A stretch of DNA of 64,000 nt from Gudongella oleilytica (lineage in GTDB: Bacteria > Bacillota > Clostridia > Tissierellales > Tissierellaceae), in contig NZ_CP035130.1 of assembly GCF_004101785.1 (NCBI RefSeq), positions 1,116,001 to 1,180,000 of the forward strand, given 5' to 3'. The position numbers and the translations under genes are program-made. Below, one piece after another: positions 1 through 64,000 of this stretch; position 1 is the stretch's first letter, and every line of letters starts with the position of its first letter. The notes under the pieces are model-generated. The model made no database searches and was not told the DNA's origin. It saw nothing but the letters and a program-made list of their open reading frames with translations.

Positions 1-975
<975 letters not shown>

Positions 976-1026
976 TTTTTAACGATTTTCATGTATAATA
1001 GATTATAGAAAAGGAGTGATTGATTA

Positions 1027-1335
1027 ATGGAGCAATTACAAGCATTTATTCTCCCAATAGGCTTGCTGGTGATTTTCTACTTTTTCGCTATTAGACCTCA
1101 GAAAAAGAAGGAAAAAGAGATCAAAGAAATGAGAAGCAGCCTTCGTGTTGGAGACGAAGTAATCACAATAGGTGGCATCATGGGCAAAATTATCAAGTTA
1201 AAGGATGATTATGTCACTCTTGAAATCGGATCTGCCAAAACGAAGCTGGATATAACAAGATGGGCAGTTGGTTCTGTTGTAAAAGCAAATGGTTCAAAAA
1301 GCAATAAACAGGAAGAAGAGACCACAGAAGAATAA
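1027..1335 (+). CDS. yajC: Preprotein translocase subunit YajC
   Basis: Small single-span membrane protein that associates with SecDF at the translocon. It is 102 residues long, with one hydrophobic segment at about residues 6-24, then the typical FAIRPQKKKEKE junction and a soluble tail containing VGDEVITIGGIMGKI. The C-terminus is acidic. An AAGGAG site lies upstream of the ATG. secD and secF follow after the scfAB pair, so the SCIFF genes sit inside the yajC-secDF cluster. Confidence 0.95.
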   Translation: MEQLQAFILPIGLLVIFYFFAIRPQKKKEKEIKEMRSSLRVGDEVITIGGIMGKIIKLKDDYVTLEIGSAKTKLDITRWAVGSVVKANGSKSNKQEEETTEE

Positions 1336-1343
1336 TGAGAATG

Positions 1344-1373
1344 ACTTCCAGAGATGGAAGTTCTTTCTTTTTT
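1344..1373 (+). terminator. Rho-independent terminator after yajC
   Basis: ACTTCCA (1344-1350), loop GAGA and TGGAAGT (1355-1361) form a 7-bp stem followed by a T-rich run to 1373. It separates yajC from the scfA promoter. Confidence 0.75.
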
Positions 1374-1389
1374 ATGTACTAAAAATTCC

Positions 1390-1418
1390 TTTATTATGCA
1401 TCTTGTATGTGGTATAAT
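1390..1418 (+). promoter_or_regulatory. Probable scfA promoter (extended -10)
   Basis: TATAAT at 1413-1418 is preceded directly by TGG, an extended -10 element. The -35 (TTTATT, 1390-1395, 17-base spacer) is weak. It lies between the yajC terminator and the scfA RBS. Confidence 0.6.
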
Positions 1419-1458
1419 TGCTACATTAAAGTATATTCTTTCAAACAGGAGGAAACAT

Positions 1459-1599
1459 ATGAAGCATATCAAGACACTAACTAAAATCAGACTTAAGGAT
1501 AGTCTTATTTATGGCGGATGCGGAGAGTGCCAGACATCATGCCAATCTGCATGTAAAACGTCATGTACAGTTGGAAACCAGAAGTGCGAAAACAAGTAG
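1459..1599 (+). CDS. scfA: SCIFF ribosomal peptide precursor (six Cys in forty-five)
   Basis: Codes for 46 residues with six cysteines crowded into the C-terminal half (GGCGECQTSC, then CKTSC and a final Cys before ENK). That is the defining pattern of the SCIFF precursor family. The ATG at 1459 follows an AGGAGGAAAC ribosome site. The partner maturase scfB begins 63 bases downstream. In this family the maturase forms a thioether crosslink from a cysteine in the core; the final role of the peptide is not known. Identification is strong because peptide and maturase occur together. Confidence 0.95.
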   Translation: MKHIKTLTKIRLKDSLIYGGCGECQTSCQSACKTSCTVGNQKCENK

Positions 1600-1610
1600 T
1601 GAAATAAGGG

Positions 1611-1634
1611 GTAGTGGATTATCCACTGCTTTTT
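1611..1634 (+). terminator. Hairpin between scfA and scfB, probable partial terminator
   Basis: GTAGTGGA (1611-1618) and TCCACTGC (1622-1629) pair around a 3-base loop and are followed by TTTTT. Its position between precursor and maturase suggests attenuation that leaves more peptide mRNA than enzyme mRNA. Confidence 0.6.
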
Positions 1635-1662
1635 ATTTGAGAAAAATTAAGGGGGTTTACAG

Positions 1663-3024
1663 TTGTCACAGCTTATACATAAGTTTTTTCTAAATGATAA
1701 TTACATGGTCCTTGACGTTAACAGCGGTGCTGTGCATATAATTGACGAACTGGTTTACAATATTCTTGATGAAAATGGCCTTCAAAATATCGAAGAAGTC
1801 ATTGAAAATCTGTCTGATCGGTTTGTTACTGAAAGAATAATCGAGGCGTATGATGAAATCCAGTATTTGGTCGATAGTGATATACTATATTCAAAGGAAT
1901 CTGATCCAGACATACTGGATTATAACAAGGAAAACATTATTAAAGCAATGTGCTTGCACGTCGCTCATGATTGTAATTTAAAATGCAAGTATTGCTTCGC
2001 TTCCCAGGGTAATTTTAAAGGTGAGAGATCAATTATGAGCTTCGAGACGGGGAAAAAAGCTCTTGAGTTCCTGGCAAAGAACTCAGGAAAGAGGAGAAAC
2101 CTGGAGGTTGATTTCTTTGGCGGGGAACCACTAATGAATTTTCAGGTTGTTAAAGATCTGGTCGCTTATGGCAGAGAGCTTGAAGGTATCTATCACAAAA
2201 ACTTCAGATTTACGATAACCACTAACGGAGTTCTCCTTGATGAAGACAAGATGGATTTTATAAATAATAATATGGAAAATGTTGTTCTGAGTCTTGATGG
2301 CAGAAAGCAAGTAAATGATAATATGAGGCTTACTATTTCAGGTGAAGGAAGCTATGACGTTATCTTTCCTCGAATCAAGCGAATGGTTGAATTGAGAGGA
2401 GATAAGGATTACTATGTCAGAGGTACATTTACCAGCAATAACACCGATTTTGGTAAGGATGCTCTTGAATTCTACAAAAATGGTTTTAAGAAGATATCTA
2501 TTGAACCGGTCGTAGCACCAGATGAGATGGACTATGCTCTAAGAACTGAACATTTGAATGAAGTGCTTAAGGAATATGAGGATTTTTCCAAGCAGTATAT
2601 AGAACTCAAGAGAAACGATCCCGACTTTATGTTTTTTCATTTTATGATCGATCTGGACCAAGGCCCATGCATAATTAAAAGAGCAGTAGGGTGCGGTGCA
2701 GGAAGTGAGTATATTGCAGTGACACCCGAAGGAGAGATTTACCCTTGCCACCAATTCGTCGGTGAGAAGGAGTTTTTACTTGGAAATCTTGATTCAGGCA
2801 TATCCAATACCGGTCTTAGAGAACGCTTCAAAAGCGCTAATGTATACACAAAAAAAGAATGCAGAGAGTGTTGGGCCAGGTTCTACTGCAGCGGTGGATG
2901 CCATGCAAATGCCCACTATGCGAATGGCGATATTTTAAAACCATACGAGATTGGCTGTGAGATGGAAAAGAAAAGGATTGAATGTGCATTGTCGGTTATG
3001 GCAAGCCTCAGCGAGGAGGAATAG
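1663..3024 (+). CDS. scfB: SCIFF radical SAM maturase
   Basis: Radical SAM peptide maturase that installs a thioether bond in the SCIFF precursor encoded just upstream. The 453-residue protein has the SAM cluster motif CNLKCKYC at residues 104-111. An N-terminal region of about 90 residues resembles a peptide-binding RRE. The C-terminal SPASM/twitch domain is rich in cysteine (for example CRECWARFYCSGGC near residues 405-418). The start is TTG at 1663, behind GGGGG. secD starts two bases after the stop, so scfB is probably co-transcribed with secDF. Confidence 0.95.
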   Translation: MSQLIHKFFLNDNYMVLDVNSGAVHIIDELVYNILDENGLQNIEEVIENLSDRFVTERIIEAYDEIQYLVDSDILYSKESDPDILDYNKENIIKAMCLHVAHDCNLKCKYCFASQGNFKGERSIMSFETGKKALEFLAKNSGKRRNLEVDFFGGEPLMNFQVVKDLVAYGRELEGIYHKNFRFTITTNGVLLDEDKMDFINNNMENVVLSLDGRKQVNDNMRLTISGEGSYDVIFPRIKRMVELRGDKDYYVRGTFTSNNTDFGKDALEFYKNGFKKISIEPVVAPDEMDYALRTEHLNEVLKEYEDFSKQYIELKRNDPDFMFFHFMIDLDQGPCIIKRAVGCGAGSEYIAVTPEGEIYPCHQFVGEKEFLLGNLDSGISNTGLRERFKSANVYTKKECRECWARFYCSGGCHANAHYANGDILKPYEIGCEMEKKRIECALSVMASLSEEE

Positions 3025-3025
3025 G

Positions 3026-4291
3026 ATGAGGACGAGGAGTATTTCAATCGTTGCTGCTATAATTATCATTGTAATATTTGCAAGCTATATTGGGATGAAT
3101 GGTTTAGTGCTTGGTGACAAGACCATACGAAGTGCAAAGGATTCAATTGAGTTGGGACTTGATTTGGCCGGAGGTGTATATGTGGTCCTCGAAGCCAATA
3201 CCGAAGCGACCGGTGATGAACTAGCGCAAATGATGGAAGAAACTAAAGCGATAATTGGGAAGCGTGTAGATGGCTTGGGAGTTTCTGAGCCAAATATAGC
3301 GATTGAGGGTGAAAATAGAATAAGGGTTGAACTTGCCGGGGTTCAGGCTCCCGATGAGGCAATTGATCTTATAGGAAAAACTGCATTGCTTGAATTCAAA
3401 ACTCCGGCTGGCGATACTGTTATCACTGGAAAAAATGTAATCAACTCACAAGTTCTGTTTCAACCAAATGAATATGGCGTAAACGAACCTGTTGTATCCC
3501 TTGAGCTAAATGAGGAAGGTAGACAGTCGTTCTTTGAAGCCACTTCGGTGCTTGCTGCAAAAACAGAGACATTGGACAAAATTATTTATATTGTACTAGA
3601 TGGTGAAATTATATCAAATCCTATGGTTCTGGAGCCTATTATAGATGGAAAACCTGTAATAACAGGTATGTATACACTGGATGAAGCCAATGATCTTTCC
3701 AACCTAATAAGGGCTGGTGCCCTTCCAGTTGAGATGGTAGAGCTTCAAACCTCAGTAATTGGTCCTACGCTTGGATTAGAGGCGTTTGAAAAGAGTATAC
3801 TCGCAGGCGGGATTGTAATTGCAGTTATTTTTGCCTTTATGTTGCTGGTATATCGTGTTCCGGGCTTTGTTGCATCACTAGCACTGACTATTTACGTGCT
3901 TTTAGTGGTAGGGGCTATGATATTGATTGGAGCAAAGCTAACTCTTCCTGGAATAGCAGGTCTGGTTTTATCGATAGGTATGGCTGTAGACGCTAATATA
4001 CTGATATTTGAGAGGATCAGAGAAGAGATACTTGTGGGGAAAACTGTAAGAGTATCAATTGATGCCGGGTTTAAAAGAGCTCTACGATCGATCCTTGATT
4101 CAAATATAACAACATTGATAGCAGGGGCTGTTTTATATTTTTATGGAACAGGTCCAATCAAAGGCTTTGGGGTAACTTTAACCATTGGAATAGTTGCATC
4201 TATGATAACAGCAGTGTTCTTCACTAAATATGTTCTTAGACTAATGGCAGTGATCACTGGCGGCAAGAATTTAAAACTTTACGGTGTATAG
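3026..4291 (+). CDS. secD: Protein translocase subunit SecD
   Basis: RND-type membrane protein that uses the proton gradient to help pull exported proteins through SecYEG. It has 421 residues: one N-terminal span, a large extracytoplasmic domain (SIELGLDLAGGVYVVLEA near the start), and about five spans from residue 265 on, including SIGMAVDANILIFERIREE. I chose the ATG at 3026, directly after the scfB stop, because GAGGAGG stands just before it. A longer reading from 2951 would overlap scfB by 74 bases and lacks a site. secF follows 12 bases later. Confidence 0.97.
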   Translation: MRTRSISIVAAIIIIVIFASYIGMNGLVLGDKTIRSAKDSIELGLDLAGGVYVVLEANTEATGDELAQMMEETKAIIGKRVDGLGVSEPNIAIEGENRIRVELAGVQAPDEAIDLIGKTALLEFKTPAGDTVITGKNVINSQVLFQPNEYGVNEPVVSLELNEEGRQSFFEATSVLAAKTETLDKIIYIVLDGEIISNPMVLEPIIDGKPVITGMYTLDEANDLSNLIRAGALPVEMVELQTSVIGPTLGLEAFEKSILAGGIVIAVIFAFMLLVYRVPGFVASLALTIYVLLVVGAMILIGAKLTLPGIAGLVLSIGMAVDANILIFERIREEILVGKTVRVSIDAGFKRALRSILDSNITTLIAGAVLYFYGTGPIKGFGVTLTIGIVASMITAVFFTKYVLRLMAVITGGKNLKLYGV

Positions 4292-4303
4292 GGGGTTGCT
4301 ATT

Positions 4304-5164
4304 ATGAATGTGATTAAAAATTATAAATTATTCTATGCAATCTCTTTAGCAGTTATAGCAGTCGGACTTATAATGTTTGCAGTAAACGGTTTGAACTATG
4401 GAATTGATTTTACAGGCGGAACAATGCTACAGCTGGAGGTAGGGAAATTTGTTTCTGTGGAGCAAGCCAGAGAGATCGTAAGCGTTTATGATGAGAATGC
4501 CAGCATAATACACTCAGGGCCGGAAAAATCAGAGTTGATAATAAGGAGTTCAAAGGATTTAAGCAACAAGGATACAACAGAGATCGTAAGCCAATTTGTC
4601 GAAGTATATGGAATGGATGGGAGTAACTTTCAAACACAAAAATTCGGCCCTTTCATGGGGAAGGAAATCAGAGATAGAGCCATATTTTCAGTTATTATAG
4701 CTTCTGTATTAATGCTTGCTTATATATCCTTCAGATTTCAATTCAAATTTGGTGTTGCCGCAGTTATTGCTCTGGTCCATGACGTATTGGTTACTTTTGC
4801 GGTATACTCTGTATTGAGACTTCCAGTAAACAGCTCGTTTATTGCTGCTATCCTGACAATAGTTGGTTATTCGATAAATGATACAATCGTAATATTCGAC
4901 AGGATACGGGAAGAGTCAAAGATCTACCCAAAGTTAGGGTTTGGAGAGGTAATAAATAACAGCATTAAGCTGTCACTAAGAAGAACTCTATTTACGACAC
5001 TGACTACATTAATGGCAGTTACAATTCTTTATATAGTGGGAGTTGAGGATGTAAAGGTTTTGGCACTTCCATTGTTTATAGGTATGGTTTCGGGAACGTA
5101 TTCCTCACTTTTTATAGCTACGCCAATACTATATTCACTCAAAAGGTTGAAGACTAACGGTTAA
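4304..5164 (+). CDS. secF: Protein translocase subunit SecF
   Basis: Partner of SecD in the SecDF-YajC complex. Its 286 residues contain the family signature YGIDFTGGTMLQLEV near residue 35 and six membrane spans. VGYSINDTIVIFDRIREE around residue 190 is the conserved membrane motif. An 'AGGGGGTTGCT' stretch precedes the ATG. SecD and SecF are separate proteins here, not fused. Confidence 0.97.
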   Translation: MNVIKNYKLFYAISLAVIAVGLIMFAVNGLNYGIDFTGGTMLQLEVGKFVSVEQAREIVSVYDENASIIHSGPEKSELIIRSSKDLSNKDTTEIVSQFVEVYGMDGSNFQTQKFGPFMGKEIRDRAIFSVIIASVLMLAYISFRFQFKFGVAAVIALVHDVLVTFAVYSVLRLPVNSSFIAAILTIVGYSINDTIVIFDRIREESKIYPKLGFGEVINNSIKLSLRRTLFTTLTTLMAVTILYIVGVEDVKVLALPLFIGMVSGTYSSLFIATPILYSLKRLKTNG

Positions 5165-5203
5165 TGGGTAAAAATAAGCATAAAGATTATATGGAGGGAT
5201 ATT

Positions 5204-5566
5204 ATGCAAAAGAATTTGATTTTTATATTGATTCTGGCAATAATAATCGGTATCTTTGCACTTAGTAATGGGGATGTTGTGGAAATCGACTTTTTATTTG
5301 TAAAAGTCCAGCTGTCTCAGGCGATAGTAATATTTATTAGTGTGCTGCTTGGTTCAGCGATTGCCGTATTATTCGGAATGGCCAGAGAAATGAGGCATAA
5401 GAAAGAAGCGAAGGATCTTAACAGGCAGATAAATGTACTTACAAGCGAGAAAAACCAACTGGAAGCTCTCGTTAAAACAAAAGAAGATCAACTCAAGCTG
5501 TTGTATTCAAGGGGAGAGAAACTCCATGAAGGCAACAGTCAAAACAATGATTTTTCTGGTAATTGA
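5204..5566 (+). CDS. LapA-like (DUF1049) membrane protein
   Basis: The 120-residue protein has two hydrophobic segments (about 4-22 and 38-60). Between them lies the LapA-family pattern FALSNGDVVEIDFLFVKVQLS, and a charged coiled-coil tail follows. In other bacteria the family is linked to lipopolysaccharide assembly, but here, in a Gram-positive context, the role is unknown. A GGAGGG site precedes the ATG. The gene closes the secDF group and is followed by a terminator. Confidence 0.8.
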   Translation: MQKNLIFILILAIIIGIFALSNGDVVEIDFLFVKVQLSQAIVIFISVLLGSAIAVLFGMAREMRHKKEAKDLNRQINVLTSEKNQLEALVKTKEDQLKLLYSRGEKLHEGNSQNNDFSGN

Positions 5567-5580
5567 TAGTATATGATGAT

Positions 5581-5616
5581 AGAATTTAGATAAAATTATC
5601 TAAATTCTTTCTTTAT
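5581..5616 (+). terminator. Terminator between lapA-like gene and recJ
   Basis: AGAATTTAGATA (5581-5592) pairs with TATCTAAATTCT (5597-5608) across a 4-base loop, followed by TTCTTTAT. This marks the end of the yajC-scf-secDF-lapA block. Confidence 0.75.
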
Positions 5617-5629
5617 ATGGAGTGAAAAA

Positions 5630-7366
5630 ATGAGTAAATGGTTCATCAAGGGGCTTCATGCAGACGTTAATAGAATTGCCAGTGAAAATAATATTTCCAG
5701 GGAATTAGCCATACTTCTTGCGAACCGAGGAATTATTGATAAGAATGATATCGATCAATTCCTTGATCCCAGGCTTGATAGAATGCATAAGCCTGAATTA
5801 ATGAAGGATATAATAATATCCGGAGATATTTTGCAGGATTGTATTGAACACGGGAAACGTATCAGGATCATTGGAGACTACGACGTTGATGGGATCTCCT
5901 CAGTATATATACTTTATAAGGCTTTGTATAGAGCTGGTGCTGACGTAGATTATGTTATACCTGACAGGATCCAGGATGGTTACGGAATCAACCAGTTTCT
6001 GGTTCTCGAGGCAAAAGCACAAGGCATCGACACAATAGTTACTGTTGACAATGGCATCTCTGCTTTCAGTCAGACAAAACTGGCTAAAGAAATGGGTATG
6101 CGTGTAATAATAACCGACCACCATGATATACCCGAGGCTATTCCTCCAGCTGATGCGATCGTTAATCCCAAACAAGAGGATTGTCTTTATCCAGAAAAGA
6201 TGCTTTGTGGTGCAGGTATTGCATTAAAGCTTTCTATCCATTTACTTGAGAGATTTGGATTGAATGCTCTTGACGATGATTCATTGGAGATAGCTGCGCT
6301 GGCAACTATATGTGATGTTGTTGATCTGGTTGGAGAGAACAGAATAATCGCAGCAAGAGGTCTTGAAAAACTGAATAATTGCCAAAATATTGGGCTGAAG
6401 GCACTTTTGTCAGCCAGTGGACTAACCGGCAAAAAGCTGGGAGTATACCATGTCGGTTTTATAATTGGACCTAGCCTTAATGCTTCTGGAAGACTTGATA
6501 GTGCGATTTTAGGCCTTGAACTCCTTCTTAGCTCGAGAAGTGATGAAGCTATGGCTATAGCTATTAAACTGAGGGAGCTTAACGAGGAAAGACAGTCTCT
6601 TACCAGGGATGGCGTAGAGCGGGTAGAAAATCTTATTGAGTCTCAGTTGGGTAATCAAAGTGTTATAGTTGCATTTGATCCTCATATACATGAAAGCGTC
6701 GCAGGCATTGTTGCAGGCAGGGTAAAAGAGAAGTATAATAGACCTACAATAGTTCTGACCAGGGGTAAAGAAGGTATAAAAGGTTCTGCAAGGTCAATTG
6801 AGGGATACCATATTTTTGATGAACTCAATAAGGTAAGTCATCTTCTTGAAAGGTTTGGTGGGCATCCAATGGCTGCTGGGCTTAGCTTAAAGGATGCAAA
6901 CTTGGAACAACTAAGAGAATTGCTTAATAGAAACAGCAGATTGACAGAAGATGACCTAACACCAAAGATATACATTGAAATGCAGATGGATCCGGGAAAA
7001 TTCGACTGGAATCTTTTAAGTGAAATTGAAAAGCTGGAGCCCTTTGGCAAAGGTAATCCTAAGCCTTTGTTTGGGTTTAAGGGTCTTAAGATCCATAAAG
7101 CAGCAATTCTTGGTAAGAATTCAAATGTACTCAAGCTAATAATTGGTAAGGACCATACAGAAAAACTGGAAGGGGTGGTATTTAGTGATCCAGAGATGTG
7201 GGTGTCCGGAGCGATGGATTCATTTGGCAAACAAGAAGTTGAAAATGCTTTGGCTGGACAGAGAAATTCGATCTGTATGGATATAGTATATTATCCTTCT
7301 GTAAATGACTATATGGGAAGGAAAAGCATACAATTTGTAATTGACAGTTATAGATTTAAGAAATAG
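5630..7366 (+). CDS. recJ: Single-stranded-DNA-specific exonuclease RecJ
   Basis: 5'-3' exonuclease on single-stranded DNA used in recombination and mismatch repair. The DHH-family metal motifs are visible: GDYDVDGISS near residue 84 and ITDHHD near residue 162. The DHHA1 domain follows with the GGHPMAAGLS signature near residue 408, then an OB-like C-terminal region. At 578 residues it is close to the usual Firmicutes short form. A TGGAG site precedes the ATG. It leads the recJ-rel-dtd-hemZ group. Confidence 0.96.
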   Translation: MSKWFIKGLHADVNRIASENNISRELAILLANRGIIDKNDIDQFLDPRLDRMHKPELMKDIIISGDILQDCIEHGKRIRIIGDYDVDGISSVYILYKALYRAGADVDYVIPDRIQDGYGINQFLVLEAKAQGIDTIVTVDNGISAFSQTKLAKEMGMRVIITDHHDIPEAIPPADAIVNPKQEDCLYPEKMLCGAGIALKLSIHLLERFGLNALDDDSLEIAALATICDVVDLVGENRIIAARGLEKLNNCQNIGLKALLSASGLTGKKLGVYHVGFIIGPSLNASGRLDSAILGLELLLSSRSDEAMAIAIKLRELNEERQSLTRDGVERVENLIESQLGNQSVIVAFDPHIHESVAGIVAGRVKEKYNRPTIVLTRGKEGIKGSARSIEGYHIFDELNKVSHLLERFGGHPMAAGLSLKDANLEQLRELLNRNSRLTEDDLTPKIYIEMQMDPGKFDWNLLSEIEKLEPFGKGNPKPLFGFKGLKIHKAAILGKNSNVLKLIIGKDHTEKLEGVVFSDPEMWVSGAMDSFGKQEVENALAGQRNSICMDIVYYPSVNDYMGRKSIQFVIDSYRFKK

Positions 7367-7381
7367 CGAGAAGGTGTTACT

Positions 7382-9547
7382 ATGTTGGAGAATTTACTCC
7401 TTAGGATTGAACAGTATAATCCAAATGCTGATATGCAGCTAATCATCAAGGCTTATAACTTTGCAGAGGCTGCACATGAGAGCCAGGTAAGAAACTCGGG
7501 CGAAAAATATTTCGTCCATCCTTTCCAGGTAGCTCTTCTTCTTGCTGACTTAAATATGGATACAGCTACAATAATTGCAGGATTACTTCATGACGTAATT
7601 GAGGATACCAATATCTCTTATGACAAGGTAAGGGAAGAGTTCGGAGAAGAGGTAGCTGACCTTGTCGATGGTGTAACTAAATTGAAGAAGCTTCAGTACA
7701 AAACTAAGCAGGAGAATCAGGCTGAGAATCTGAGAAAAATGGTAATCGCAATGGCCAAGGACATTCGAGTGATTATAGTTAAGCTTGCTGACAGACTTCA
7801 CAATATGAGGACATTGGAGTATATGACAGATGAAAAAAAGAAAGAAAAAGCTATTGAGACTCTTGAGATATATGCACCTATAGCTCACAGACTTGGTATT
7901 TCTAAGATCAAGTGGGAGTTGGAGGATCTGTCATTAAGATATCTTGATCCTGAAAACTATTATAGCTTGGTAGAGAAGGTTTCTAAGAAAAGGCTTGAAA
8001 GAGAGGCTTTTATTAAAAAGATCATCGATGAGCTGTATGAGAAGCTCGGTGAGATGAGTATCAAGTGTGAAATAAGCGGAAGACCAAAGAATTTTTATAG
8101 TATCTACAAAAAGATGATGTACCAGGGAAAGGCCTTTGAACAGATATACGATTTAACCGCAGTCAGGATACTTGTTGACAACATTAAGGACTGTTATGGA
8201 GCCCTTGGAATTGTGCACACTCTGTGGAAGCCATTGCCTGGACGTTTCAAGGATTACGTAGCAATGCCCAAGCCTAATATGTATCAGTCATTGCATACAA
8301 CTGTAATAGGTAACAAGGGTGAGATTTTTGAGGTCCAGATCAGGACCTACGAAATGCATAGAACTGCGGAATATGGTATTGCTGCTCACTGGAAATACAA
8401 AGAGGGCTACGCTAAAGGAAACAATTTTGATGACAAGCTGACCTGGCTCAGACAGCTTCTTGAGTGGCAGACGGACCTTAACGATCCAAAGGAATTTATG
8501 GAAACCCTTAAAATTGATTTCTTTACTGACGAGGTATTTGTGTTTACTCCAAAGGGAGATGTCATTAACCTGCCTGATGGTTCAACACCAATAGATTTTG
8601 CATATAGAGTCCATACCGATGTAGGAAACAAATGTGTGGGAGCTAAGGTCGACAATAGGATAGTTCCGCTTAATTATAAGCTCAAGAACGGGAATATTGT
8701 TGAGGTTATAACAAGTGCAAACAGCAGCGGGCCCAGCAGAGACTGGCTAAAGCTTGTAAAGAGCAATCAGGCAAAGACAAAAATCAAACAATGGTTCAAG
8801 CTACAGGAACGTGATCTTAACATTGCCAAGGGCAAGGATGCACTTGAGAAGGAAATCAAACGGTTAGGATATAGACCATCTGACATTCTTGTTGACGAAT
8901 GGCTTAAAAATGTGGCTGGAAAGGTAAGTATAAGCTCCATAGAGGACCTTTATGCTTCGATTGGTTATGGAAGTATAACTATAAACCAGGTGATCAGCAA
9001 ATTAAAGGAAATTTATAGTGAACACTTCAAGCCCAGCGAAAAAGAAATAGTTGAGTCGAAAATTCAAAAGTCCCAAAATAAGTCAAAGCCAAGACCAACT
9101 CATGGAATAGTGGTAAAGGATATCGATAATGTAAAGATAAAGTTTTCGAAATGCTGCAATCCAGTTCCAGGTGATGACATTGTCGGCTTTATAACAAGAG
9201 GCAGGGGAGTTTCAATTCACCGTACAGACTGTCCTAATCTTTCAACTATACTGGAAGGACAGGAGGAGAGATCTATAGAGGTAAGCTGGGACATAGAGAA
9301 GAAGTCGTCATATAGTGCTGAGATCCAGGTTAAGGCCACAGATAGACCCGGCTTGCTGGCAGAGATAGCTTTAAGGGTCAACGATGCAGATGTTGGTTTG
9401 CTATCGCTTAATGCCAGAACCAATAAGGACAAATCCGTTATGATAAATATGACCCTTGAAATACATGATAAGGAGCAGCTAAATGAGCTGATGAAAAGGC
9501 TCAGAAGGATTGGGAACGTCTTCGATGTATATAGAGTAACAGCTTAA
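7382..9547 (+). CDS. relA: Bifunctional (p)ppGpp synthase/hydrolase Rel
   Basis: Makes and degrades the stringent-response alarmone (p)ppGpp. The 721-residue protein has the intact HD hydrolase domain ([10 protein letters not shown] near residue 67), the synthetase domain (residues about 235-345, including [10 protein letters not shown]), a TGS domain (about 390-450), a conserved-cysteine region ([16 protein letters not shown]) and a C-terminal ACT domain. Because the HD site is intact, this is a Rel/SpoT-type bifunctional enzyme. It begins 15 bases after recJ and is followed 11 bases later by dtd. Confidence 0.97.
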
Positions 9548-9558
9548 GGAGGACATAT

Positions 9559-10008
9559 ATGCGGGCAGTAGTTCAAAGAGTAAGTAGTGCTGAAGTAAGA
9601 GTAGACGATAAGATGGTAGGAAGAGTTGGCAAAGGATTGCTGGTATATCTTGGGGTAGGCAAGGAAGATGCAGTATCTGACATCGAGTATATGGCCGATA
9701 AGGTTTCCGGGCTAAGAATTTTTGAAGACGAAAATGGGAAAATGAATCTTTCCGTTCAGGATATCAGAGGAGAAATACTTGCAATTTCTCAGTTTACATT
9801 ATACGGAGATGTAAGGAAGGGCAAAAGACCAAGTTTCTCTGATTCTGCAGATCCTGACAAAGGTGAAGAACTATACAATCAATTTATTAGTATAATTCAG
9901 GGGATCGGAATTAGGATAGATAAGGGAATATTTGGAGCTCACATGATGGTTGATTATGTAAATGATGGACCAGTAACTATACTTTTAGATAGTAAAAAGC
10001 AATTTTAG
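9559..10008 (+). CDS. dtd: D-aminoacyl-tRNA deacylase
   Basis: Hydrolyses D-amino acids (and glycine on tRNA-Ala) from mischarged tRNA. The 149 residues contain the N-terminal [15 protein letters not shown], the SQFTLYGD active-site motif near residue 78 and the [12 protein letters not shown]-terminal cross-subunit Gly-cisPro segment. A TTAAGGAGG site precedes the ATG. The rel-dtd pairing is typical of Firmicutes. Confidence 0.97.
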
Positions 10009-10019
10009 AGGGTGAGAAA

Positions 10020-10643
10020 ATGATAATTAAGAGGTTACAGGCTGGGATATATGCCGCTAACTGCTATATAGTTGCCTCCTCGGACAAGAGTGAGGCAATT
10101 GTTGTGGATCCAGGCGGAGATGTTGAACATATACTTTCTGAGATAAATAAAATTGGAGCTGAAATCAAGTCAATCATTCTAACCCATGGCCATGGAGATC
10201 ACATAGGAGGAGTCATGGAATTAAAAAGATCCCTATCTGTTCCTGTTTTGGTTCATAAAGCGGACCTGGAGATGGTTAAAAGCAGTGCACTCAATATGTC
10301 AAGTTCAATGGCAATGGGCGAGGTATGCTTTGAGCCAGACTTGCTCCTTACAGATGGAGATGAAATTACTATAGGTGATGAAAAGCTTATTACTATCCAT
10401 ACCCCAGGCCACACGCTTGGGGGGATCTGCCTCTATGGTGGAGGGAATCTTTTTACGGGCGATACACTATTTAAAGGCTCTATTGGCAGAACAGACCTTT
10501 ATGGCGGTGATTTCGACACTATAATAAGAAGCATCAAAAATAAGCTCCTTAGGCTTCCAGATGATACTATTGTTTACCCTGGACATGGACCTGAATCTTC
10601 AATAGGCTATGAAAGACAAAAGAATCCGTTTCTTAGGAACTAA
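10020..10643 (+). CDS. MBL-fold hydrolase, glyoxalase II-like
   Basis: The 207-residue metallo-beta-lactamase-fold protein has the metal motif LTHGHGDHIGG near residue 58, a second ligand region at HTPGHTLGG near residue 126, FTGDTLF and a last histidine in YPGHGPES. These place it in the YcbL/GloB-like subgroup. It has the fold of hydroxyacylglutathione hydrolases but is too short for the full GloB C-terminal domain, so the substrate is unknown. It sits between dtd and hemZ, a common arrangement in Clostridia. Confidence 0.9.
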   Translation: MIIKRLQAGIYAANCYIVASSDKSEAIVVDPGGDVEHILSEINKIGAEIKSIILTHGHGDHIGGVMELKRSLSVPVLVHKADLEMVKSSALNMSSSMAMGEVCFEPDLLLTDGDEITIGDEKLITIHTPGHTLGGICLYGGGNLFTGDTLFKGSIGRTDLYGGDFDTIIRSIKNKLLRLPDDTIVYPGHGPESSIGYERQKNPFLRN

Positions 10644-10657
10644 GTAGAGATAAAAGA

Positions 10658-12124
10658 ATGATAGGGATCATAAATAAGACTGATAAAGTTAAATACAACG
10701 ACCTCTTTGAGTTAGCAAGAGCTTTTATGCCCAGAGAACAATTTATAGAAGCAAAATCAGTTGAAGAGTATGCTTCATACCTTTGTCTTGAGCTTGAGAA
10801 TGGGAACTTTCAGGCAAGTTCCGGTGGTCTGGCTCATGATTCAGTGAGTTTTACTGCCACAACTAAAGAGATAGATATTCTGCGTGATCATGAAGCCGCT
10901 TGCAGAATTGCCGCAAAAAGGGCATATTACAGGTTGCTCAGCAACTTGACCCATAAATTATTGCCCTGGGGTATATTAACAGGTATAAGGCCGGTAAAAG
11001 TTTCTGCGGCTTTAAGAGAAAATGGTGCAACAAGCGATGAAATTGTAGAGATACTTACAAAAGGTTACTTGATTGACAATGACAAGGCAGAGCTTGCCTT
11101 AAAAATCTGTTCTATTCAAGCACCATTAGTTGATTCATTCAAGGGAAAGACCTACAGTATCTACATTGGGATACCCTTTTGTCCTACTAGATGCGTTTAT
11201 TGTTCTTTTCCCTCTGTTTCTTCTATAAATTTCCGCAACCAAATGGATCCATACATTGAAACCCTAATAAAAGAGATAAGCAGCATCCACGAAATAATGC
11301 ATGGTTGGAGGCTTGATTCAGTTTATATTGGTGGTGGGACCCCAACTGCTCTTCCAAAGTACCTTATGGAGAAGTTACTAAGTCAACTTAGAAAGATATT
11401 CGATTCATCATATGAGCTAACTGTTGAAGCAGGCAGACCTGATACAATTGATCAAGAGTATCTTATGCTCCTAAAAAAATATGGAGTAGATCGCATCAGT
11501 ATCAATCCTCAGACAATGAATTTGAATACTCTCAAACTGATCGGCAGAGATCATACCCCTGATCAAATTATTGAATCTTACAGTCTTGCCAAAGAGATAG
11601 GAATAAGCGTAGTGAATATGGATTTGATAGTAGGTTTACCAGGCGAAGGACCTGATGAAGTACGGCAGACACTTGAGAAAATAAAGGGGTTAAAGCCTGA
11701 TAACTTAACTGTTCACACCCTTTCAATGAAGAAAGGCTCAAGACTTATGGATGGATATGATACTTCTATGGAATTTGGGACAGAAAAAATTGGAGAAATG
11801 CTCAAGTTGACCAGTGAGTTCGCAGCTGAGATTGGATTGACCCCTTATTATCTATACAGACAGAAACAGATATTAGGCAATTATGAGAACATTGGCTACA
11901 GCAGACCACAAAATATATGCGTTTATAATGTAGCAATTATGGAGGAGAAACAGTCAATAATTGCAGCCGGAATGGGTTCGGTGTCAAAGATTTACAATGA
12001 GAATACAGGAGCTATAGAGAGAGTCCCAAATCCCAAGGATATAAATGGCTATATGCTTAGGATCGATGAGCTGGTTGAAAGGAGAAAAACCTTAATCGCT
12101 CAATTGGTCGGACTCGCAGATTAA
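10658..12124 (+). CDS. hemZ: Coproporphyrinogen dehydrogenase HemZ-type radical SAM protein
   Basis: The 488-residue radical SAM protein has an N-terminal region of about 160 residues typical of the HemZ subfamily. The cluster motif CPTRCVYC is at residues 175-182, followed by YIGGGTPTAL. The HemN-like C-terminal part includes GYSRPQNICVYN. The family assignment is firm. Whether it oxidises coproporphyrinogen or acts as another HemN-like enzyme cannot be told, since no other haem gene is in the window. The start is weak: the nearest purine-rich stretch is GTAGAGATAAAAG. Confidence 0.88.
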   Translation: MIGIINKTDKVKYNDLFELARAFMPREQFIEAKSVEEYASYLCLELENGNFQASSGGLAHDSVSFTATTKEIDILRDHEAACRIAAKRAYYRLLSNLTHKLLPWGILTGIRPVKVSAALRENGATSDEIVEILTKGYLIDNDKAELALKICSIQAPLVDSFKGKTYSIYIGIPFCPTRCVYCSFPSVSSINFRNQMDPYIETLIKEISSIHEIMHGWRLDSVYIGGGTPTALPKYLMEKLLSQLRKIFDSSYELTVEAGRPDTIDQEYLMLLKKYGVDRISINPQTMNLNTLKLIGRDHTPDQIIESYSLAKEIGISVVNMDLIVGLPGEGPDEVRQTLEKIKGLKPDNLTVHTLSMKKGSRLMDGYDTSMEFGTEKIGEMLKLTSEFAAEIGLTPYYLYRQKQILGNYENIGYSRPQNICVYNVAIMEEKQSIIAAGMGSVSKIYNENTGAIERVPNPKDINGYMLRIDELVERRKTLIAQLVGLAD

Positions 12125-12128
12125 TCTA

Positions 12129-12158
12129 TTGACACAAATCCTTTTAATATCATATAAT
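12129..12158 (+). promoter_or_regulatory. aspS promoter
   Basis: TTGACA (12129-12134) and TATAAT (12153-12158) are separated by 18 bases. Both boxes match the vegetative sigma consensus exactly and lie just upstream of the T-box leader. Confidence 0.85.
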
Positions 12159-12167
12159 ATGAGCAAT

Positions 12168-12392
12168 TACAGATAATGGCAAGGATAGGAACCAGTAATC
12201 AGATCAATGAGGTAAAGAGAGTCAGCGAATGGTGAGAGTTGACCCTTACATCTGACGAAGACAACCTGGAGCCTGCGGATCTACCGCACGTGGGAAGCGT
12301 TAAAAGAAGAGTGAGGATAGCCTAATTAGGGTGGTACCGCGAGATTGCCTCTCGTCCCTGAAAATCAGAGATGAGGGGCTTAATTTATTTTT
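12168..12392 (+). promoter_or_regulatory. T-box leader, probably Asp-specific
   Basis: Leader RNA that senses uncharged tRNA. The conserved T-box AGGGTGGTACCGCGA lies at about 12328-12342. Stem I occupies roughly 12170-12280 and contains GAC triplets at 12254-12256 and 12260-12262. Either would specify aspartate, in agreement with aspS downstream. The antiterminator region overlaps the terminator that follows. The 280-base gap between hemZ and aspS is filled by promoter plus T-box. Which GAC is the specifier cannot be settled by eye. Confidence 0.92.
12347..12392 (+). terminator. T-box-controlled terminator
   Basis: A 14-base arm starting GCCTCTCGTC (12347) pairs with the arm ending GAGATGAGGGGC (12379), with one mismatch. 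TTAATTTATTTTT follows. It is the off-state of the aspS T-box. Confidence 0.85.
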
Positions 12393-12406
12393 AGGAGGGA
12401 GAAAAA

Positions 12407-14191
12407 ATGGGAGAAAGAATGGGAAACCTGAGAAGAAGCATGATGTGTGGAGAACTCAGCATCAGTGATGTTGGCAAGGAAGTTACCTTAATGGGTTGGG
12501 TTCAAAGAGAAAGGAATCTTGGAGGGCTGATGTTCGTAGATCTCAGGGACACCACTGGGATCTCGCAAATAGTGTTTGATGATAGCGTACCGAGGGAACT
12601 GATTGAAAAGGCCGAAAGCATAAGAGCTGAATATGTAATAGCTGTAAAGGGTATCGTAAGGGAAAGACAGTCGAAGAATCCAAACATGGCTACAGGTGAT
12701 GTTGAGCTTCTTGTCTCTGAACTAAAGATACTTGATGAAGCCGAAACTCCCCCGATCTACATTAAGGATGATGACAACGTTAGTGAATCAATGAGATTGA
12801 AATACAGATATCTCGACCTTAGAAAACCTGGGATGCAGAGCAATCTTAAGCTTAGAGCTAAGGTAGCGAAAACAGTGAGGGATTTCTTTTATGAAAATAG
12901 ATTTGTTGAGGTGGAAACTCCCGTTCTTACTAAGCCAACACCTGAAGGGGCGAGAGACTACTTGGTACCAAGCAGGGTGAATCCTGGCCAGTTTTATGCA
13001 CTTCCCCAATCACCTCAGCTTCTTAAACAATTGTTGATGGTTTCGGGCATGGACAGATATTACCAGATTGTAAAATGCTTTAGAGACGAGGACCTAAGGG
13101 CAAACAGACAGCCTGAATTTACCCAGATAGATATAGAGATGAGCTTTGTTGAGGTAGATGATGTTCTTTCGATGAATGAAAAGCTTATGAAAAGACTATT
13201 CAAAGAGATAAAGGGAATCGACATAGAACTGCCTCTTAGAAGGATGTCCTATGAAGAAGCAATGAAAAGATTTGGGGTGGACAAACCAGATTTAAGGTTT
13301 GGATTCGAACTGAACGATATTTCAGATATTGCATCGAAGTCTCAATTTAAGGTATTTTCTGATGCAGTAGCCAATGGTGGAGCTGTTAAAGGTATCAACC
13401 TTAATGGTTATGGCGAAAGCTTTACAAGGAAAGATATAGCTTCCCTGGAGGATTATGTTAAAACCTATGGCGCTAAGGGTCTGGCATGGATTAAGGTGAC
13501 CAAAGAAGGAATAACCTCTCCCATAGGGAAATTCTTCAGTGATGCAGATATGAGTACACTTCTTTACAGATTCGATGCTAAGGAAGGCGATCTTATACTT
13601 ATTATTGCTGATAAGCTGTCCGTTGTATCTGACAGCCTTGGCAATCTTAGAAATGAGGTTGCCAAGAGACTTGGGATACTCAGGGATGACCATTATGAAA
13701 TGCTTTGGATCACGGAGTTCCCATTACTGGAATATGATGAGGATGCGAAGAGATACGTTGCAAAACATCATCCATTCACTCACCCGGTGGAAGAGGATAT
13801 TGAGTTACTGGAGAGCAATCCGGATAAGGTCAGGGCAAAGGCATATGATTTGGTTATAAACGGAGATGAAATGGGTGGAGGCAGCATAAGGATAAATAAT
13901 TCCGGGCTTCAAAGCAGAATGTTCAAGGCTCTCGGTCTTAGTGAGGAAGAAGCACAGGATAAATTCGGTTTCCTTTTGGAAGCATTCAGGTACGGGACCC
14001 CTCCCCATGGTGGGATTGCATTTGGTTTGGATAGGCTTATAATGTTATTCTCGGGATCGTCAAACATAAGAGATGTTATCGCATTTCCCAAAACTCAGTC
14101 TGCAACATGCTTGATGACTGGTGCACCAACACATGTTACTGCGGAGCAGTTAACTGAAGCCCATATAAAGGTCGATGTGGATAATGAATAA
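12407..14191 (+). CDS. aspS: Aspartyl-tRNA synthetase
   Basis: Class II synthetase that charges tRNA-Asp, and possibly tRNA-Asn, in the cytoplasm. The 594 residues show the bacterial layout: N-terminal OB anticodon-binding domain (GWVQRERNLGGLMFVDLRD), class II motif 2 region (RCFRDEDLRANRQPEFTQ-type, here KCFRDEDLRANRQPEFTQI), the bacterial GAD insertion domain at about residues 300-420, and motif 3 near the C-terminus (PHGGIAFGLDRLIML). The ATG at 12407 follows AGGAGGGA by 6 bases; an alternative ATG lies 12 bases on. Expression is controlled by the T-box upstream. Confidence 0.97.
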   Translation: MGERMGNLRRSMMCGELSISDVGKEVTLMGWVQRERNLGGLMFVDLRDTTGISQIVFDDSVPRELIEKAESIRAEYVIAVKGIVRERQSKNPNMATGDVELLVSELKILDEAETPPIYIKDDDNVSESMRLKYRYLDLRKPGMQSNLKLRAKVAKTVRDFFYENRFVEVETPVLTKPTPEGARDYLVPSRVNPGQFYALPQSPQLLKQLLMVSGMDRYYQIVKCFRDEDLRANRQPEFTQIDIEMSFVEVDDVLSMNEKLMKRLFKEIKGIDIELPLRRMSYEEAMKRFGVDKPDLRFGFELNDISDIASKSQFKVFSDAVANGGAVKGINLNGYGESFTRKDIASLEDYVKTYGAKGLAWIKVTKEGITSPIGKFFSDADMSTLLYRFDAKEGDLILIIADKLSVVSDSLGNLRNEVAKRLGILRDDHYEMLWITEFPLLEYDEDAKRYVAKHHPFTHPVEEDIELLESNPDKVRAKAYDLVINGDEMGGGSIRINNSGLQSRMFKALGLSEEEAQDKFGFLLEAFRYGTPPHGGIAFGLDRLIMLFSGSSNIRDVIAFPKTQSATCLMTGAPTHVTAEQLTEAHIKVDVDNE

Positions 14192-14900
14192 TGCTTTCAT
14201 AAGATCATCCTATCTGCTTGGTTCAGAGGGTATGGAGAGACTTGGAAACAGCAAGGTGGCTATTTTTGGCATTGGAGGAGTTGGGTCCTATGCTGCGGAG
14301 GCTTTAGCCAGAACTGGAATAGGAAGCTTGATTCTGATAGACTATGATACAATTGATGTTACTAATATAAATAGACAGATCCATGCAACTTCAAAGACTG
14401 TTGGTTTGCCTAAGGTCGATGTTATGAGAGATAGGCTGCTGGAGATAAATCCTGGGTTGATAATAGAAGCGATTCAGGAGCGATATACAAAAGACACAAG
14501 ACAAGAGTTTTTGGATCCTTCATTTGACTATATTATTGACGCTATAGATATGGTATCATCAAAGATAGATTTGGTTACAAGTTCGCTTGAAATGGGTATA
14601 CCTATCATAAGCTCAATGGGAGCAGGTAATAAGCTTGATCCTACAGCTTTTCTGGTCAGCGATATATACAATACCAGGGTATGTCCATTGGCAAGGGTCA
14701 TGAGAAATGAGCTTAGAAAAAGAGGAGTCAAGGCTCTTAAGGTTGTTTATTCGCCAGAAGAACCTATTGATGTGAATCTGGGGGATATCGACAGAAGAAA
14801 AGCGATACCAGGCAGTGTTTCATTTGTCCCTTCAGTTGCAGGACTAATACTTGCCGGTGAGGTAATCAAGGATATAGCTTTAAGGGAGGAGGATATGTAG
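14184..14900 (+). CDS. tcdA: tRNA threonylcarbamoyladenosine dehydratase
   Basis: ThiF/E1-like enzyme that dehydrates t6A-37 of tRNA to the cyclic form ct6A using ATP. The 238 residues include the nucleotide-binding motif FGIGGVGSYAAEALARTG near residue 25. DYDTIDVTNINRQ, and the CPLARVMRNELRKRGV region characteristic of TcdA, follow. I prefer the ATG at 14184, because AAAGG lies 11 bases upstream; an in-frame ATG at 14175 is possible. The start overlaps the aspS stop, so the two are probably translationally coupled. Confidence 0.9.
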   Translation: MNNAFIRSSYLLGSEGMERLGNSKVAIFGIGGVGSYAAEALARTGIGSLILIDYDTIDVTNINRQIHATSKTVGLPKVDVMRDRLLEINPGLIIEAIQERYTKDTRQEFLDPSFDYIIDAIDMVSSKIDLVTSSLEMGIPIISSMGAGNKLDPTAFLVSDIYNTRVCPLARVMRNELRKRGVKALKVVYSPEEPIDVNLGDIDRRKAIPGSVSFVPSVAGLILAGEVIKDIALREEDM

Positions 14901-14901
14901 T

Positions 14902-15324
14902 ATGGAACAAATCGGATATGTGACTGGTTTTGTGGGCGACAACAAGGTACAGCTTGAAGTAAAGAGGACAGCTGGGTGAGGCAGTTGTAAAGGCTGCGCA
15001 AGTTCTTGCGAGGAAAAACCCCACTATGTTGTGCTCAAGAATAATATAGATGCTAAGCCTGGAGATTTCGTTGAGCTTCAGGCAATACAAAAAAATATAA
15101 TGAAGTATATAACAATAATTTACATGATTCCCTTCGCATTTTTGATAATGGGGATCATCGTAGGAAACTTGATATTCAAAGGTGCTGACACTGCTAACAA
15201 GGAGCTTTCGAGCTTCGGAGTAGGGATTGTTTTTCTTGCTATCGCTTTTTTTGTCATTAGAATCATAGATAGAAGCTTTGCCAAGAAGGATGAAAGTGTC
15301 ATAGTTATGACTAGAAAGCTATAG
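14902..15324 (+). CDS. rseC: RseC-family membrane protein, probable selenoprotein (in-frame TGA)
   Basis: Reading from the ATG at 14902, with GGGAGGAGG 10 bases upstream, the frame meets TGA at 14977-14979 and continues open to 15324, 140 residues in all. The protein has the SoxR-reducing/RseC layout: a short N-terminal beta region, a Cys-rich motif, then two membrane spans (about residues 72-95 and 106-125). The motif reads TAGUGSCKGCASSC, where U is the TGA. Family members have Cys-x2-Cys-x2-Cys with the first Cys at this position, so the TGA stands exactly for a conserved redox cysteine, and a SECIS-like hairpin follows. RseC proteins act with Rnf/Rsx electron-transfer systems in other bacteria. 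A nonsense mutation of TGC or TGT is the alternative. A gene finder would report only the 97-residue fragment from 15031. Confidence 0.8.
14977..14979 (+). other. In-frame TGA, candidate selenocysteine codon (residue 26)
   Basis: The TGA is in frame with both the upstream start and the downstream conserved part of the RseC-family gene. It takes the place of the first cysteine in the C-x2-C-x2-C motif. Other genes here, such as tgt and plsY, end in TGA, so the code is not one with UGA as tryptophan. Confidence 0.7.
14980..15013 (+). promoter_or_regulatory. Putative bacterial SECIS element
   Basis: CGCAA (14997-15001) pairs with TTGCG (15006-15010) around the loop GTTC. CT (14994-14995) pairs with AG (15011-15012) across a single bulged G. 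The stem starts 17 bases after the TGA and the loop 22 bases after it, with G as first loop base. That fits the bacterial SECIS pattern I know (apical loop about 16-37 bases downstream, G among the first two loop bases). Confidence 0.6.
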
Positions 15325-15336
15325 GGGGGATCTGAC

Positions 15337-15591
15337 TTGACTGACAAGGATTCTTTGATAGTTAGACTTAGGAGAATAGAAGGCCAAATTAAGGGTATAC
15401 AGAAAATGGTCGAGGAGGATAAATTCTGCGGTGATATCCTGATACAGATTTCTGCTTCAAGAAGCGCACTTAACAATGTAGGCGGGCTTATCCTTGAGAA
15501 CTATATGAAGCATTGTTTACTCGAGTCACCTGACGGTAAAGAGCAGGATATGGATAAACTAATTGAAATTATGCTGAAGTATACCAAGTAA
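15337..15591 (+). CDS. CsoR/FrmR-family repressor, CstR-like
   Basis: DUF156-family DNA-binding repressor of 84 residues, all-helical (IVRLRRIEGQIKGIQKMVEE). The sensor cysteines are C31 (KFCGDIL) and C60 (KHC). In copper-sensing CsoR a histidine stands four residues before the second cysteine; here that position is Tyr56. The C31/C60 pair without the histidine resembles CstR, which senses persulfide or polysulfide by disulfide or polysulfide crosslinking. The start is TTG at 15337, behind GGGGGG, 12 bases after the RseC-like gene, so the two are probably one operon. The target genes are not known. Confidence 0.85.
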   Translation: MTDKDSLIVRLRRIEGQIKGIQKMVEEDKFCGDILIQISASRSALNNVGGLILENYMKHCLLESPDGKEQDMDKLIEIMLKYTK

Positions 15592-15654
15592 AAGGCTTGC
15601 GTTGGATGAAGGGCATAGGGGTTAATCAAAATTGATTCGGGAGGAGCCGTGTGT

Positions 15655-16884
15655 ATGGATTTTACAAACTTAGCAAAGACAGATCCTAAGATGATGGAAA
15701 TAGTACAGAGAGAAATCGACAGGCAAAATAAGCATATTGAGCTCATTGCATCAGAAAATTTCGTATCAGAAGCGGTTATGGAGGCGATGGGCAGCCAATT
15801 GACAAATAAATATGCAGAGGGATACCCAAATAAGAGGTATTATGGCGGCTGTGAGATAGTAGATCTTGCAGAAGAATTAGCCATAGAGAGATTAAAACAG
15901 CTTTTTGGAGCTGACCATGCAAATGTTCAGCCTCATTCCGGTTCAAATGCAAACCTTGGAGTTTATTTTGCATTTCTGAAGCCTGGTGATAAAGTACTTG
16001 GAATGAACCTTTCCCAAGGTGGACATTTGACTCATGGCAGTCCTGTAAACATTTCAGGCGTTTATTATAATTTCGTTGCATACGGTGTAGATCCGGTGAC
16101 GGAGATTATAGATTACGATGCTGTGAGAGAAATTGCAATAAGAGAAAAACCGAAAATGATAGTTGCAGGTGCAAGTGCTTACCCCAGAGAAATAGACTTC
16201 TCAAAGTTTAAGGAAATCGCTGACGAGGTAGGAGCATACCTAATGGTTGATATGGCTCACATAGCAGGACTCGTTGCTGCTGGACTTCATCAGAATCCTG
16301 TCCCTTATGCTGATTTTGTTACAACAACCACCCATAAGACCTTGAGGGGCCCCAGGGGAGGAGCTATTCTGTGTAAGGCTGAATATGCAAAGATGATCGA
16401 TAAGGCAATCTTCCCAGGTATCCAAGGAGGTCCTTTGATGCATGTTATTGCTGCTAAGGCAGTGGCATTTGGTGAGGCACTAAAGGATGACTTCAAGGTC
16501 TACCAAAAGCAGATCATAACCAATACCAATGCATTGGCTGAAGGCCTGAAGGAATTTGGATTCAGGTTAGTGAGTGGAGGAACAGACAATCACCTTATTC
16601 TGATTGACGTTCGAAATAAAGGCTTGACAGGCAAGGCTGCAGAGGCTATGCTAAACGAGGTAGGTATGGCAACCAATAAAAATACCATCCCAAATGATCC
16701 AGAGAGTCCATTTGTAACAAGTGGGATCAGAGTCGGTACGGCGGCCATGACGACAAGAGGTATGAAGGAAGTCGAAATGAAGGAAATTGCAGAGCTGATA
16801 AATCTTGCATTAAGTCCAGAAAGTGATAAGGACATGGTCAAACAAAGAGTGTATGACCTATGCGATAAGTTTCCTCTCTATTAG
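15655..16884 (+). CDS. glyA: Serine hydroxymethyltransferase
   Basis: PLP enzyme converting serine plus tetrahydrofolate to glycine plus methylene-tetrahydrofolate. The 409 residues include the conserved [21 protein letters not shown], the N-terminal substrate region [13 protein letters not shown], and the PLP-lysine motif [15 protein letters not shown] near residue 224. I prefer the ATG at 15655, eight bases after CGGGAGGAG; a GTG two codons earlier is too close to the site. A terminator follows. Confidence 0.96.
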
Positions 16885-16890
16885 TCCAGG

Positions 16891-16930
16891 AATTTAGCCT
16901 ACAGTCATCTGTAGGCTCTAAATTTTTTAT
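16891..16930 (+). terminator. Terminator after glyA
   Basis: AATTTAGCCTACAG (16891-16904) pairs with CTGTAGGCTCTAAATT (16909-16924) around TCAT, with small bulging, and runs into TTTTTT. Confidence 0.88.
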
Positions 16931-16946
16931 TCAGGTGGTAATCTAA

Positions 16947-18284
16947 ATGGAAATTACAAATATCAGGGAATCAAGGAATATAATTGAGGACGTCGTCATT
17001 GGCAGTATAGCTGATGAGCTTGGAATAGATCCTGGGGACATTCTCGTTAGCATAAACGACAAACCGGTGAGGGACGTAATAGATTACAGGTATCTTATAT
17101 CTGATGAGCTGCTTGATATTGTCATTGAAAAAAAAGACGGAGAGCTTTGGGAATTTGAGATTGAGAAGGATTTTAATGAGGATATTGGTATTATATTTAC
17201 AAATCCTTTGATAGACAAAGCAAAGACCTGTCAGAATAAATGTATGTTCTGCTTTATAGATCAGTTGCCGCAAAACATGAGAGATACTTTATATTTTAAG
17301 GATGATGATTCGCGGCTGTCATTTTTACAGGGTAATTTTATCACCATGACAAATATGAATGAGGACGACATTCAAAGAATAATTGACTATAAACTAAGCC
17401 CAATCAACGTTTCGGTGCATACTACAAATCCTGAACTAAGAATCAAAATGCTAAGGAACAAAAAAGCCGGAGCTATCTTTGATACTCTTAAGAGGTTCCA
17501 TGAAGCTGGACTGGAGATGAATTGTCAGATAGTGCTTGTCCCTGGGGTGAATGATGGTTTAGAGCTAAAGCGAACAATAAGCGACCTTTCTTCTTTGTAT
17601 CCATCGATAAATTCAGTGGCTGTTGTTCCAGTGGGCATAACAAAATACAGGGATGGATTGGATTCGCTGCAAATATATGATCAAGAGTCTGCTTCTAAGC
17701 TAATAGAACAGATTGATGAGATGCAGCATGAGTATCTTGAGAGTCATGGCACAAGATTTGTCTTTGCTTCCGACGAATTCTATTGTGTATCAGGCAAGGA
17801 GCTGCCGGATCATGATTTTTATGAGGGCTTTCCTCAGTACGAAAATGGAGTGGGTTTGTTAAGATCCTTCTCTTATGAATTGGTGGAAGCATTGGATGGT
17901 ATAAATGTGATCCAATCAGATAAATGACTTCTTATCGCTACGGGAAAGCTTGCATCGAACTTCATGAAAAACATGTCAGAGATGGTTATAAATAAGATAT
18001 CGGGTCTAATAATTGATGTCATTCCAATCAAAAACAATTTCTTTGGCGAGACGATAACAGTTTCTGGACTTATAACCGGCGGAGACCTGGTTGACCAAGT
18101 AAGAGGAAGTGAAGAATACGACGCTGTTTTTATTCCAAAGTCGATGATGAAAAGAGACGAGGACATATTCCTGGATAATATGACATTTGGTCAAGCAAGT
18201 GAATTCCTGATGAACAGGCTTAGATTAGTGCCTGTAGATGGTAGAGAGTTTTTAGAATCAATTATGAAAGAGGTGAGGTCGTGA
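16947..18284 (+). CDS. DUF512 radical SAM protein, interrupted by in-frame TGA
   Basis: Clostridial family next to der: an N-terminal PDZ-like domain (DELGIDPGDILVSINDKPV), the radical SAM motif CQNKCMFC at residues 95-102, and a C-terminal DUF512 domain (FFGETITVSGLITGGDLV). The frame stops at TGA 17925-17927 (codon 327) and then continues open, in the same frame, to 18284, for 445 residues in total, which is the normal family length. The residue at the TGA is usually basic or variable in my recollection, so a nonsense change from AGA or CGA, or a sequencing error, is likelier than selenocysteine. No convincing SECIS hairpin follows. The last 4 bases overlap der. The function of the family is unknown. 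Confidence 0.8.
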
Positions 18285-19597
18285 GCAGACCGATAGTATG
18301 TATAGTAGGTCGTCCAAATGTTGGAAAATCAACTCTGTTCAACAAGTTGGCTGGTAGAAGGATAGCAATAACTGAGGACGTACCAGGAGTAACCAGAGAT
18401 AGGATATATGCCGAAGGCGAATGGCTGGGAAGGTTTTTCACAATTATAGACACTGGAGGTCTTGAACCGGAGAAGGACGACATTGTTATGCAAAACATCA
18501 AGAAGCAAGCAGAAATGGCTATTGAAACTGCTGACGCGATCCTTTTCGTAGTAGACGGACTTGAAGGCTTGACTACTACAGATAAAGAAATAGCTGAGAT
18601 CCTGAGAAAATCAGGAAGAAACGTAATACTTGTAGCTAATAAAATAGACAACCGAAAAGTCCCGGATGAGCTATACGAACTATATGAGCTTGGACTTGGC
18701 CAACCGATGGCCGTTTCAGCAGAACAGTCATTGGGGTTAGGGGACCTGCTGGACGAAGTAGTCAAATATTTTCCTGAGGACAGCGACACTGAGAAAAATA
18801 ATGAGAGTATAAGAGTTGCCTTTATCGGCAGGCCCAACGCGGGCAAATCATCCTTGATCAACTATATCCTTGGAGAGGAAAGAGTTATAGTTACGGATAT
18901 ACCTGGGACCACCAGGGACTCCATAGACAGCTATTTTGAACACAGTGGAAACAAGTACATCTTTGTTGATACTGCAGGATTAAGAAGGAAGAGATATATA
19001 ACAGAGAAGGTTGAAAGGTATTCAGTAGTAAGGACCCTTACCGCCGTTGACAGGGCTGATATTTGTGTACTGGTTGTTGATGGGACTCAGGGAGTAACAG
19101 AGCAGGATACCAAAATTGCGGGTTATGCTCACGATAACGGGAAAGCTATAATCGTAGCAGTTAATAAATGGGATGTTGTGGACAAAGATGATAAAACATA
19201 TCTAAGCCATGAAAAGGAAATTAGAGAGACCTTAGGCTTCATAAATTACGCACCAATAGTATTCATATCCGCAAAAACAGGGAAAAGAGTTGACAAACTT
19301 CTGGAAATGATCAATATTGTAAATAATAACTATAATATGAGAATAAGTACTGGCGTTCTTAACGATATTCTTAACAGGGCTATCCTAATGAATCAGCCGC
19401 CTTCTGACAAAGGTAAGAGAGCAAAAATCTATTATGGTACACAAGTCTCTGTTAAGCCTCCGAGGTTTGTAATCTTTGTCAATATAAAAGAACTGATGCA
19501 TTTCTCGTATGTTAGATATCTTGAGAATCAAATAAGGAGCCACTTTGGATTTGCAGGGACTCCAATAATATTTGAATTCAGAGAAAAAGGTGAGTAA
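18281..19597 (+). CDS. der: Ribosome biogenesis GTPase Der (EngA)
   Basis: Tandem-GTPase factor for 50S subunit assembly. The 438 residues hold two G domains with P-loops GRPNVGKSTLFNKL (residue about 8) and GRPNAGKSSLINYI (about 185). The second-domain NKWD (about 295) and a C-terminal KH-like domain from about residue 355 follow. The start is GTG, overlapping the stop of the DUF512 gene (GTGA). plsY begins one base after its stop. Confidence 0.97.
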   Translation: MSRPIVCIVGRPNVGKSTLFNKLAGRRIAITEDVPGVTRDRIYAEGEWLGRFFTIIDTGGLEPEKDDIVMQNIKKQAEMAIETADAILFVVDGLEGLTTTDKEIAEILRKSGRNVILVANKIDNRKVPDELYELYELGLGQPMAVSAEQSLGLGDLLDEVVKYFPEDSDTEKNNESIRVAFIGRPNAGKSSLINYILGEERVIVTDIPGTTRDSIDSYFEHSGNKYIFVDTAGLRRKRYITEKVERYSVVRTLTAVDRADICVLVVDGTQGVTEQDTKIAGYAHDNGKAIIVAVNKWDVVDKDDKTYLSHEKEIRETLGFINYAPIVFISAKTGKRVDKLLEMINIVNNNYNMRISTGVLNDILNRAILMNQPPSDKGKRAKIYYGTQVSVKPPRFVIFVNIKELMHFSYVRYLENQIRSHFGFAGTPIIFEFREKGE

Positions 19598-19598
19598 T

Positions 19599-20186
19599 AT
19601 GAGGTTGGTTGTAATAGCAGCATTATCCTATCTGATAGGCAGCTTTTCATCAGCTTATGTTGTAGGAAAGCTGTTCATGAAAATCGATATTAGAAAACAT
19701 GGCAGCGGCAACGCAGGTGCAACCAATGCTGTTAGGATCATGGGCAAAAAGCTCGGAGTTTTAACATTTTTGATGGATTTCACAAAAGGGATCATAGCAG
19801 TTCTAATTGGAATTTATCTCCATAATGGATTTGGAGGATATATTTCAGCACTATTTGCAGTTATCGGGCATAATTGGCCGGTATTTCTTAACTTCAAAGG
19901 AGGAAAGGGTATAGCAACAACTATTGCTGCTATGGCTGTTTTAAGCTTCCCGACAACCCTTTTGAGTGTAGTCATTGGAATACTGACTGCAGTTATTACT
20001 AAGTATGTATCCTTGGGATCGATAGTATTTTTATCTTTATTATTTTTACTGACTTCCATGGGAGTTTTTGTAAAAGATCCCTACCTGACTGCACTGACAG
20101 CCGTCTTGGCTATTTTAGGATACTATAGACATAGAGAGAATATTAAGCGTTTACTTGCTGGAAATGAAAATAGGATAGGCAGGTGA
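19599..20186 (+). CDS. plsY: Acyl-phosphate glycerol-3-phosphate acyltransferase
   Basis: Transfers the acyl group from acyl-phosphate (made by PlsX) to glycerol-3-phosphate at the membrane. It has 195 residues with several spans. Conserved motifs are YLIGSFSSAYVVGK, HGSGNAGATNAVRIMGK near residue 34 and GGKGIATTIA near residue 102. I chose the ATG at 19599, just after the der stop. It is followed by gpsA, which makes the acceptor substrate. Confidence 0.96.
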   Translation: MRLVVIAALSYLIGSFSSAYVVGKLFMKIDIRKHGSGNAGATNAVRIMGKKLGVLTFLMDFTKGIIAVLIGIYLHNGFGGYISALFAVIGHNWPVFLNFKGGKGIATTIAAMAVLSFPTTLLSVVIGILTAVITKYVSLGSIVFLSLLFLLTSMGVFVKDPYLTALTAVLAILGYYRHRENIKRLLAGNENRIGR

Positions 20187-20190
20187 TTGA

Positions 20191-21213
20191 ATGAACGCAA
20201 AGATTGGGATACTTGGCGGTGGTAGCTGGGGCACTGCTTTGGCTATGCTGCTCGCTCAGAAGGAATATGAGGTGCATATTTGGGTAAGAAATGAATCGCA
20301 GGCTGAAGAGATCAGTGTCAAAAGGACAAACGCAAAGTATTTACCGGGTATCAGTATACCAAAGAATATAAATGTTTCAACTATAATAAAGGATGTAGTT
20401 AAAGACAGTGAGATTATTTTGCTTGCCGTTCCTACAAACAGTATTCGTGAAATTCTTGAGAGCATTGGGGACGCTGTGGTATCTGGGCAAATAATCGTTA
20501 ACGTAGCGAAGGGAATTGAGATGAGATCTATGAAAATGATCTCAGAGATCGTTACTGAATATTATCCTGACAACGGATTTGCAGTTTTGTCCGGACCATC
20601 ACATGCGGAAGAGGTATCCAGAGAAATTCCTACAACTGTGGTATCCGCCTCCAGAAGTAAGGAGGTTGCCGAGCTTGTTCAGGATGTATTTTCTAGCCCT
20701 GCATTCAGGGTTTATACCAATCCTGATGTTTTAGGTGTGGAGCTGGGTGGTGCACTAAAGAATATAATAGCTTTAGGTGCAGGAATTTCTGATGGATTAG
20801 GCTATGGCGACAATACAAAGGCGGCTCTGATGACCAGGGGGATATACGAAATGTCAAAGCTGGGAGTTGCTTTAGGGGCTGAAGCTGATACATTTTCCGG
20901 ACTTTCTGGCATCGGCGACTTAATTGTGACCTGTACAAGCATGCACAGTAGGAATAGACGAGCTGGAATCCTCATTGGGAAGGGCTATACGATGGCTCAG
21001 GCTGTTGAGGAGATAGGAATGGTGGTTGAGGGCATTAAGACCACAGAGGCTGCATACAACTTATCAAAGAGCTTAGGTATAGAAATGCCAATTACCAAAG
21101 AGATATATAATGTATTGTATAACGGAGCAGACGTCAGAAATTCAGTTCAGAAGTTAATGAGCAGAGAAAAAAAGCACGAGATGGAAATAGTAGCTTCATT
21201 AAAGTCCTGGTAA
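20191..21213 (+). CDS. gpsA: Glycerol-3-phosphate dehydrogenase [NAD(P)+]
   Basis: Reduces dihydroxyacetone phosphate to sn-glycerol-3-phosphate for phospholipid synthesis. The 340 residues carry the dinucleotide motif GGGSWGTALA near residue 8, VLSGPSHAEEV near residue 135 and the catalytic-lysine segment ELGGALKNIIALGAG near residue 185. The GLSGIGDLIVTCTS motif lies near residue 240. The start lies 4 bases after plsY, giving a der-plsY-gpsA operon. Confidence 0.97.
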   Translation: MNAKIGILGGGSWGTALAMLLAQKEYEVHIWVRNESQAEEISVKRTNAKYLPGISIPKNINVSTIIKDVVKDSEIILLAVPTNSIREILESIGDAVVSGQIIVNVAKGIEMRSMKMISEIVTEYYPDNGFAVLSGPSHAEEVSREIPTTVVSASRSKEVAELVQDVFSSPAFRVYTNPDVLGVELGGALKNIIALGAGISDGLGYGDNTKAALMTRGIYEMSKLGVALGAEADTFSGLSGIGDLIVTCTSMHSRNRRAGILIGKGYTMAQAVEEIGMVVEGIKTTEAAYNLSKSLGIEMPITKEIYNVLYNGADVRNSVQKLMSREKKHEMEIVASLKSW

Positions 21214-21230
21214 TATTTCACCAGGACTTT
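21201..21230 (+). terminator. Hairpin at the end of gpsA
   Basis: AAAGTCCTGGT (21201-21211) and ACCAGGACTTT (21220-21230) form a perfect 11-bp stem overlapping the last gpsA codons. The T-run on the + side is poor, so it may act with the nearby minus-strand terminator or protect the mRNA 3' end. Confidence 0.5.
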
Positions 21231-21237
21231 AATATAC

Positions 21238-21273
21238 AAAAAAACAAATGCTGTTCCTATTAAGAGCAGCATT
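21238..21273 (-). terminator. Terminator of the tRNA-Pro transcript
   Basis: On the minus strand AATGCTG and CAGCATT (21247-21253 with 21267-21273) pair around 13 bases and are followed by TTTGTTTTTTT. It ends transcription from the tRNA. Confidence 0.75.
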
Positions 21274-21279
21274 ATTTCA

Positions 21280-21356
21280 TGGTCGGAGTGATAGGATTTG
21301 AACCTACGGCCCCAAGTCCCCCAGACTTGTGCGCTACCAAGCTGCGCCACACCCCG
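21280..21356 (-). tRNA. tRNA-Pro (anticodon GGG), CCA encoded
   Basis: The minus strand folds as a full cloverleaf. The acceptor CGGGGTG pairs with CACTCCG (one G-U pair). The anticodon stem CAAGT/ACTTG encloses the loop CTGGGGG, giving anticodon GGG. The T-arm contains GGTTCAAATCC. The 3' CCA is encoded (21280-21282). A strong promoter stands upstream and a terminator downstream, so it is a single-gene unit. Confidence 0.95.
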
Positions 21357-21367
21357 TCACAAACGTA

Positions 21368-21396
21368 ATTATAACTGATAAAATTGAATTTGTAAA
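21368..21396 (-). promoter_or_regulatory. tRNA-Pro promoter
   Basis: Minus-strand TTTACA (21391-21396) and TATAAT (21368-21373) with a 17-base spacer stand about 11 bases before the tRNA 5' end. Confidence 0.8.
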
Positions 21397-21400
21397 GTGG

Positions 21401-21429
21401 TTTAAAATGACGTGTGATTGTGATATACT
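21401..21429 (+). promoter_or_regulatory. Probable promoter of the membrane protein-hlyD-yggS group
   Basis: TTTAAA (21401-21406) and TATACT (21424-21429) have a 17-base spacer and stand about 30 bases before the next start codon. Confidence 0.5.
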
Positions 21430-21459
21430 GACACTATCTAAGTTGTAGGAGGATGATTC

Positions 21460-21834
21460 ATGTTTGATTTTTTGATATCCCTTGCTTCAATACTTTTATT
21501 TGCAAGTGTGCTGGGATATTCTTTAACGGTATTAAAAGAGAAGTATTATCTTAAGAATAACATCATACTGATTGACAATAAACATATCTCTCAAGAGGAG
21601 ATAGACGATACTGATATGCAGGAATTTTTCCTTGATGGCACAAAGTTAAAGGCTGGAGACGAAATAACTGTAATCACAAAGACCAAGGAAAAGTTCCGCG
21701 GAATTCTATTAGGAGCAGTTCAGAAGGAACAATCGATCAAGCTTGTAACTCATGCAAATGAGATAATAAAGCTAAAGATCGAATCCATTAAACAATTCAG
21801 GATCATGAGTAAATACGGAAAATTTTTCAGTTAG
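21460..21834 (+). CDS. Small membrane protein, unknown
   Basis: I do not recognise this protein. It has 124 residues with one N-terminal span (about 2-25), then a soluble beta-rich part: KLKAGDEITVITKTKEKFRG and a conserved-looking IKLKIESIKQFRIM. The soluble part has the look of a small Sm/SH3-like barrel. A strong GTAGGAGGA site precedes the ATG. The gene lies 11 bases before an HlyD-like protein, so the two probably work together at the envelope. Confidence 0.75.
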   Translation: MFDFLISLASILLFASVLGYSLTVLKEKYYLKNNIILIDNKHISQEEIDDTDMQEFFLDGTKLKAGDEITVITKTKEKFRGILLGAVQKEQSIKLVTHANEIIKLKIESIKQFRIMSKYGKFFS

Positions 21835-21845
21835 GTGTTGATCAT

Positions 21846-23054
21846 ATGGCTTCGGTAAGAGAATCGAGTACCAGGAAAGCTGTAACTCTGATATCATTGC
21901 TATTTCTGGTCTTATTTCTTATAAATGTATTACCTGGACTATTGATTGGCAGGGTAGAAACAGTATTGCCGGTATATGATGAATACAAAGAAGTCATTAC
22001 CGGTCAAGGTTTGATGATACGTGACGAAAAAGTCTATGATAACCCATATAATGGAGAAGTCTTCAGAGTTGCTCTTGAGGGTGAAAGGGTGCCCTTTGGC
22101 TATGAGGTAGCAAATGTATTATCAGGGGTAGATTTGACTGGTCAAAAAAATAAGCTTGTTGAAATTGAAAAGAGCATTGCACTGCTTCAAACAGGAAATG
22201 CAGATAATTATTCAGACACTCTCTCCAGACTTCAATTGGCTGTTTCAATCGATGATTATTATACTGCCCACAATTTAAAGGGAGACTTAGGGAAGCAACT
22301 AGGATTTCTAGTGAATAATCACCTAAGCAGCCCTGAGGATATCTCTAATAAAATAAATGAGCTTGAGCAGGAGCGAGATATTTTGAAAAGTGACATTGAA
22401 AAAAATGTCAAGAGAATATACAGTTCTCACTCCGGGATTGTATCATTCGAAATCGATGGGTATGAAGAATTATTGGATACCAATAACCTTGAAAATTTTA
22501 AGCCTGAGTATTTTGATGCTCCTATTTCAGATAACAACAAAAAAGCAGCATTTAAGATCGTTGATGGTTTCGACTGGATTTTAGCAGTAAAGTCTGATTT
22601 TGGATCTCTTGAAACAGGCAATGTCTATGAAGTGATTATACGAGTCAACCCAGATGAGGTATATTCATTGAAAGTTCCACTGATCCAAATCAAGAAGGAT
22701 AACTCAGGTGTCCTGTATTTTTTCAAATCTAATACACTGCTGGGCGAACTATACGATGTGAGACATGCAAATGTGGATATAGTGAAACTGAAGGTAGATT
22801 CTTTAAGGATACCCAAAGAGATCGTACGTGACAATGAAGGGAAGACAGGGGTATTTATTAAGGAATTTTATGGTGTTGTTCGCTTCAGACCTATTAAAAT
22901 AGTTGGAGAAGATGAGAATTTCACCTACGTAGAACCTGGCGATTCATATGGATATATTGAGGATGAGGGTGGCAAGAGATTTAAAACTATAAATATGTAT
23001 ACTGAAGTTTTGCTGGACCCAGATAAGTTTTCTGAGGGAGAAATAATCGATTAA
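21846..23054 (+). CDS. HlyD-like periplasmic-adaptor-type membrane protein
   Basis: The 402 residues have one N-terminal span (about 14-38), then a beta domain (ITGQGLMIRDEKVYDNPYNG). A coiled-coil hairpin follows (about residues 95-195), and a C-terminal barrel region (EVIIRVNPDEVYSLKVP, then RFRPIKIVGEDENFTYV) ends it. This is the layout of the HlyD family found just before yggS-sepF in many Clostridia. No transporter partner is nearby, so a structural or division-related role is possible. The stop overlaps the yggS ATG by one base (TAATG). Confidence 0.75.
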   Translation: MASVRESSTRKAVTLISLLFLVLFLINVLPGLLIGRVETVLPVYDEYKEVITGQGLMIRDEKVYDNPYNGEVFRVALEGERVPFGYEVANVLSGVDLTGQKNKLVEIEKSIALLQTGNADNYSDTLSRLQLAVSIDDYYTAHNLKGDLGKQLGFLVNNHLSSPEDISNKINELEQERDILKSDIEKNVKRIYSSHSGIVSFEIDGYEELLDTNNLENFKPEYFDAPISDNNKKAAFKIVDGFDWILAVKSDFGSLETGNVYEVIIRVNPDEVYSLKVPLIQIKKDNSGVLYFFKSNTLLGELYDVRHANVDIVKLKVDSLRIPKEIVRDNEGKTGVFIKEFYGVVRFRPIKIVGEDENFTYVEPGDSYGYIEDEGGKRFKTINMYTEVLLDPDKFSEGEIID

Positions 23055-23755
23055 TGGGGGGATCAAAAATTAGCATCAGGGAGAATCTCGAGTTAATTAA
23101 TGAAAGAATTGCTGCTGCTTCTTCCAAGGCTGGTAGAAGCGATGATATACAGCTTATTGCAGTCACAAAAACAATCGACTTGGGGAGAATAAGAGAGGCA
23201 ATTGAAGCAGGTGCAACTGATATTGGTGAGAATAAGGTTCAAGAGCTTTCTGACAAAATGAAGTCACTTGGTACTGCTGCGAGATACCACATGATTGGAC
23301 ATCTTCAAACAAATAAAGTGAAGTACATAGCAGATAGTGTCCATTTGATCCATTCACTTGACAGATTATCACTTGCAGAGGAAATCAATAAAAGGGCAAA
23401 AAAAATTGGAAGAATCATTGATGTTCTTATACAGGTAAATGTTTCAGGTGAGGACACCAAATTTGGAATTTCACCTGCGGAAGCAATACCATTTATTGAA
23501 TCTGCTCTGAAGTATGACAGCTTGAAGATAAAGGGATTGATGACCATTGCTCCTTTTGTTGAAGAGGAATCAATTCTTCGAAGGACCTTCAGTGGTCTGT
23601 ATGAACTGGGGGAAAGAATCAAGACAAATTCATATAAAGAGATAGATTTCCAGTACCTTTCAATGGGGATGACCAATGACTTTGAAATTGCTATTGAGGA
23701 AGGCTCTAACATGGTTAGAGTAGGAACAGGAATTTTCGGGAAGAGAAATTATTAG
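23054..23755 (+). CDS. PLP homeostasis protein YggS/PROSC
   Basis: The PLP-binding protein has a TIM-barrel fold (alanine-racemase N-terminal type) and keeps free pyridoxal phosphate and amino-acid pools in balance. It is 233 residues long. LIAVTKTI near residue 36 carries the PLP lysine, GENKVQE follows, and GLMTIAPF, SMGMTNDFEIAIEEGSNMVR and VGTGIFG are the C-terminal signatures. The B. subtilis member is YlmE, also beside sepF. Confidence 0.93.
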   Translation: MGGSKISIRENLELINERIAAASSKAGRSDDIQLIAVTKTIDLGRIREAIEAGATDIGENKVQELSDKMKSLGTAARYHMIGHLQTNKVKYIADSVHLIHSLDRLSLAEEINKRAKKIGRIIDVLIQVNVSGEDTKFGISPAEAIPFIESALKYDSLKIKGLMTIAPFVEEESILRRTFSGLYELGERIKTNSYKEIDFQYLSMGMTNDFEIAIEEGSNMVRVGTGIFGKRNY

Positions 23756-23766
23756 GAGGGATTTGT

Positions 23767-24207
23767 GTGGGCAAGATAATGGATAAATTCAAGTACTTCA
23801 TCGGTATCGATGACTATGAGGAGGAAGATGAATACACTCATGAGGAGGAGACCATTGAGGATGAGTCCTACGATGTTGCTGCTCCCAAGTCCAGAAAATA
23901 CAATAATAAGGTAGTCAACATCCACACCAACAGCAATATGAAAATTTCTGTACACGAGCCTTTAAGCTATGAGGAAGCGCCTGCTATAATAGATGATCTC
24001 AAGCTCAGGAAGGCAATAGTAGTAAATTTCGAACAACTTGACACAACTGTTAAGAGGCAGATATTTGACTTTATTAATGGTGGATTATATGCAGTAGAGG
24101 GTAAAATTCAGAAGGTAACTAAGGATATATTTATTTTAGCTCCAAGTAATATAGAAATCGACGGCCTTAAGGATGAGCTTAAAAACAGAGGGATTTTCCC
24201 TTGGTAA
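23767..24207 (+). CDS. sepF: Cell division protein SepF
   Basis: FtsZ-associated ring protein that anchors the Z-ring to the membrane. The 146 residues comprise an N-terminal amphipathic region (MGKIMDKFKYFIGID), an acidic linker, and the SepF core with IDDLKLRKAIVVNFEQLD and RQIFDFINGGLYAVEG. The start is taken as GTG 23767, 5-6 bases after AGGAGGGA; ATG 23779 is possible. yggT follows. Confidence 0.95.
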   Translation: MGKIMDKFKYFIGIDDYEEEDEYTHEEETIEDESYDVAAPKSRKYNNKVVNIHTNSNMKISVHEPLSYEEAPAIIDDLKLRKAIVVNFEQLDTTVKRQIFDFINGGLYAVEGKIQKVTKDIFILAPSNIEIDGLKDELKNRGIFPW

Positions 24208-24217
24208 GGAGAATTTA

Positions 24218-24484
24218 ATGTATACAGTGCTAAGATCTGTCAGGATATTATTTGATATAATCGAGATACTGATTATAATAAGAATTTTTATGTCCATTTT
24301 CAGAGTATCTATGGATAATGTAGTTGGAAAGGCTGTTTTAGAGCTAACAGAGCCTATAATGTCTCCAGCGAGAGCTCTTCTGGACAAACTTGGATTAGGA
24401 AGAGGATTTATCGACTTCTCTCCATGGGTTGCAATATTGTTTCTAAGACTAGCTTATACTCTGCTGATTAATATTGCGGGGTGA
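24218..24484 (+). CDS. YggT family membrane protein
   Basis: Eighty-eight residues with two spans and the YggT pattern ELTEPIMSPARALLDK between them. The family lies next to sepF in most Firmicutes and is thought to help division or envelope maintenance. The ATG at 24218 has AAGGAG just upstream. ylmH follows within 5 bases. Confidence 0.93.
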   Translation: MYTVLRSVRILFDIIEILIIIRIFMSIFRVSMDNVVGKAVLELTEPIMSPARALLDKLGLGRGFIDFSPWVAILFLRLAYTLLINIAG

Positions 24485-24488
24485 TTAG

Positions 24489-25271
24489 TTGCTGGACAGA
24501 GAAAGGCTGACATCACATATAAAGAAACCCGAGCTGCTATTAAAGATGAGGATGCTTATCGACAAGGCAGAGATTGCCTTAAATAAACATGTGGTAGTTG
24601 ATACTGATTTTATAGACCCCTTCGAGAGAAAAACAGCAATGGCGATATTTAACGGGATACACAATCTTGGCTACTTGGAAGCTGGAGGGCCTGAATTTGC
24701 TGAAAGAAAGTATTTTCTTCTATTTCCGGACTATATGGTACAAATGGATTTCATTGAGTACACAAGTTACTTGGAAATATCTGGGGATATTAACTCATTG
24801 AATCATAGGGATTTCCTGGGGAGCCTCATGAGCATGGGTATAAAAAGAGGAAAGATCGGGGATATTTTTATTGGAGAGAAAAGTGCTATCGTTTCCTTGA
24901 AAAAAGAGATCGGAGATTACCTATTGATGAACATTCAGAAGGTCGGAAATGTAAATGTCAAATGTTCTCTAATCTCTATAGATAAGGTAGTATTTAAAGA
25001 ACAAGCTTATGAACGCAAGGATTTATTTATTGCATCAGAAAGGCTTGATGTGATGTTAGGAGCAGCATTCAATCTATCCAGAAATGAAAGTCAGGCAAAA
25101 ATTGAAGCCGGTGATATAAAAGTAAATTGGGAGTCGGTTGAAAAGTCCAGTTACAAACTTGAGCCTGGAGATATGATTTCAGCAAGGGGTCTTGGGAGAG
25201 CTCTTTATGAGACAAGGAATGGCTTGAGTAAAAAAGGAAGGCTTAATATTGCATTAAAAATTTATAAATAA
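24489..25271 (+). CDS. ylmH: RNA-binding protein YlmH (S4 domain)
   Basis: The 260 residues end in an S4 RNA-binding domain (RLDVMLGAAFNLSRNESQAKIEAGDIKVNW). The N-terminal domain is typical of YlmH, which acts in rescue of stalled 50S subunits and is near division genes in Gram-positives. Rescue is also served by rqcH, present at 27.7-29.5 kb. The start is TTG at 24489, following GGGG. Confidence 0.92.
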   Translation: MLDRERLTSHIKKPELLLKMRMLIDKAEIALNKHVVVDTDFIDPFERKTAMAIFNGIHNLGYLEAGGPEFAERKYFLLFPDYMVQMDFIEYTSYLEISGDINSLNHRDFLGSLMSMGIKRGKIGDIFIGEKSAIVSLKKEIGDYLLMNIQKVGNVNVKCSLISIDKVVFKEQAYERKDLFIASERLDVMLGAAFNLSRNESQAKIEAGDIKVNWESVEKSSYKLEPGDMISARGLGRALYETRNGLSKKGRLNIALKIYK

Positions 25272-25283
25272 CGGAGTGATGAC

Positions 25284-25784
25284 ATGATAACACCTCTTGA
25301 TATTCAAAACAAGGTTTTTTCAAGGTCGTTCAGAGGCTACAGCCCTAAGGCCGTTAACTCATTCCTCAACGAGATACTCGAGGATTACGAAAAGATGTAC
25401 AAGGAAAATATCGAGTATAAGGACAAGATCAGCATGCTTACGGACCAGATAAGACAGTATAATACTATGGAGGAAACTCTTAAGAATACGTTGATCATTG
25501 CGCAAAAAACAGCTGAAGAGGTTGCTCTGAATGCGAGAAGCAAAGCTGATTTAATTATCGGTAATGCCGAAGATGAAGGCAGAAGGTTGATTGAAAAAAC
25601 CAAGGAAGAGGTCAGGGATATCAAGGATGAATATGACCAGCTGAGGAAGGAAATGTACATATTTAAGACAAGATATGAGTCATTTCTGCAATCTCAAATT
25701 TTATCGCTAAATAATTATTACAAAGAGGCTGAGGAATTTTTGATTACAGAAGTAAATTCTGTCAGGGAAGAACAGGGAGCATAG
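25284..25784 (+). CDS. divIVA: DivIVA domain-containing protein
   Basis: Polar and septal coiled-coil scaffold. Its 166 residues start with the DivIVA membrane-binding motif (ITPLDIQNKVFSRSFRGYSP), then a long coiled coil rich in Glu, Lys and Ala. It is last in the sepF-yggT-ylmH-divIVA cluster. A terminator overlaps its stop codon. Confidence 0.94.
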   Translation: MITPLDIQNKVFSRSFRGYSPKAVNSFLNEILEDYEKMYKENIEYKDKISMLTDQIRQYNTMEETLKNTLIIAQKTAEEVALNARSKADLIIGNAEDEGRRLIEKTKEEVRDIKDEYDQLRKEMYIFKTRYESFLQSQILSLNNYYKEAEEFLITEVNSVREEQGA

Positions 25785-25796
25785 GCTCCTTTTTTA
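25776..25796 (+). terminator. Terminator after divIVA
   Basis: GGAGC (25776-25780), loop ATAG, GCTCC (25785-25789), then TTTTTT. Confidence 0.75.
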
Positions 25797-25825
25797 TTCA
25801 AGGCTTATTGTGGGGAGGAAATTCA

Positions 25826-26292
25826 TTGGGACTTATATTGTCTATATTTATAATTTTGGCTGATCAAATAACGAAGTCAGCTGCAACTCAATACCTGATG
25901 GGTCAAAGGCCCATTGAAATAATAAAGAATTTTGTTGAACTCCATTATGTAAAAAACTATGGAGCTGCGTTTGGTATACTTCAAAATCAGAGATGGTTTT
26001 TTATAGTAATTACGTCTATAGTTGTATTTGCGATGGTAGTTTACATGCTTAGAAACAGCAAGAATATTACTATTTTAACAAAACTATCTATATCAATGCT
26101 TTCCGGAGGTGCTGTCGGGAACTTAATTGATAGAGTCAGACTTGGGTATGTAGTGGATTTCATAAAACTGGATCTAAAGATATACAACTTCCCTGTTTTC
26201 AACATTGCTGATATATTTATAGTAGTAGGAACAGCACTATTGGTTTACACTGTGTTATTTGATAAGCTGGAAAAAAAGGCGGTCGATCGTGC

Positions 26293-26296
<4 letters not shown>
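25826..26296 (+). CDS. lspA: Signal peptidase II (prolipoprotein)
   Basis: Aspartyl membrane protease that removes lipoprotein signal peptides. It has 156 residues and four spans. The NYGAAFGI segment, GNLIDRVRLGYVVDFI and NIADIFI contain the two catalytic aspartates. I chose TTG 25826, which lies 6 bases after GGGGAGGA. The stop overlaps the rluD start by 4 bases. Confidence 0.95.
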
Positions 26297-27749
<1,453 letters not shown>

Positions 27750-27767
<18 letters not shown>

Positions 27768-29525
27768 GATTGAATTTATAAGCGAAATGCTTGGTGTTAC
27801 TACAATAGTGCTCTGATTGTCATAATTGACAAATCCTGGCTTGCTATTCTTTGGCTTCCATACATTCTTTCTAAGTGTATAGTCTACCTCAATATTTGAG
27901 CTGTTTCTTCCCTTGCTAAACCAGGCTGCTAATATAGCAGCATCTTCAAGGGTCTTATCAGTTACAGAACGGCCTTCAGTGCGTATAATGACATGACTTC
28001 CCGGGATTCCTTTGACGTGAAGCCAATAATCTTCTTTTTTTGAAGTTTTCATAGTCAATATTTCATTTTGTCTATTGTTTCTCCCGACAAGAATACTAAA
28101 TCCGTCTGATGAGACAAAGTGAAGTGGCTTCGAAATAATATCTTTACGCTTCATTCCCTGTTTACCGGTAATAGAGATATAACCTTCGTTTACAAGCTCA
28201 TTCCTTATCTCCTCCAATTCATACACCTCAGCGGAGTTTTCAAGACTCATAATGACGTGTTCAAGATATGAGATTTCTTCCTCAGTTTCACTTATTTGAT
28301 TATCCAGCAGCAGGCTGGCAGTCTTAAGCTTTGAATATTTTTTATAATATCTCTGTGCATTTTCCACTGCTCCGAGCTTCTCATCCAGAGGTACAGACAA
28401 TTCTTCCATTTCCGGATCATAGTAATTTTGAAGAAAAGCCACACGGGTACCCTTTTGTATTCTATGAAGATTTGATTGTATCAAATCTGCGTAAATCTTA
28501 TATTTTTCTCTTTCTGAACTCTCAAGTAATTCCTCTCTTAACTTTGAAAGTTTGTTTTGAGCTTTCTCAAGTCGTGTTTGTACTAATTTTCTAAGAGAGG
28601 AGGATTTCTGACTAACCCTGTCGTAAATATCTTTTGATGAGTATACGGAGTCCAACATTTCAGAAACTGAATCATAAAATATGATACCCTTTGTACCAAA
28701 GTAGTCCAAAAAAAGTGAGTGGAATCCATCTATCGTTCCTGTATCTTCATTCTTCGCTATCATTGGATTGAAGTTGCCTGCTCTCACTTGAGTCATAGTA
28801 TTCTCGAATTCGTCAAATAATGATAATTTATCCTGATACTGAAGACTAGCCATTGTTCTTTCAGGTTCTAAACCAGCTTTTTGAGATATTGCTCTGGCGA
28901 TCAACGGGCTTAAGCCTGTGAAGCTTTGATAGAGGAACCTAAATACCTGCAAATTACCACTGGATTTGTTTATTAAATCAATAAATTCTGTATTGGTGAC
29001 GTTTAAGGGATCCCGCTTATCCTGATTTTGAATGGGGTGATAGATAAGCCCTGGAAGGATCTGCCTTATTCGTGAAATATCCACTGGTACTCTTTTTATT
29101 GAGTCAAGTATTCGCTTGCTGGATTCCTCGATCAGCATGATATTACTGTGCTTACCCATGATCTCAATGACAAGCTCACGATTAAGAGCATGCCCAAGCT
29201 CATCTGTGCCTGAAACAGTAATAGTAACAACCCTGTCTAATCCTTCTTGTCGAATGTCTAGTATATGCCCCCCTATGAGATATTTCCTTAAAAGCATGCA
29301 AAACATGGGTGGTGTGTCCGGATTTTTAAAAGCAAGCCGTGTAAGGTATAATCTTGGTGTGTTGCTGCTTGCAGATACCAAGAGTTTTTGATTGATTCCC
29401 TTGCTATAAATTGTAATAGTAAGTTCATCCTTTTCGTGCTGGTATATTTTATCGACCCTGCCGCCGAGAATCTTGTCTCTTAGCTCATTTACTACTGCGC
29501 GGGTCACTATTCCGTCATAAGACAT
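27750..29525 (-). CDS. rqcH: Ribosome quality-control protein RqcH (NFACT family)
   Basis: Binds split 50S subunits with stalled peptidyl-tRNA and adds C-terminal alanine tails to the nascent chain. The 591 residues show the NFACT-N domain with a DR motif (EGLDRVVTI near residue 97), a helix-hairpin region and a long coiled coil (about 290-430). The C-terminal NFACT-R domain (DYWLHVKGIPGSHVII) follows. I place the start at the ATG whose complement is 29523-29525 (GGAGG upstream), not at an earlier in-frame one. It is sometimes annotated as fibronectin-binding protein FbpA. Confidence 0.95.
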
Positions 29526-29683
29526 AATATCCTCCGTTAGCTTTTTAAAATAGTATAGCACAAATATTATACTATATGTAAATCTCACATTTTGAGCCTC
29601 GAATATTAATAATTCTTAACAAATTATAGCCTTTTTCATATATGTAGCTATAATTAGAGTTTGATACTAAAGGGGGTGTCACA

Positions 29684-30565
29684 TTGCTGAAGAGTATGAC
29701 AGGTTATGGAAAAGGTGAGGCATCGAGCAGCGGTTTCAGGATAAAAGTGGAGCTGAAATCAGTAAATAACAGATATCTTGATATTACTGTAAAACTTCCA
29801 AGGTATTTGATATATTTGGAAGAAAGTATAAAGAAACTTATTAAGGAGAAGCTTGGCCGTGGAAAAGTCGATGTGTTTATCAATCTGGATTTTGAGAGTA
29901 TCTCTTCATTAGAGGTAAAGGTAGATATACCACTTGCCATGAACTTTAAAAATGCACTATCGGATTTGAAGGATCAATTGCAGATTGAAGACAGTATAAG
30001 ACTCAGTAATATTCTTTCGATCCCAGATGTTATAAGGACTGAAAAAAGAGACCTTGATGAGGCATCAGTATGGGAAACGTTGCGTTCAGCTATTGACTCA
30101 GCTCTCTCTCAGATAGTAGTTATGAGAGAGTCTGAAGGCCAGCAATTGAAGCTTGATATGCTTGAAAAGCTTGGCAAAATCGAAGAAATTACCTCGGAAG
30201 TGAAAATCAGATCACCATTAGTTGTCGAAGAATATAGAAGAAAGTTAAATGAAAGAATAGCTGCATTGTTGGAGGAACCAGCTATTATCGACCAGGACAG
30301 ACTTGCCATGGAAGTAGCGATCTATGCTGATAAAAGCAGCATAGATGAAGAGTTGACAAGAATGAACAGCCATATTGCTCAATTCAGATCTATTATCGAG
30401 GAAGATGGGGCAGTCGGAAGAAAATTGGACTTTCTGATCCAGGAATTTAACAGAGAAGTAAATACAATAGGCAGCAAATCGAGCGATTCAATTATCGTCA
30501 ACAAAGTCGTCGATTTGAAATCAGAGATCGAAAAAATAAGAGAGCAGGTACAGAACATCGAATAA
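29684..30565 (+). CDS. YicC family endoribonuclease-like protein
   Basis: The 293 residues begin with the signature [11 protein letters not shown] and end with the DUF1732 region ([22 protein letters not shown]). E. coli YicC is an endoribonuclease; the Firmicutes members lie before remA-gmk-rpoZ as here. The start is TTG at 29684, behind AAAGGGGG. A TATAAT at 29649-29654 may be its -10, but no good -35 is seen. Confidence 0.9.
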
Positions 30566-30579
30566 GCGAGGTGAGTTGG

Positions 30580-30837
30580 ATGGTGTCTTACTTTATAAAC
30601 ATAGGCTTTGGGAATGTTGTTGCATCCCACAGGATAGTTTCCGTTATCAGTCCGGAATCTGCACCTGTCAAGAGACTGATCCAGGAGTCAAAGGATCAGG
30701 GCAATCTTATTGACGCTACCTATGGAAGGAGGACAAGAGCTGTAATTGTAATGGACAGCGGACATTTAGTCCTTACACCACTGCAGCCTGAGACTATAGC
30801 TCACAGGCTGCACACCAAAGAGGAAGTGCATGAATAA
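30580..30837 (+). CDS. remA: Extracellular matrix regulator RemA (DUF370)
   Basis: DNA-binding regulator of biofilm matrix genes in Bacillus. It has 85 residues with the family pattern [23 protein letters not shown] and [18 protein letters not shown] chose ATG 30580, just after GAGGTGAG. In this species the targets are unknown; the gene position before gmk is conserved across Clostridia. Confidence 0.93.
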
Positions 30838-30859
30838 TAATGAGGGTTGGTGGTTTAAA

Positions 30860-31486
30860 ATGGCAAAAGGATTTTTATTAGTGCTTTCCGGGCCATCGGG
30901 TAGCGGAAAAGGTACTATCAGTAAGGCTTTGTTGGATAAAAGAGATGATATAGTATACTCTGTATCAGCTACGACAAGAAAACCAAGAGACGGGGAAATA
31001 AATGGCGAGAACTACTTCTTCATGTCAGAGGATGAGTTCAGGATTATGGCTGACGAAGGAGGATTCTTGGAACATGCCTTCGTTCATTCCAATTATTATG
31101 GCACTCCTAAGGATTTTGTATTTAAGCAGATTGAAAAAGGAGAGATAGTATTTCTGGAAATTGATGTACAGGGTGCTCTGCAAATAAAGAAAAATTATAA
31201 GGAAGCAGTATTTATATTTCTTCTTCCTCCGACAATGGATGAACTGAGATCCCGTATAATAAAGAGGGGAACAGAAACAGATGAAGATATAAAAAGGAGA
31301 TTTTCCAATGCTTTTAAGGAGCTTGATTTTGTAGGTGAGTATGACTTTTTTGTCGTCAACGACAAGGTTGAGAATGCCGTTGCCGATATTGAGGCTATAA
31401 TACATTCAGAGAAGCTTAGAGTTAAAAGGCATAATGACATTAAAAAGCTTGTTACAATGCAAGGAGGAACAGTAAATGTCAAATAG
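30860..31486 (+). CDS. gmk: Guanylate kinase
   Basis: Phosphorylates GMP to GDP with ATP. The 208 residues have the P-loop LSGPSGSGKGTIS near residue 8, the GMP-binding region (TTRKPRDGEINGENYFFMS) and IDVQGALQI. I prefer ATG 30860, with GGTTGGTGG before it, over an in-frame ATG at 30830 that overlaps remA. Its last 11 bases overlap rpoZ. Confidence 0.96.
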   Translation: MAKGFLLVLSGPSGSGKGTISKALLDKRDDIVYSVSATTRKPRDGEINGENYFFMSEDEFRIMADEGGFLEHAFVHSNYYGTPKDFVFKQIEKGEIVFLEIDVQGALQIKKNYKEAVFIFLLPPTMDELRSRIIKRGTETDEDIKRRFSNAFKELDFVGEYDFFVVNDKVENAVADIEAIIHSEKLRVKRHNDIKKLVTMQGGTVNVK

Positions 31487-31682
31487 GATAAAGGAACATA
31501 AGCTTGAAGGGGAAAGCAGATATACTCTTGTTATGGTCGCAGCAAAGAGAGCTCGACAATTAGTTGAAGGAGATGAACCAAAAGTTGAAACCAAAGCAAG
31601 TAAGCCCGTAACTATAGCTCTTGATGAAATTGCTGAGGGAAAGATAAATTATAAGACTCCTAACCTAAATAGTCTAAAGTAG
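31476..31682 (+). CDS. rpoZ: RNA polymerase omega subunit
   Basis: Stabilises the RNA polymerase beta' subunit. It has 68 residues with SRYTLVMVAAKRARQL and TIALDEIAEGKINY. The gmk-rpoZ order, overlapping by 11 bases, is the standard one. Confidence 0.95.
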   Translation: MSNRIKEHKLEGESRYTLVMVAAKRARQLVEGDEPKVETKASKPVTIALDEIAEGKINYKTPNLNSLK

Positions 31683-31690
31683 GTGATGAA

Positions 31691-32896
31691 ATGCTTAAGG
31701 GAAAGAACGTTATACTCGGTGTTACTGGTGGAATAGCTGTGTACAAAGCTGCAGATCTTGTCAGCAGACTGATTAAGGAAGGTGCATCTGTAGATGTTAT
31801 AATGACTGAGTCAGCTCAAAAATTCGTTACGCCCTTGACGTTCCAGACAATGGCTCAGAGCAAGGTCCATACAGACCTGTTTGGACTGTTGGATTATGTG
31901 GATGTCGAGCATATAACATTGGCAAAAAAAGCGGATGTAATTGTAGTTGCTCCAGCTACTGGCAATACCATTGCAAAAATAGCTAATGGAGTCGCAGACA
32001 ATATGCTGACTACTGTTATCTTGGCTTCAACTGCAAAAATAATTTTTGCTCCGGCGATGAATACCAATATGTTTTTAAATCCGATAACTCAGGAAAACAT
32101 CAAAAAGCTTGAAGCCCTTGGCCACGAGTTTGTTCCACCAGGTGAAGGGAGACTGGCTTGCGGTGATATTGGGCCGGGTAAGATGGCTGAGCCAGCAGAC
32201 ATAGTTGAATATATAAGATTTAGTTTGGTCGAGAAAGATATGACCGGAAAGAAGGTTATAGTTACAGCGGGGCCTACTATTGAGCCTTTGGATCCAGTAA
32301 GGTATATTACCAATCACTCCAGCGGCAAAATGGGATATGCCATTGCAAGAGAAGCAGCTTCAAGAGGTGCTGAAACCATTTTAATTTCAGGTCCTACAAG
32401 TATCCCTGAACCTAAAGGTGTAAAGGTAATTAAGGTTGATACAACTCAAAACATGCTTGATGCAATAGGTGAGTATTTTGATGCCTGTGACATCTTGATC
32501 AAAGCTGCTGCACCATCTGACTTCAAACCGGAAAGGGTCAGTACAACAAAAATAAAGAAAATACCCGGGGACAACTCAGGAATTACAGTAAAGTTCGATA
32601 AGAATCCTGATATAGCAGCATACTATGGGCAGAAAAAAACCAACCAAATTATCATTGGTTTTGCTGCTGAAACAGACAACATTCTGGAGTATGCCTCAAG
32701 AAAGCTTAAGGAAAAGAATCTTGACTTTATCGTTGCAAATGATGTCACAATGAAAGGGGCAGGTTTTAAGGGAGATACCAACATTGCCACAATTATTGAA
32801 AATAACGGACAGCAGACACAGTATCCAATAATGTCCAAAGATCAATTGTCTAAGGAGATATTGAATAAAGCAATGGAAATAATTAAGAATAAGTAG
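31691..32896 (+). CDS. coaBC: Phosphopantothenoylcysteine decarboxylase / phosphopantothenate-cysteine ligase
   Basis: Two consecutive steps of coenzyme A synthesis in one 401-residue protein. The N-terminal flavin domain starts VILGVTGGIAVYKAAD and carries the active-site ITLAKKADVIVVAPAT with PAMNTNM. The C-terminal synthetase domain starts near residue 185 with VIVTAGPTIEPLDPVRYITN. It works on the same pathway as coaD at 50.8 kb. Confidence 0.96.
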   Translation: MLKGKNVILGVTGGIAVYKAADLVSRLIKEGASVDVIMTESAQKFVTPLTFQTMAQSKVHTDLFGLLDYVDVEHITLAKKADVIVVAPATGNTIAKIANGVADNMLTTVILASTAKIIFAPAMNTNMFLNPITQENIKKLEALGHEFVPPGEGRLACGDIGPGKMAEPADIVEYIRFSLVEKDMTGKKVIVTAGPTIEPLDPVRYITNHSSGKMGYAIAREAASRGAETILISGPTSIPEPKGVKVIKVDTTQNMLDAIGEYFDACDILIKAAAPSDFKPERVSTTKIKKIPGDNSGITVKFDKNPDIAAYYGQKKTNQIIIGFAAETDNILEYASRKLKEKNLDFIVANDVTMKGAGFKGDTNIATIIENNGQQTQYPIMSKDQLSKEILNKAMEIIKNK

Positions 32897-32919
32897 AGGG
32901 TTAATTTGGAGGTAAAGGA

Positions 32920-35349
32920 ATGTCATATGCAGAAATCATTGTGAATCAAAAATCAGCTAAGGCTGACAAACCATATACCTATAGGATTCCGGAAGAGCTG
33001 GCCAAAATAATTGAACCAGGCAAGAGAGTAGTTGTTCCGTTTGGGCGTTTTAATAAGCTTGAAATAGGTATGGTGGTATCGATAGAAGATTCAGCATCAA
33101 GTGATTTCAAATATAAAAACATTCTTGATGTTCTTGATAAAAATCCTCTTGTTGATACGGATATGATACAGCTTGCATATTGGATGAAGAATGAATACTT
33201 GTGCAGCTTCTCGGAAGCAATACAAACAGTGCTGCCTCCTGGCGACTTCCGTGAGATCAAGACCTATATCAAAATTTCAAAATTTGTAGAAACGGAAGAA
33301 TTATCGAAACTTCAAAGACAAATTATGGAGCATATCGCCGATGGGAAGGCTGTAATTATTGATGAACTAAAAGAAAGATTGGATACAGCCGGTTTGATGA
33401 CAGCGATCCAGGATTTGGAGGAAAAGCAGCTGATTGAACTAAGCTTTGATATAGCTCAACTTGGTAAAGGAAAGACACAAAAATTTGTAAAGCCAATAAT
33501 GCAATACAACGAAGGACTGGGTATAATTGGGCATAGAGCTACAAAGCAACAGCTTTTATGGGATGAGATTTGGGGTAGCTTTGAAATCCCTGTCTCAGAT
33601 TTGTTGCAAAATTGCAATACCAGCTTAAGTGTACTAAAAATCCTGGAAGCGAGAAATATGGTAGAAATAATTGAAAAGAGCATACAGGAATCCCCTATTG
33701 GAATCGATGTTGCCAGATATTCAAAAATTGAACTAAACAGCTCTCAAAGAAAGGTTTACAGTTCAATAGAAGGCCATCCAGGAGAAGCTTTCCTGATCCA
33801 TGGTATAACTGGAAGCGGCAAGACAGAAATTTATCTTCAGCTGGTGGAAGGAATGCTTAGCAAAGGTAAAGACTCAATTATACTCGTTCCTGAAATAGCT
33901 CTAACACCTCAAACAATAGATAGATTTGCAGGGAGATTTGGCAACAAGGTAGCTATACTTCATAGCGGATTGACCCAGACAGAGAGATTTGATCAATGGA
34001 GAAGAATAAAATCCGGAGAATACAAGATTGTTGTTGGAGCGAGATCTGCAATCTTTGCTCCATTCAATGACCTCGGCCTTATAGTCATCGATGAAGAGCA
34101 TGAAAACACCTATAAATCATCCATAAATCCAAAGTACAGCACCTATGAGGTAGCAATGAAAAGGTGCTCTATGTCAGGAAGCACCCTAGTCCTCGGGACT
34201 GCCACACCTTCTGTGGAGACATATTACCGGGCTTTAAAAGGTGATCTTAAACTGTTAGAGATAAACACCAGAGCTACACCGATGCAGCTCCCCGAAATAC
34301 AGGTTGTTGACATGCGAAAGGAGCTGTCAGAAGGAAACAGGTCTATGGTCAGCAGGCTACTTTACGAGGAAATGAAAGCAGCATTGGGAGACGGAAGGCA
34401 GATAATAATATTCCTGAACCGTAGAGGTTACTCTGGTTCTATTGTCTGTCGTTCCTGCGGTTATGTTTCCAAATGTGATTCCTGCGAGGTTAGCATGACT
34501 TATCACAAAAGCAACAGTCGGCTAAGGTGTCACTATTGTGGAAGTACAAAACCTATTCCGATATTATGTCCCATTTGTGGAAGCAGCTATATAAGGGGGT
34601 TCGGTGTAGGAACGGAAAAAGTCGAGGAAATGCTTAATAAAATGTTCCCTGGGAAAGTAATAGTGCGTATGGACAGTGATGCAGTAAGAAACAAAGTTGA
34701 CTATGAAAGAATACTGACATCGATGAAGCAGGGAGAAATAGATATACTGATAGGTACTCAAATGATATCTAAGGGCTTGGATTTCCCAAATGTAACAGTC
34801 GTTGGGATTATTGCTGCGGATATAACCCTAAATCTTCCTGATTTTAGATCTCCAGAGAGAACCTTTCAGCTCACGACTCAGGTAGCCGGAAGAGCTGGAA
34901 GAGGGGAATGGGTAGGGAAAGTCATATTACAGACTTATAATCCTGAGCACTATAGCATTCAATTCTCCAGGAACAGTGATTATAAGGGTTTTTATGATGA
35001 GGAAATAAAGCTTCGAAAGGCGTTGAAGTACCCTCCATTTTTAAGGATGGGAGTTATAACTGTATTCGGGAAAGACAATAATAGAGTTAAATTCGCAGTC
35101 GAAAAGTGGCACCTGTTACTTAAGGGGGTCATAGGTGATAATAATGAAGTGGAGATACTGGGTCCGCATCCTGCTCCACTGGAGAAAATAAACGGAAATC
35201 ATAGATATCAAATAGTGTTAAAGTTTGGTTACAATATCCAAAAACAGGTAGCTGATGCTCTTGATAGGGTATTCATTGAAGATAAGGAAAGAATACGTCA
35301 GAATGACATAAAGGTCAGTATCGATCTTGACCCTGTCAGTATTTTGTAG
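32920..35349 (+). CDS. priA: Primosomal replication-restart helicase PriA
   Basis: 3'-5' helicase that reloads the replisome on stalled forks. The 809 residues have Walker A GITGSGKTEIY near residue 295, DEEH (Walker B) near 392, and a zinc region of paired cysteines near 515-560 (CRSCGYVSKCDSC, then CHYC and CPICG). Helicase motifs V-VI (VAGRAGRG) follow near residue 655. GGAGG precedes the ATG. It leads priA-def-fmt-rsmB. Confidence 0.96.
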   Translation: MSYAEIIVNQKSAKADKPYTYRIPEELAKIIEPGKRVVVPFGRFNKLEIGMVVSIEDSASSDFKYKNILDVLDKNPLVDTDMIQLAYWMKNEYLCSFSEAIQTVLPPGDFREIKTYIKISKFVETEELSKLQRQIMEHIADGKAVIIDELKERLDTAGLMTAIQDLEEKQLIELSFDIAQLGKGKTQKFVKPIMQYNEGLGIIGHRATKQQLLWDEIWGSFEIPVSDLLQNCNTSLSVLKILEARNMVEIIEKSIQESPIGIDVARYSKIELNSSQRKVYSSIEGHPGEAFLIHGITGSGKTEIYLQLVEGMLSKGKDSIILVPEIALTPQTIDRFAGRFGNKVAILHSGLTQTERFDQWRRIKSGEYKIVVGARSAIFAPFNDLGLIVIDEEHENTYKSSINPKYSTYEVAMKRCSMSGSTLVLGTATPSVETYYRALKGDLKLLEINTRATPMQLPEIQVVDMRKELSEGNRSMVSRLLYEEMKAALGDGRQIIIFLNRRGYSGSIVCRSCGYVSKCDSCEVSMTYHKSNSRLRCHYCGSTKPIPILCPICGSSYIRGFGVGTEKVEEMLNKMFPGKVIVRMDSDAVRNKVDYERILTSMKQGEIDILIGTQMISKGLDFPNVTVVGIIAADITLNLPDFRSPERTFQLTTQVAGRAGRGEWVGKVILQTYNPEHYSIQFSRNSDYKGFYDEEIKLRKALKYPPFLRMGVITVFGKDNNRVKFAVEKWHLLLKGVIGDNNEVEILGPHPAPLEKINGNHRYQIVLKFGYNIQKQVADALDRVFIEDKERIRQNDIKVSIDLDPVSIL

Positions 35350-35359
35350 GAGGATAAGA

Positions 35360-35833
35360 ATGGCGCTTAGACAAATAAGAGTTGAAGGAGATCCAATCCT
35401 TCGGAAAAGATCCAGAGATGTAGAAAAAATCGATAAAAGGTTACTTGAGTTGTTAGAGGATATGGTAGAAACAATGCGTGCAGCTAATGGGATTGGATTG
35501 GCAGCTCCTCAGGTAGGAGTTTTAAAGAGAGTCATAGTAATAGATGTGGGTGAAAAACCTATTAAGGCAATCAATCCAATAATTGTTGAAAAAGACGGAG
35601 CAATAAAAGATATTGAGGGCTGTCTTTCCGTTCCACAAATGCGAGGGACTGTAGAGAGACCCGAAAGAATAAAAGTTACGTTTATGAATGAGGATGGAGA
35701 CCACCTTGTAATGGAGCCGACTGGATATTTGGCGAGAGTATTTTGTCATGAGATAGACCACCTGGATGGCATACTATATACTGATCTGGCAACTGATATA
35801 TACAATGAAGCTCAAGAGGATGATGAGGAATGA
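35360..35833 (+). CDS. def: Peptide deformylase
   Basis: Metal hydrolase that removes the formyl group from new proteins. The 157 residues contain the three active-site motifs GIGLAAPQVG, EGCLSVP and FCHEIDHLDGILY with HExxH. I chose ATG 35360 (AGGAGG just before). The end overlaps fmt by 4 bases; the two act on opposite ends of the same formylation cycle. Confidence 0.97.
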   Translation: MALRQIRVEGDPILRKRSRDVEKIDKRLLELLEDMVETMRAANGIGLAAPQVGVLKRVIVIDVGEKPIKAINPIIVEKDGAIKDIEGCLSVPQMRGTVERPERIKVTFMNEDGDHLVMEPTGYLARVFCHEIDHLDGILYTDLATDIYNEAQEDDEE

Positions 35834-36756
35834 AGATAGTTTATATGGGTACCCCGGCATTCGCAGTGCCTGCCCTGAGGGCGATTTTTGATAGGGGATT
35901 TCAAATACCTCTAGTGATAAGCCAGATGGATAAGCCCAAAGGAAGAGGGAACAAACTTCAACCGACACCTGTCAAGGAAGTGGCTATTGATCTGGGATTA
36001 ACGGTCCACCAGCCTGAAAATGTAAATGATGCAGAAACTATCGATATGCTAAGGTCCATTGACCCTGACTTCATTATTGTGGCAGCATACGGGCAGATAC
36101 TCAAAGAGGAGCTGTTAAAAATTCCTAAATATGATTGCTTGAATATACATGCTTCCATTCTTCCCAGGTATCGAGGAGCAGCTCCAATAAATTGGGCTGT
36201 CATAAACGGTGAGAGCATTTCAGGTGTAACAATAATGAAAATGGAAAAGGGCCTTGACACCGGTCCGATTGTTTTAAGGGCTGAGACTCAGATTGACGAT
36301 GAAGATACTGCTGAAGAGTTGCATGACAGACTATCTGTCCTTGGTGCAGAACTTATAGTTAGAGCTATAGATGATATTATTAACGGAGAAGCCTCATATG
36401 TACCACAGGATCATGGGGAAAGCAGCTACGCTCCTATGTTGTATAAAAATACAGGCAGGATTGATTGGAGTAAGCCTTCTGATAATATAAGGAACATGAT
36501 TAGAGGTTTGATCCCATGGCCGAACGCATTTTCATTCTACAAGGGCGAAAAGGTAAGAATTCTGAAGGCTGATTCGATAAAGCAAAATCATAATATTCCA
36601 CCTGGCACTATCGTCAAGGCAGATAAAGATGGAATAAAGGTGGCAGCTGGAGATGGGTTTGTTATAATTAAGGAATTACAATTCCCAAATAAGAAGCCTG
36701 TGGAAGTCTCTGCATTTTTGTTAGGGAATAAAATCGAGGAAGGCTACATTTTATAG
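35830..36756 (+). CDS. fmt: Methionyl-tRNA formyltransferase
   Basis: Formylates initiator Met-tRNA with 10-formyl-tetrahydrofolate. The 308 residues include the N-terminal MGTPAFAVPAL, catalytic-region SILPRYRGAAPINWAVINGE near residue 108 and a C-terminal OB-like domain. It is translationally coupled to def by the ATGA overlap. Confidence 0.97.
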   Translation: MKIVYMGTPAFAVPALRAIFDRGFQIPLVISQMDKPKGRGNKLQPTPVKEVAIDLGLTVHQPENVNDAETIDMLRSIDPDFIIVAAYGQILKEELLKIPKYDCLNIHASILPRYRGAAPINWAVINGESISGVTIMKMEKGLDTGPIVLRAETQIDDEDTAEELHDRLSVLGAELIVRAIDDIINGEASYVPQDHGESSYAPMLYKNTGRIDWSKPSDNIRNMIRGLIPWPNAFSFYKGEKVRILKADSIKQNHNIPPGTIVKADKDGIKVAAGDGFVIIKELQFPNKKPVEVSAFLLGNKIEEGYIL

Positions 36757-36770
36757 AGGAGATGGATATT

Positions 36771-37454
36771 ATGTATACAGGATTTTATGACAATACTTGG
36801 TTTATGCTGGTCCTACCGGCTCTTTTCTTTTCGATGTATGCTCAGATGAAAATCAAGAGCACATTTTCAAAATATCTTCAAGTACCAAGTCAGACAGGCC
36901 TTACAGGATCTCAGGTCGCAAGGTTCATCCTTGACAAGAATGGACTGTATAATGTCAGAGTTGAAAATGTCGCTGGAAGTCTAACCGATCACTATGATCC
37001 AAGGACTGAAGTCGTAAGGCTTTCGCAAAATGTATATGGAGGAAGCAGTATTGCAGCAGTTAGTGTGGCAGCCCATGAGGTTGGACATGCTATACAGCAC
37101 GCAAACAGCTACTTCCCTCTATCCTTGAGGAGCGCTCTGGCTCCTGTAGCAAGTTTTGGGTCCAGACTTGTATGGGTATTCATTTTTATTGGAATGATCA
37201 TAAGCCCATTCTTTATTGACATAGGAATAGCTTTGTTCCTTGGAGTGGTTTTGTTCCAGATAGTAACGCTTCCTGTTGAGTTTAATGCTAGTAAAAGAGC
37301 ACTTGAACAGCTTGAGGCTGGAATTATTGATGAAGAAAGTGCAAGAGGTTCAAAAAAAGTTCTGAATGCCGCCGCTTTAACATATGTTGCAGCTACTATT
37401 GTAGCCCTTGCTGAGCTTTTAAGGTTACTTGCAATATTTAACAGAAAAAGATAA
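36771..37454 (+). CDS. Membrane zinc metallopeptidase, YugP family
   Basis: The 227 residues have an N-terminal span, conserved GLTGSQVARFIL and LTDHYDPRTEVVRLS, the zinc motif AAHEVGHAIQH near residue 103, and two to three further spans. The family is widespread in Firmicutes and its substrate is unknown. I prefer ATG 36771, nine bases after AGAGGAGA; an ATG at 36762 is inside that site. A terminator follows. Confidence 0.88.
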   Translation: MYTGFYDNTWFMLVLPALFFSMYAQMKIKSTFSKYLQVPSQTGLTGSQVARFILDKNGLYNVRVENVAGSLTDHYDPRTEVVRLSQNVYGGSSIAAVSVAAHEVGHAIQHANSYFPLSLRSALAPVASFGSRLVWVFIFIGMIISPFFIDIGIALFLGVVLFQIVTLPVEFNASKRALEQLEAGIIDEESARGSKKVLNAAALTYVAATIVALAELLRLLAIFNRKR

Positions 37455-37477
37455 GAGGGGAATCTTCCCTCTTTTTT
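37454..37477 (+). terminator. Terminator after the YugP-like gene
   Basis: AGAGGGGA (37454-37461) pairs with TTCCCTCT (37465-37472) around ATC; TTTTT follows. Confidence 0.7.
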
Positions 37478-37492
37478 AATGGAGGCATCGAT

Positions 37493-38830
37493 ATGGAATC
37501 GGGAAGAGAGCTTGCAATAAAAATATTGAATAGAATACAGAACGAAGGTGCTTATTCGACCCTTGCCGTAAAAAAAGCTTTAGAAGATAAAAGTGAAAGA
37601 AAGGATTCAGGCTTTGTCAGGGAGTTAGTTTACGGTGTTCTGGAAAATCAGAGATTGATAGACGAAATAGTCAAAGAATCGTCCAGTGTCAAGATCAGAA
37701 GGATCCATCCAATAATTCTCATTATTCTAAGAACAGCTATATATCAGCTCTTGTTTATGGACACCGTACCTGAGAGTGCAATAGTTAATGAAGCTGTGAA
37801 TCTTGCCAAGAAGTATGGCCATAGAGGGACTACAGGATTTGTGAATGCACTTCTTAGAGGGGTTTCCTCGAAGAAAGATTATTTCAAGAGCGAAGGGTAT
37901 ATGTCTCAAGAAAGTGAACTTGGGATAAGGTACTCTCATCCTGATTATTTAGTTGATTTATGGAGAATCCAGTATGGGCTGGAATTTACAAAGGACCTGT
38001 TAAAAGCTAATAATTCTGTTCCACCATTCACAATAAGAAACAATAGTCTGAAAATCGATACCACTGACCTAATATCTATACTTGAAGCCGAGGGATATGA
38101 AACAGAGCCTGGAAAATATTCTAAAGACTGTGTAATCATTAAGAATCCCAGGTCTATGACAAGACTGAGTGCGTATAATGACGGTCTTTTTACGATCCAG
38201 GATGAAGCAAGTATGCTAGTTACAGAAGTGCTGAATCCTCAAAAATACTCATTAATTCTGGATGTGTGCAGTGCCCCAGGTGGTAAGGCAACTCATATTG
38301 CCCAGTGGATTGGCGATAAAGGAACGATCATAGCAAGGGATATTTATCCTCATAAGCTTAAGCTTATCGAGGAACTGTCCTTGCGATTGGGTATAAAATC
38401 TATAAAATCTGAAATATGGGATGCCACAGAACTCGATGACAAGTTAAAATACAAAGTAGATTATTGTCTGGTTGATGCACCATGCTCTGGACTCGGTCTG
38501 ATAAGGAGAAAACCGGATATCAAGTGGACGCGTACCAGTGAGGAGCTAATAGAGCTTTCAAGACTCCAGACAAGTATCCTTAAGACGGCTTCAAGTTATA
38601 TTAAGCCAGGAGGAATACTTGTATATAGCACGTGTACTATCAATAGACAAGAAAATCTTGATGTTGTCACGAATTTTCTGAGGGAAAATACTGATTTTCG
38701 ATTATTGCCAATTGAGCTTGCAAACGGAGTAAAAATATCAGCAACACAAAATAGTGGTTATTTGGAGCTTTATCCCAATATTCATGGTACGGATGGGTTC
38801 TTTATGGCTAAGATGGTAAGAGAAGGATGA
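37493..38830 (+). CDS. rsmB: 16S rRNA (cytosine-967-C5) methyltransferase
   Basis: SAM-dependent RNA m5C methyltransferase. The 445 residues have an N-terminal NusB-like domain (residues 1-140), the SAM motif LDVCSAPGGKATHIA near residue 258, DAPCSGLGLIRRKPDIKW near 330 and the catalytic YSTCTI near 382. GGAGG precedes the ATG. rlmN, stp and prkC follow on the same strand, as in B. subtilis. Confidence 0.96.
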   Translation: MESGRELAIKILNRIQNEGAYSTLAVKKALEDKSERKDSGFVRELVYGVLENQRLIDEIVKESSSVKIRRIHPIILIILRTAIYQLLFMDTVPESAIVNEAVNLAKKYGHRGTTGFVNALLRGVSSKKDYFKSEGYMSQESELGIRYSHPDYLVDLWRIQYGLEFTKDLLKANNSVPPFTIRNNSLKIDTTDLISILEAEGYETEPGKYSKDCVIIKNPRSMTRLSAYNDGLFTIQDEASMLVTEVLNPQKYSLILDVCSAPGGKATHIAQWIGDKGTIIARDIYPHKLKLIEELSLRLGIKSIKSEIWDATELDDKLKYKVDYCLVDAPCSGLGLIRRKPDIKWTRTSEELIELSRLQTSILKTASSYIKPGGILVYSTCTINRQENLDVVTNFLRENTDFRLLPIELANGVKISATQNSGYLELYPNIHGTDGFFMAKMVREG

Positions 38831-38863
38831 AGATTATCTAAACTTTGGAGAGCAGGGATTTTA

Positions 38864-39895
38864 ATGGAATTAAACTCAATGAAAATAAATGAGATAAAGG
38901 AATTAATGGAAGAGCTTGGAGAAAAAGCATATAGAGCTGAGCAGATATTCAGATTTATCCATCAACATAATGGAAGAGATATAGCCGAGCTAAAGCAGAT
39001 ACCTTTAGATCTTAGAGGAAAGCTAAAAGAAAACTATTTTATATCTGATATGAAGATTTTTAAAAAATTCAGTTCTGAGCAGGATTCAACTGTTAAGTTC
39101 CTATACTTGCTTGATGACGGCAACATAATAGAAAGTGTTGTTATGAAATATGAGCATGGATACTCACTATGTATATCGACGCAAGTAGGCTGCAGGATGG
39201 GTTGTAGTTTTTGCGCCTCGACAAAGGAAGGGCTTGTAAGAAATCTAACTGCAGGAGAGCTGCTGAATCAGCTTTATCTGGCAGAGGAAGACCTGAATAT
39301 AAGGATTTCTAATATTGTCTTGATGGGCAGTGGTGAGCCCCTCGACAACCTTTGCAATGTGGACAGGTTTTTTGATATAATCAATCATGATAAAGGCAGA
39401 AACATAAGTCTTAGAAATATTACACTTTCAACTTGTGGAGTTGTACCAGGTATATATGAACTTGCGGCTAAAGATATACCGATCACCTTGTCAATATCAC
39501 TTCACTCACCTTTCGATGAGAAAAGAGCAGAGATTATGCCAATAGCAAAAAGATACAAGTTGGGGGAACTGTTGAAGGCTTTAAAATATTACTCGGAAAA
39601 AACAGGCAGAAGAATAACCTTTGAATATACATTGATTGAAAATGAAAATGATAGAGAAGAGGATGTACGGGAGATGGCAAGACTAATGAAGGGTATGCTT
39701 TGCCACGTCAATCTCATTCCATTGAATCCTATTAAGGAATACAATAAGGGAAGACCCGAAAAAAAAGGGGTATTGTCTTTTCAAAGAAAGCTTCTTGAAT
39801 TTGGTATACCTACTACCATCCGCAGGGAAATGGGAAGCGATATTAGTGCTTCATGCGGACAATTAAGAAGAAGTTTCATTGAACATAATAAGTGA
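38864..39895 (+). CDS. rlmN: 23S rRNA (adenine-2503-C2) methyltransferase RlmN
   Basis: Radical SAM enzyme that methylates A2503 of 23S rRNA and A37 of some tRNAs. The 343 residues contain the cluster motif CRMGCSFC at 110-117, the second methyl-transfer cysteine at residue 331 (SCGQLRR), and MGSGEPLDN near residue 158. It follows rsmB; both methylate ribosomal RNA. Confidence 0.97.
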   Translation: MELNSMKINEIKELMEELGEKAYRAEQIFRFIHQHNGRDIAELKQIPLDLRGKLKENYFISDMKIFKKFSSEQDSTVKFLYLLDDGNIIESVVMKYEHGYSLCISTQVGCRMGCSFCASTKEGLVRNLTAGELLNQLYLAEEDLNIRISNIVLMGSGEPLDNLCNVDRFFDIINHDKGRNISLRNITLSTCGVVPGIYELAAKDIPITLSISLHSPFDEKRAEIMPIAKRYKLGELLKALKYYSEKTGRRITFEYTLIENENDREEDVREMARLMKGMLCHVNLIPLNPIKEYNKGRPEKKGVLSFQRKLLEFGIPTTIRREMGSDISASCGQLRRSFIEHNK

Positions 39896-39907
39896 TGAGG
39901 TGGTTAA

Positions 39908-40636
39908 ATGTTTGTAGGTGCGGCATCTGATATTGGAGTAGTTAGAACGGCTAATCAGGATAGCTTGTTCATTTCAAATGATCCATCTTTAAGGCTATAT
40001 ATTATTGCTGATGGAATGGGCGGACACAAAGCAGGTGAATTGGCAAGCAGTATGGCGGTAGATTCTATTGCAGCATATCTTGACCGCGTAAAGCAAACAT
40101 TGACCAGTGAGGTGAAGGCTCAAAATGCAGTAGTTGAATCGATTTCAATTGCTAATGAAGCTATATTCAGCCGTTCCAGTGAAGACCCGGATTGTTCTGG
40201 TATGGGAACCACAGTTACTATGGCTTTTGCATTTAAAAACAAAATTATTATTGGACACGTTGGAGACAGCAGGGCATACATACTCAGAGATGGTGGTATT
40301 GCTCAATTGACAGAGGATCATTCGCTGGTCAATCAATTGATCCGAGAAGGTAAAATAACCAGACAGGATGCGGTCAATCATCCTCAACGAAATGTCATAA
40401 CCAGGGCTGTAGGCACTAGTGAGGATATAGAGGTGGATACGCTTATATTAAAGCCTGCAAAAGATGATATTATAATATTATGCAGTGACGGCCTGTCAAA
40501 TATGGTTGGAGATATTGAACTTTTGAGTATTTTTGCAGACAGAGATGACCTTCAGAAGGCATGTAATATGGCAATTGAACTGGCGAAGGATAATGGCGGA
40601 ACGGATAATATCACCGTAATAGCCATACGAATTTGA
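39908..40636 (+). CDS. stp: PP2C-type Ser/Thr phosphatase Stp/PrpC
   Basis: Mn-dependent phosphatase that reverses PrkC phosphorylation. The 242 residues have DIGVVRTANQD, ADGMGGHKAGE near residue 35, GHVGDSRAYIL and GGTDNITVI near the C-terminus: the PP2C metal ligands are all present. It lies 15 bases before prkC. Confidence 0.96.
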   Translation: MFVGAASDIGVVRTANQDSLFISNDPSLRLYIIADGMGGHKAGELASSMAVDSIAAYLDRVKQTLTSEVKAQNAVVESISIANEAIFSRSSEDPDCSGMGTTVTMAFAFKNKIIIGHVGDSRAYILRDGGIAQLTEDHSLVNQLIREGKITRQDAVNHPQRNVITRAVGTSEDIEVDTLILKPAKDDIIILCSDGLSNMVGDIELLSIFADRDDLQKACNMAIELAKDNGGTDNITVIAIRI

Positions 40637-40650
40637 TAGAGGGTGAAATA

Positions 40651-42615
40651 ATGATAGGAAAGATATTGGGAAACAGATATGAAATAGTTGAGAAGATTGG
40701 CTCTGGAGGTATGGCCATAGTCTATAAGGCGAAATGCCATCTACTGGATAGATTTGTTGCTATAAAGGTTTTGAAGGAAGAATTCAATAACGATGATGAT
40801 TTTATAAGGAAGTTCAGACGAGAGTCACAAGCAGCAGCAAGCCTTTCTCATCCAAATATATTAAACATTTATGATGTCGGATCTGAAGAGTCTGGTAATG
40901 ATAAGATTCACTACATTGTTATGGAGTATATCAAGGGGAAAACACTCAAGGAAGTGATCAATGAAAAGGGTAAGCTGTCGACTGATGAAACTTTAAGCTA
41001 CTCTATTCAAATCGCCGAAGCAATTTCTCATGCACATAAGAACCACATCATCCATAGAGATATTAAGCCGCACAACATAATGATAACCGAGGACAATAGA
41101 GTAAAGGTAACTGACTTTGGGATAGCTAGGGCTGTTACCTCATCAACTATAACCACTACCTCAAGTGTCCTTGGATCAGTGCATTACTTTTCTCCTGAAC
41201 AGGCAAGAGGTGGATATACTGATGAAAAATCCGACATATATTCCCTTGGAATAGTAATGTACGAGATGCTGACTGGTAAGGTTCCTTTTAATGGGGATAC
41301 CCCCATTGGAGTAGCATTGAAGCACGTCCAGGAAGAAATGACGCCTCCGGTTTCGTTGGATCCTGCAATACCTGTCAGTTTGAGTAATATTGTCATGAAG
41401 TGCTCAAGGAAGAGACAAAGCGACAGATATCAAACCGCCGACGAGTTATTAAGAGCATTAAAGGCGAATGGCTCTGATATTCCCAATATTGCAGGAGAAT
41501 TGGGAGATACTACTGAAATGACCAGGGTTATACCTGCTATCGATACTGATGCTATATCTGAGGAGATGAATGAAGCTTTCAAGCCTAGAAGAAGTTCAAA
41601 AAAACAGGAAAAGAAGAATAAAATGATGGTTATCGCAGCCGCCGTTCTTGCTGCATTTATACTGGTAACATCCATTTTTGCAGGCTACACTAGACTGAAG
41701 GAGGCGCTGGGTTCGTCTGAGGAATCAATTATGCCCAATCTAGTGGGTAGTACTGAGGATGAGGCCAAGGCAATTGCTGAAGAATATGGTTTTCAGCTTA
41801 ACGTGATAAACAGAATCAGCAATTCACAGTATCCTGCAGGAGTAGTCATAGACCAGAACGTTGACGAGGGTGTCAGAATAAAGGCTGGCTATCCAGTTGG
41901 AGTTACCATTAGTAGCGGAACTAACCTTGTATCAGTTCCACTTCTTATGAATCGAACCTTGATTGAAGCCGAGGATCTTGTTAATAAGGCAAATCTGAGG
42001 ATCGACGTTTCATACGAATTTTCAGAGGATATACCTTTGGATGTTGTCATTAGTCAGGAAATTGAAGCCTGGACAGAAGTCGAACCAAATACAAGGATAG
42101 GAGTAGTCGTAAGCAAAGGTCAGGAGACTACAGAGGTCATTATGATCCAGCTTAAAGGGCTTAGTATTAGTCAAGCAATGAATGAAATAGTCGGGCTAGG
42201 ACTTGTGGTAGGAGAGGTCAAATACGAGGCAAATAATACAGTGCCTGCGAATGAGGTCTTTTGGCAGTCATATGAGCCGGGAACTCCTCTTGAGACAAAC
42301 ACTGCCGTCGACTTGTATGTCAGCTCAGGTCCGGATACGACAATGCCTGATCCTGCTGAAAATCCGGAGGATCCGACTTCACCTCCAGCTCAGGAGGAGA
42401 CAAGCTTTTCATTTGTTCTAAGACCTTTTGAGGACAGGGATGAGACCAATGTAGTTATATATAGAAGACAGGATGGGATCACGACTATGGTCTACTCAGC
42501 CATTCACAAGCAGGAGGACGGGGCGTTCCAAGTGACTGTTTCAGGGACTCCTGGTGCCGAGTTTGATGTATATTATGACGATATTTATCAATATACAAGA
42601 GTAAAAGAGTCCTAA
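40651..42615 (+). CDS. prkC: Ser/Thr kinase PrkC with PASTA domains and extra C-terminal domain
   Basis: Membrane kinase that senses cell-wall fragments. The 654 residues have a kinase domain (about 10-270; GSGGMAIVYKA, HRDIKPHNIM) and a span near residue 332 (MMVIAAAVLAAFILVTSIFAGY). Three PASTA repeats follow, at about 360-425, 425-495 and 495-565. After a Pro/Glu-rich linker (PDPAENPEDPTSPPAQ) come about 85 residues of a predicted beta-rich domain that is not a PASTA repeat. ATG 40651 follows AGAGGG. Paired with stp and followed by rsgA, as in other Firmicutes. Confidence 0.95.
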   Translation: MIGKILGNRYEIVEKIGSGGMAIVYKAKCHLLDRFVAIKVLKEEFNNDDDFIRKFRRESQAAASLSHPNILNIYDVGSEESGNDKIHYIVMEYIKGKTLKEVINEKGKLSTDETLSYSIQIAEAISHAHKNHIIHRDIKPHNIMITEDNRVKVTDFGIARAVTSSTITTTSSVLGSVHYFSPEQARGGYTDEKSDIYSLGIVMYEMLTGKVPFNGDTPIGVALKHVQEEMTPPVSLDPAIPVSLSNIVMKCSRKRQSDRYQTADELLRALKANGSDIPNIAGELGDTTEMTRVIPAIDTDAISEEMNEAFKPRRSSKKQEKKNKMMVIAAAVLAAFILVTSIFAGYTRLKEALGSSEESIMPNLVGSTEDEAKAIAEEYGFQLNVINRISNSQYPAGVVIDQNVDEGVRIKAGYPVGVTISSGTNLVSVPLLMNRTLIEAEDLVNKANLRIDVSYEFSEDIPLDVVISQEIEAWTEVEPNTRIGVVVSKGQETTEVIMIQLKGLSISQAMNEIVGLGLVVGEVKYEANNTVPANEVFWQSYEPGTPLETNTAVDLYVSSGPDTTMPDPAENPEDPTSPPAQEETSFSFVLRPFEDRDETNVVIYRRQDGITTMVYSAIHKQEDGAFQVTVSGTPGAEFDVYYDDIYQYTRVKES

Positions 42616-42617
42616 CT

Positions 42618-43493
42618 ATGAGAGAGGGTAGAATCATCAAAGGTATAGGTGGTTTTTACTATGTCATTTCTAATGATGAAATTATTGAATGCCGGGCAAG
42701 GGGTCTTTTTCGGGAGCAAAACCTAAAACCTTTGGTCGGCGATAGAGTAAAAATAAGGATGGACAGCGATTCTGGCACAGGATACGTCGAAGAGATTTTA
42801 GAAAGAAAATCAGAGCTTCTCAGGCCTCCTGTCGCAAATGTGGATCAGGCGATAATAGTTTTAAGCACAAGAGATCCCGAACCAAATCTATGGCTGGTTG
42901 ACAAGATGGTCATTATGGCTGAGGAACAGGATTTGAGTATTGTATTTTGCATAAATAAAAGCGATGTTGATTTTGAAAGAGCGTGTGACCTAAAAGCAAT
43001 GTATGAAGACGCTGGATTTGTATCCATATTGACCAGCACTAAGTCAGGTGATGGAGTGGATTTGTTAAAGGAGCACCTTAAGGGACATACCAGCGTGTTT
43101 GCAGGTGCCTCAGGCTCTGGAAAATCATCCCTTTTAAATGCTATCGATCCGTCCCTTAAGCTTCAGACCAGTCAAATCAGCAGAAAAACTGCAAGAGGCC
43201 GACATACCACAAGACATGTTGAACTACTGTCTCTTGGCAATGATTCCTATGTTTTGGATACTCCCGGCTTCAGCTCATTGTCCCTGGATTTTGTAGAAAA
43301 GCCTGAGGATCTTCGTGATTATTACAGAGAATTTGGGAAGTTTGCTGCAGATTGCAGATTTTTAAGCTGTCTTCACGACAGCGAGCCTGGCTGCGGTGTT
43401 AAGGAAGCAGTATCTAAGAGATTAATTGGAGAAGACAGATACAAAAATTACCTTGCTATACTGGACGAACTAAGAAAGAGGAGGAAATACTGA
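42618..43493 (+). CDS. rsgA: Ribosome small-subunit GTPase RsgA
   Basis: Circularly permuted GTPase that matures the 30S subunit. The 291 residues show an N-terminal OB domain, the P-loop GASGSGKSSLLNAI near residue 160, LDTPGFSSLSL and the C-terminal zinc knuckle CRFLSCLHDSEPGC. It is a known PrkC substrate in B. subtilis; the stp-prkC-rsgA-rpe order matches. Confidence 0.96.
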   Translation: MREGRIIKGIGGFYYVISNDEIIECRARGLFREQNLKPLVGDRVKIRMDSDSGTGYVEEILERKSELLRPPVANVDQAIIVLSTRDPEPNLWLVDKMVIMAEEQDLSIVFCINKSDVDFERACDLKAMYEDAGFVSILTSTKSGDGVDLLKEHLKGHTSVFAGASGSGKSSLLNAIDPSLKLQTSQISRKTARGRHTTRHVELLSLGNDSYVLDTPGFSSLSLDFVEKPEDLRDYYREFGKFAADCRFLSCLHDSEPGCGVKEAVSKRLIGEDRYKNYLAILDELRKRRKY

Positions 43494-43494
43494 T

Positions 43495-44145
43495 ATGCCT
43501 TTGATTGCACCATCTATTCTATCAGCTGATTTTTCAAGGCTAGGAGACGAGATAAAGAGCGTCGAGAATGGTGGAGCTGACTATATCCATCTCGATGTCA
43601 TGGATGGTATCTACGTACCTAACATTACCTTTGGAGCACCCGTAGTATCGAAGCTAAGAAAGATAACCAAGCTGCCATTTGATGTACACCTTATGGTAGA
43701 CAGACCTGAGAGGTTTATAGACGATTTTGTCAATGCAGGCTCTGATATTATTACCGTTCACGCAGAAGCCACCATTCACTTGCATCGAACATTGCAGCAA
43801 ATTCGAAATGCGGGCTTAAAGGCTGGCGTATCATTAAATCCTGCAACACCCCTTCAAATCCTGGATTACATTTTGGAAGATATAGATCTCATACTACTTA
43901 TGTCTGTAAATCCTGGATTTGGTGGGCAAAGCTACATTAATGCCGTAACAGATAAAATAAGAAAGGTCAGGAAGATTATTGATGATTCTGGCAGGGAGAT
44001 AGTATTGGAGGTTGATGGTGGCATTAAGCTGGATAATGCAAGGCTTGTGATGCAGGCTGGAGCAGATTTGCTCGTTGTAGGATCAGATATATTCTCTCAT
44101 GGAGACCCTGAACAAATGACAAAGCTATTCAAGGAACTGTTTTAA
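43495..44145 (+). CDS. rpe: Ribulose-phosphate 3-epimerase
   Basis: Interconverts ribulose-5-phosphate and xylulose-5-phosphate in the pentose phosphate pathway. The 216 residues carry the family motifs SILSADFSRLGDE, HLDVMDGIYVPNITFG, MSVNPGFGGQSYI and VDGGIKLDNA. A GAGGAAA site precedes the ATG. A new promoter and riboswitch follow the stop. Confidence 0.96.
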   Translation: MPLIAPSILSADFSRLGDEIKSVENGGADYIHLDVMDGIYVPNITFGAPVVSKLRKITKLPFDVHLMVDRPERFIDDFVNAGSDIITVHAEATIHLHRTLQQIRNAGLKAGVSLNPATPLQILDYILEDIDLILLMSVNPGFGGQSYINAVTDKIRKVRKIIDDSGREIVLEVDGGIKLDNARLVMQAGADLLVVGSDIFSHGDPEQMTKLFKELF

Positions 44146-44156
44146 TAATTGATTGA

Positions 44157-44184
44157 TTGAAATTTTCATAAATAGTGGTATAAT
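44157..44184 (+). promoter_or_regulatory. thiT promoter
   Basis: TTGAAA (44157-44162), a 16-base spacer and TATAAT (44179-44184) precede the riboswitch. Confidence 0.75.
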
Positions 44185-44216
44185 GGTAGTACGAATAAAT
44201 AAATAAATATCAACAG

Positions 44217-44296
44217 CACTGGGGGAGCGTTAGCTGAGAGTGGAGAAATCCCGACCCTTATGACCTGAACTAGGTAATTCTAGCGGAGGGAAGTGT
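44217..44296 (+). promoter_or_regulatory. TPP riboswitch (THI element)
   Basis: The conserved core is visible: GGGGGAGC, GCTGAGAG, CCCTTATGACCTGA and CTAGGTAATTCTAGCGGAGGGA. It binds thiamine pyrophosphate and then favours the terminator downstream, which silences thiT-thiN. Confidence 0.95.
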
Positions 44297-44309
44297 ATAT
44301 AAAAAATAT

Positions 44310-44337
44310 ACTCATCACTCCAAGTGGTGAGTTTTTT
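44310..44337 (+). terminator. TPP-riboswitch terminator
   Basis: ACTCATCACT (44310-44319) and AGTGGTGAGT (44323-44332) pair around CCA, with TTTTT following. Confidence 0.85.
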
Positions 44338-44373
44338 ATAGCTCTTTTGCTGTTGCAGAAAGGGAGGATGAAA

Positions 44374-44919
44374 GTGGACAAAAAAAGAAGCAAAACCTTA
44401 ATGCTGGCAGAAGGCGGTATGATGATAGCGCTATCTGCATTATTAAGCTACGTTAAGATTTATCAGGCACCAAATGGAGGAAGTGTAACTGCAGGGAGCA
44501 TGATACCCATTCTGCTGTTCTCGATGAGATGGGGAATTTTACCAGGATTGGCTGTAGGTGCATCCTATGGGCTGCTGGACTTCGTTCTAAAGCCTTATTT
44601 CGTACATCCGCTTCAATTCTTGCTGGATTATCCACTGGCTTATGGCGCACTTGGTCTCGCTGGACTAGTATATATTATGAGTAGAGACAAAGCACAAATC
44701 AAGTATCCAATTATAGTCCTTGGCGTCGCAATAGCAATAATTGGAAGGATGCTGTCGCATGTGTTATCAGGAGTAGTATACTTCGCTGAGTATGCTGGCG
44801 ATCAGAATCCCTGGATATACTCTATAGTGTACAATGCATCGTATTTAGTACCTGAATTGTTGATATCAATCATCGTACTAATGATAATTTGGAAGCCGAT
44901 CCAAAAATTGATGAGGTAG
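44374..44919 (+). CDS. thiT: Thiamine ECF transporter substrate-binding subunit ThiT
   Basis: Membrane S-component that captures thiamine for an energy-coupling-factor transporter. The 181 residues have about six spans. GLLDFVLKPYFVHPLQFLLDYP and MLSHVLSGVVYF are ThiT-like. I chose GTG 44374, six bases after AGGGAGG; the ATG at 44368 touches that site. It is under the TPP riboswitch. The ECF energising module is not in the window. Confidence 0.93.
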   Translation: MDKKRSKTLMLAEGGMMIALSALLSYVKIYQAPNGGSVTAGSMIPILLFSMRWGILPGLAVGASYGLLDFVLKPYFVHPLQFLLDYPLAYGALGLAGLVYIMSRDKAQIKYPIIVLGVAIAIIGRMLSHVLSGVVYFAEYAGDQNPWIYSIVYNASYLVPELLISIIVLMIIWKPIQKLMR

Positions 44920-44928
44920 GTTGATTAT

Positions 44929-45567
44929 ATGAAAGGTATCATAATAGCTGGTGGTAATTGTATCAGTATTGAAAAATTAAAAGAGATAATCCCTGATTTT
45001 GATATTGTGGTTGCTGCTGACAGTGGACTAAAGCATCTTAATGCAGTAGATGTAAAACCCGACTATCTTGTCGGTGACTTTGATTCGGTAGACAAGTCAT
45101 TGCTTGCTGAGATCGATATAAGTATCACCAGTGTCGTTCGCCATCCTGTAGAAAAAGACAAGACGGACACTGAACTGGCAATCGATGTTCTTAATGAATT
45201 GAATGTTGATGATATAACTATCTTGGGAGGTACTGGCTATAGGCTTGACCATACGCTGTCAAATATATTTAGTTTGAGGTATATTTACGATCTGGGACTA
45301 AATGGGACCATTATAGATGAGTATAATAGTGTGACCTATATTCGAGGAGTAAATGCTGTGAGCATGAAGAATGAGGGAACCTATATCTCAGTTCTGCCCA
45401 TTTCAGATATCGGAGCGGAAATCAGCCTTAAGGGTTTTCATTATCCTCTTGATCATAAATGCTTGATTATGGGAAGCAGCCTAGGAGTAAGCAATTATAT
45501 AGTGAAGAACGAAGGGACCGTAATCTGCCATAAAGGGGAAGCTCTTATTATTAAAGCACGTGACTAA
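44929..45567 (+). CDS. thiN: Thiamine pyrophosphokinase
   Basis: Converts thiamine plus ATP to TPP. The 212 residues contain AADSGLKHL, PDYLVGDFDSVD near residue 50 and the conserved KDKTDTELAID near residue 80. It begins 9 bases after thiT, so uptake and activation of thiamine share the TPP riboswitch. Confidence 0.95.
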   Translation: MKGIIIAGGNCISIEKLKEIIPDFDIVVAADSGLKHLNAVDVKPDYLVGDFDSVDKSLLAEIDISITSVVRHPVEKDKTDTELAIDVLNELNVDDITILGGTGYRLDHTLSNIFSLRYIYDLGLNGTIIDEYNSVTYIRGVNAVSMKNEGTYISVLPISDIGAEISLKGFHYPLDHKCLIMGSSLGVSNYIVKNEGTVICHKGEALIIKARD

Positions 45568-45572
45568 ATAAA

Positions 45573-45608
45573 AAAAGCTTACATTGCAATATCGCATTGT
45601 AAGCTTTT
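45573..45608. terminator. Bidirectional terminator between thiN and rpmB
   Basis: AAAAGCTTACA (45573-45583) pairs with TGTAAGCTTTT (45598-45608), with a partly paired inner TTGC. The T-rich ends on both strands serve the convergent thiN and rpmB transcripts. Confidence 0.7.
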
Positions 45609-45626
45609 CATTCTTTTTTACTCAAA

Positions 45627-45818
45627 CTAAATTGCTCTTTGAACATAACCTGATCTTAGACATCTTGTGCAGACATTGATTCTCTTTGTTGAACCATTAA
45701 CGACTGCCTTAACTCTTCTTATGTTTGGAGCCCAGGACCTTGAACTCTTTTTATTTGAGAAGGTTACCTTATTTCCGAATGCTTTGCTTTTCCCACAAAC
45801 CTCACATATCCTAGCCAT
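45627..45818 (-). CDS. rpmB: 50S ribosomal protein L28
   Basis: The 63-residue ribosomal protein has the L28 pattern (KAFGNKVTFSNKKSSRSWAP) and a four-cysteine zinc ribbon (CEVCG and CTRC). It is transcribed against its neighbours. A GGAGG site and its own promoter lie upstream. Confidence 0.97.
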   Translation of the reverse strand: MARICEVCGKSKAFGNKVTFSNKKSSRSWAPNIRRVKAVVNGSTKRINVCTRCLRSGYVQRAI

Positions 45819-45885
45819 GAAAACACCTCCTTAACAACCATAGAGAATATTGAATAATAATAATTATTTCTCTGCAACATATTAC

Positions 45886-45915
45886 ATTTTAACACATCTG
45901 GATATAAAATTGCAA
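45886..45915 (-). promoter_or_regulatory. rpmB promoter
   Basis: Minus-strand TTGCAA (45910-45915) and TAAAAT (45886-45891) with an 18-base spacer. Confidence 0.65.
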
Positions 45916-45945
45916 CCCAATTTTGGCACTCAAATGCTTAATTAG

Positions 45946-45974
45946 TTGAACTTTGTATTATTATATTGTAAAAT
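45946..45974 (+). promoter_or_regulatory. asp23-fakA promoter
   Basis: TTGAAC (45946-45951) and TAAAAT (45969-45974) with a 17-base spacer, about 40 bases before the asp23 start. It lies between the rpmB promoter and the asp23 gene, so the two divergent promoters do not overlap. Confidence 0.75.
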
Positions 45975-46012
45975 AATGTGGATAGCAACTATTATCATTG
46001 GAGGGGATGAAA

Positions 46013-46369
46013 ATGCCTGTAAGAACCAAGTCAGAATATGGCAGCTTGATCATAGATGACAGTGTATTCGCCTCACTGGCTGGAATGTCTGCAATGGAGA
46101 GCTATGGCATCGTTGGAATGGCTGCAAAGAATGCTAAGGATGGTTTGTTTGAACTACTAAAGACTGAGTCCCTTACAAAAGGAATTAAGGTATATATTCG
46201 GGACAATCTTGTAACTGTTGATATGTATGTTATCCTGGAATATGGGATAAAAATATCTGTCGTATGCAAAAATATCATAGACAAAGTAAAATTCAACATC
46301 GAAAACTTTACCGGCCTTAAAGTAGACAAGGTAAATGTATATGTTCAAGGCATACGAATAGATAAGTAA
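46013..46369 (+). CDS. Asp23/Gls24 family envelope stress protein
   Basis: The 118-residue member of the Asp23 (YloU-like) family has the pattern YGSLIIDDSVFASLAGMSAMESYGIVGMA. It lies upstream of fakA, as in B. subtilis yloU-yloV. ATG 46013 is 6 bases after TGGAGGGG; an in-frame ATG two codons earlier touches the site. Confidence 0.92.
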   Translation: MPVRTKSEYGSLIIDDSVFASLAGMSAMESYGIVGMAAKNAKDGLFELLKTESLTKGIKVYIRDNLVTVDMYVILEYGIKISVVCKNIIDKVKFNIENFTGLKVDKVNVYVQGIRIDK

Positions 46370-46386
46370 TCGGGGAGGTACAACAC

Positions 46387-48054
46387 TTGAAAACAACATC
46401 AATAGATGGGAATTTGCTAAAAATCATGCTTGAAAGCGCAGCTCTGATGCTGGAAGAAAATAAGGAAGAGGTTAACTCCCTGAATGTCTTTCCAGTGCCG
46501 GATGGAGACACTGGAACCAATATGCTTTTAACAATTAAGTCTGCTTTAAAGCAGGGACTACAAGTAGATGAGAATAACGCATCCAAGGTTGCTTTGGCTG
46601 CCAGTCAGGGTTCACTAATGGGAGCAAGAGGTAATTCTGGTGTTATTCTGTCGCAATTGTTTAGAGGTTTAGCTAGCGGTATAGGTGAAAATGAAAAGAT
46701 TGATTCAAGAATAATGGCAGAGGCATTAAAAAGAGCTGCCGACACCGCCTATAAAGCAGTTATGAAGCCCACTGAGGGAACTATTCTCACAGTGGCAAGA
46801 GAATGCGGTGAGAGAGCCATGGAGATATATGATCTCCACGAGGATTTGGCTGATCTCATGGAAGAGGTAATTAAACACGGAAATGATGTTTTGAAAAAGA
46901 CTCCGGACATGCTGCCTGTTCTTAAGCAGGCGGGAGTTGTGGATGCTGGAGGAAAAGGTCTGATTTATATCTTTTCGGGTGCTCTGCAAGCCCTGAAAGG
47001 GGAGACGGTAGTAACAGTACCTCGAATAGATAAAATATCACCTATCAAGGAAGCACCTAAGAGAAGAGAGTATATTGAGACCGATGATATAAAATTCGGG
47101 TATTGCACAGAGTTTATGATAAATACCATAAACGGTGACGCTGAGTCTTTCAGAGATGAGCTTGCAATTTTTGGTGATTCACTTCTGGTAGTTGGTGGAG
47201 AGGGCTTGATCAAAGTTCATGTCCACACCAACAATCCCGGGCAAGTGCTTGAAAAAGCTCTGCTAATAGGTGAATTAAGTGATATTAAGATAGACAACAT
47301 GAGATATCAGCATGAAGAGGTTTTGTTGAAAGACGAGTTAAACTTAATAAGAGATAATCCTGAAGTTGGTCAGAATATTGAAAAGACAATTGAAAAACAG
47401 AAATATTCCGTTATTGCTATCTCTGTTGGTGAGGGTATTGACAGATTATTTAAGGATCTCAATGTGGATGTTTTAGTACCAGGTGGACAGACTATGAACC
47501 CAAGTACAGAGGATATTATTTCTGCCATAGATAAGACAAATGGGGATCATGTAATAATACTCCCCAATAACAGTAATATTATACTGGCAGCCCAGCAAGC
47601 AAAAACTCTTAGTGATAGAAGTATTATCGTAATACCTACTAAAACCATTCCTCAAGGGATTGCAGCCTTACTGGCGATGGACCCTGAAAAAGACCCTGAA
47701 TACAATGTGGATATTATGTCTGAAGCCATTAAAAATGTTATTACCGGCCAGGTAACCTTTGCGGTTAGAGATACTGAGTTTAATGGCACAGAGATATCCA
47801 AAGGAGATATTATCGGTCTGTCTGACAAGGATATTTTGTCGGCGGGTACCGATATTAACGAAGTATCCAAAAAACTAATAGATAAGCTAATGGATGAAGA
47901 TATGTCCATAATAACTTTAATGTATGGAGACGATATTAGCGAGGAAACAGCTAATGAGCTGGCAGATTTACTGACCGAATCATATCCTGATATTGACATT
48001 GAGGTGATTCACGGAGGCCAGCCGCTGTATTACTACATTTTTGCAATCGAGTAA
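46387..48054 (+). CDS. fakA: Fatty acid kinase catalytic subunit FakA-like (YloV)
   Basis: Kinase of the DAK family that phosphorylates fatty acids held by FakB (DegV). The 555 residues start with the DhaL-like domain (VFPVPDGDTGTNMLLT near residue 35; SLMGARGNSGVILSQLFRG) and end with a DegV-like domain. No fakB is in the window. The start is TTG 46387. It follows asp23 in the usual order. The substrate is by family analogy only. Confidence 0.92.
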   Translation: MKTTSIDGNLLKIMLESAALMLEENKEEVNSLNVFPVPDGDTGTNMLLTIKSALKQGLQVDENNASKVALAASQGSLMGARGNSGVILSQLFRGLASGIGENEKIDSRIMAEALKRAADTAYKAVMKPTEGTILTVARECGERAMEIYDLHEDLADLMEEVIKHGNDVLKKTPDMLPVLKQAGVVDAGGKGLIYIFSGALQALKGETVVTVPRIDKISPIKEAPKRREYIETDDIKFGYCTEFMINTINGDAESFRDELAIFGDSLLVVGGEGLIKVHVHTNNPGQVLEKALLIGELSDIKIDNMRYQHEEVLLKDELNLIRDNPEVGQNIEKTIEKQKYSVIAISVGEGIDRLFKDLNVDVLVPGGQTMNPSTEDIISAIDKTNGDHVIILPNNSNIILAAQQAKTLSDRSIIVIPTKTIPQGIAALLAMDPEKDPEYNVDIMSEAIKNVITGQVTFAVRDTEFNGTEISKGDIIGLSDKDILSAGTDINEVSKKLIDKLMDEDMSIITLMYGDDISEETANELADLLTESYPDIDIEVIHGGQPLYYYIFAIE

Positions 48055-48074
48055 CCCTGCCTTAAGGCAGGGTT
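48053..48074 (+). repeat. 22-base perfect palindrome at the fakA stop
   Basis: The arms AACCCTGCCTT and AAGGCAGGGTT are exact complements across 48053-48074 and begin in the fakA stop codon. There is no clear U-run after them, so it is at best a weak terminator or an mRNA 3' stabiliser before recG. Confidence 0.7.
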
Positions 48075-48100
48075 CTTCATCTTACAGGAGAGGTGAAATC

Positions 48101-50158
48101 GTGAACAAATTTGACACACAAATACAATATCTTAAGGGAGTAGGTCCAAAAAGGGCGTCGATATTTAGAAAAATGGGGATAATGACTTTAGGTGACTTAC
48201 TTTTTCACCTCCCTAGAGCATATGAAGATCGAACTAAAACCATCAAGATTCAAGAGGGGGTTATCGGTGAAAAACAAAGCTTTGTGCTTGAAGTAACAGG
48301 GAGCCCAACTGTGTCAAGGCCAAGAAGAGGTTTATCGATACTTCAGGTACCCGTCAGGGATAGTACCGGTGAAGCAGTAATGGTTTGGTTTAATCAGGAT
48401 TATCTTAAAAAGACATTCTCACCAGGTCAGGTTTATATAGTATATGGGAAACTTTCTTTCAACCGATACCAGGTCCAAATCCAGAATCCTGATTTTAAAC
48501 TGTGGAGTCCTGACCACGTAGGATCAGTTACACCTATATATCCTCTAACAGATGGAATCAGCAATAATGAAATGAAGAAAATTGTTGCTCAAGCTCTAAG
48601 TGAGATCAATGACGATATCAAATCAGTTGTGCCTAAAACATATAGTATTAAGAGAAAATTGCCTTCTAAATTAGATTCCTTGATTGGGATACATTTCCCA
48701 AAGAATTTGAACCATGCGGAGATATCACGGAAGGCACTTGCATATGAGGAGCTTCTATTGCTTCAAATAGGCTTATTATGGTTTAAAAATAAGGGTGGAG
48801 CAGAGCTCGAGGGTATTAAATTCAAGAATGTGAGAAGCCTTGAAAAATTTATAATTGATCTGCCATATAAACTCACTGCTGCACAGATAAGAGTAATTCA
48901 GGAAATCATAAGTGATATGACATCCAATAAGCGAATGAATAGACTGGTGCAGGGAGATGTAGGCTCTGGAAAGACTGTTGTAAGTGCTGCGGCAATGGTA
49001 TTGGCAGTTCTAAATGGATACCAGGCAACGATGATGGCTCCAACAGAAATATTGGCTGATCAGCATTTTGAAACATTAAAAGATTTGTTGAAAAACATGC
49101 CCATAAAAATAGGCTTATTAAAGGGCAGCATGAGTTTGAAATCAAGGGAATCGATTTTGAATCAAATATCTAATGGCGAAGTAGATATAGTCATAGGTAC
49201 ACACGCTCTAATCCAGGATTCTGTAAAGTTTAAACGTCTGGGCCTTGCAATTACTGATGAACAGCACAGGTTTGGAGTAAGACAAAGGATAGATCTATCG
49301 GACAAGGGCGATTTGCCTGATATGCTGATAATGACTGCCACACCGATACCCAGGACGCTTGCACTTATCCTGTATGGAGATCTTGATATATCAATCATTG
49401 ATGAACTTCCACCCGGCAGGAAACTGATTGAAACCTATGCTGTTGGCTCAGATATGGAGGATAGGATATTTTCATTTATAAGAAAACAAATAATTGAAGG
49501 TAGACAGGCATATGTTGTCTGCCCGCTTATCGAAGAGCAGGAGAAGCAGGACTTGTTGTCTGCTGAGAAAACCTATGAACGTTTAACTTCTGATATTTTT
49601 CCCGATTTCAACATTGGTTTGATACATGGAAGGATGGGCCAGGCTGAAAAAGAAGCATCTATGAGATCATTTAAGACAGGTGAAATGGATATCCTTGTTT
49701 CCACAACAGTTATAGAGGTTGGCGTAAACGTTCCAAATGCTAACATAATGCTGATCCTGAATGCTGAAAGATTTGGACTTGCTCAGCTTCACCAGCTAAG
49801 GGGAAGGATAGGAAGAGGAAAGTACAAATCCTACTGTATACTTATTAACGACAGCAGTAATTCAACTGCCCGCGAAAGAATGAGGATACTTCAATCTACC
49901 TCAGATGGGTTTAAAATATCTGAGAAGGACCTTGAACTTCGAGGTCCAGGTGAATTCTTTGGAACAAAGCAGCACGGCCTGCCACAATTGAAAGCAGCAA
50001 ATTTGCTTAAGGACAGGGATGTGCTTAAAACAGCCCAAGAAGATGCTATTCAGATAATAAGTCAGGATCCTGAGCTTCTGAGTGAAGAAAATGCTTTAAT
50101 TAAGGAATATATTCAAGACATTTTCAGGAAACTTCAGGAGGAAATTATCCTCAATTAG
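48101..50158 (+). CDS. recG: ATP-dependent DNA helicase RecG
   Basis: Branch-migration helicase for Holliday junctions and stalled forks. The 685 residues have the N-terminal wedge domain (YLKGVGPKRASIFRKMG), Walker A QGDVGSGKTVV near residue 285, TDEQHRFGVRQR, and the helicase C motif LRGRIGRG. I chose GTG 48101, eight bases after AGGAGAGG. rsmD follows after 54 bases. Confidence 0.96.
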   Translation: MNKFDTQIQYLKGVGPKRASIFRKMGIMTLGDLLFHLPRAYEDRTKTIKIQEGVIGEKQSFVLEVTGSPTVSRPRRGLSILQVPVRDSTGEAVMVWFNQDYLKKTFSPGQVYIVYGKLSFNRYQVQIQNPDFKLWSPDHVGSVTPIYPLTDGISNNEMKKIVAQALSEINDDIKSVVPKTYSIKRKLPSKLDSLIGIHFPKNLNHAEISRKALAYEELLLLQIGLLWFKNKGGAELEGIKFKNVRSLEKFIIDLPYKLTAAQIRVIQEIISDMTSNKRMNRLVQGDVGSGKTVVSAAAMVLAVLNGYQATMMAPTEILADQHFETLKDLLKNMPIKIGLLKGSMSLKSRESILNQISNGEVDIVIGTHALIQDSVKFKRLGLAITDEQHRFGVRQRIDLSDKGDLPDMLIMTATPIPRTLALILYGDLDISIIDELPPGRKLIETYAVGSDMEDRIFSFIRKQIIEGRQAYVVCPLIEEQEKQDLLSAEKTYERLTSDIFPDFNIGLIHGRMGQAEKEASMRSFKTGEMDILVSTTVIEVGVNVPNANIMLILNAERFGLAQLHQLRGRIGRGKYKSYCILINDSSNSTARERMRILQSTSDGFKISEKDLELRGPGEFFGTKQHGLPQLKAANLLKDRDVLKTAQEDAIQIISQDPELLSEENALIKEYIQDIFRKLQEEIILN

Positions 50159-50212
50159 GTTTAAATAAGCAATTGACTGTGATAATATAATCTAAAGGAA
50201 GTGTGAGTTGAG

Positions 50213-50776
50213 TTGAGAGTGATTTCAGGAGAAAGAAAAGGGCATAGACTTATTGCACCCAAGGGAAGAGATGTCCGACCAACCGAAGATAGGGTCAAAG
50301 AATCACTTTTTAATATAATATCACCAATATCATCCGGCGCTGTTATTCTTGACCTGTTTGCAGGGACAGGAGGTATCGGTATTGAATTCTTGAGCAGAGG
50401 AGCTTCTTTTACATACTTTGTTGACAGAGGTGCAGAAAGTATATCTGTAATTAAAAAAAACCTGGAGCACACAAAATACCTAGACAAGAGTGAAATAATC
50501 GTTCTTGATGCCAGGGTGGCTATTCAAAGATTTGCAGCAAAAGAGACGAAGTTCGATTATATTTATATTGACCCTCCATATAATCAGACAGAGCTTTTTC
50601 ATGAGGTCCTGCAATTAATATCTGATAGTGGATTATTGAAGGAGAATGGTCTGGCCATAGTGGAGCATGATAAGAGGCTGGCACTAAAGGATTCTTATGG
50701 TGATATCATGAAATTTGATGAAAGAAGCTATGGAAGCAAGCTGATGACATATTATAAACCGGAAGAGGTGCAGTAA
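50213..50776 (+). CDS. rsmD: 16S rRNA (guanine-966-N2) methyltransferase RsmD
   Basis: Methylates G966 of 16S rRNA with SAM. The 187 residues have MRVISGERKGHRL, ILDLFAGTGGIGIEFLSRG near residue 42 and the catalytic IDPPY near residue 120. The start is TTG 50213. Its stop shares one base with the coaD ATG. Confidence 0.95.
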   Translation: MRVISGERKGHRLIAPKGRDVRPTEDRVKESLFNIISPISSGAVILDLFAGTGGIGIEFLSRGASFTYFVDRGAESISVIKKNLEHTKYLDKSEIIVLDARVAIQRFAAKETKFDYIYIDPPYNQTELFHEVLQLISDSGLLKENGLAIVEHDKRLALKDSYGDIMKFDERSYGSKLMTYYKPEEVQ

Positions 50777-51261
50777 TGAAGGTAATCTACCCTGGCAGCT
50801 TTGACCCAGTGACCAATGGTCATTTGGATATTATTACCAGATGTTCTGAAAAATTTGATGAGGTCATAATTTCTGTTTTGAACAACAATAAGAAGAACAG
50901 TATATTTACGGTAGATGAGAGAATAGAGCTGATAAAAGAATCTACCTTGCATTTGAAAAATATCCAGATTGACTCCTTCTCCGGTTTGCTGACAGAATAT
51001 GCTAAGAGAAAGAATTGCAGCACAATTGTAAGGGGTCTCAGGGCAGTATCAGATTTTGAATATGAGATGCAAATGGCTCTTGTAAATAGAAAGCTCTATC
51101 CTCAGCTGGAAACTATATTCATGGTGTCTTCATCAAAGGTATCATTTTTAAGCTCAAGTGTAGTAAAGGAGATAGCTTCATTCAAAGGTGAAATATCCTG
51201 CTTTGTACCTGAAATAGTAGAAGCTGCGCTGATAGAAAAATTCAAAGGAGGTACTCGTTAA
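50776..51261 (+). CDS. coaD: Phosphopantetheine adenylyltransferase
   Basis: Penultimate step of CoA synthesis. The 161 residues start YPGSFDPVTNGHLDII, the T/HxGH nucleotide-transferase motif region, and carry IVRGLRAVSDFEYEMQMA near residue 88. The ISSS-like SSSKVSFLSSSVVKEIA follows. The rsmD-coaD pair is standard in Firmicutes. Confidence 0.97.
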   Translation: MKVIYPGSFDPVTNGHLDIITRCSEKFDEVIISVLNNNKKNSIFTVDERIELIKESTLHLKNIQIDSFSGLLTEYAKRKNCSTIVRGLRAVSDFEYEMQMALVNRKLYPQLETIFMVSSSKVSFLSSSVVKEIASFKGEISCFVPEIVEAALIEKFKGGTR

Positions 51262-51704
51262 TGGATTTACTTAATCTGATCGACGAAATTGAAGACATAA
51301 TTGAAGCCGGAACATCAGTGCCACTTACAAGCAGAGTAATGGTAAACCGTGATGAGCTGTTGGATATAATCAAGGAAATAAGGATAAAGCTTCCTGATGA
51401 GATAAAGCAAGCTTCATGGATCAAGGAGGAAAGACAAAGGATACTTGATGAAGCTCAAAAAAGTGCAAGTTCTATGCTAAATGAAGCAGAGACAAAGCTG
51501 GAAGAGCTTGTCGACAACGAGGAAATCGTGAGACAAGCAAAGGAAAGAGCTGAGGAGATAATTCGCAGAGCAGAGCTTAGTGCTGAAGAAATAAGAAATG
51601 GGGCTCTTGAATATGCTGATGAGCTTCTTTATGACACTCAGGAAAAATTTAAAGATATAATACAGGTACTTAATGAGAATCGTAGAGAACTTAGGGTCAG
51701 GTAG
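51261..51704 (+). CDS. Coiled-coil protein, unknown function
   Basis: I do not recognise a named family. It has 147 residues: a short N-terminal segment (DLLNLIDEIEDIIEAGTSVP, VMVNRDELLDIIKEIRIKLP), then a long charged coiled coil rich in Glu, Ala and Arg. Such proteins after coaD in Clostridia are often labelled ATPase, but no nucleotide-binding motif is present. It overlaps the coaD stop by one base and ends before a terminator, so it is the last gene of the recG-rsmD-coaD unit. Confidence 0.8.
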   Translation: MDLLNLIDEIEDIIEAGTSVPLTSRVMVNRDELLDIIKEIRIKLPDEIKQASWIKEERQRILDEAQKSASSMLNEAETKLEELVDNEEIVRQAKERAEEIIRRAELSAEEIRNGALEYADELLYDTQEKFKDIIQVLNENRRELRVR

Positions 51705-51710
51705 TAGCAG

Positions 51711-51743
51711 ACAAAGCCAGCCATGTATGGCTTTGTTTTTTTA
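51711..51743 (+). terminator. Terminator after the coiled-coil gene
   Basis: ACAAAGCCA (51711-51719) and TGGCTTTGT (51728-51736) form a 9-bp stem followed by TTTTTT. The distance to the end of the converging tmcAL gene is short. Confidence 0.88.
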
Positions 51744-51778
51744 TTTTGGATACCAGGGAATAAAATCGAAAATCTTGA

Positions 51779-53026
51779 CTACTTACTTAAAACATATGGA
51801 GATACAAGATAATCCTTCCCGAAGGGATGTGTTGAACCTCTTAGCCCAAAATAGTACAAGTCTGTTGCCAAAACCTCTTTTTCCAGCATAGCTTTAGATG
51901 TTTCTGATAAACTGGAGAAAGCATCAGAGAACTTTGTTATGATCTTCAAATCTGAATTTTTCTTGATCTCATTTATGATTTCGAAACCATTATAGTTGCT
52001 TGCCAACACACGAACATATTCCGGTTTATTATTTAATGCTTGCTTTATTAAGTCTGCTTTTAAATCTGTCAATATATGGACCAGAAGTCTCCTGATTCGT
52101 GTTCCCGGGTATCTCTTGGTAGTAGTTCTCTGTACTAAATTTTCAGCTGTTTTTACTTCTGAGGATATTCTTTTAAGTCTATTTTCCAGTCCTGTTTCCA
52201 TATCCATATATAAAGAAAGCTCTTCAGATGACTTTAGTCTCAGGACATATTTTATGATCTCAGAATAGTTATCCAAATAGTTAAATGTTTTATACTCTGA
52301 GAAGAATTTTACTATCAAGCTATAGCTAAATTCCGGAAGAAGCCCTTCTACCTTAGAAAAATCATTATTTAAGAGCAACTGTCTTATAGCAGTTGCGGAA
52401 GCAATACCCAAATTTGTTGAAGTATCCTTATAGCCATGGCCTGTCCTCATAAAAGTAACTGGTCTTATGGATGATTTCAGCTTTATTAAGGCTTTCAGAT
52501 ACTCGATCCCTAGTATATTATTTGGTTTGGAAATAGTGTCTTGTATGAGCCTTTGATCATGACCCATTTTACCAAGGATTTCTGATACAGAAAGGCTTCT
52601 TGCGGAAGAAAAGGATAAACCAGATGAAAGATTCTTTTTTAAAATGGCTGAGAATTCTTCAGATTCAGAAACTAATAATTTTGCAATTGGTTCGAGAACG
52701 TCTGCTTTACCTTCTTCGCTTCCAAATGCCAAATGGCTCACTGAATTAGTAGCATCAAGAAGTCTGACAGCACCATATGAAAAAATTTCAGCTGATTGAG
52801 TTGAAAACACAAATGGCAGCTCCAGCACTAAATCAACTCCGGAATCAATAGCCATTTTAGCCCTTGTCCATTTATCGACTATTGCAGGTTCGCCCCTTTG
52901 GACGAAGGAACCACTCATAATACAAACGGATCTATCTGCACCGCTAAGTCTGAGAGATTCCATTAGGTGAAGTCTATGACCCATATGAAAAGGATTGTAT
53001 TCAGTTATTAGTCCTACAGTTCTCAT
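51779..53026 (-). CDS. tmcAL: tRNA(Met) cytidine acetate ligase TmcAL (YlbM)
   Basis: Nucleotidyltransferase-like enzyme that acetylates C34 of elongator tRNA-Met using acetate and ATP. The 415 residues start GLITEYNPFHMGHRLHLMES with HxGH, then IMSGSFVQRGEPAIVDKWTRAKMA and ELPFVFSTQSAEIFSYGAVRL. It lies divergent to ackA, whose substrate is also acetate; this may be chance. It has its own promoter. Confidence 0.94.
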   Translation of the reverse strand: MRTVGLITEYNPFHMGHRLHLMESLRLSGADRSVCIMSGSFVQRGEPAIVDKWTRAKMAIDSGVDLVLELPFVFSTQSAEIFSYGAVRLLDATNSVSHLAFGSEEGKADVLEPIAKLLVSESEEFSAILKKNLSSGLSFSSARSLSVSEILGKMGHDQRLIQDTISKPNNILGIEYLKALIKLKSSIRPVTFMRTGHGYKDTSTNLGIASATAIRQLLLNNDFSKVEGLLPEFSYSLIVKFFSEYKTFNYLDNYSEIIKYVLRLKSSEELSLYMDMETGLENRLKRISSEVKTAENLVQRTTTKRYPGTRIRRLLVHILTDLKADLIKQALNNKPEYVRVLASNYNGFEIINEIKKNSDLKIITKFSDAFSSLSETSKAMLEKEVLATDLYYFGLRGSTHPFGKDYLVSPYVLSK

Positions 53027-53054
53027 AATTGCCTCCTGATTATCTTATGTCAAT

Positions 53055-53083
53055 ATGATACCATCAATAAAATACTTAAGCAA
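53055..53083 (-). promoter_or_regulatory. tmcAL promoter
   Basis: Minus-strand TTGCTT (53078-53083) and TATCAT (53055-53060) with a 17-base spacer and a TGG extended -10. Confidence 0.65.
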
Positions 53084-53129
53084 ACAGAGTATTATGAGAT
53101 TCAGTTTTACCTAACTCCTATTTAATCTG

Positions 53130-53156
53130 TTGATTTTTTAACAGATATAATATAAT
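53130..53156 (+). promoter_or_regulatory. ackA promoter (candidate)
   Basis: TTGATT (53130-53135) and TATAAT (53151-53156), with a rather short 15-base spacer, precede the ackA RBS by about 20 bases. Confidence 0.45.
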
Positions 53157-53189
53157 ATTGATATAGAAAAAACCTAAGGAGGTCACCAG

Positions 53190-54389
53190 ATGAAAATATT
53201 AGTAATCAATTGTGGCAGCTCTTCTTTAAAGTATCAATTGATAGATATGAATGGAGAAGAAGTTCTTGCAAAAGGTCTTGTTGAAAGGATAGGGATAGAG
53301 GGTTCCAGGATAAAGCATGATACTACAGGCAAGGAAAGAGTAACCATTGAAGAACCAATGAAGGATCACAAGAGAGCTCTTGAACTTGTTCTTGCAGCAA
53401 TAGTTGACAAGAATCATGGTGCTGTAGCTTCAATGGATGAAATCAGTGCTGTTGGGCACAGAGTAGTTCATGGAGGAGAAGATTTTGCATCCTCAGTGAT
53501 TATTGATGATGCCGTCATGGATGCTTTGAACAGAAATATAGAGCTGGCACCTCTTCACAATCCACCAAACATAATGGGCATAGAGGCTTGCAAGGAACTT
53601 ATGCCCAACGTACCAATGGTAGGAGTTTTTGACACTGCATTCCATCAAACTATTCCAGCTGAAAATTATATTTATGCGATCCCCTATGAATACTATGAGA
53701 AATACAAGATCAGAAGATATGGGTTCCACGGAACTTCACACAAATATGTTTCTATGAGGGCAGCAGAGATTCTTGGAAAGGATATAAAGGATCTCAATAT
53801 AGTCACATGCCACCTTGGAAACGGTTCAAGTGTAACTGCAGTTCAGGGTGGAAAATCAATCGACACTTCAATGGGTTTCACACCTCTTGAGGGGTTAGCA
53901 ATGGGTACAAGATCAGGTGATATTGATCCTGCGATTATTCCATTTATAATGGATAAGGAAGGACTGTCATTTGAGGAAGTAAATGATATGCTTAACAAGA
54001 AATCAGGAGTTCTTGGAATATCTGGTATCAGTAGTGACTTCAGAGATCTTGAGATCGCAGCTGAGGAAGGCAATAAAAGAGCTGAGCTGGCATTGAAAGT
54101 ATTTACCAACAGAGTTACCAAGTACATAGCTGCATATGCAGCTCAAATGTGCAGAATAGATGTTCTTGTATTCACCGCTGGGATTGGAGAAAATTCAGGT
54201 CTGATAAGAGAAATGGTATGTGAAGGTCTTGAGTGTATGAATATCATGATCGATAAAGAGTTAAACAACACAAGAGGTCAAGAAGCAATTGTAAGCAGAA
54301 ATCTTGCAAGTGCTACTATAATGGTCATTCCAACAAATGAAGAGCTAATGATTGCAAGAGATACACTTGAGTTGCTAAGCAACAGATAA
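53190..54389 (+). CDS. ackA: Acetate kinase
   Basis: Converts acetyl-phosphate plus ADP to acetate plus ATP, the substrate-level energy step of many fermenters. The 399 residues contain [21 protein letters not shown] near residue 90, VFDTAFHQT near residue 150, [25 protein letters not shown] and [16 protein letters not shown] precedes the ATG. No pta is adjacent. A separate promoter follows for the yceD-rpmF unit. Confidence 0.97.
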
Positions 54390-54392
54390 TTG

Positions 54393-54419
54393 TTGACAAA
54401 GCCATTTGACGTATATATA
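54393..54419 (+). promoter_or_regulatory. Promoter of the DUF177-rpmF unit
   Basis: TTGACA (54393-54398) and TATAAT (54414-54419) match consensus; the spacer is 15 bases, which is short. Confidence 0.6.
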
Positions 54420-54449
54420 ATGGTAGTGTTAGTCTAAGAGGTGACATAG

Positions 54450-54962
54450 ATGCTTGTTGATTTATCTGGCTTCCTTCATGGTGACGAAGCAGCTCACTCA
54501 ATTTCCCTTGAACTTGATGAGAATGCTATGCCAAACAAATACGAATACCCTGTAAAATATCCAATTATTTTAAAGGTAGACATTTACAAGGTTGACGGGG
54601 AATATTTAATCAATGTCGAAGGTAACTATGGTTATGAAGCCGAATGTGACCGTTGTCTGAAGCTTGTAAATAAAACCATAGAGTTTAAAGCATCAGGAGG
54701 ACTAACTGAAAAAAAGGGGAACATTGATGAGGGTGAGTATTCTGACGAGGTATTAAGCCTTAAAGATGATCAATTGGACCTCGGTGAGTACATTTGGGAT
54801 CAAATAGTTAGTTCCCTGCCAATGAAATTTATCTGCAGTGAAGGCTGCAAAGGTTTGTGTCCAAAGTGCGGAAAGAATCTAAACGAGGGCGACTGTGGCT
54901 GTGGAGGCAATACCGGAGATTTGAGATTTGAAAAGCTAAGGGAACTTTCGCTAAATGATTAA
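54450..54962 (+). CDS. YceD family (DUF177) protein
   Basis: The 170 residues have a CDRC pair near residue 66 and the C-terminal cluster CSEGCKGLCPKCGKNLNEG with more cysteines, suggesting zinc binding. The family is linked to 23S rRNA precursor handling, and it lies before rpmF, plsX and acpP as in most bacteria. ATG 54450 follows AAGAGGTG. Confidence 0.92.
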   Translation: MLVDLSGFLHGDEAAHSISLELDENAMPNKYEYPVKYPIILKVDIYKVDGEYLINVEGNYGYEAECDRCLKLVNKTIEFKASGGLTEKKGNIDEGEYSDEVLSLKDDQLDLGEYIWDQIVSSLPMKFICSEGCKGLCPKCGKNLNEGDCGCGGNTGDLRFEKLRELSLND

Positions 54963-54975
54963 GGAGGTGTTTTAG

Positions 54976-55155
54976 ATGGCGGTACCAAAAAGGAAAACTT
55001 CTAAGCAGAGAAGAGACAAGAGAAGAGCCTCTTCCTATAGACTAAATAGAACTACAGTTGTTGAATGTCCACAATGTCATGAGCCTAAACAACCCCATAG
55101 AGTTTGCAGAAGCTGTGGCTATTACAAGAGCAGACAAGTTATTGTAGTCGAGTAA
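54976..55155 (+). CDS. rpmF: 50S ribosomal protein L32
   Basis: Reading from the ATG at 54976, seven bases after AAGGAGGT, gives 59 residues: MAVPKRKTSKQRRDKRRASS, then a zinc ribbon CPQC and CRSC. It directly follows the DUF177 gene. A terminator lies just after. Confidence 0.98.
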   Translation: MAVPKRKTSKQRRDKRRASSYRLNRTTVVECPQCHEPKQPHRVCRSCGYYKSRQVIVVE

Positions 55156-55164
55156 GAGGTAAAG

Positions 55165-55194
55165 GATAGTGATTAGCTTCACTATCTTTTTTTT
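55165..55194 (+). terminator. Terminator after rpmF
   Basis: GATAGTGA (55165-55172) and TCACTATC (55179-55186) enclose TTAGCT; TTTTTTTT follows. Confidence 0.9.
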
Positions 55195-55244
55195 ATGTGA
55201 TAAAATGTATTTATGATTTCTACTTCTAAACAGTGGAGGGCGTT

Positions 55245-56276
55245 ATGAGAATTATAGTAGATGGAATGGGAGGAGATCACGCTCCTATATCAACTGTAAA
55301 GGCTTCGGTGGAAGCGGTATCAAAATATGGGATAAATATTACATTGACAGGACCAGCAGAGGCACTTATCAAGGAATTGGAAAAGCATGTATATCCAGCT
55401 GGCAGCATAGAGATTCTTAATGCTCCCGATATTATAACTAATGATGAGGACCCTGCCATAGCTATTCGAAAAAAAAAGAACAGTTCAATGGTTGTAGGTT
55501 TGAAAGCGCTTGCGGATGGTGAGGGAGATGGATTCATTTCTGCAGGAAATACTGGTGCTTTACTTGCAGGGGGGTTGTTTATTGTCAAAAGGATCGAAGG
55601 CATAGACAGAGCTGCTCTTACAACACTTTATCCAACATTGAAGGGAGTATCTATCCTTGTCGATGCTGGGGCAAATGTTGATTCAAAACCAGAGTACCTG
55701 AAACAGTTTGCTATTATGGGTTCTGCATATATGGAGCAAGTACTTATGATCACAAACCCGAAAGTTGGCTTGATAAATGTAGGCACAGAAAGCGCTAAAG
55801 GAAATCAACTGACCAAGGAGACATACAATCTTCTTCAGAATACTGAACTGAACTTTATTGGAAATATTGAGGGTAGAGATATGCCATATGGTATAGCAGA
55901 TGTCATGGTTTGTGACGGGTTTGTGGGGAATATCGCATTGAAGCTAACGGAAGGAATGGCCTCTTCAATTTTTCAATTGTTGAAAGATTCCTTTACTGCT
56001 GATACCAAATCAAAACTGGGTGCACTTCTTTTACGGAATCAACTCAAGGAAATGAAAAAGAGACTTGACTACAGAGAGTACGGAGGAGCACCGTTGTTGG
56101 GTACTAAAATGCCTGTGGTAAAGGCTCATGGCAGCTCTGACTGGTATGCTTTTATGAATGGTATTGGACAATTGAAAAAGTTTATCGAAAATGATGTTAT
56201 TACACTTATTGAAAACAATATTAAAAAAATGGAGGAAAATAATGCTGACAGAGAGAATAATCAAACTAATAGCTGA
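55245..56276 (+). CDS. plsX: Phosphate acyltransferase PlsX
   Basis: Makes acyl-phosphate from acyl-ACP, feeding PlsY at 19.6 kb. The 343 residues have MRIIVDGMGGDHAP, GFISAGNTGALLAGG near residue 100, DAGANVDSKPEYL and VMVCDGFVGNIALKLTEG. I chose ATG 55245 behind GTGGAGGG. Its C-terminus overlaps acpP by 35 bases. No fapR is adjacent. Confidence 0.96.
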   Translation: MRIIVDGMGGDHAPISTVKASVEAVSKYGINITLTGPAEALIKELEKHVYPAGSIEILNAPDIITNDEDPAIAIRKKKNSSMVVGLKALADGEGDGFISAGNTGALLAGGLFIVKRIEGIDRAALTTLYPTLKGVSILVDAGANVDSKPEYLKQFAIMGSAYMEQVLMITNPKVGLINVGTESAKGNQLTKETYNLLQNTELNFIGNIEGRDMPYGIADVMVCDGFVGNIALKLTEGMASSIFQLLKDSFTADTKSKLGALLLRNQLKEMKKRLDYREYGGAPLLGTKMPVVKAHGSSDWYAFMNGIGQLKKFIENDVITLIENNIKKMEENNADRENNQTNS

Positions 56277-56472
56277 ACAGTTTAATGTGGAAGAGGATAC
56301 CATTTCACTTGAGACTTCTTTCAAGGATGATCTGAATGCCGATTCTCTGGATCTTGTAGAACTTATCATGGCACTTGAGGATGAGTTTGGTTTAGAGGTT
56401 GAGGATGAGGAAGTTGAAAATATAAAAACCGTTGGTGACGCCAAGGAATATATAAAAAGAAACATACAGTAA
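56242..56472 (+). CDS. acpP: Acyl carrier protein
   Basis: Carries growing fatty acids on a phosphopantetheine arm. The 76 residues have the modification motif DLNADSLDLVELIMALEDEF with Ser near residue 37. ATG 56242 follows GGAGG, which lies inside plsX; the two are translationally coupled. Confidence 0.97.
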   Translation: MLTERIIKLIAEQFNVEEDTISLETSFKDDLNADSLDLVELIMALEDEFGLEVEDEEVENIKTVGDAKEYIKRNIQ

Positions 56473-56490
56473 TCAATGAGGTGATGGGGT

Positions 56491-57207
56491 ATGGATGGAA
56501 CGTTGTCTTCAAGGCTTAATAAGTTGCAGGAAAATCTGGAATACGGTTTCAAGGATATCGAACTATTGGAAACTGCATTGACCCATAGTTCTTATGCCAA
56601 TGAAAACGGTCTCCACCCCAGTAAAAGCAATCAAAGGCTTGAATTCTTAGGTGATACAGTAATCAATCTCGTCGTAAGCGAGTATCTTTACAATAAATAT
56701 CCATTCTATCCGGAGGGAGAACTGACTAAAATTAGAGCCAAGGTTGTATGCGAATCTTCCTTGGCTTTAGCTGCAAGAAAAATAAAATTGGGAGAATTCC
56801 TTCTGCTGGGGAAGGGAGAAGAAGCCACTGGCGGACGAAGTAGAGATTCAATACTGGCGGATGCCAGTGAAGCCATTGCAGGAGCGGTATTTCTTGACAG
56901 TGACTACGATACAGTAAAGAGATTCTTAGTTACAAGGTTTGAAACTGATATTGTAAGAGCTGTAGCAAAAGGAAATTTATTCATCGATTATAAGACGCAG
57001 CTTCAGGAGAAACTTCAAAAAATAACTAAAGAAAAGCTGAGTTATGCAGTAGTTAGGGAAGAGGGGCCAGATCACAATAAAATATTTTATGTTGACGTAT
57101 TTCTTGGGTCTGATGTTATTGGCTCGGGATTTGGAAGAAACAAAAAGGAAGCTGAACAACTATCTGCGAAAGAGGTTCTTATCCTGATGGGTGAAGATTA
57201 TGATTAG
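56491..57207 (+). CDS. rnc: Ribonuclease III
   Basis: Double-strand-specific RNase for rRNA and mRNA processing. The 238 residues include ALTHSSYANE, the metal-binding RLEFLGDTVINLVVSEYLY near residue 47, and ADASEAIAGAVFLD. A C-terminal dsRBD (DYKTQLQEKLQK, GFGRNKKEAEQLSAKE) ends the protein. GAGGTGATGGGG precedes the ATG. It overlaps the radical SAM gene by 8 bases. Confidence 0.96.
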   Translation: MDGTLSSRLNKLQENLEYGFKDIELLETALTHSSYANENGLHPSKSNQRLEFLGDTVINLVVSEYLYNKYPFYPEGELTKIRAKVVCESSLALAARKIKLGEFLLLGKGEEATGGRSRDSILADASEAIAGAVFLDSDYDTVKRFLVTRFETDIVRAVAKGNLFIDYKTQLQEKLQKITKEKLSYAVVREEGPDHNKIFYVDVFLGSDVIGSGFGRNKKEAEQLSAKEVLILMGEDYD

Positions 57208-58276
57208 ACATTACATAATACCAATATTTGTACCTCATTATGGATGTCCCCATGACTGTGTCTTCTGTAATCAGAATAAAATTACCGGCTTTGAGACAGA
57301 TGTCACAGAATCACAGGTTGAAACTATAATATACGAATATTTGGCCACATTTAAGAAAGATTCTTTTATCGAAGTGGCATTCTATGGAGGCAGCTTCACT
57401 GCCATAGACTTTGAAACTCAGAAGAGGCTTCTCGGAATACCCAGGAGGTATAAAGAAGAAGGAAAAATCAATGGAATAAGGCTATCCACACGACCTGATG
57501 CTATAGATCATGTTATTCTTACTATGCTTAAAGAAAATCTCGTAGATACTATCGAGCTTGGCGTGCAATCAATGGACCCTGTTGTCCTGAAACTGAGCGA
57601 AAGAGGTCATTCCGATGAAGATGTCTTTATATCTTCAAGGATGATCAAAGATATGGGATTTAACCTGGGATTACAGCTTATGACTGGATTACCTGGGGAT
57701 ACCTCTGAGAAAAGTCTTGAGAGCGCTAAGAAGATAATATCCCTTAAGCCTGACTTTATAAGGATTTACCCAACTCTTGTAATAAAAGGGACCAGTCTTG
57801 AGAAAATGTATTTAGAAGGTTTATATAAACCTCAAAGCTTAGAGGAGGCTGTCGAAACTGCATGCGATATCCTTATACTGGCTGAAGCATCGGATACTAA
57901 AGTTATAAGGATTGGTCTGCAGCCTACTGACAACATTCAGGCAGGAAAAGATGTAATTGGGGGACCTTTCCACCCCTCGATCCGTCAGCTGGTTGAATCC
58001 AGACTTTTATATAAGCTACTGACTAAAGCAATTGATACAGGGACACTTCCTTCAGGTAAGACTTGGACTATATTTTGTCCAATAGGGTATAGCTCTATCG
58101 TATCCGGTCAAAAAGGCGCTAATAAAGACTCTATTGCTAAGCTTTTAAATACAACCAGACTAAAAATTATCGAAGAAGATTTACCTGATAATATAATAAG
58201 ATTGGAAACTGATGAATTTATCAATGAGATAGATCTGAAAGCATTAAAGATTGAAGAAGCCAGCAATATAGGATAA
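57200..58276 (+). CDS. Elp3-like radical SAM protein (no acetyltransferase domain)
   Basis: The 358 residues have the SAM cluster motif CPHDCVFC near residues 16-23, FYGGSFTAI near residue 62 and VDTIELGVQSMDP, with a C-terminal region of about 80 residues. The radical SAM part resembles Elp3, but the GNAT domain is missing. The rnc-radical SAM-smc-ftsY order is usual in Clostridia. The target RNA, if any, is unknown. I chose ATG 57200 over a GTG nine bases earlier. Confidence 0.88.
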   Translation: MIRHYIIPIFVPHYGCPHDCVFCNQNKITGFETDVTESQVETIIYEYLATFKKDSFIEVAFYGGSFTAIDFETQKRLLGIPRRYKEEGKINGIRLSTRPDAIDHVILTMLKENLVDTIELGVQSMDPVVLKLSERGHSDEDVFISSRMIKDMGFNLGLQLMTGLPGDTSEKSLESAKKIISLKPDFIRIYPTLVIKGTSLEKMYLEGLYKPQSLEEAVETACDILILAEASDTKVIRIGLQPTDNIQAGKDVIGGPFHPSIRQLVESRLLYKLLTKAIDTGTLPSGKTWTIFCPIGYSSIVSGQKGANKDSIAKLLNTTRLKIIEEDLPDNIIRLETDEFINEIDLKALKIEEASNIG

Positions 58277-58298
58277 GGTTTCCAATAGGAGACCTTAT
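58273..58298 (+). repeat. Hairpin between the radical SAM gene and smc
   Basis: ATAAGGTTTCC (58273-58283) pairs with GGAGACCTTAT (58288-58298) around AATA, 11 bp with one G-U pair. It lies just upstream of smc, with only a weak T-run, so it may stabilise or attenuate the smc message. Confidence 0.55.
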
Positions 58299-58339
58299 TG
58301 TTTGAACTATATCCTCCAAAGAGGAATGAGGTGTTGGAT

Positions 58340-61300
58340 TTGTATCTGAAGAAAGTTGATATCCAGGGATTTAAATCCTTTGCGGAAAAAACCGAAGTCG
58401 AGTTTAACAGCAAGGTGACCGCGATCGTCGGCCCAAATGGAAGCGGGAAGAGCAATATCGCTGACGCTATTAGATGGGTTCTTGGAGAGCAAAGCGTCAA
58501 GAGCTTAAGAGGTATCAAAATGGAGGATGTTATTTTTTCTGGGACTGAGAAACGAAGAGCCCTTGGTTTCTCTGAGGTAACTATTACCTTCGATAATAGC
58601 TCCGGGAAGATCCCAGTAGAGTACGGGGAAGTTGCGGTTACACGAAGGATGTTCAGATCCGGAGAGAGTGAGTACTATATAAACAAAAATGCCTGTCGTT
58701 TGAAGGATGTGCGGGAGCTTTTTATGGATACAGGCGTAGGCAAGGAAGGCTATTCGATCATTGGTCAGGGGAAGATCGACGAAATATTGTCCAACAAGCC
58801 TGAAGACAGAAGAAATATATTTGAGGAAGCCGCCGGAATAATCAAGTTCAAAACCAGGAAACAAGAAGCGCTGAGAAAACTAGAGAAGACAGAAGTCAAT
58901 CTTACCAGAATAGGAGATCTTCTCCACGAGATAAAAAATCAAAAGGATCAGCTTAAAGAGGAAGCCGAGAAAGCGAGTGAATTTCAACGATTATTCAGCC
59001 AACTTCGCGATCTTGACGTTGCTATGGCTTCAAGAGAAATAAAGAGAATAAGGTCTGCATCTGAAAAACTGGATGTCAAGGAATCTGAGCTTATTGAAGA
59101 AAAAAATCTTCTGGAAAACGAAATAGAATCGATTGCAGCTTCATTTGGTAACATAAAGGGGAGTCTTGATAATGCTGAAAAGGCCATAGAGGATAAAAGG
59201 GCACTGAAACTTGAGAGCTTTCAACGAAATGAAAGCATTAAGAACAACATCAAGCTACTCCAGGAGAAGGAAACCTATCTACAGAAAGAAATCGACAGGT
59301 ATAATCGCGAAATCTATGATCTGGAGACATCTTTTTCAGATGGAGGAAGTTACCTCGAAACATCGAGAATAGAACTATTAAACCTGCAGAAGCAAATAAA
59401 CCAACTTAAGGATGCTTGGAATATATTTGAAAGCAAAAAATCTGAGTTAACTAAGGAAATAGAGAGACTGGATTCTCTATCCAATACTTTACGTAATGAA
59501 ATAATGGATCACCAGACACGAATATTTTCTCTTAAAAGTGAAGCAGGAACTACAATATCATTTACTGAGAATATTAAAAGGAGGATGACTCAGCTCCAGG
59601 AAGAAATAAGCATTATCCAAAGTGATATCAACGATAAAATCGATTCAAAAAATAGACTTGGACGTGAACTTGATAGGTTCAGACAAAAATTGAGATACGG
59701 CTTGGACCTGCTGGCCAAGGAAGAGAAAGAGCTTTCCTCGCGTTGCAAGTCAACAAGTGTTTTAGAGGAGAACATTTACGATAAGGACAAGACTCTAAAC
59801 AACCTTACTGCGACCTTAAAACTCTATGAGGCTATGGAAAAGGATTTTGAGGGTTATTACGGAAGTGTTAAGGCTATAGCAATTAAGGCAAATGAAGACA
59901 AAGAATTTGCTAATGGCTATGTGGGATTGGTAGCAGATTTATTTAATGTTGAGGAGCGATATCTTAAAGCAATTGAGATTGCCTTGGGGAGCAATTTACA
60001 AAACATTGTGGTAAATAATGAAGAAACTGCCAAAAGATTTATTGGCTATTTGAAGGATTCCAATAAGGGAAGAGCAACATTCATGCCAGTCAGCTCAATA
60101 AAGGGAAGCAGGTTAGTTGTTGACAACAATATATTATCATCTAAGGGATACATAGGTGTCGCAAGCAGCCTAATCGATTGCGACAGTCAATTAAAGGAAA
60201 TATTCATTCAACTCCTTGGCAGGACCTTGATATTCGACTGTATTGATAGCGCAATTGAATACTCTAAGAGATTTTCGTATAAGAGCAAGATAGTAACTTT
60301 GGATGGAGATGTAATAAATCCAGGCGGGAGTCTGACTGGAGGGAGCACCAATTCAAGAGCTACTTCGATTCTTAGCAGAAAACAAGCAATAGAGACCATC
60401 AAAGTTGAAACTGCAAATTTGATTCTTGAATTGTCATCTTTAAGGAAAACCCTTGAAGCCGAGAATAGAATTATCAAACACCTTAACAACAAAATCAACG
60501 AAATTCAAGAGGAAAATAAAAATCAGCATAGCGAGATACTGGACTGTGAGAAACTTTTCGATTTGACTGACCTTGATATTGAACGGCTCAATGCCGAATT
60601 GGATAAGAAAACAAACGAGCTTAAAGCGCTACAGCATGAGTTGAGTAATCTAAAAAATAGTTTGGATAAATTAAATACAGAACTATCAGAGGCTTCTATG
60701 TCCCTTGAGAAAAAAATAAATATTTCGAGAGCCAATGAAGAAAATCTGATCGCACTTCGTGGCGATTTGGAAAAATTAATTAATGAAATCACTGATATTA
60801 GACTTAATATCAACATTCTAGAAAACAGCTCATTTACATTAGAGTCACAAATCAGTCAATTTGATATAAGCGAAAAAGATACCCGAATTTCTTTAGAAAA
60901 CAAGAAGAATGAATTGCGTTCCATAGAAAACCAGATCATAGCGAACCGAAACGAGATTGAAAACCTGAAGCTTATAATATCTAACGGTCAGGAAGAGGAT
61001 ATCAAGGATGCTGGAGAGCTTGAACAACTACTGCAATCTAAGGACAAGTTAATGGATTCCTTTTATGAGCTTCAGGAAAGGAACAGAATACTTGCTCAGA
61101 GACTTGCAAAGGTAGATAGGGAAATTGACAAGCTTGACATGGACAGATCAAGATTTGACATCCAAATTGAGTCAATGACTGAAAGAATGCAAACAGACTA
61201 CGATCTGGATATTGATGCAGTTTTAGCCTTCAATATTTCAATTGAAAATGTGCGGGAAGAGCAAAATACCATTAAGGAGCTTAGATCAAGGATAAAGGAA

Positions 61301-61912
61301 CTAGGAAATGTGAATATAGGTGCGATAGAAGATTATAAGAATTCTGTCGAAAGATTCCAGTTCCTAACTGCACAATTGAATGACTTGAATTCAGCTCGTG
61401 AGGATATCCAATTGGTTATCAGAGACATGGAGAAGAAAATGAGGCACCAATTTAAGAAATCCTTTGACGAAATAAATGAGAAATTTCAGCATACCTTCTC
61501 CATTCTGTTCAATGGCGGAAAGGCGAGATTGGAGTTGGAGGGAGGAGAAGATATTCTCACCTCAGGAATCGAGATAATGGCCCAACCTCCCGGTAAGAAA
61601 CTTCAAAGTTTAATGCTTTTATCTGGTGGTGAGAAATCACTCACAGCTGTTGCCTTATTGTTCGCAATCCTTAAGACCAAGCCATCGCCCTTCTGTATCC
61701 TTGATGAAATAGATGCAGCTCTCGATGAGGCAAATATAAGCAGGTACACAAACTATCTTAAAACCTTTGATGATGATACTCAGTTTGTTTTAATAACCCA
61801 CAGAAAAACAACAATGGAGATAGCGGATATACTTTACGGGGTTACTATGGAGGAAGAAGGAGTTAGCAGACTTATTTCGCTTAGACTTAAGGATTACAGC
61901 GAGGCTGGATAG
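58340..61912 (+). CDS. smc: Chromosome segregation SMC ATPase
   Basis: Condensin ATPase of about the usual length (1190 residues). Walker A GPNGSGKSNIADAIRW is at 31-46. A first long coiled coil, a hinge (about 505-655; NGYVGLVADLF, GDVINPGGSLTGGS) and a second coiled coil follow. The ABC signature LLSGGEKSLTAVALLF and Walker B FCILDEIDAALDEAN are near the C-terminus. I chose TTG 58340, six bases after GAGGTG, giving the usual MYLKKVDIQGFKSFA start. Confidence 0.96.
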   Translation: MYLKKVDIQGFKSFAEKTEVEFNSKVTAIVGPNGSGKSNIADAIRWVLGEQSVKSLRGIKMEDVIFSGTEKRRALGFSEVTITFDNSSGKIPVEYGEVAVTRRMFRSGESEYYINKNACRLKDVRELFMDTGVGKEGYSIIGQGKIDEILSNKPEDRRNIFEEAAGIIKFKTRKQEALRKLEKTEVNLTRIGDLLHEIKNQKDQLKEEAEKASEFQRLFSQLRDLDVAMASREIKRIRSASEKLDVKESELIEEKNLLENEIESIAASFGNIKGSLDNAEKAIEDKRALKLESFQRNESIKNNIKLLQEKETYLQKEIDRYNREIYDLETSFSDGGSYLETSRIELLNLQKQINQLKDAWNIFESKKSELTKEIERLDSLSNTLRNEIMDHQTRIFSLKSEAGTTISFTENIKRRMTQLQEEISIIQSDINDKIDSKNRLGRELDRFRQKLRYGLDLLAKEEKELSSRCKSTSVLEENIYDKDKTLNNLTATLKLYEAMEKDFEGYYGSVKAIAIKANEDKEFANGYVGLVADLFNVEERYLKAIEIALGSNLQNIVVNNEETAKRFIGYLKDSNKGRATFMPVSSIKGSRLVVDNNILSSKGYIGVASSLIDCDSQLKEIFIQLLGRTLIFDCIDSAIEYSKRFSYKSKIVTLDGDVINPGGSLTGGSTNSRATSILSRKQAIETIKVETANLILELSSLRKTLEAENRIIKHLNNKINEIQEENKNQHSEILDCEKLFDLTDLDIERLNAELDKKTNELKALQHELSNLKNSLDKLNTELSEASMSLEKKINISRANEENLIALRGDLEKLINEITDIRLNINILENSSFTLESQISQFDISEKDTRISLENKKNELRSIENQIIANRNEIENLKLIISNGQEEDIKDAGELEQLLQSKDKLMDSFYELQERNRILAQRLAKVDREIDKLDMDRSRFDIQIESMTERMQTDYDLDIDAVLAFNISIENVREEQNTIKELRSRIKELGNVNIGAIEDYKNSVERFQFLTAQLNDLNSAREDIQLVIRDMEKKMRHQFKKSFDEINEKFQHTFSILFNGGKARLELEGGEDILTSGIEIMAQPPGKKLQSLMLLSGGEKSLTAVALLFAILKTKPSPFCILDEIDAALDEANISRYTNYLKTFDDDTQFVLITHRKTTMEIADILYGVTMEEEGVSRLISLRLKDYSEAG

Positions 61913-61921
61913 GAGGTAGCT

Positions 61922-62893
61922 ATGTTTAATTGGTTTAAAAAGGATAAGGGGAATATAATTGAGGATAAGGTTCAAAATCAAGGATATCTGGACAAACTGA
62001 GGATAGGTCTTTCAAAGACGAGAAAGGAAATGAGCAATAAACTTGAAGACATTTTCACTGGCTACAAGGGTATTGAGGATGAGCTTTTTGAGGATCTTGA
62101 GGATATTTTGGTATCTACAGATGCTGGAGTAGGTCCATCAGTCAAAATAATAGAAAGACTTAAAGTAAGAGTGAGAGAGGAAAAGGCAACAGAAAGTCAA
62201 CAGGTTAGGAACTTACTAAAGGATGAGATCAAGAAATTGATGGTTGAATCTGTACAAGAAAATGATCTTCATCTTGAGCCCCATCCGTCTGTTTTATTGG
62301 TGGTAGGGGTAAATGGAGTAGGAAAAACAACGACTATTGGGAAACTGGCTTACGGGTTCAAGCAGAGCGGCAAGAAGGTTCTTATAGCAGCTGGTGACAC
62401 ATTCAGAGCTGCTGCTATAGAACAGTTGGAGGAATGGAGTAAAAGGGCAGGTGTTGACATAGTTGCCCACACTGAAGGTTCAGATCCTGCAGCAGTTATT
62501 TTTGACGGCATACAAGCAGCCAAAGCTCGAAAGTCTGATATATTGATTTGTGATACAGCAGGTAGGCTTCATAATAAATCAAACTTAATGAACGAGCTCG
62601 GAAAGATTTTCAGGATAATTGAGAGGGAATATCCCGAGGCAACCAAAGAAATACTCTTGGTTTTGGATGCGACAACTGGTCAGAATGCAATCAACCAGGC
62701 CAAAGTGTTTAAAGAGGTAGCACAAATTACTGGAGTTGCCCTCACAAAGCTCGATGGTACCGCTAAAGGTGGAGTAGCCATTGCACTTCAAACAGAACTT
62801 GCACTCCCAATTAAGCTAATAGGTGTAGGAGAGAGCATTGAAGATCTTCAGCCTTTCTCAGTTGACTCTTTCGTTGAGGCTATGTTTGAATAA
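61922..62893 (+). CDS. ftsY: Signal recognition particle receptor FtsY
   Basis: GTPase that docks SRP-ribosome complexes at the membrane. The 323 residues have an N domain, P-loop GVNGVGKTTTIGKL near residue 130, GDTFRAAAIEQLEEW and DTAGRLHNKSNLM. The acidic A domain is short, as in Firmicutes. GGAGGT precedes the ATG. It is followed by ylxM and ffh, its SRP partner. Confidence 0.97.
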   Translation: MFNWFKKDKGNIIEDKVQNQGYLDKLRIGLSKTRKEMSNKLEDIFTGYKGIEDELFEDLEDILVSTDAGVGPSVKIIERLKVRVREEKATESQQVRNLLKDEIKKLMVESVQENDLHLEPHPSVLLVVGVNGVGKTTTIGKLAYGFKQSGKKVLIAAGDTFRAAAIEQLEEWSKRAGVDIVAHTEGSDPAAVIFDGIQAAKARKSDILICDTAGRLHNKSNLMNELGKIFRIIEREYPEATKEILLVLDATTGQNAINQAKVFKEVAQITGVALTKLDGTAKGGVAIALQTELALPIKLIGVGESIEDLQPFSVDSFVEAMFE

Positions 62894-62933
62894 TCTGGAA
62901 AAGCTTGACAACTCAATGTGCATAGAATAGAAT

Positions 62934-62967
62934 AGTACTGTCAAGGAATTTACTTGACAGTACTTTT
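62934..62967 (+). terminator. Hairpin between ftsY and ylxM
   Basis: AGTACTGTCAAG (62934-62945) and CTTGACAGTACT (62953-62964) form a perfect 12-bp stem with a 7-base loop and only TTT after it. It probably works as a partial terminator or attenuator before ylxM-ffh. Confidence 0.55.
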
Positions 62968-62980
62968 GGTTGGTGATAGA

Positions 62981-63340
62981 ATGGACAAGTTGGTTAAAAT
63001 AGGTATACTGCTTGATTTCTATGGTAAACTACTCAGTGAAAAGCAATATCAGATAATGGAACTATACTATCTTAATGATTTTTCACTTTCAGAAATCGGT
63101 GAGGAGCTGCGAATTAGCAGACAAAGTGTCTTTGATACCATAAAACGCTCTGAAGAAAAGCTCTATTCCTTTGAAAACGAGCTTGGTCTTGTGGATAAAT
63201 TTTATTCCAGCCAGGACACTATACGTGATATAAGAAAAATAGCTGCTGAAATTTATGAAATTGGGGAAAATGGGGCAAACAAGGAAATAATGGATAAAGC
63301 CATAGGTATAGAGGAGAGGATCTCTAAAATACTTATCTAA
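62981..63340 (+). CDS. ylxM: YlxM family SRP-associated DNA-binding-like protein
   Basis: The 119 residues have the YlxM/p13 helix-turn-helix (LSEKQYQIMELYYLNDFSLS, then EIGEELRISRQSVFDTIKR). The protein is thought to modulate the SRP GTPase; the ylxM-ffh order is universal in Firmicutes. ATG 62981 is preferred. Confidence 0.94.
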   Translation: MDKLVKIGILLDFYGKLLSEKQYQIMELYYLNDFSLSEIGEELRISRQSVFDTIKRSEEKLYSFENELGLVDKFYSSQDTIRDIRKIAAEIYEIGENGANKEIMDKAIGIEERISKILI

Positions 63341-63376
63341 GGAGTATCATCCTAAATATGGCAGGAGGGTTCAAAA

Positions 63377-64000
63377 TTGGTGTTTGAAAGCTTATCTGAA
63401 AAGCTGCAAAATGCTCTTGGTAAGCTCAAGGGCAAGGGTAAGATAAATGAAAAAGATCTTGATGCTGCTCTTCGAGAGGTCCGATTAGCACTCCTTGAGG
63501 CAGACGTTAACTTTAAGGTAGTTAAAGATTTTATAAAGAGGATAAAGGAAAGGGCTCTTGGTGCAGAAGTAATGGAGAGTCTTACTCCGGGTCAGCAGGT
63601 AGTCAAGATAGTTAATGACGAGTTGACGGCTTTAATGGGAGAAAAAGAAGAAAAGCTTGAGTTTGCTTCTTCTCCTCCTACTGTGATCCTTATGTGTGGT
63701 CTCCAGGGAGCTGGTAAAACTACAACCACTGGAAAACTTGCAGGTCTGCTCAAAAAGCAAGGCAAAAGACCATTGCTTGTTGCGTGCGACGTTTATAGGC
63801 CAGCTGCAATTAAGCAGCTTGAAGTGGTAGGTGAAAAAGTAAGCGTACCTGTTTTCTCGATGGGAGACAAGAATAACCCTGTAGACATTGCAAAGGCTGC
63901 ACTTGAGCATGGCAAAAAGCATGGAAACGACGTAATAATCGTAGATACTGCTGGAAGGCTTCACATCGATGAGGAATTGATGGAAGAAATTGTTAATATC
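63377..64000 (+). CDS. ffh: Signal recognition particle protein Ffh, 3' end outside window
   Basis: SRP GTPase that binds signal peptides with 4.5S/6S RNA. The visible 208 residues cover the N domain (FESLSEKLQNALGKLKGKGK), P-loop GLQGAGKTTTTGKLA near residue 107, ACDVYRPAAIKQLE and DTAGRLHID near the window edge. The start is TTG 63377, seven bases after AGGAGGG. The M domain is beyond the window. Confidence 0.97.
   Translation, partial: MVFESLSEKLQNALGKLKGKGKINEKDLDAALREVRLALLEADVNFKVVKDFIKRIKERALGAEVMESLTPGQQVVKIVNDELTALMGEKEEKLEFASSPPTVILMCGLQGAGKTTTTGKLAGLLKKQGKRPLLVACDVYRPAAIKQLEVVGEKVSVPVFSMGDKNNPVDIAKAALEHGKKHGNDVIIVDTAGRLHIDEELMEEIVNI

Follow-up and report, generated by a model that had tools for sequence, protein, structure and literature searches.

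A conserved cysteine of the RseC family is probably replaced by selenocysteine (Sec) in Gudongella oleilytica and several of its relatives, as judged by comparing their genes. The gene in question lies in the window (the whole stretch of 64,000 nucleotides that we analysed), which is contained in a one-contig genome of 2,356,157 bases (G000). In the explanation that we consider best, and in which our confidence is high, it encodes an RseC-family membrane protein whose UGA codon 26 would be decoded as Sec via SelB, tRNA-Sec and a SECIS. The case for a selenoprotein rests mainly on the recurrence of TGA at the cysteine codon and on the presence of the Sec machinery, and at this comparative level the Sec reading of the window TGA is well supported.

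The candidate selenoprotein gene (rseC family, 14902..15324, + strand) runs from ATG 14902 to TAG 15322-15324, a frame of 140 codons with TGA 14977-14979 as its sole internal stop, and is preceded by the ribosome-binding site GGGAGGAGG at 14884..14892 (+). A preliminary description of this DNA had claimed a single 140-residue frame interrupted only by this TGA, a strong ribosome-binding site at its start and membership of the RseC family; direct reading of the sequence confirms the first two, and profile searches the third. When the TGA is read through, the whole protein matches PF04246 (RseC_MucC) across the TGA with 95.4 bits (cut-off 24.4; profile positions 5-129 of 130), its sole Pfam match at E<=0.001, and four other RseC proteins of the TGA form score 83.6-104.6 bits against the same profile. 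The first 24 codons alone had no match at E<=1 in the family profile search. Under the standard code, a remnant of 97 aa starting at GTG 15031 would be left, without the Cys motif and with 64.1 bits to PF04246, and annotation from that codon would drop the first 43 residues, as had been foreseen. The score against NF008115, the NCBIfam equivalog for E. coli-type RseC, is 24.6 bits and does not reach the cut-off of 184, so the window protein is a member of the RseC family and not an E. coli-type equivalog. Relatives of the gene at 70-74% identity that have names are from MAGs recorded as Gudongella sp., Soehngenia sp. and Bacillota bacterium.

The putative Sec codon (14977..14979, +) opens the motif U-G-S-C-K-G-C, residues 26-32 of the read-through protein, in which the partners of Sec would be Cys29 (TGT 14986-14988) and Cys32 (TGC 14995-14997), together spanning 14986..14997 (+). 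In an alignment of 17 rows including E. coli RseC (sequence from NC_000913), the TGA codon is aligned with E. coli Cys26, and with Sec counted as Cys no Cys column is invariant apart from 26, 29 and 32. Counted in this way, the three columns are also invariant in an alignment of 31 rows (6 rows from the order scan and G017, picked for TGA or nearness, the remainder being Cys forms), where all rows without TGA have Cys in the Sec column. The suggestion that the TGA replaces the first cysteine of C-x2-C-x2-C is thus upheld by both alignments, where it meets an otherwise invariant cysteine. A scan for frames open on both sides of a stop returned 30 TGA places in the window, four of them on the + strand. 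Other TGA-crossed frames on that strand proved ordinary, with the TGAs at 38828 and 17925 ending the ORFs 37493-38830 and 16947-17927, and that at 57185 lying just before the ORF start at 57191 and inside the end of the ORF 56491-57207.

Scans of the order, the class and the family of G366 gave RseC matches in 241 of 249, 181 of 391 and 65 of 71 genomes, respectively. Among the matches listed from these three scans, TGA lies inside RseC in at least 10 genomes from five genera and three families (G000, G221 and G222 of genus g1; G239 and G240 of g10; G017 of g22; G366 and G411 of g185; G652 and G653 of g311), and none contains TAA or TAG. We collected 44 rseC genes: the 30 best of the order scan, five of them with TGA, the gene of G017, and 13 genes, four with TGA, from the family to which G366 belongs. 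Ten of the 44 have TGA and the other 34 have TGT or TGC. All ten TGA forms have a single internal stop, this TGA, and it occupies one aligned codon throughout (25 or 26). Named records among them are Bacillota bacterium CSMAG_1285 (L053), Gudongella sp. M17C-05 (L054), Tissierella creatinophila DSM 6911 (L059) and Tissierella sp. MAG (L061), which are the same contigs as G222, G221, G239 and G240 and were counted once. Because the column is Cys in other rows, TGA recurs in at least 10 genomes and the listed matches hold no TAA or TAG, the TGA goes beyond chance. The preliminary description had proposed looking for TGA at the same codon in related species, and nine genomes besides G000 have it. 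It had also held that a close relative with TGC or TGT, together with a TGA that was a private mutation or read error, would speak against a selenoprotein: such a relative occurs once, in G220, which belongs to genus g1 and has TGT at the Sec codon, but the TGA is not private to G000. Since G221 and G222 of the same genus carry TGA, the TGT of G220 reads as a Sec/Cys exchange and not as a private mutation or read error.

The search for selA, selB, selD and a tRNA-Sec gene that had been suggested found all four over cut-off in G000. The tRNA-Sec scores 71.4 bits with RF01852 and is called by ARAGORN as tRNA-SeC with anticodon tca, SelB, SelA and SelD score 384.6, 620.7 and 395 bits, and the four cluster within about 5.2 kb (1393.2-1398.5 kb); a second, weaker RF01852 match (50.7 bits) is also over cut-off. 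The selD gene (C1:1397530-1398456, - strand; profile match 395 bits) itself contains one in-frame TGA, which from its sequence is a built-in sign that G000 reads UGA as Sec. In the same search, the selD matches over cut-off in 11 other genomes have one in-frame TGA each. Curated cut-offs are needed here, as at E<=0.001 the tRNA-Sec, SelB and SelD searches match all 14 control genomes; over cut-off, the controls have tRNA-Sec in 5 of 14, SelB in 2, SelD in 2 and SelA in 1. In each of the ten TGA genomes, tRNA-Sec and SelD exceed their cut-offs; SelA was found in all eight of these genomes that were tested for it, and SelB in all three. G389, whose rseC codon is Cys, is without SelA, without tRNA-Sec at E<=1e-8 and without SelD over cut-off. 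Presence of the machinery does not require Sec in RseC, since SelA and a Cys-form RseC occur together in G220, G431 and G520. Taken with the alignment to a Cys column and the nine other TGA genomes, the sel genes of G000 favour the selenoprotein that the preliminary description had inferred.

In bacterial SECIS elements, a G falls within the first two bases of the loop. Downstream of the window TGA, a hairpin rule identified a SECIS-like hairpin, CGCAA-GUUC-UUGCG (14997..15010, +), the apical loop of which starts 23 bases after the TGA. The rule comprised at least 4 bp, a loop of 3-8, a loop start 19-27 bases past the codon, a G as first or second base of the loop and -2 kcal/mol or below; a small apical loop holding G has been described for SECIS (PMC1088965). 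A hairpin that passes is present in 10 of 10 TGA forms versus 12 of 34 Cys forms; Fisher's test, in which related sequences count as independent, gives p 5e-4. In the TGA forms its loop starts 22-25 bases after the codon, and at this near-constant distance the stems vary by lineage (CGCAA/UUGCG in g1, GCAGU/GCUGC in g10, CUUCG/CGAAG in G366, and others). Shuffling of synonymous codons gave combined p values of 1.1e-7 for the Sec forms versus 0.07 for the Cys forms, and the hairpin p values are optimistic because the loop range was fixed after the first eight TGA forms were known and the rows are related. The later additions G652 and G653 also fit, with shuffle p values of 0.005 and 0.002. Single Sec forms range from 0.002 to 0.28, the signal being weak in G366 (0.28) and G411 (0.15), and five Cys forms (G202, G195, G220, G229 and G232) fall below 0.05. 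Folding energy by itself does not set the hairpin apart. The 44-54 bases after the TGA showed no signal in folding energy against dinucleotide shuffles (window z-score -0.68), Sec and Cys forms were not told apart by their best hairpin when it was chosen without restriction, and stronger hairpins occur among the Cys forms (G202, -12.4 kcal/mol; G195, -11.2 kcal/mol). The hairpin appears in the minimum-energy fold of two of the five TGA forms folded (the window and L054, not L053, L059 or L061), and the Cys form L052 also folds one at the corresponding place.

Codon conservation was assessed at positions where the two sequences of a pair agree in amino acid, as the share with the same codon. 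Over the 11 codons after Sec, the codon is the same at 31 of 39 such positions versus 179 of 324 elsewhere when one Sec-Sec pair is taken for each of four genera (p 0.0025), and at 46 of 57 versus 261 of 501 in all six Sec-Sec pairs, three of which are from g1. Pairs with a Cys member gave 22 of 38 versus 219 of 372 for the first four and 34 of 54 versus 313 of 568 for all six (p 0.17); the two further pairs both contain the hairpin-keeping G220 and lean to conservation (6 of 8 each). In the Sec-Sec pairs, dN/dS is 0.06-0.31 before and after the TGA, as measured on the stretches where dS is unsaturated (several are saturated).

These results bear on three other readings of the TGA. A pseudogene or sequencing error, with the TGA as a nonsense mutation or miscall, would agree with the TGT of G220 at this codon in the same genus, but we consider it extremely unlikely: TGA occupies the same codon in 10 genomes of five genera with no TAA or TAG in the matches listed, protein changes are constrained on both sides of it, and the fact that it is met again in separate assemblies, Tissierella creatinophila DSM 6911 among them, strongly opposes an error. 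A special tRNA might instead insert cysteine or tryptophan at UGA. UGA-reading tRNA-Cys exist, and one of them would also preserve a Cys column. UGA nevertheless ends other ORFs of the window (for example 37493-38830), the column is Cys and not Trp, and the sole tRNA with a tca anticodon that ARAGORN reports in a 6.5-kb stretch is tRNA-Sec; such decoding would moreover need neither the hairpin nor the extra codon conservation, and we give it very little credence. The gene could also yield two products, a 25-codon leader ending at the TGA and a two-helix part from GTG 15031 without the cysteines, and the remnant from that GTG does still match PF04246. Against this, constraint on the protein extends over the stretch from the TGA to GTG 15031, which also retains the conserved Cys29 and Cys32, and the strong ribosome-binding site stands at the start at 14902, which makes two products a very improbable arrangement. 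We infer Sec insertion in RseC, where SelB and tRNA-Sec would decode UGA codon 26 under the direction of the downstream hairpin acting as a SECIS. The N-terminal domain has a conserved trio of cysteines, and Sec would take the place of the first (U-x2-C-x2-C).

The distribution of the two residues suggests that Sec and Cys interchange repeatedly at this RseC codon in anaerobic Clostridia that keep the Sec machinery. A tree of 44 proteins has 7 Sec/Cys changes, at least 5 of them forced by well-supported branches; it contains a long branch (G017) and a weak root, and 19 of 500 label shuffles were as low in changes. A single origin of Sec in RseC was considered and is unsupported, as the tree needs 7 changes. 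G220 (TGT) pairs with G221 (TGA) with support of 95/85, in a genus of which the other three genomes analysed all have TGA, and it would most simply be a return to Cys with a relic SECIS, the direction being unproven. In this genome, a Soehngenia sp. MAG, a SECIS-like hairpin follows the TGT codon (L052 3076-3119; shuffle p 0.02), possibly as a relic of that Sec-to-Cys return.

E. coli RseC acts with the Rsx complex on SoxR. Its N-terminal domain has been reported to carry an oxygen-sensitive [4Fe-4S] cluster held by three cysteines (26, 29 and 35), yet the protein tolerates single Cys-to-Ser changes and two of the three cysteines suffice for SoxR reduction (PMC11729352). Because of this tolerance, the benefit of Sec in RseC is not evident. 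SoxR (TIGR01950) had no match in G000 at E<=0.001 and was over cut-off in 0 of 11 genomes, with weak matches in 4 of the 11; since SoxR was not found in G000, we dropped its reduction as a function of the window RseC. In Clostridium ljungdahlii, autotrophy is lost and rnf is expressed less when rseC is deleted (PMC9124969). The Rnf/Rsx complex of G000 was judged present by its rnfC gene, which scores 540.1 bits and lies about 290 kb from rseC; all 28 genomes searched in the taxonomic family have an rnfC above cut-off.

By analogy with E. coli RseC, the protein here would most likely serve Rnf as a partner or sensor that is redox-active or carries a cluster, Sec being one of three cluster or redox residues. 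U26, C29 and C32 may bind an oxygen-sensitive [4Fe-4S] cluster or serve as a thiol/selenol set in redox reactions, RseC would stand beside the Rnf complex, passing or sensing electrons, and Sec may tune the potential or the oxidation resistance of the three-residue site. Both the iron-sulfur cluster and the link of Sec-containing RseC to Rnf are thus suggested by the homologues. We can only tentatively propose, as something well short of probable, that Sec is a natural [4Fe-4S] ligand in an Rnf-coupled membrane protein, with an encoded swap of selenium for sulfur that was made and reversed several times in the Clostridia. A selenoprotein whose Sec is neither a cluster ligand nor an Rnf partner but a catalytic selenol (in a reductase, a peroxidase, or metal or persulfide handling) has not much less than an even chance of being correct. 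That rseC has a CsoR/RcnR-type repressor gene as its neighbour in two families points this way, as do the absence of a SoxR match in G000 and the sufficiency of two of the three E. coli cysteines for SoxR reduction (PMC11729352). The three conserved residues and the reported cluster of E. coli RseC nevertheless fit a cluster better. To our knowledge, no enzyme activity has been assigned to the RseC family, which also tells against catalysis.

An AlphaFold model of the protein (mean pLDDT 80.8, pTM 0.57) has strands at residues 2-12, 15-21, 41-46, 56-61 and 134-139 and helices at 63-91 and 100-129, a predicted small N-terminal beta domain followed by two long helices. The helices agree with the two membrane spans of the preliminary description. 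The Cys-motif blocks have a mean pLDDT of 56-57, so that the model is uninformative on cluster geometry. A fold search with the model gave 0 PDB matches at E<=0.001 (50 weak matches were listed, mostly ribosomal proteins), and the best two matches of a PDB sequence search (E 0.4 and 0.64) were taken as chance.

Among known systems, E. coli RseC (b2570, of the SoxR-reducing system) presumably belongs to the same Pfam family as the window protein. The two align along the domain with 21% identity, and Cys 26, 29 and 35 align with U26, C29 and C32; the window protein differs in having Sec for Cys26 and a shorter gap between the second and third cysteines. The E. coli gene has rpoE-rseAB as neighbours, whereas ThiF-family and CsoR-type genes flank rseC in the window and G000 has no SoxR match. 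The RseC of C. ljungdahlii is likewise clostridial and from an Rnf-bearing anaerobe, a likeness drawn from its description and not from its sequence (PMC9124969); in G000, rseC stands apart from rnfC by about 290 kb. UGSC-containing and UxxC selenoproteins, whose motifs are redox motifs, share a Sec followed by Cys at short spacing, but no domain given for them in Table 1 of a 2026 review is PF04246/RseC (PMC13188914), and NF041046 (UGSC) was not among the NCBIfam matches of the window protein at E<=0.001. GrdB of glycine reductase (UxxCxxC) has the same U-x2-C-x2-C spacing; it is, however, a substrate-binding subunit assigned to PF07355, and the window protein is assigned to PF04246 (PMC13188914).

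Table 1 of that review covers 119 prokaryotic selenoprotein families or subfamilies, and PF04246/RseC has no entry anywhere in it (PMC13188914), in keeping with the earlier remark that RseC is not among the well-known selenoproteins. The words RseC, SoxR, sigma and MucC are absent from the main text of PMC13188914, PMC9312934 and PMC5029168, and no report of a Sec-containing RseC was found among the listed titles and abstract openings from open-licence PMC papers. Within the literature so covered, the window RseC is an unreported Sec variant of a known family. If the reading is right, it would add a new family beside the 119 (PMC13188914), and Sec would then occur in a protein connected with Rnf, an energy-conserving complex. 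Natural Sec/Cys pairs in which to ask what selenium adds are G221 and G220, G411 and G431, and G652 and G653 beside G651. Under the standard code, such Sec genes would be called shortened or broken.

Directly upstream of rseC is a ThiF-family gene (14175..14900, +; PF00899, 144.8 bits), which we take to be TcdA-like, and directly downstream is a gene for a CsoR/RcnR-type metal-sensitive repressor (15337..15591, +; PF02583, 98.6 bits). A ThiF-family gene also lies directly upstream of rseC in the more distant G017 (L047 1326-2030). A CsoR/RcnR-type gene directly precedes rseC in G653 and G651, which belong to another family (L089 1181-1513; L091 1203-1538), its identity resting on PF02583 in the window and L089 and on sequence likeness in L091; rseC and this type of repressor gene are a recurrent pairing. 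A neighbouring 570-base stretch had no match in a plasmid collection. Elsewhere in the window, a T-box leader (12173-12362; RF00230, 106.5 bits) lies ahead of the ORF at 12407, presumably an aspartyl-tRNA synthetase gene, and a TPP riboswitch is found at 44211-44308 (RF00059, 61.7 bits).
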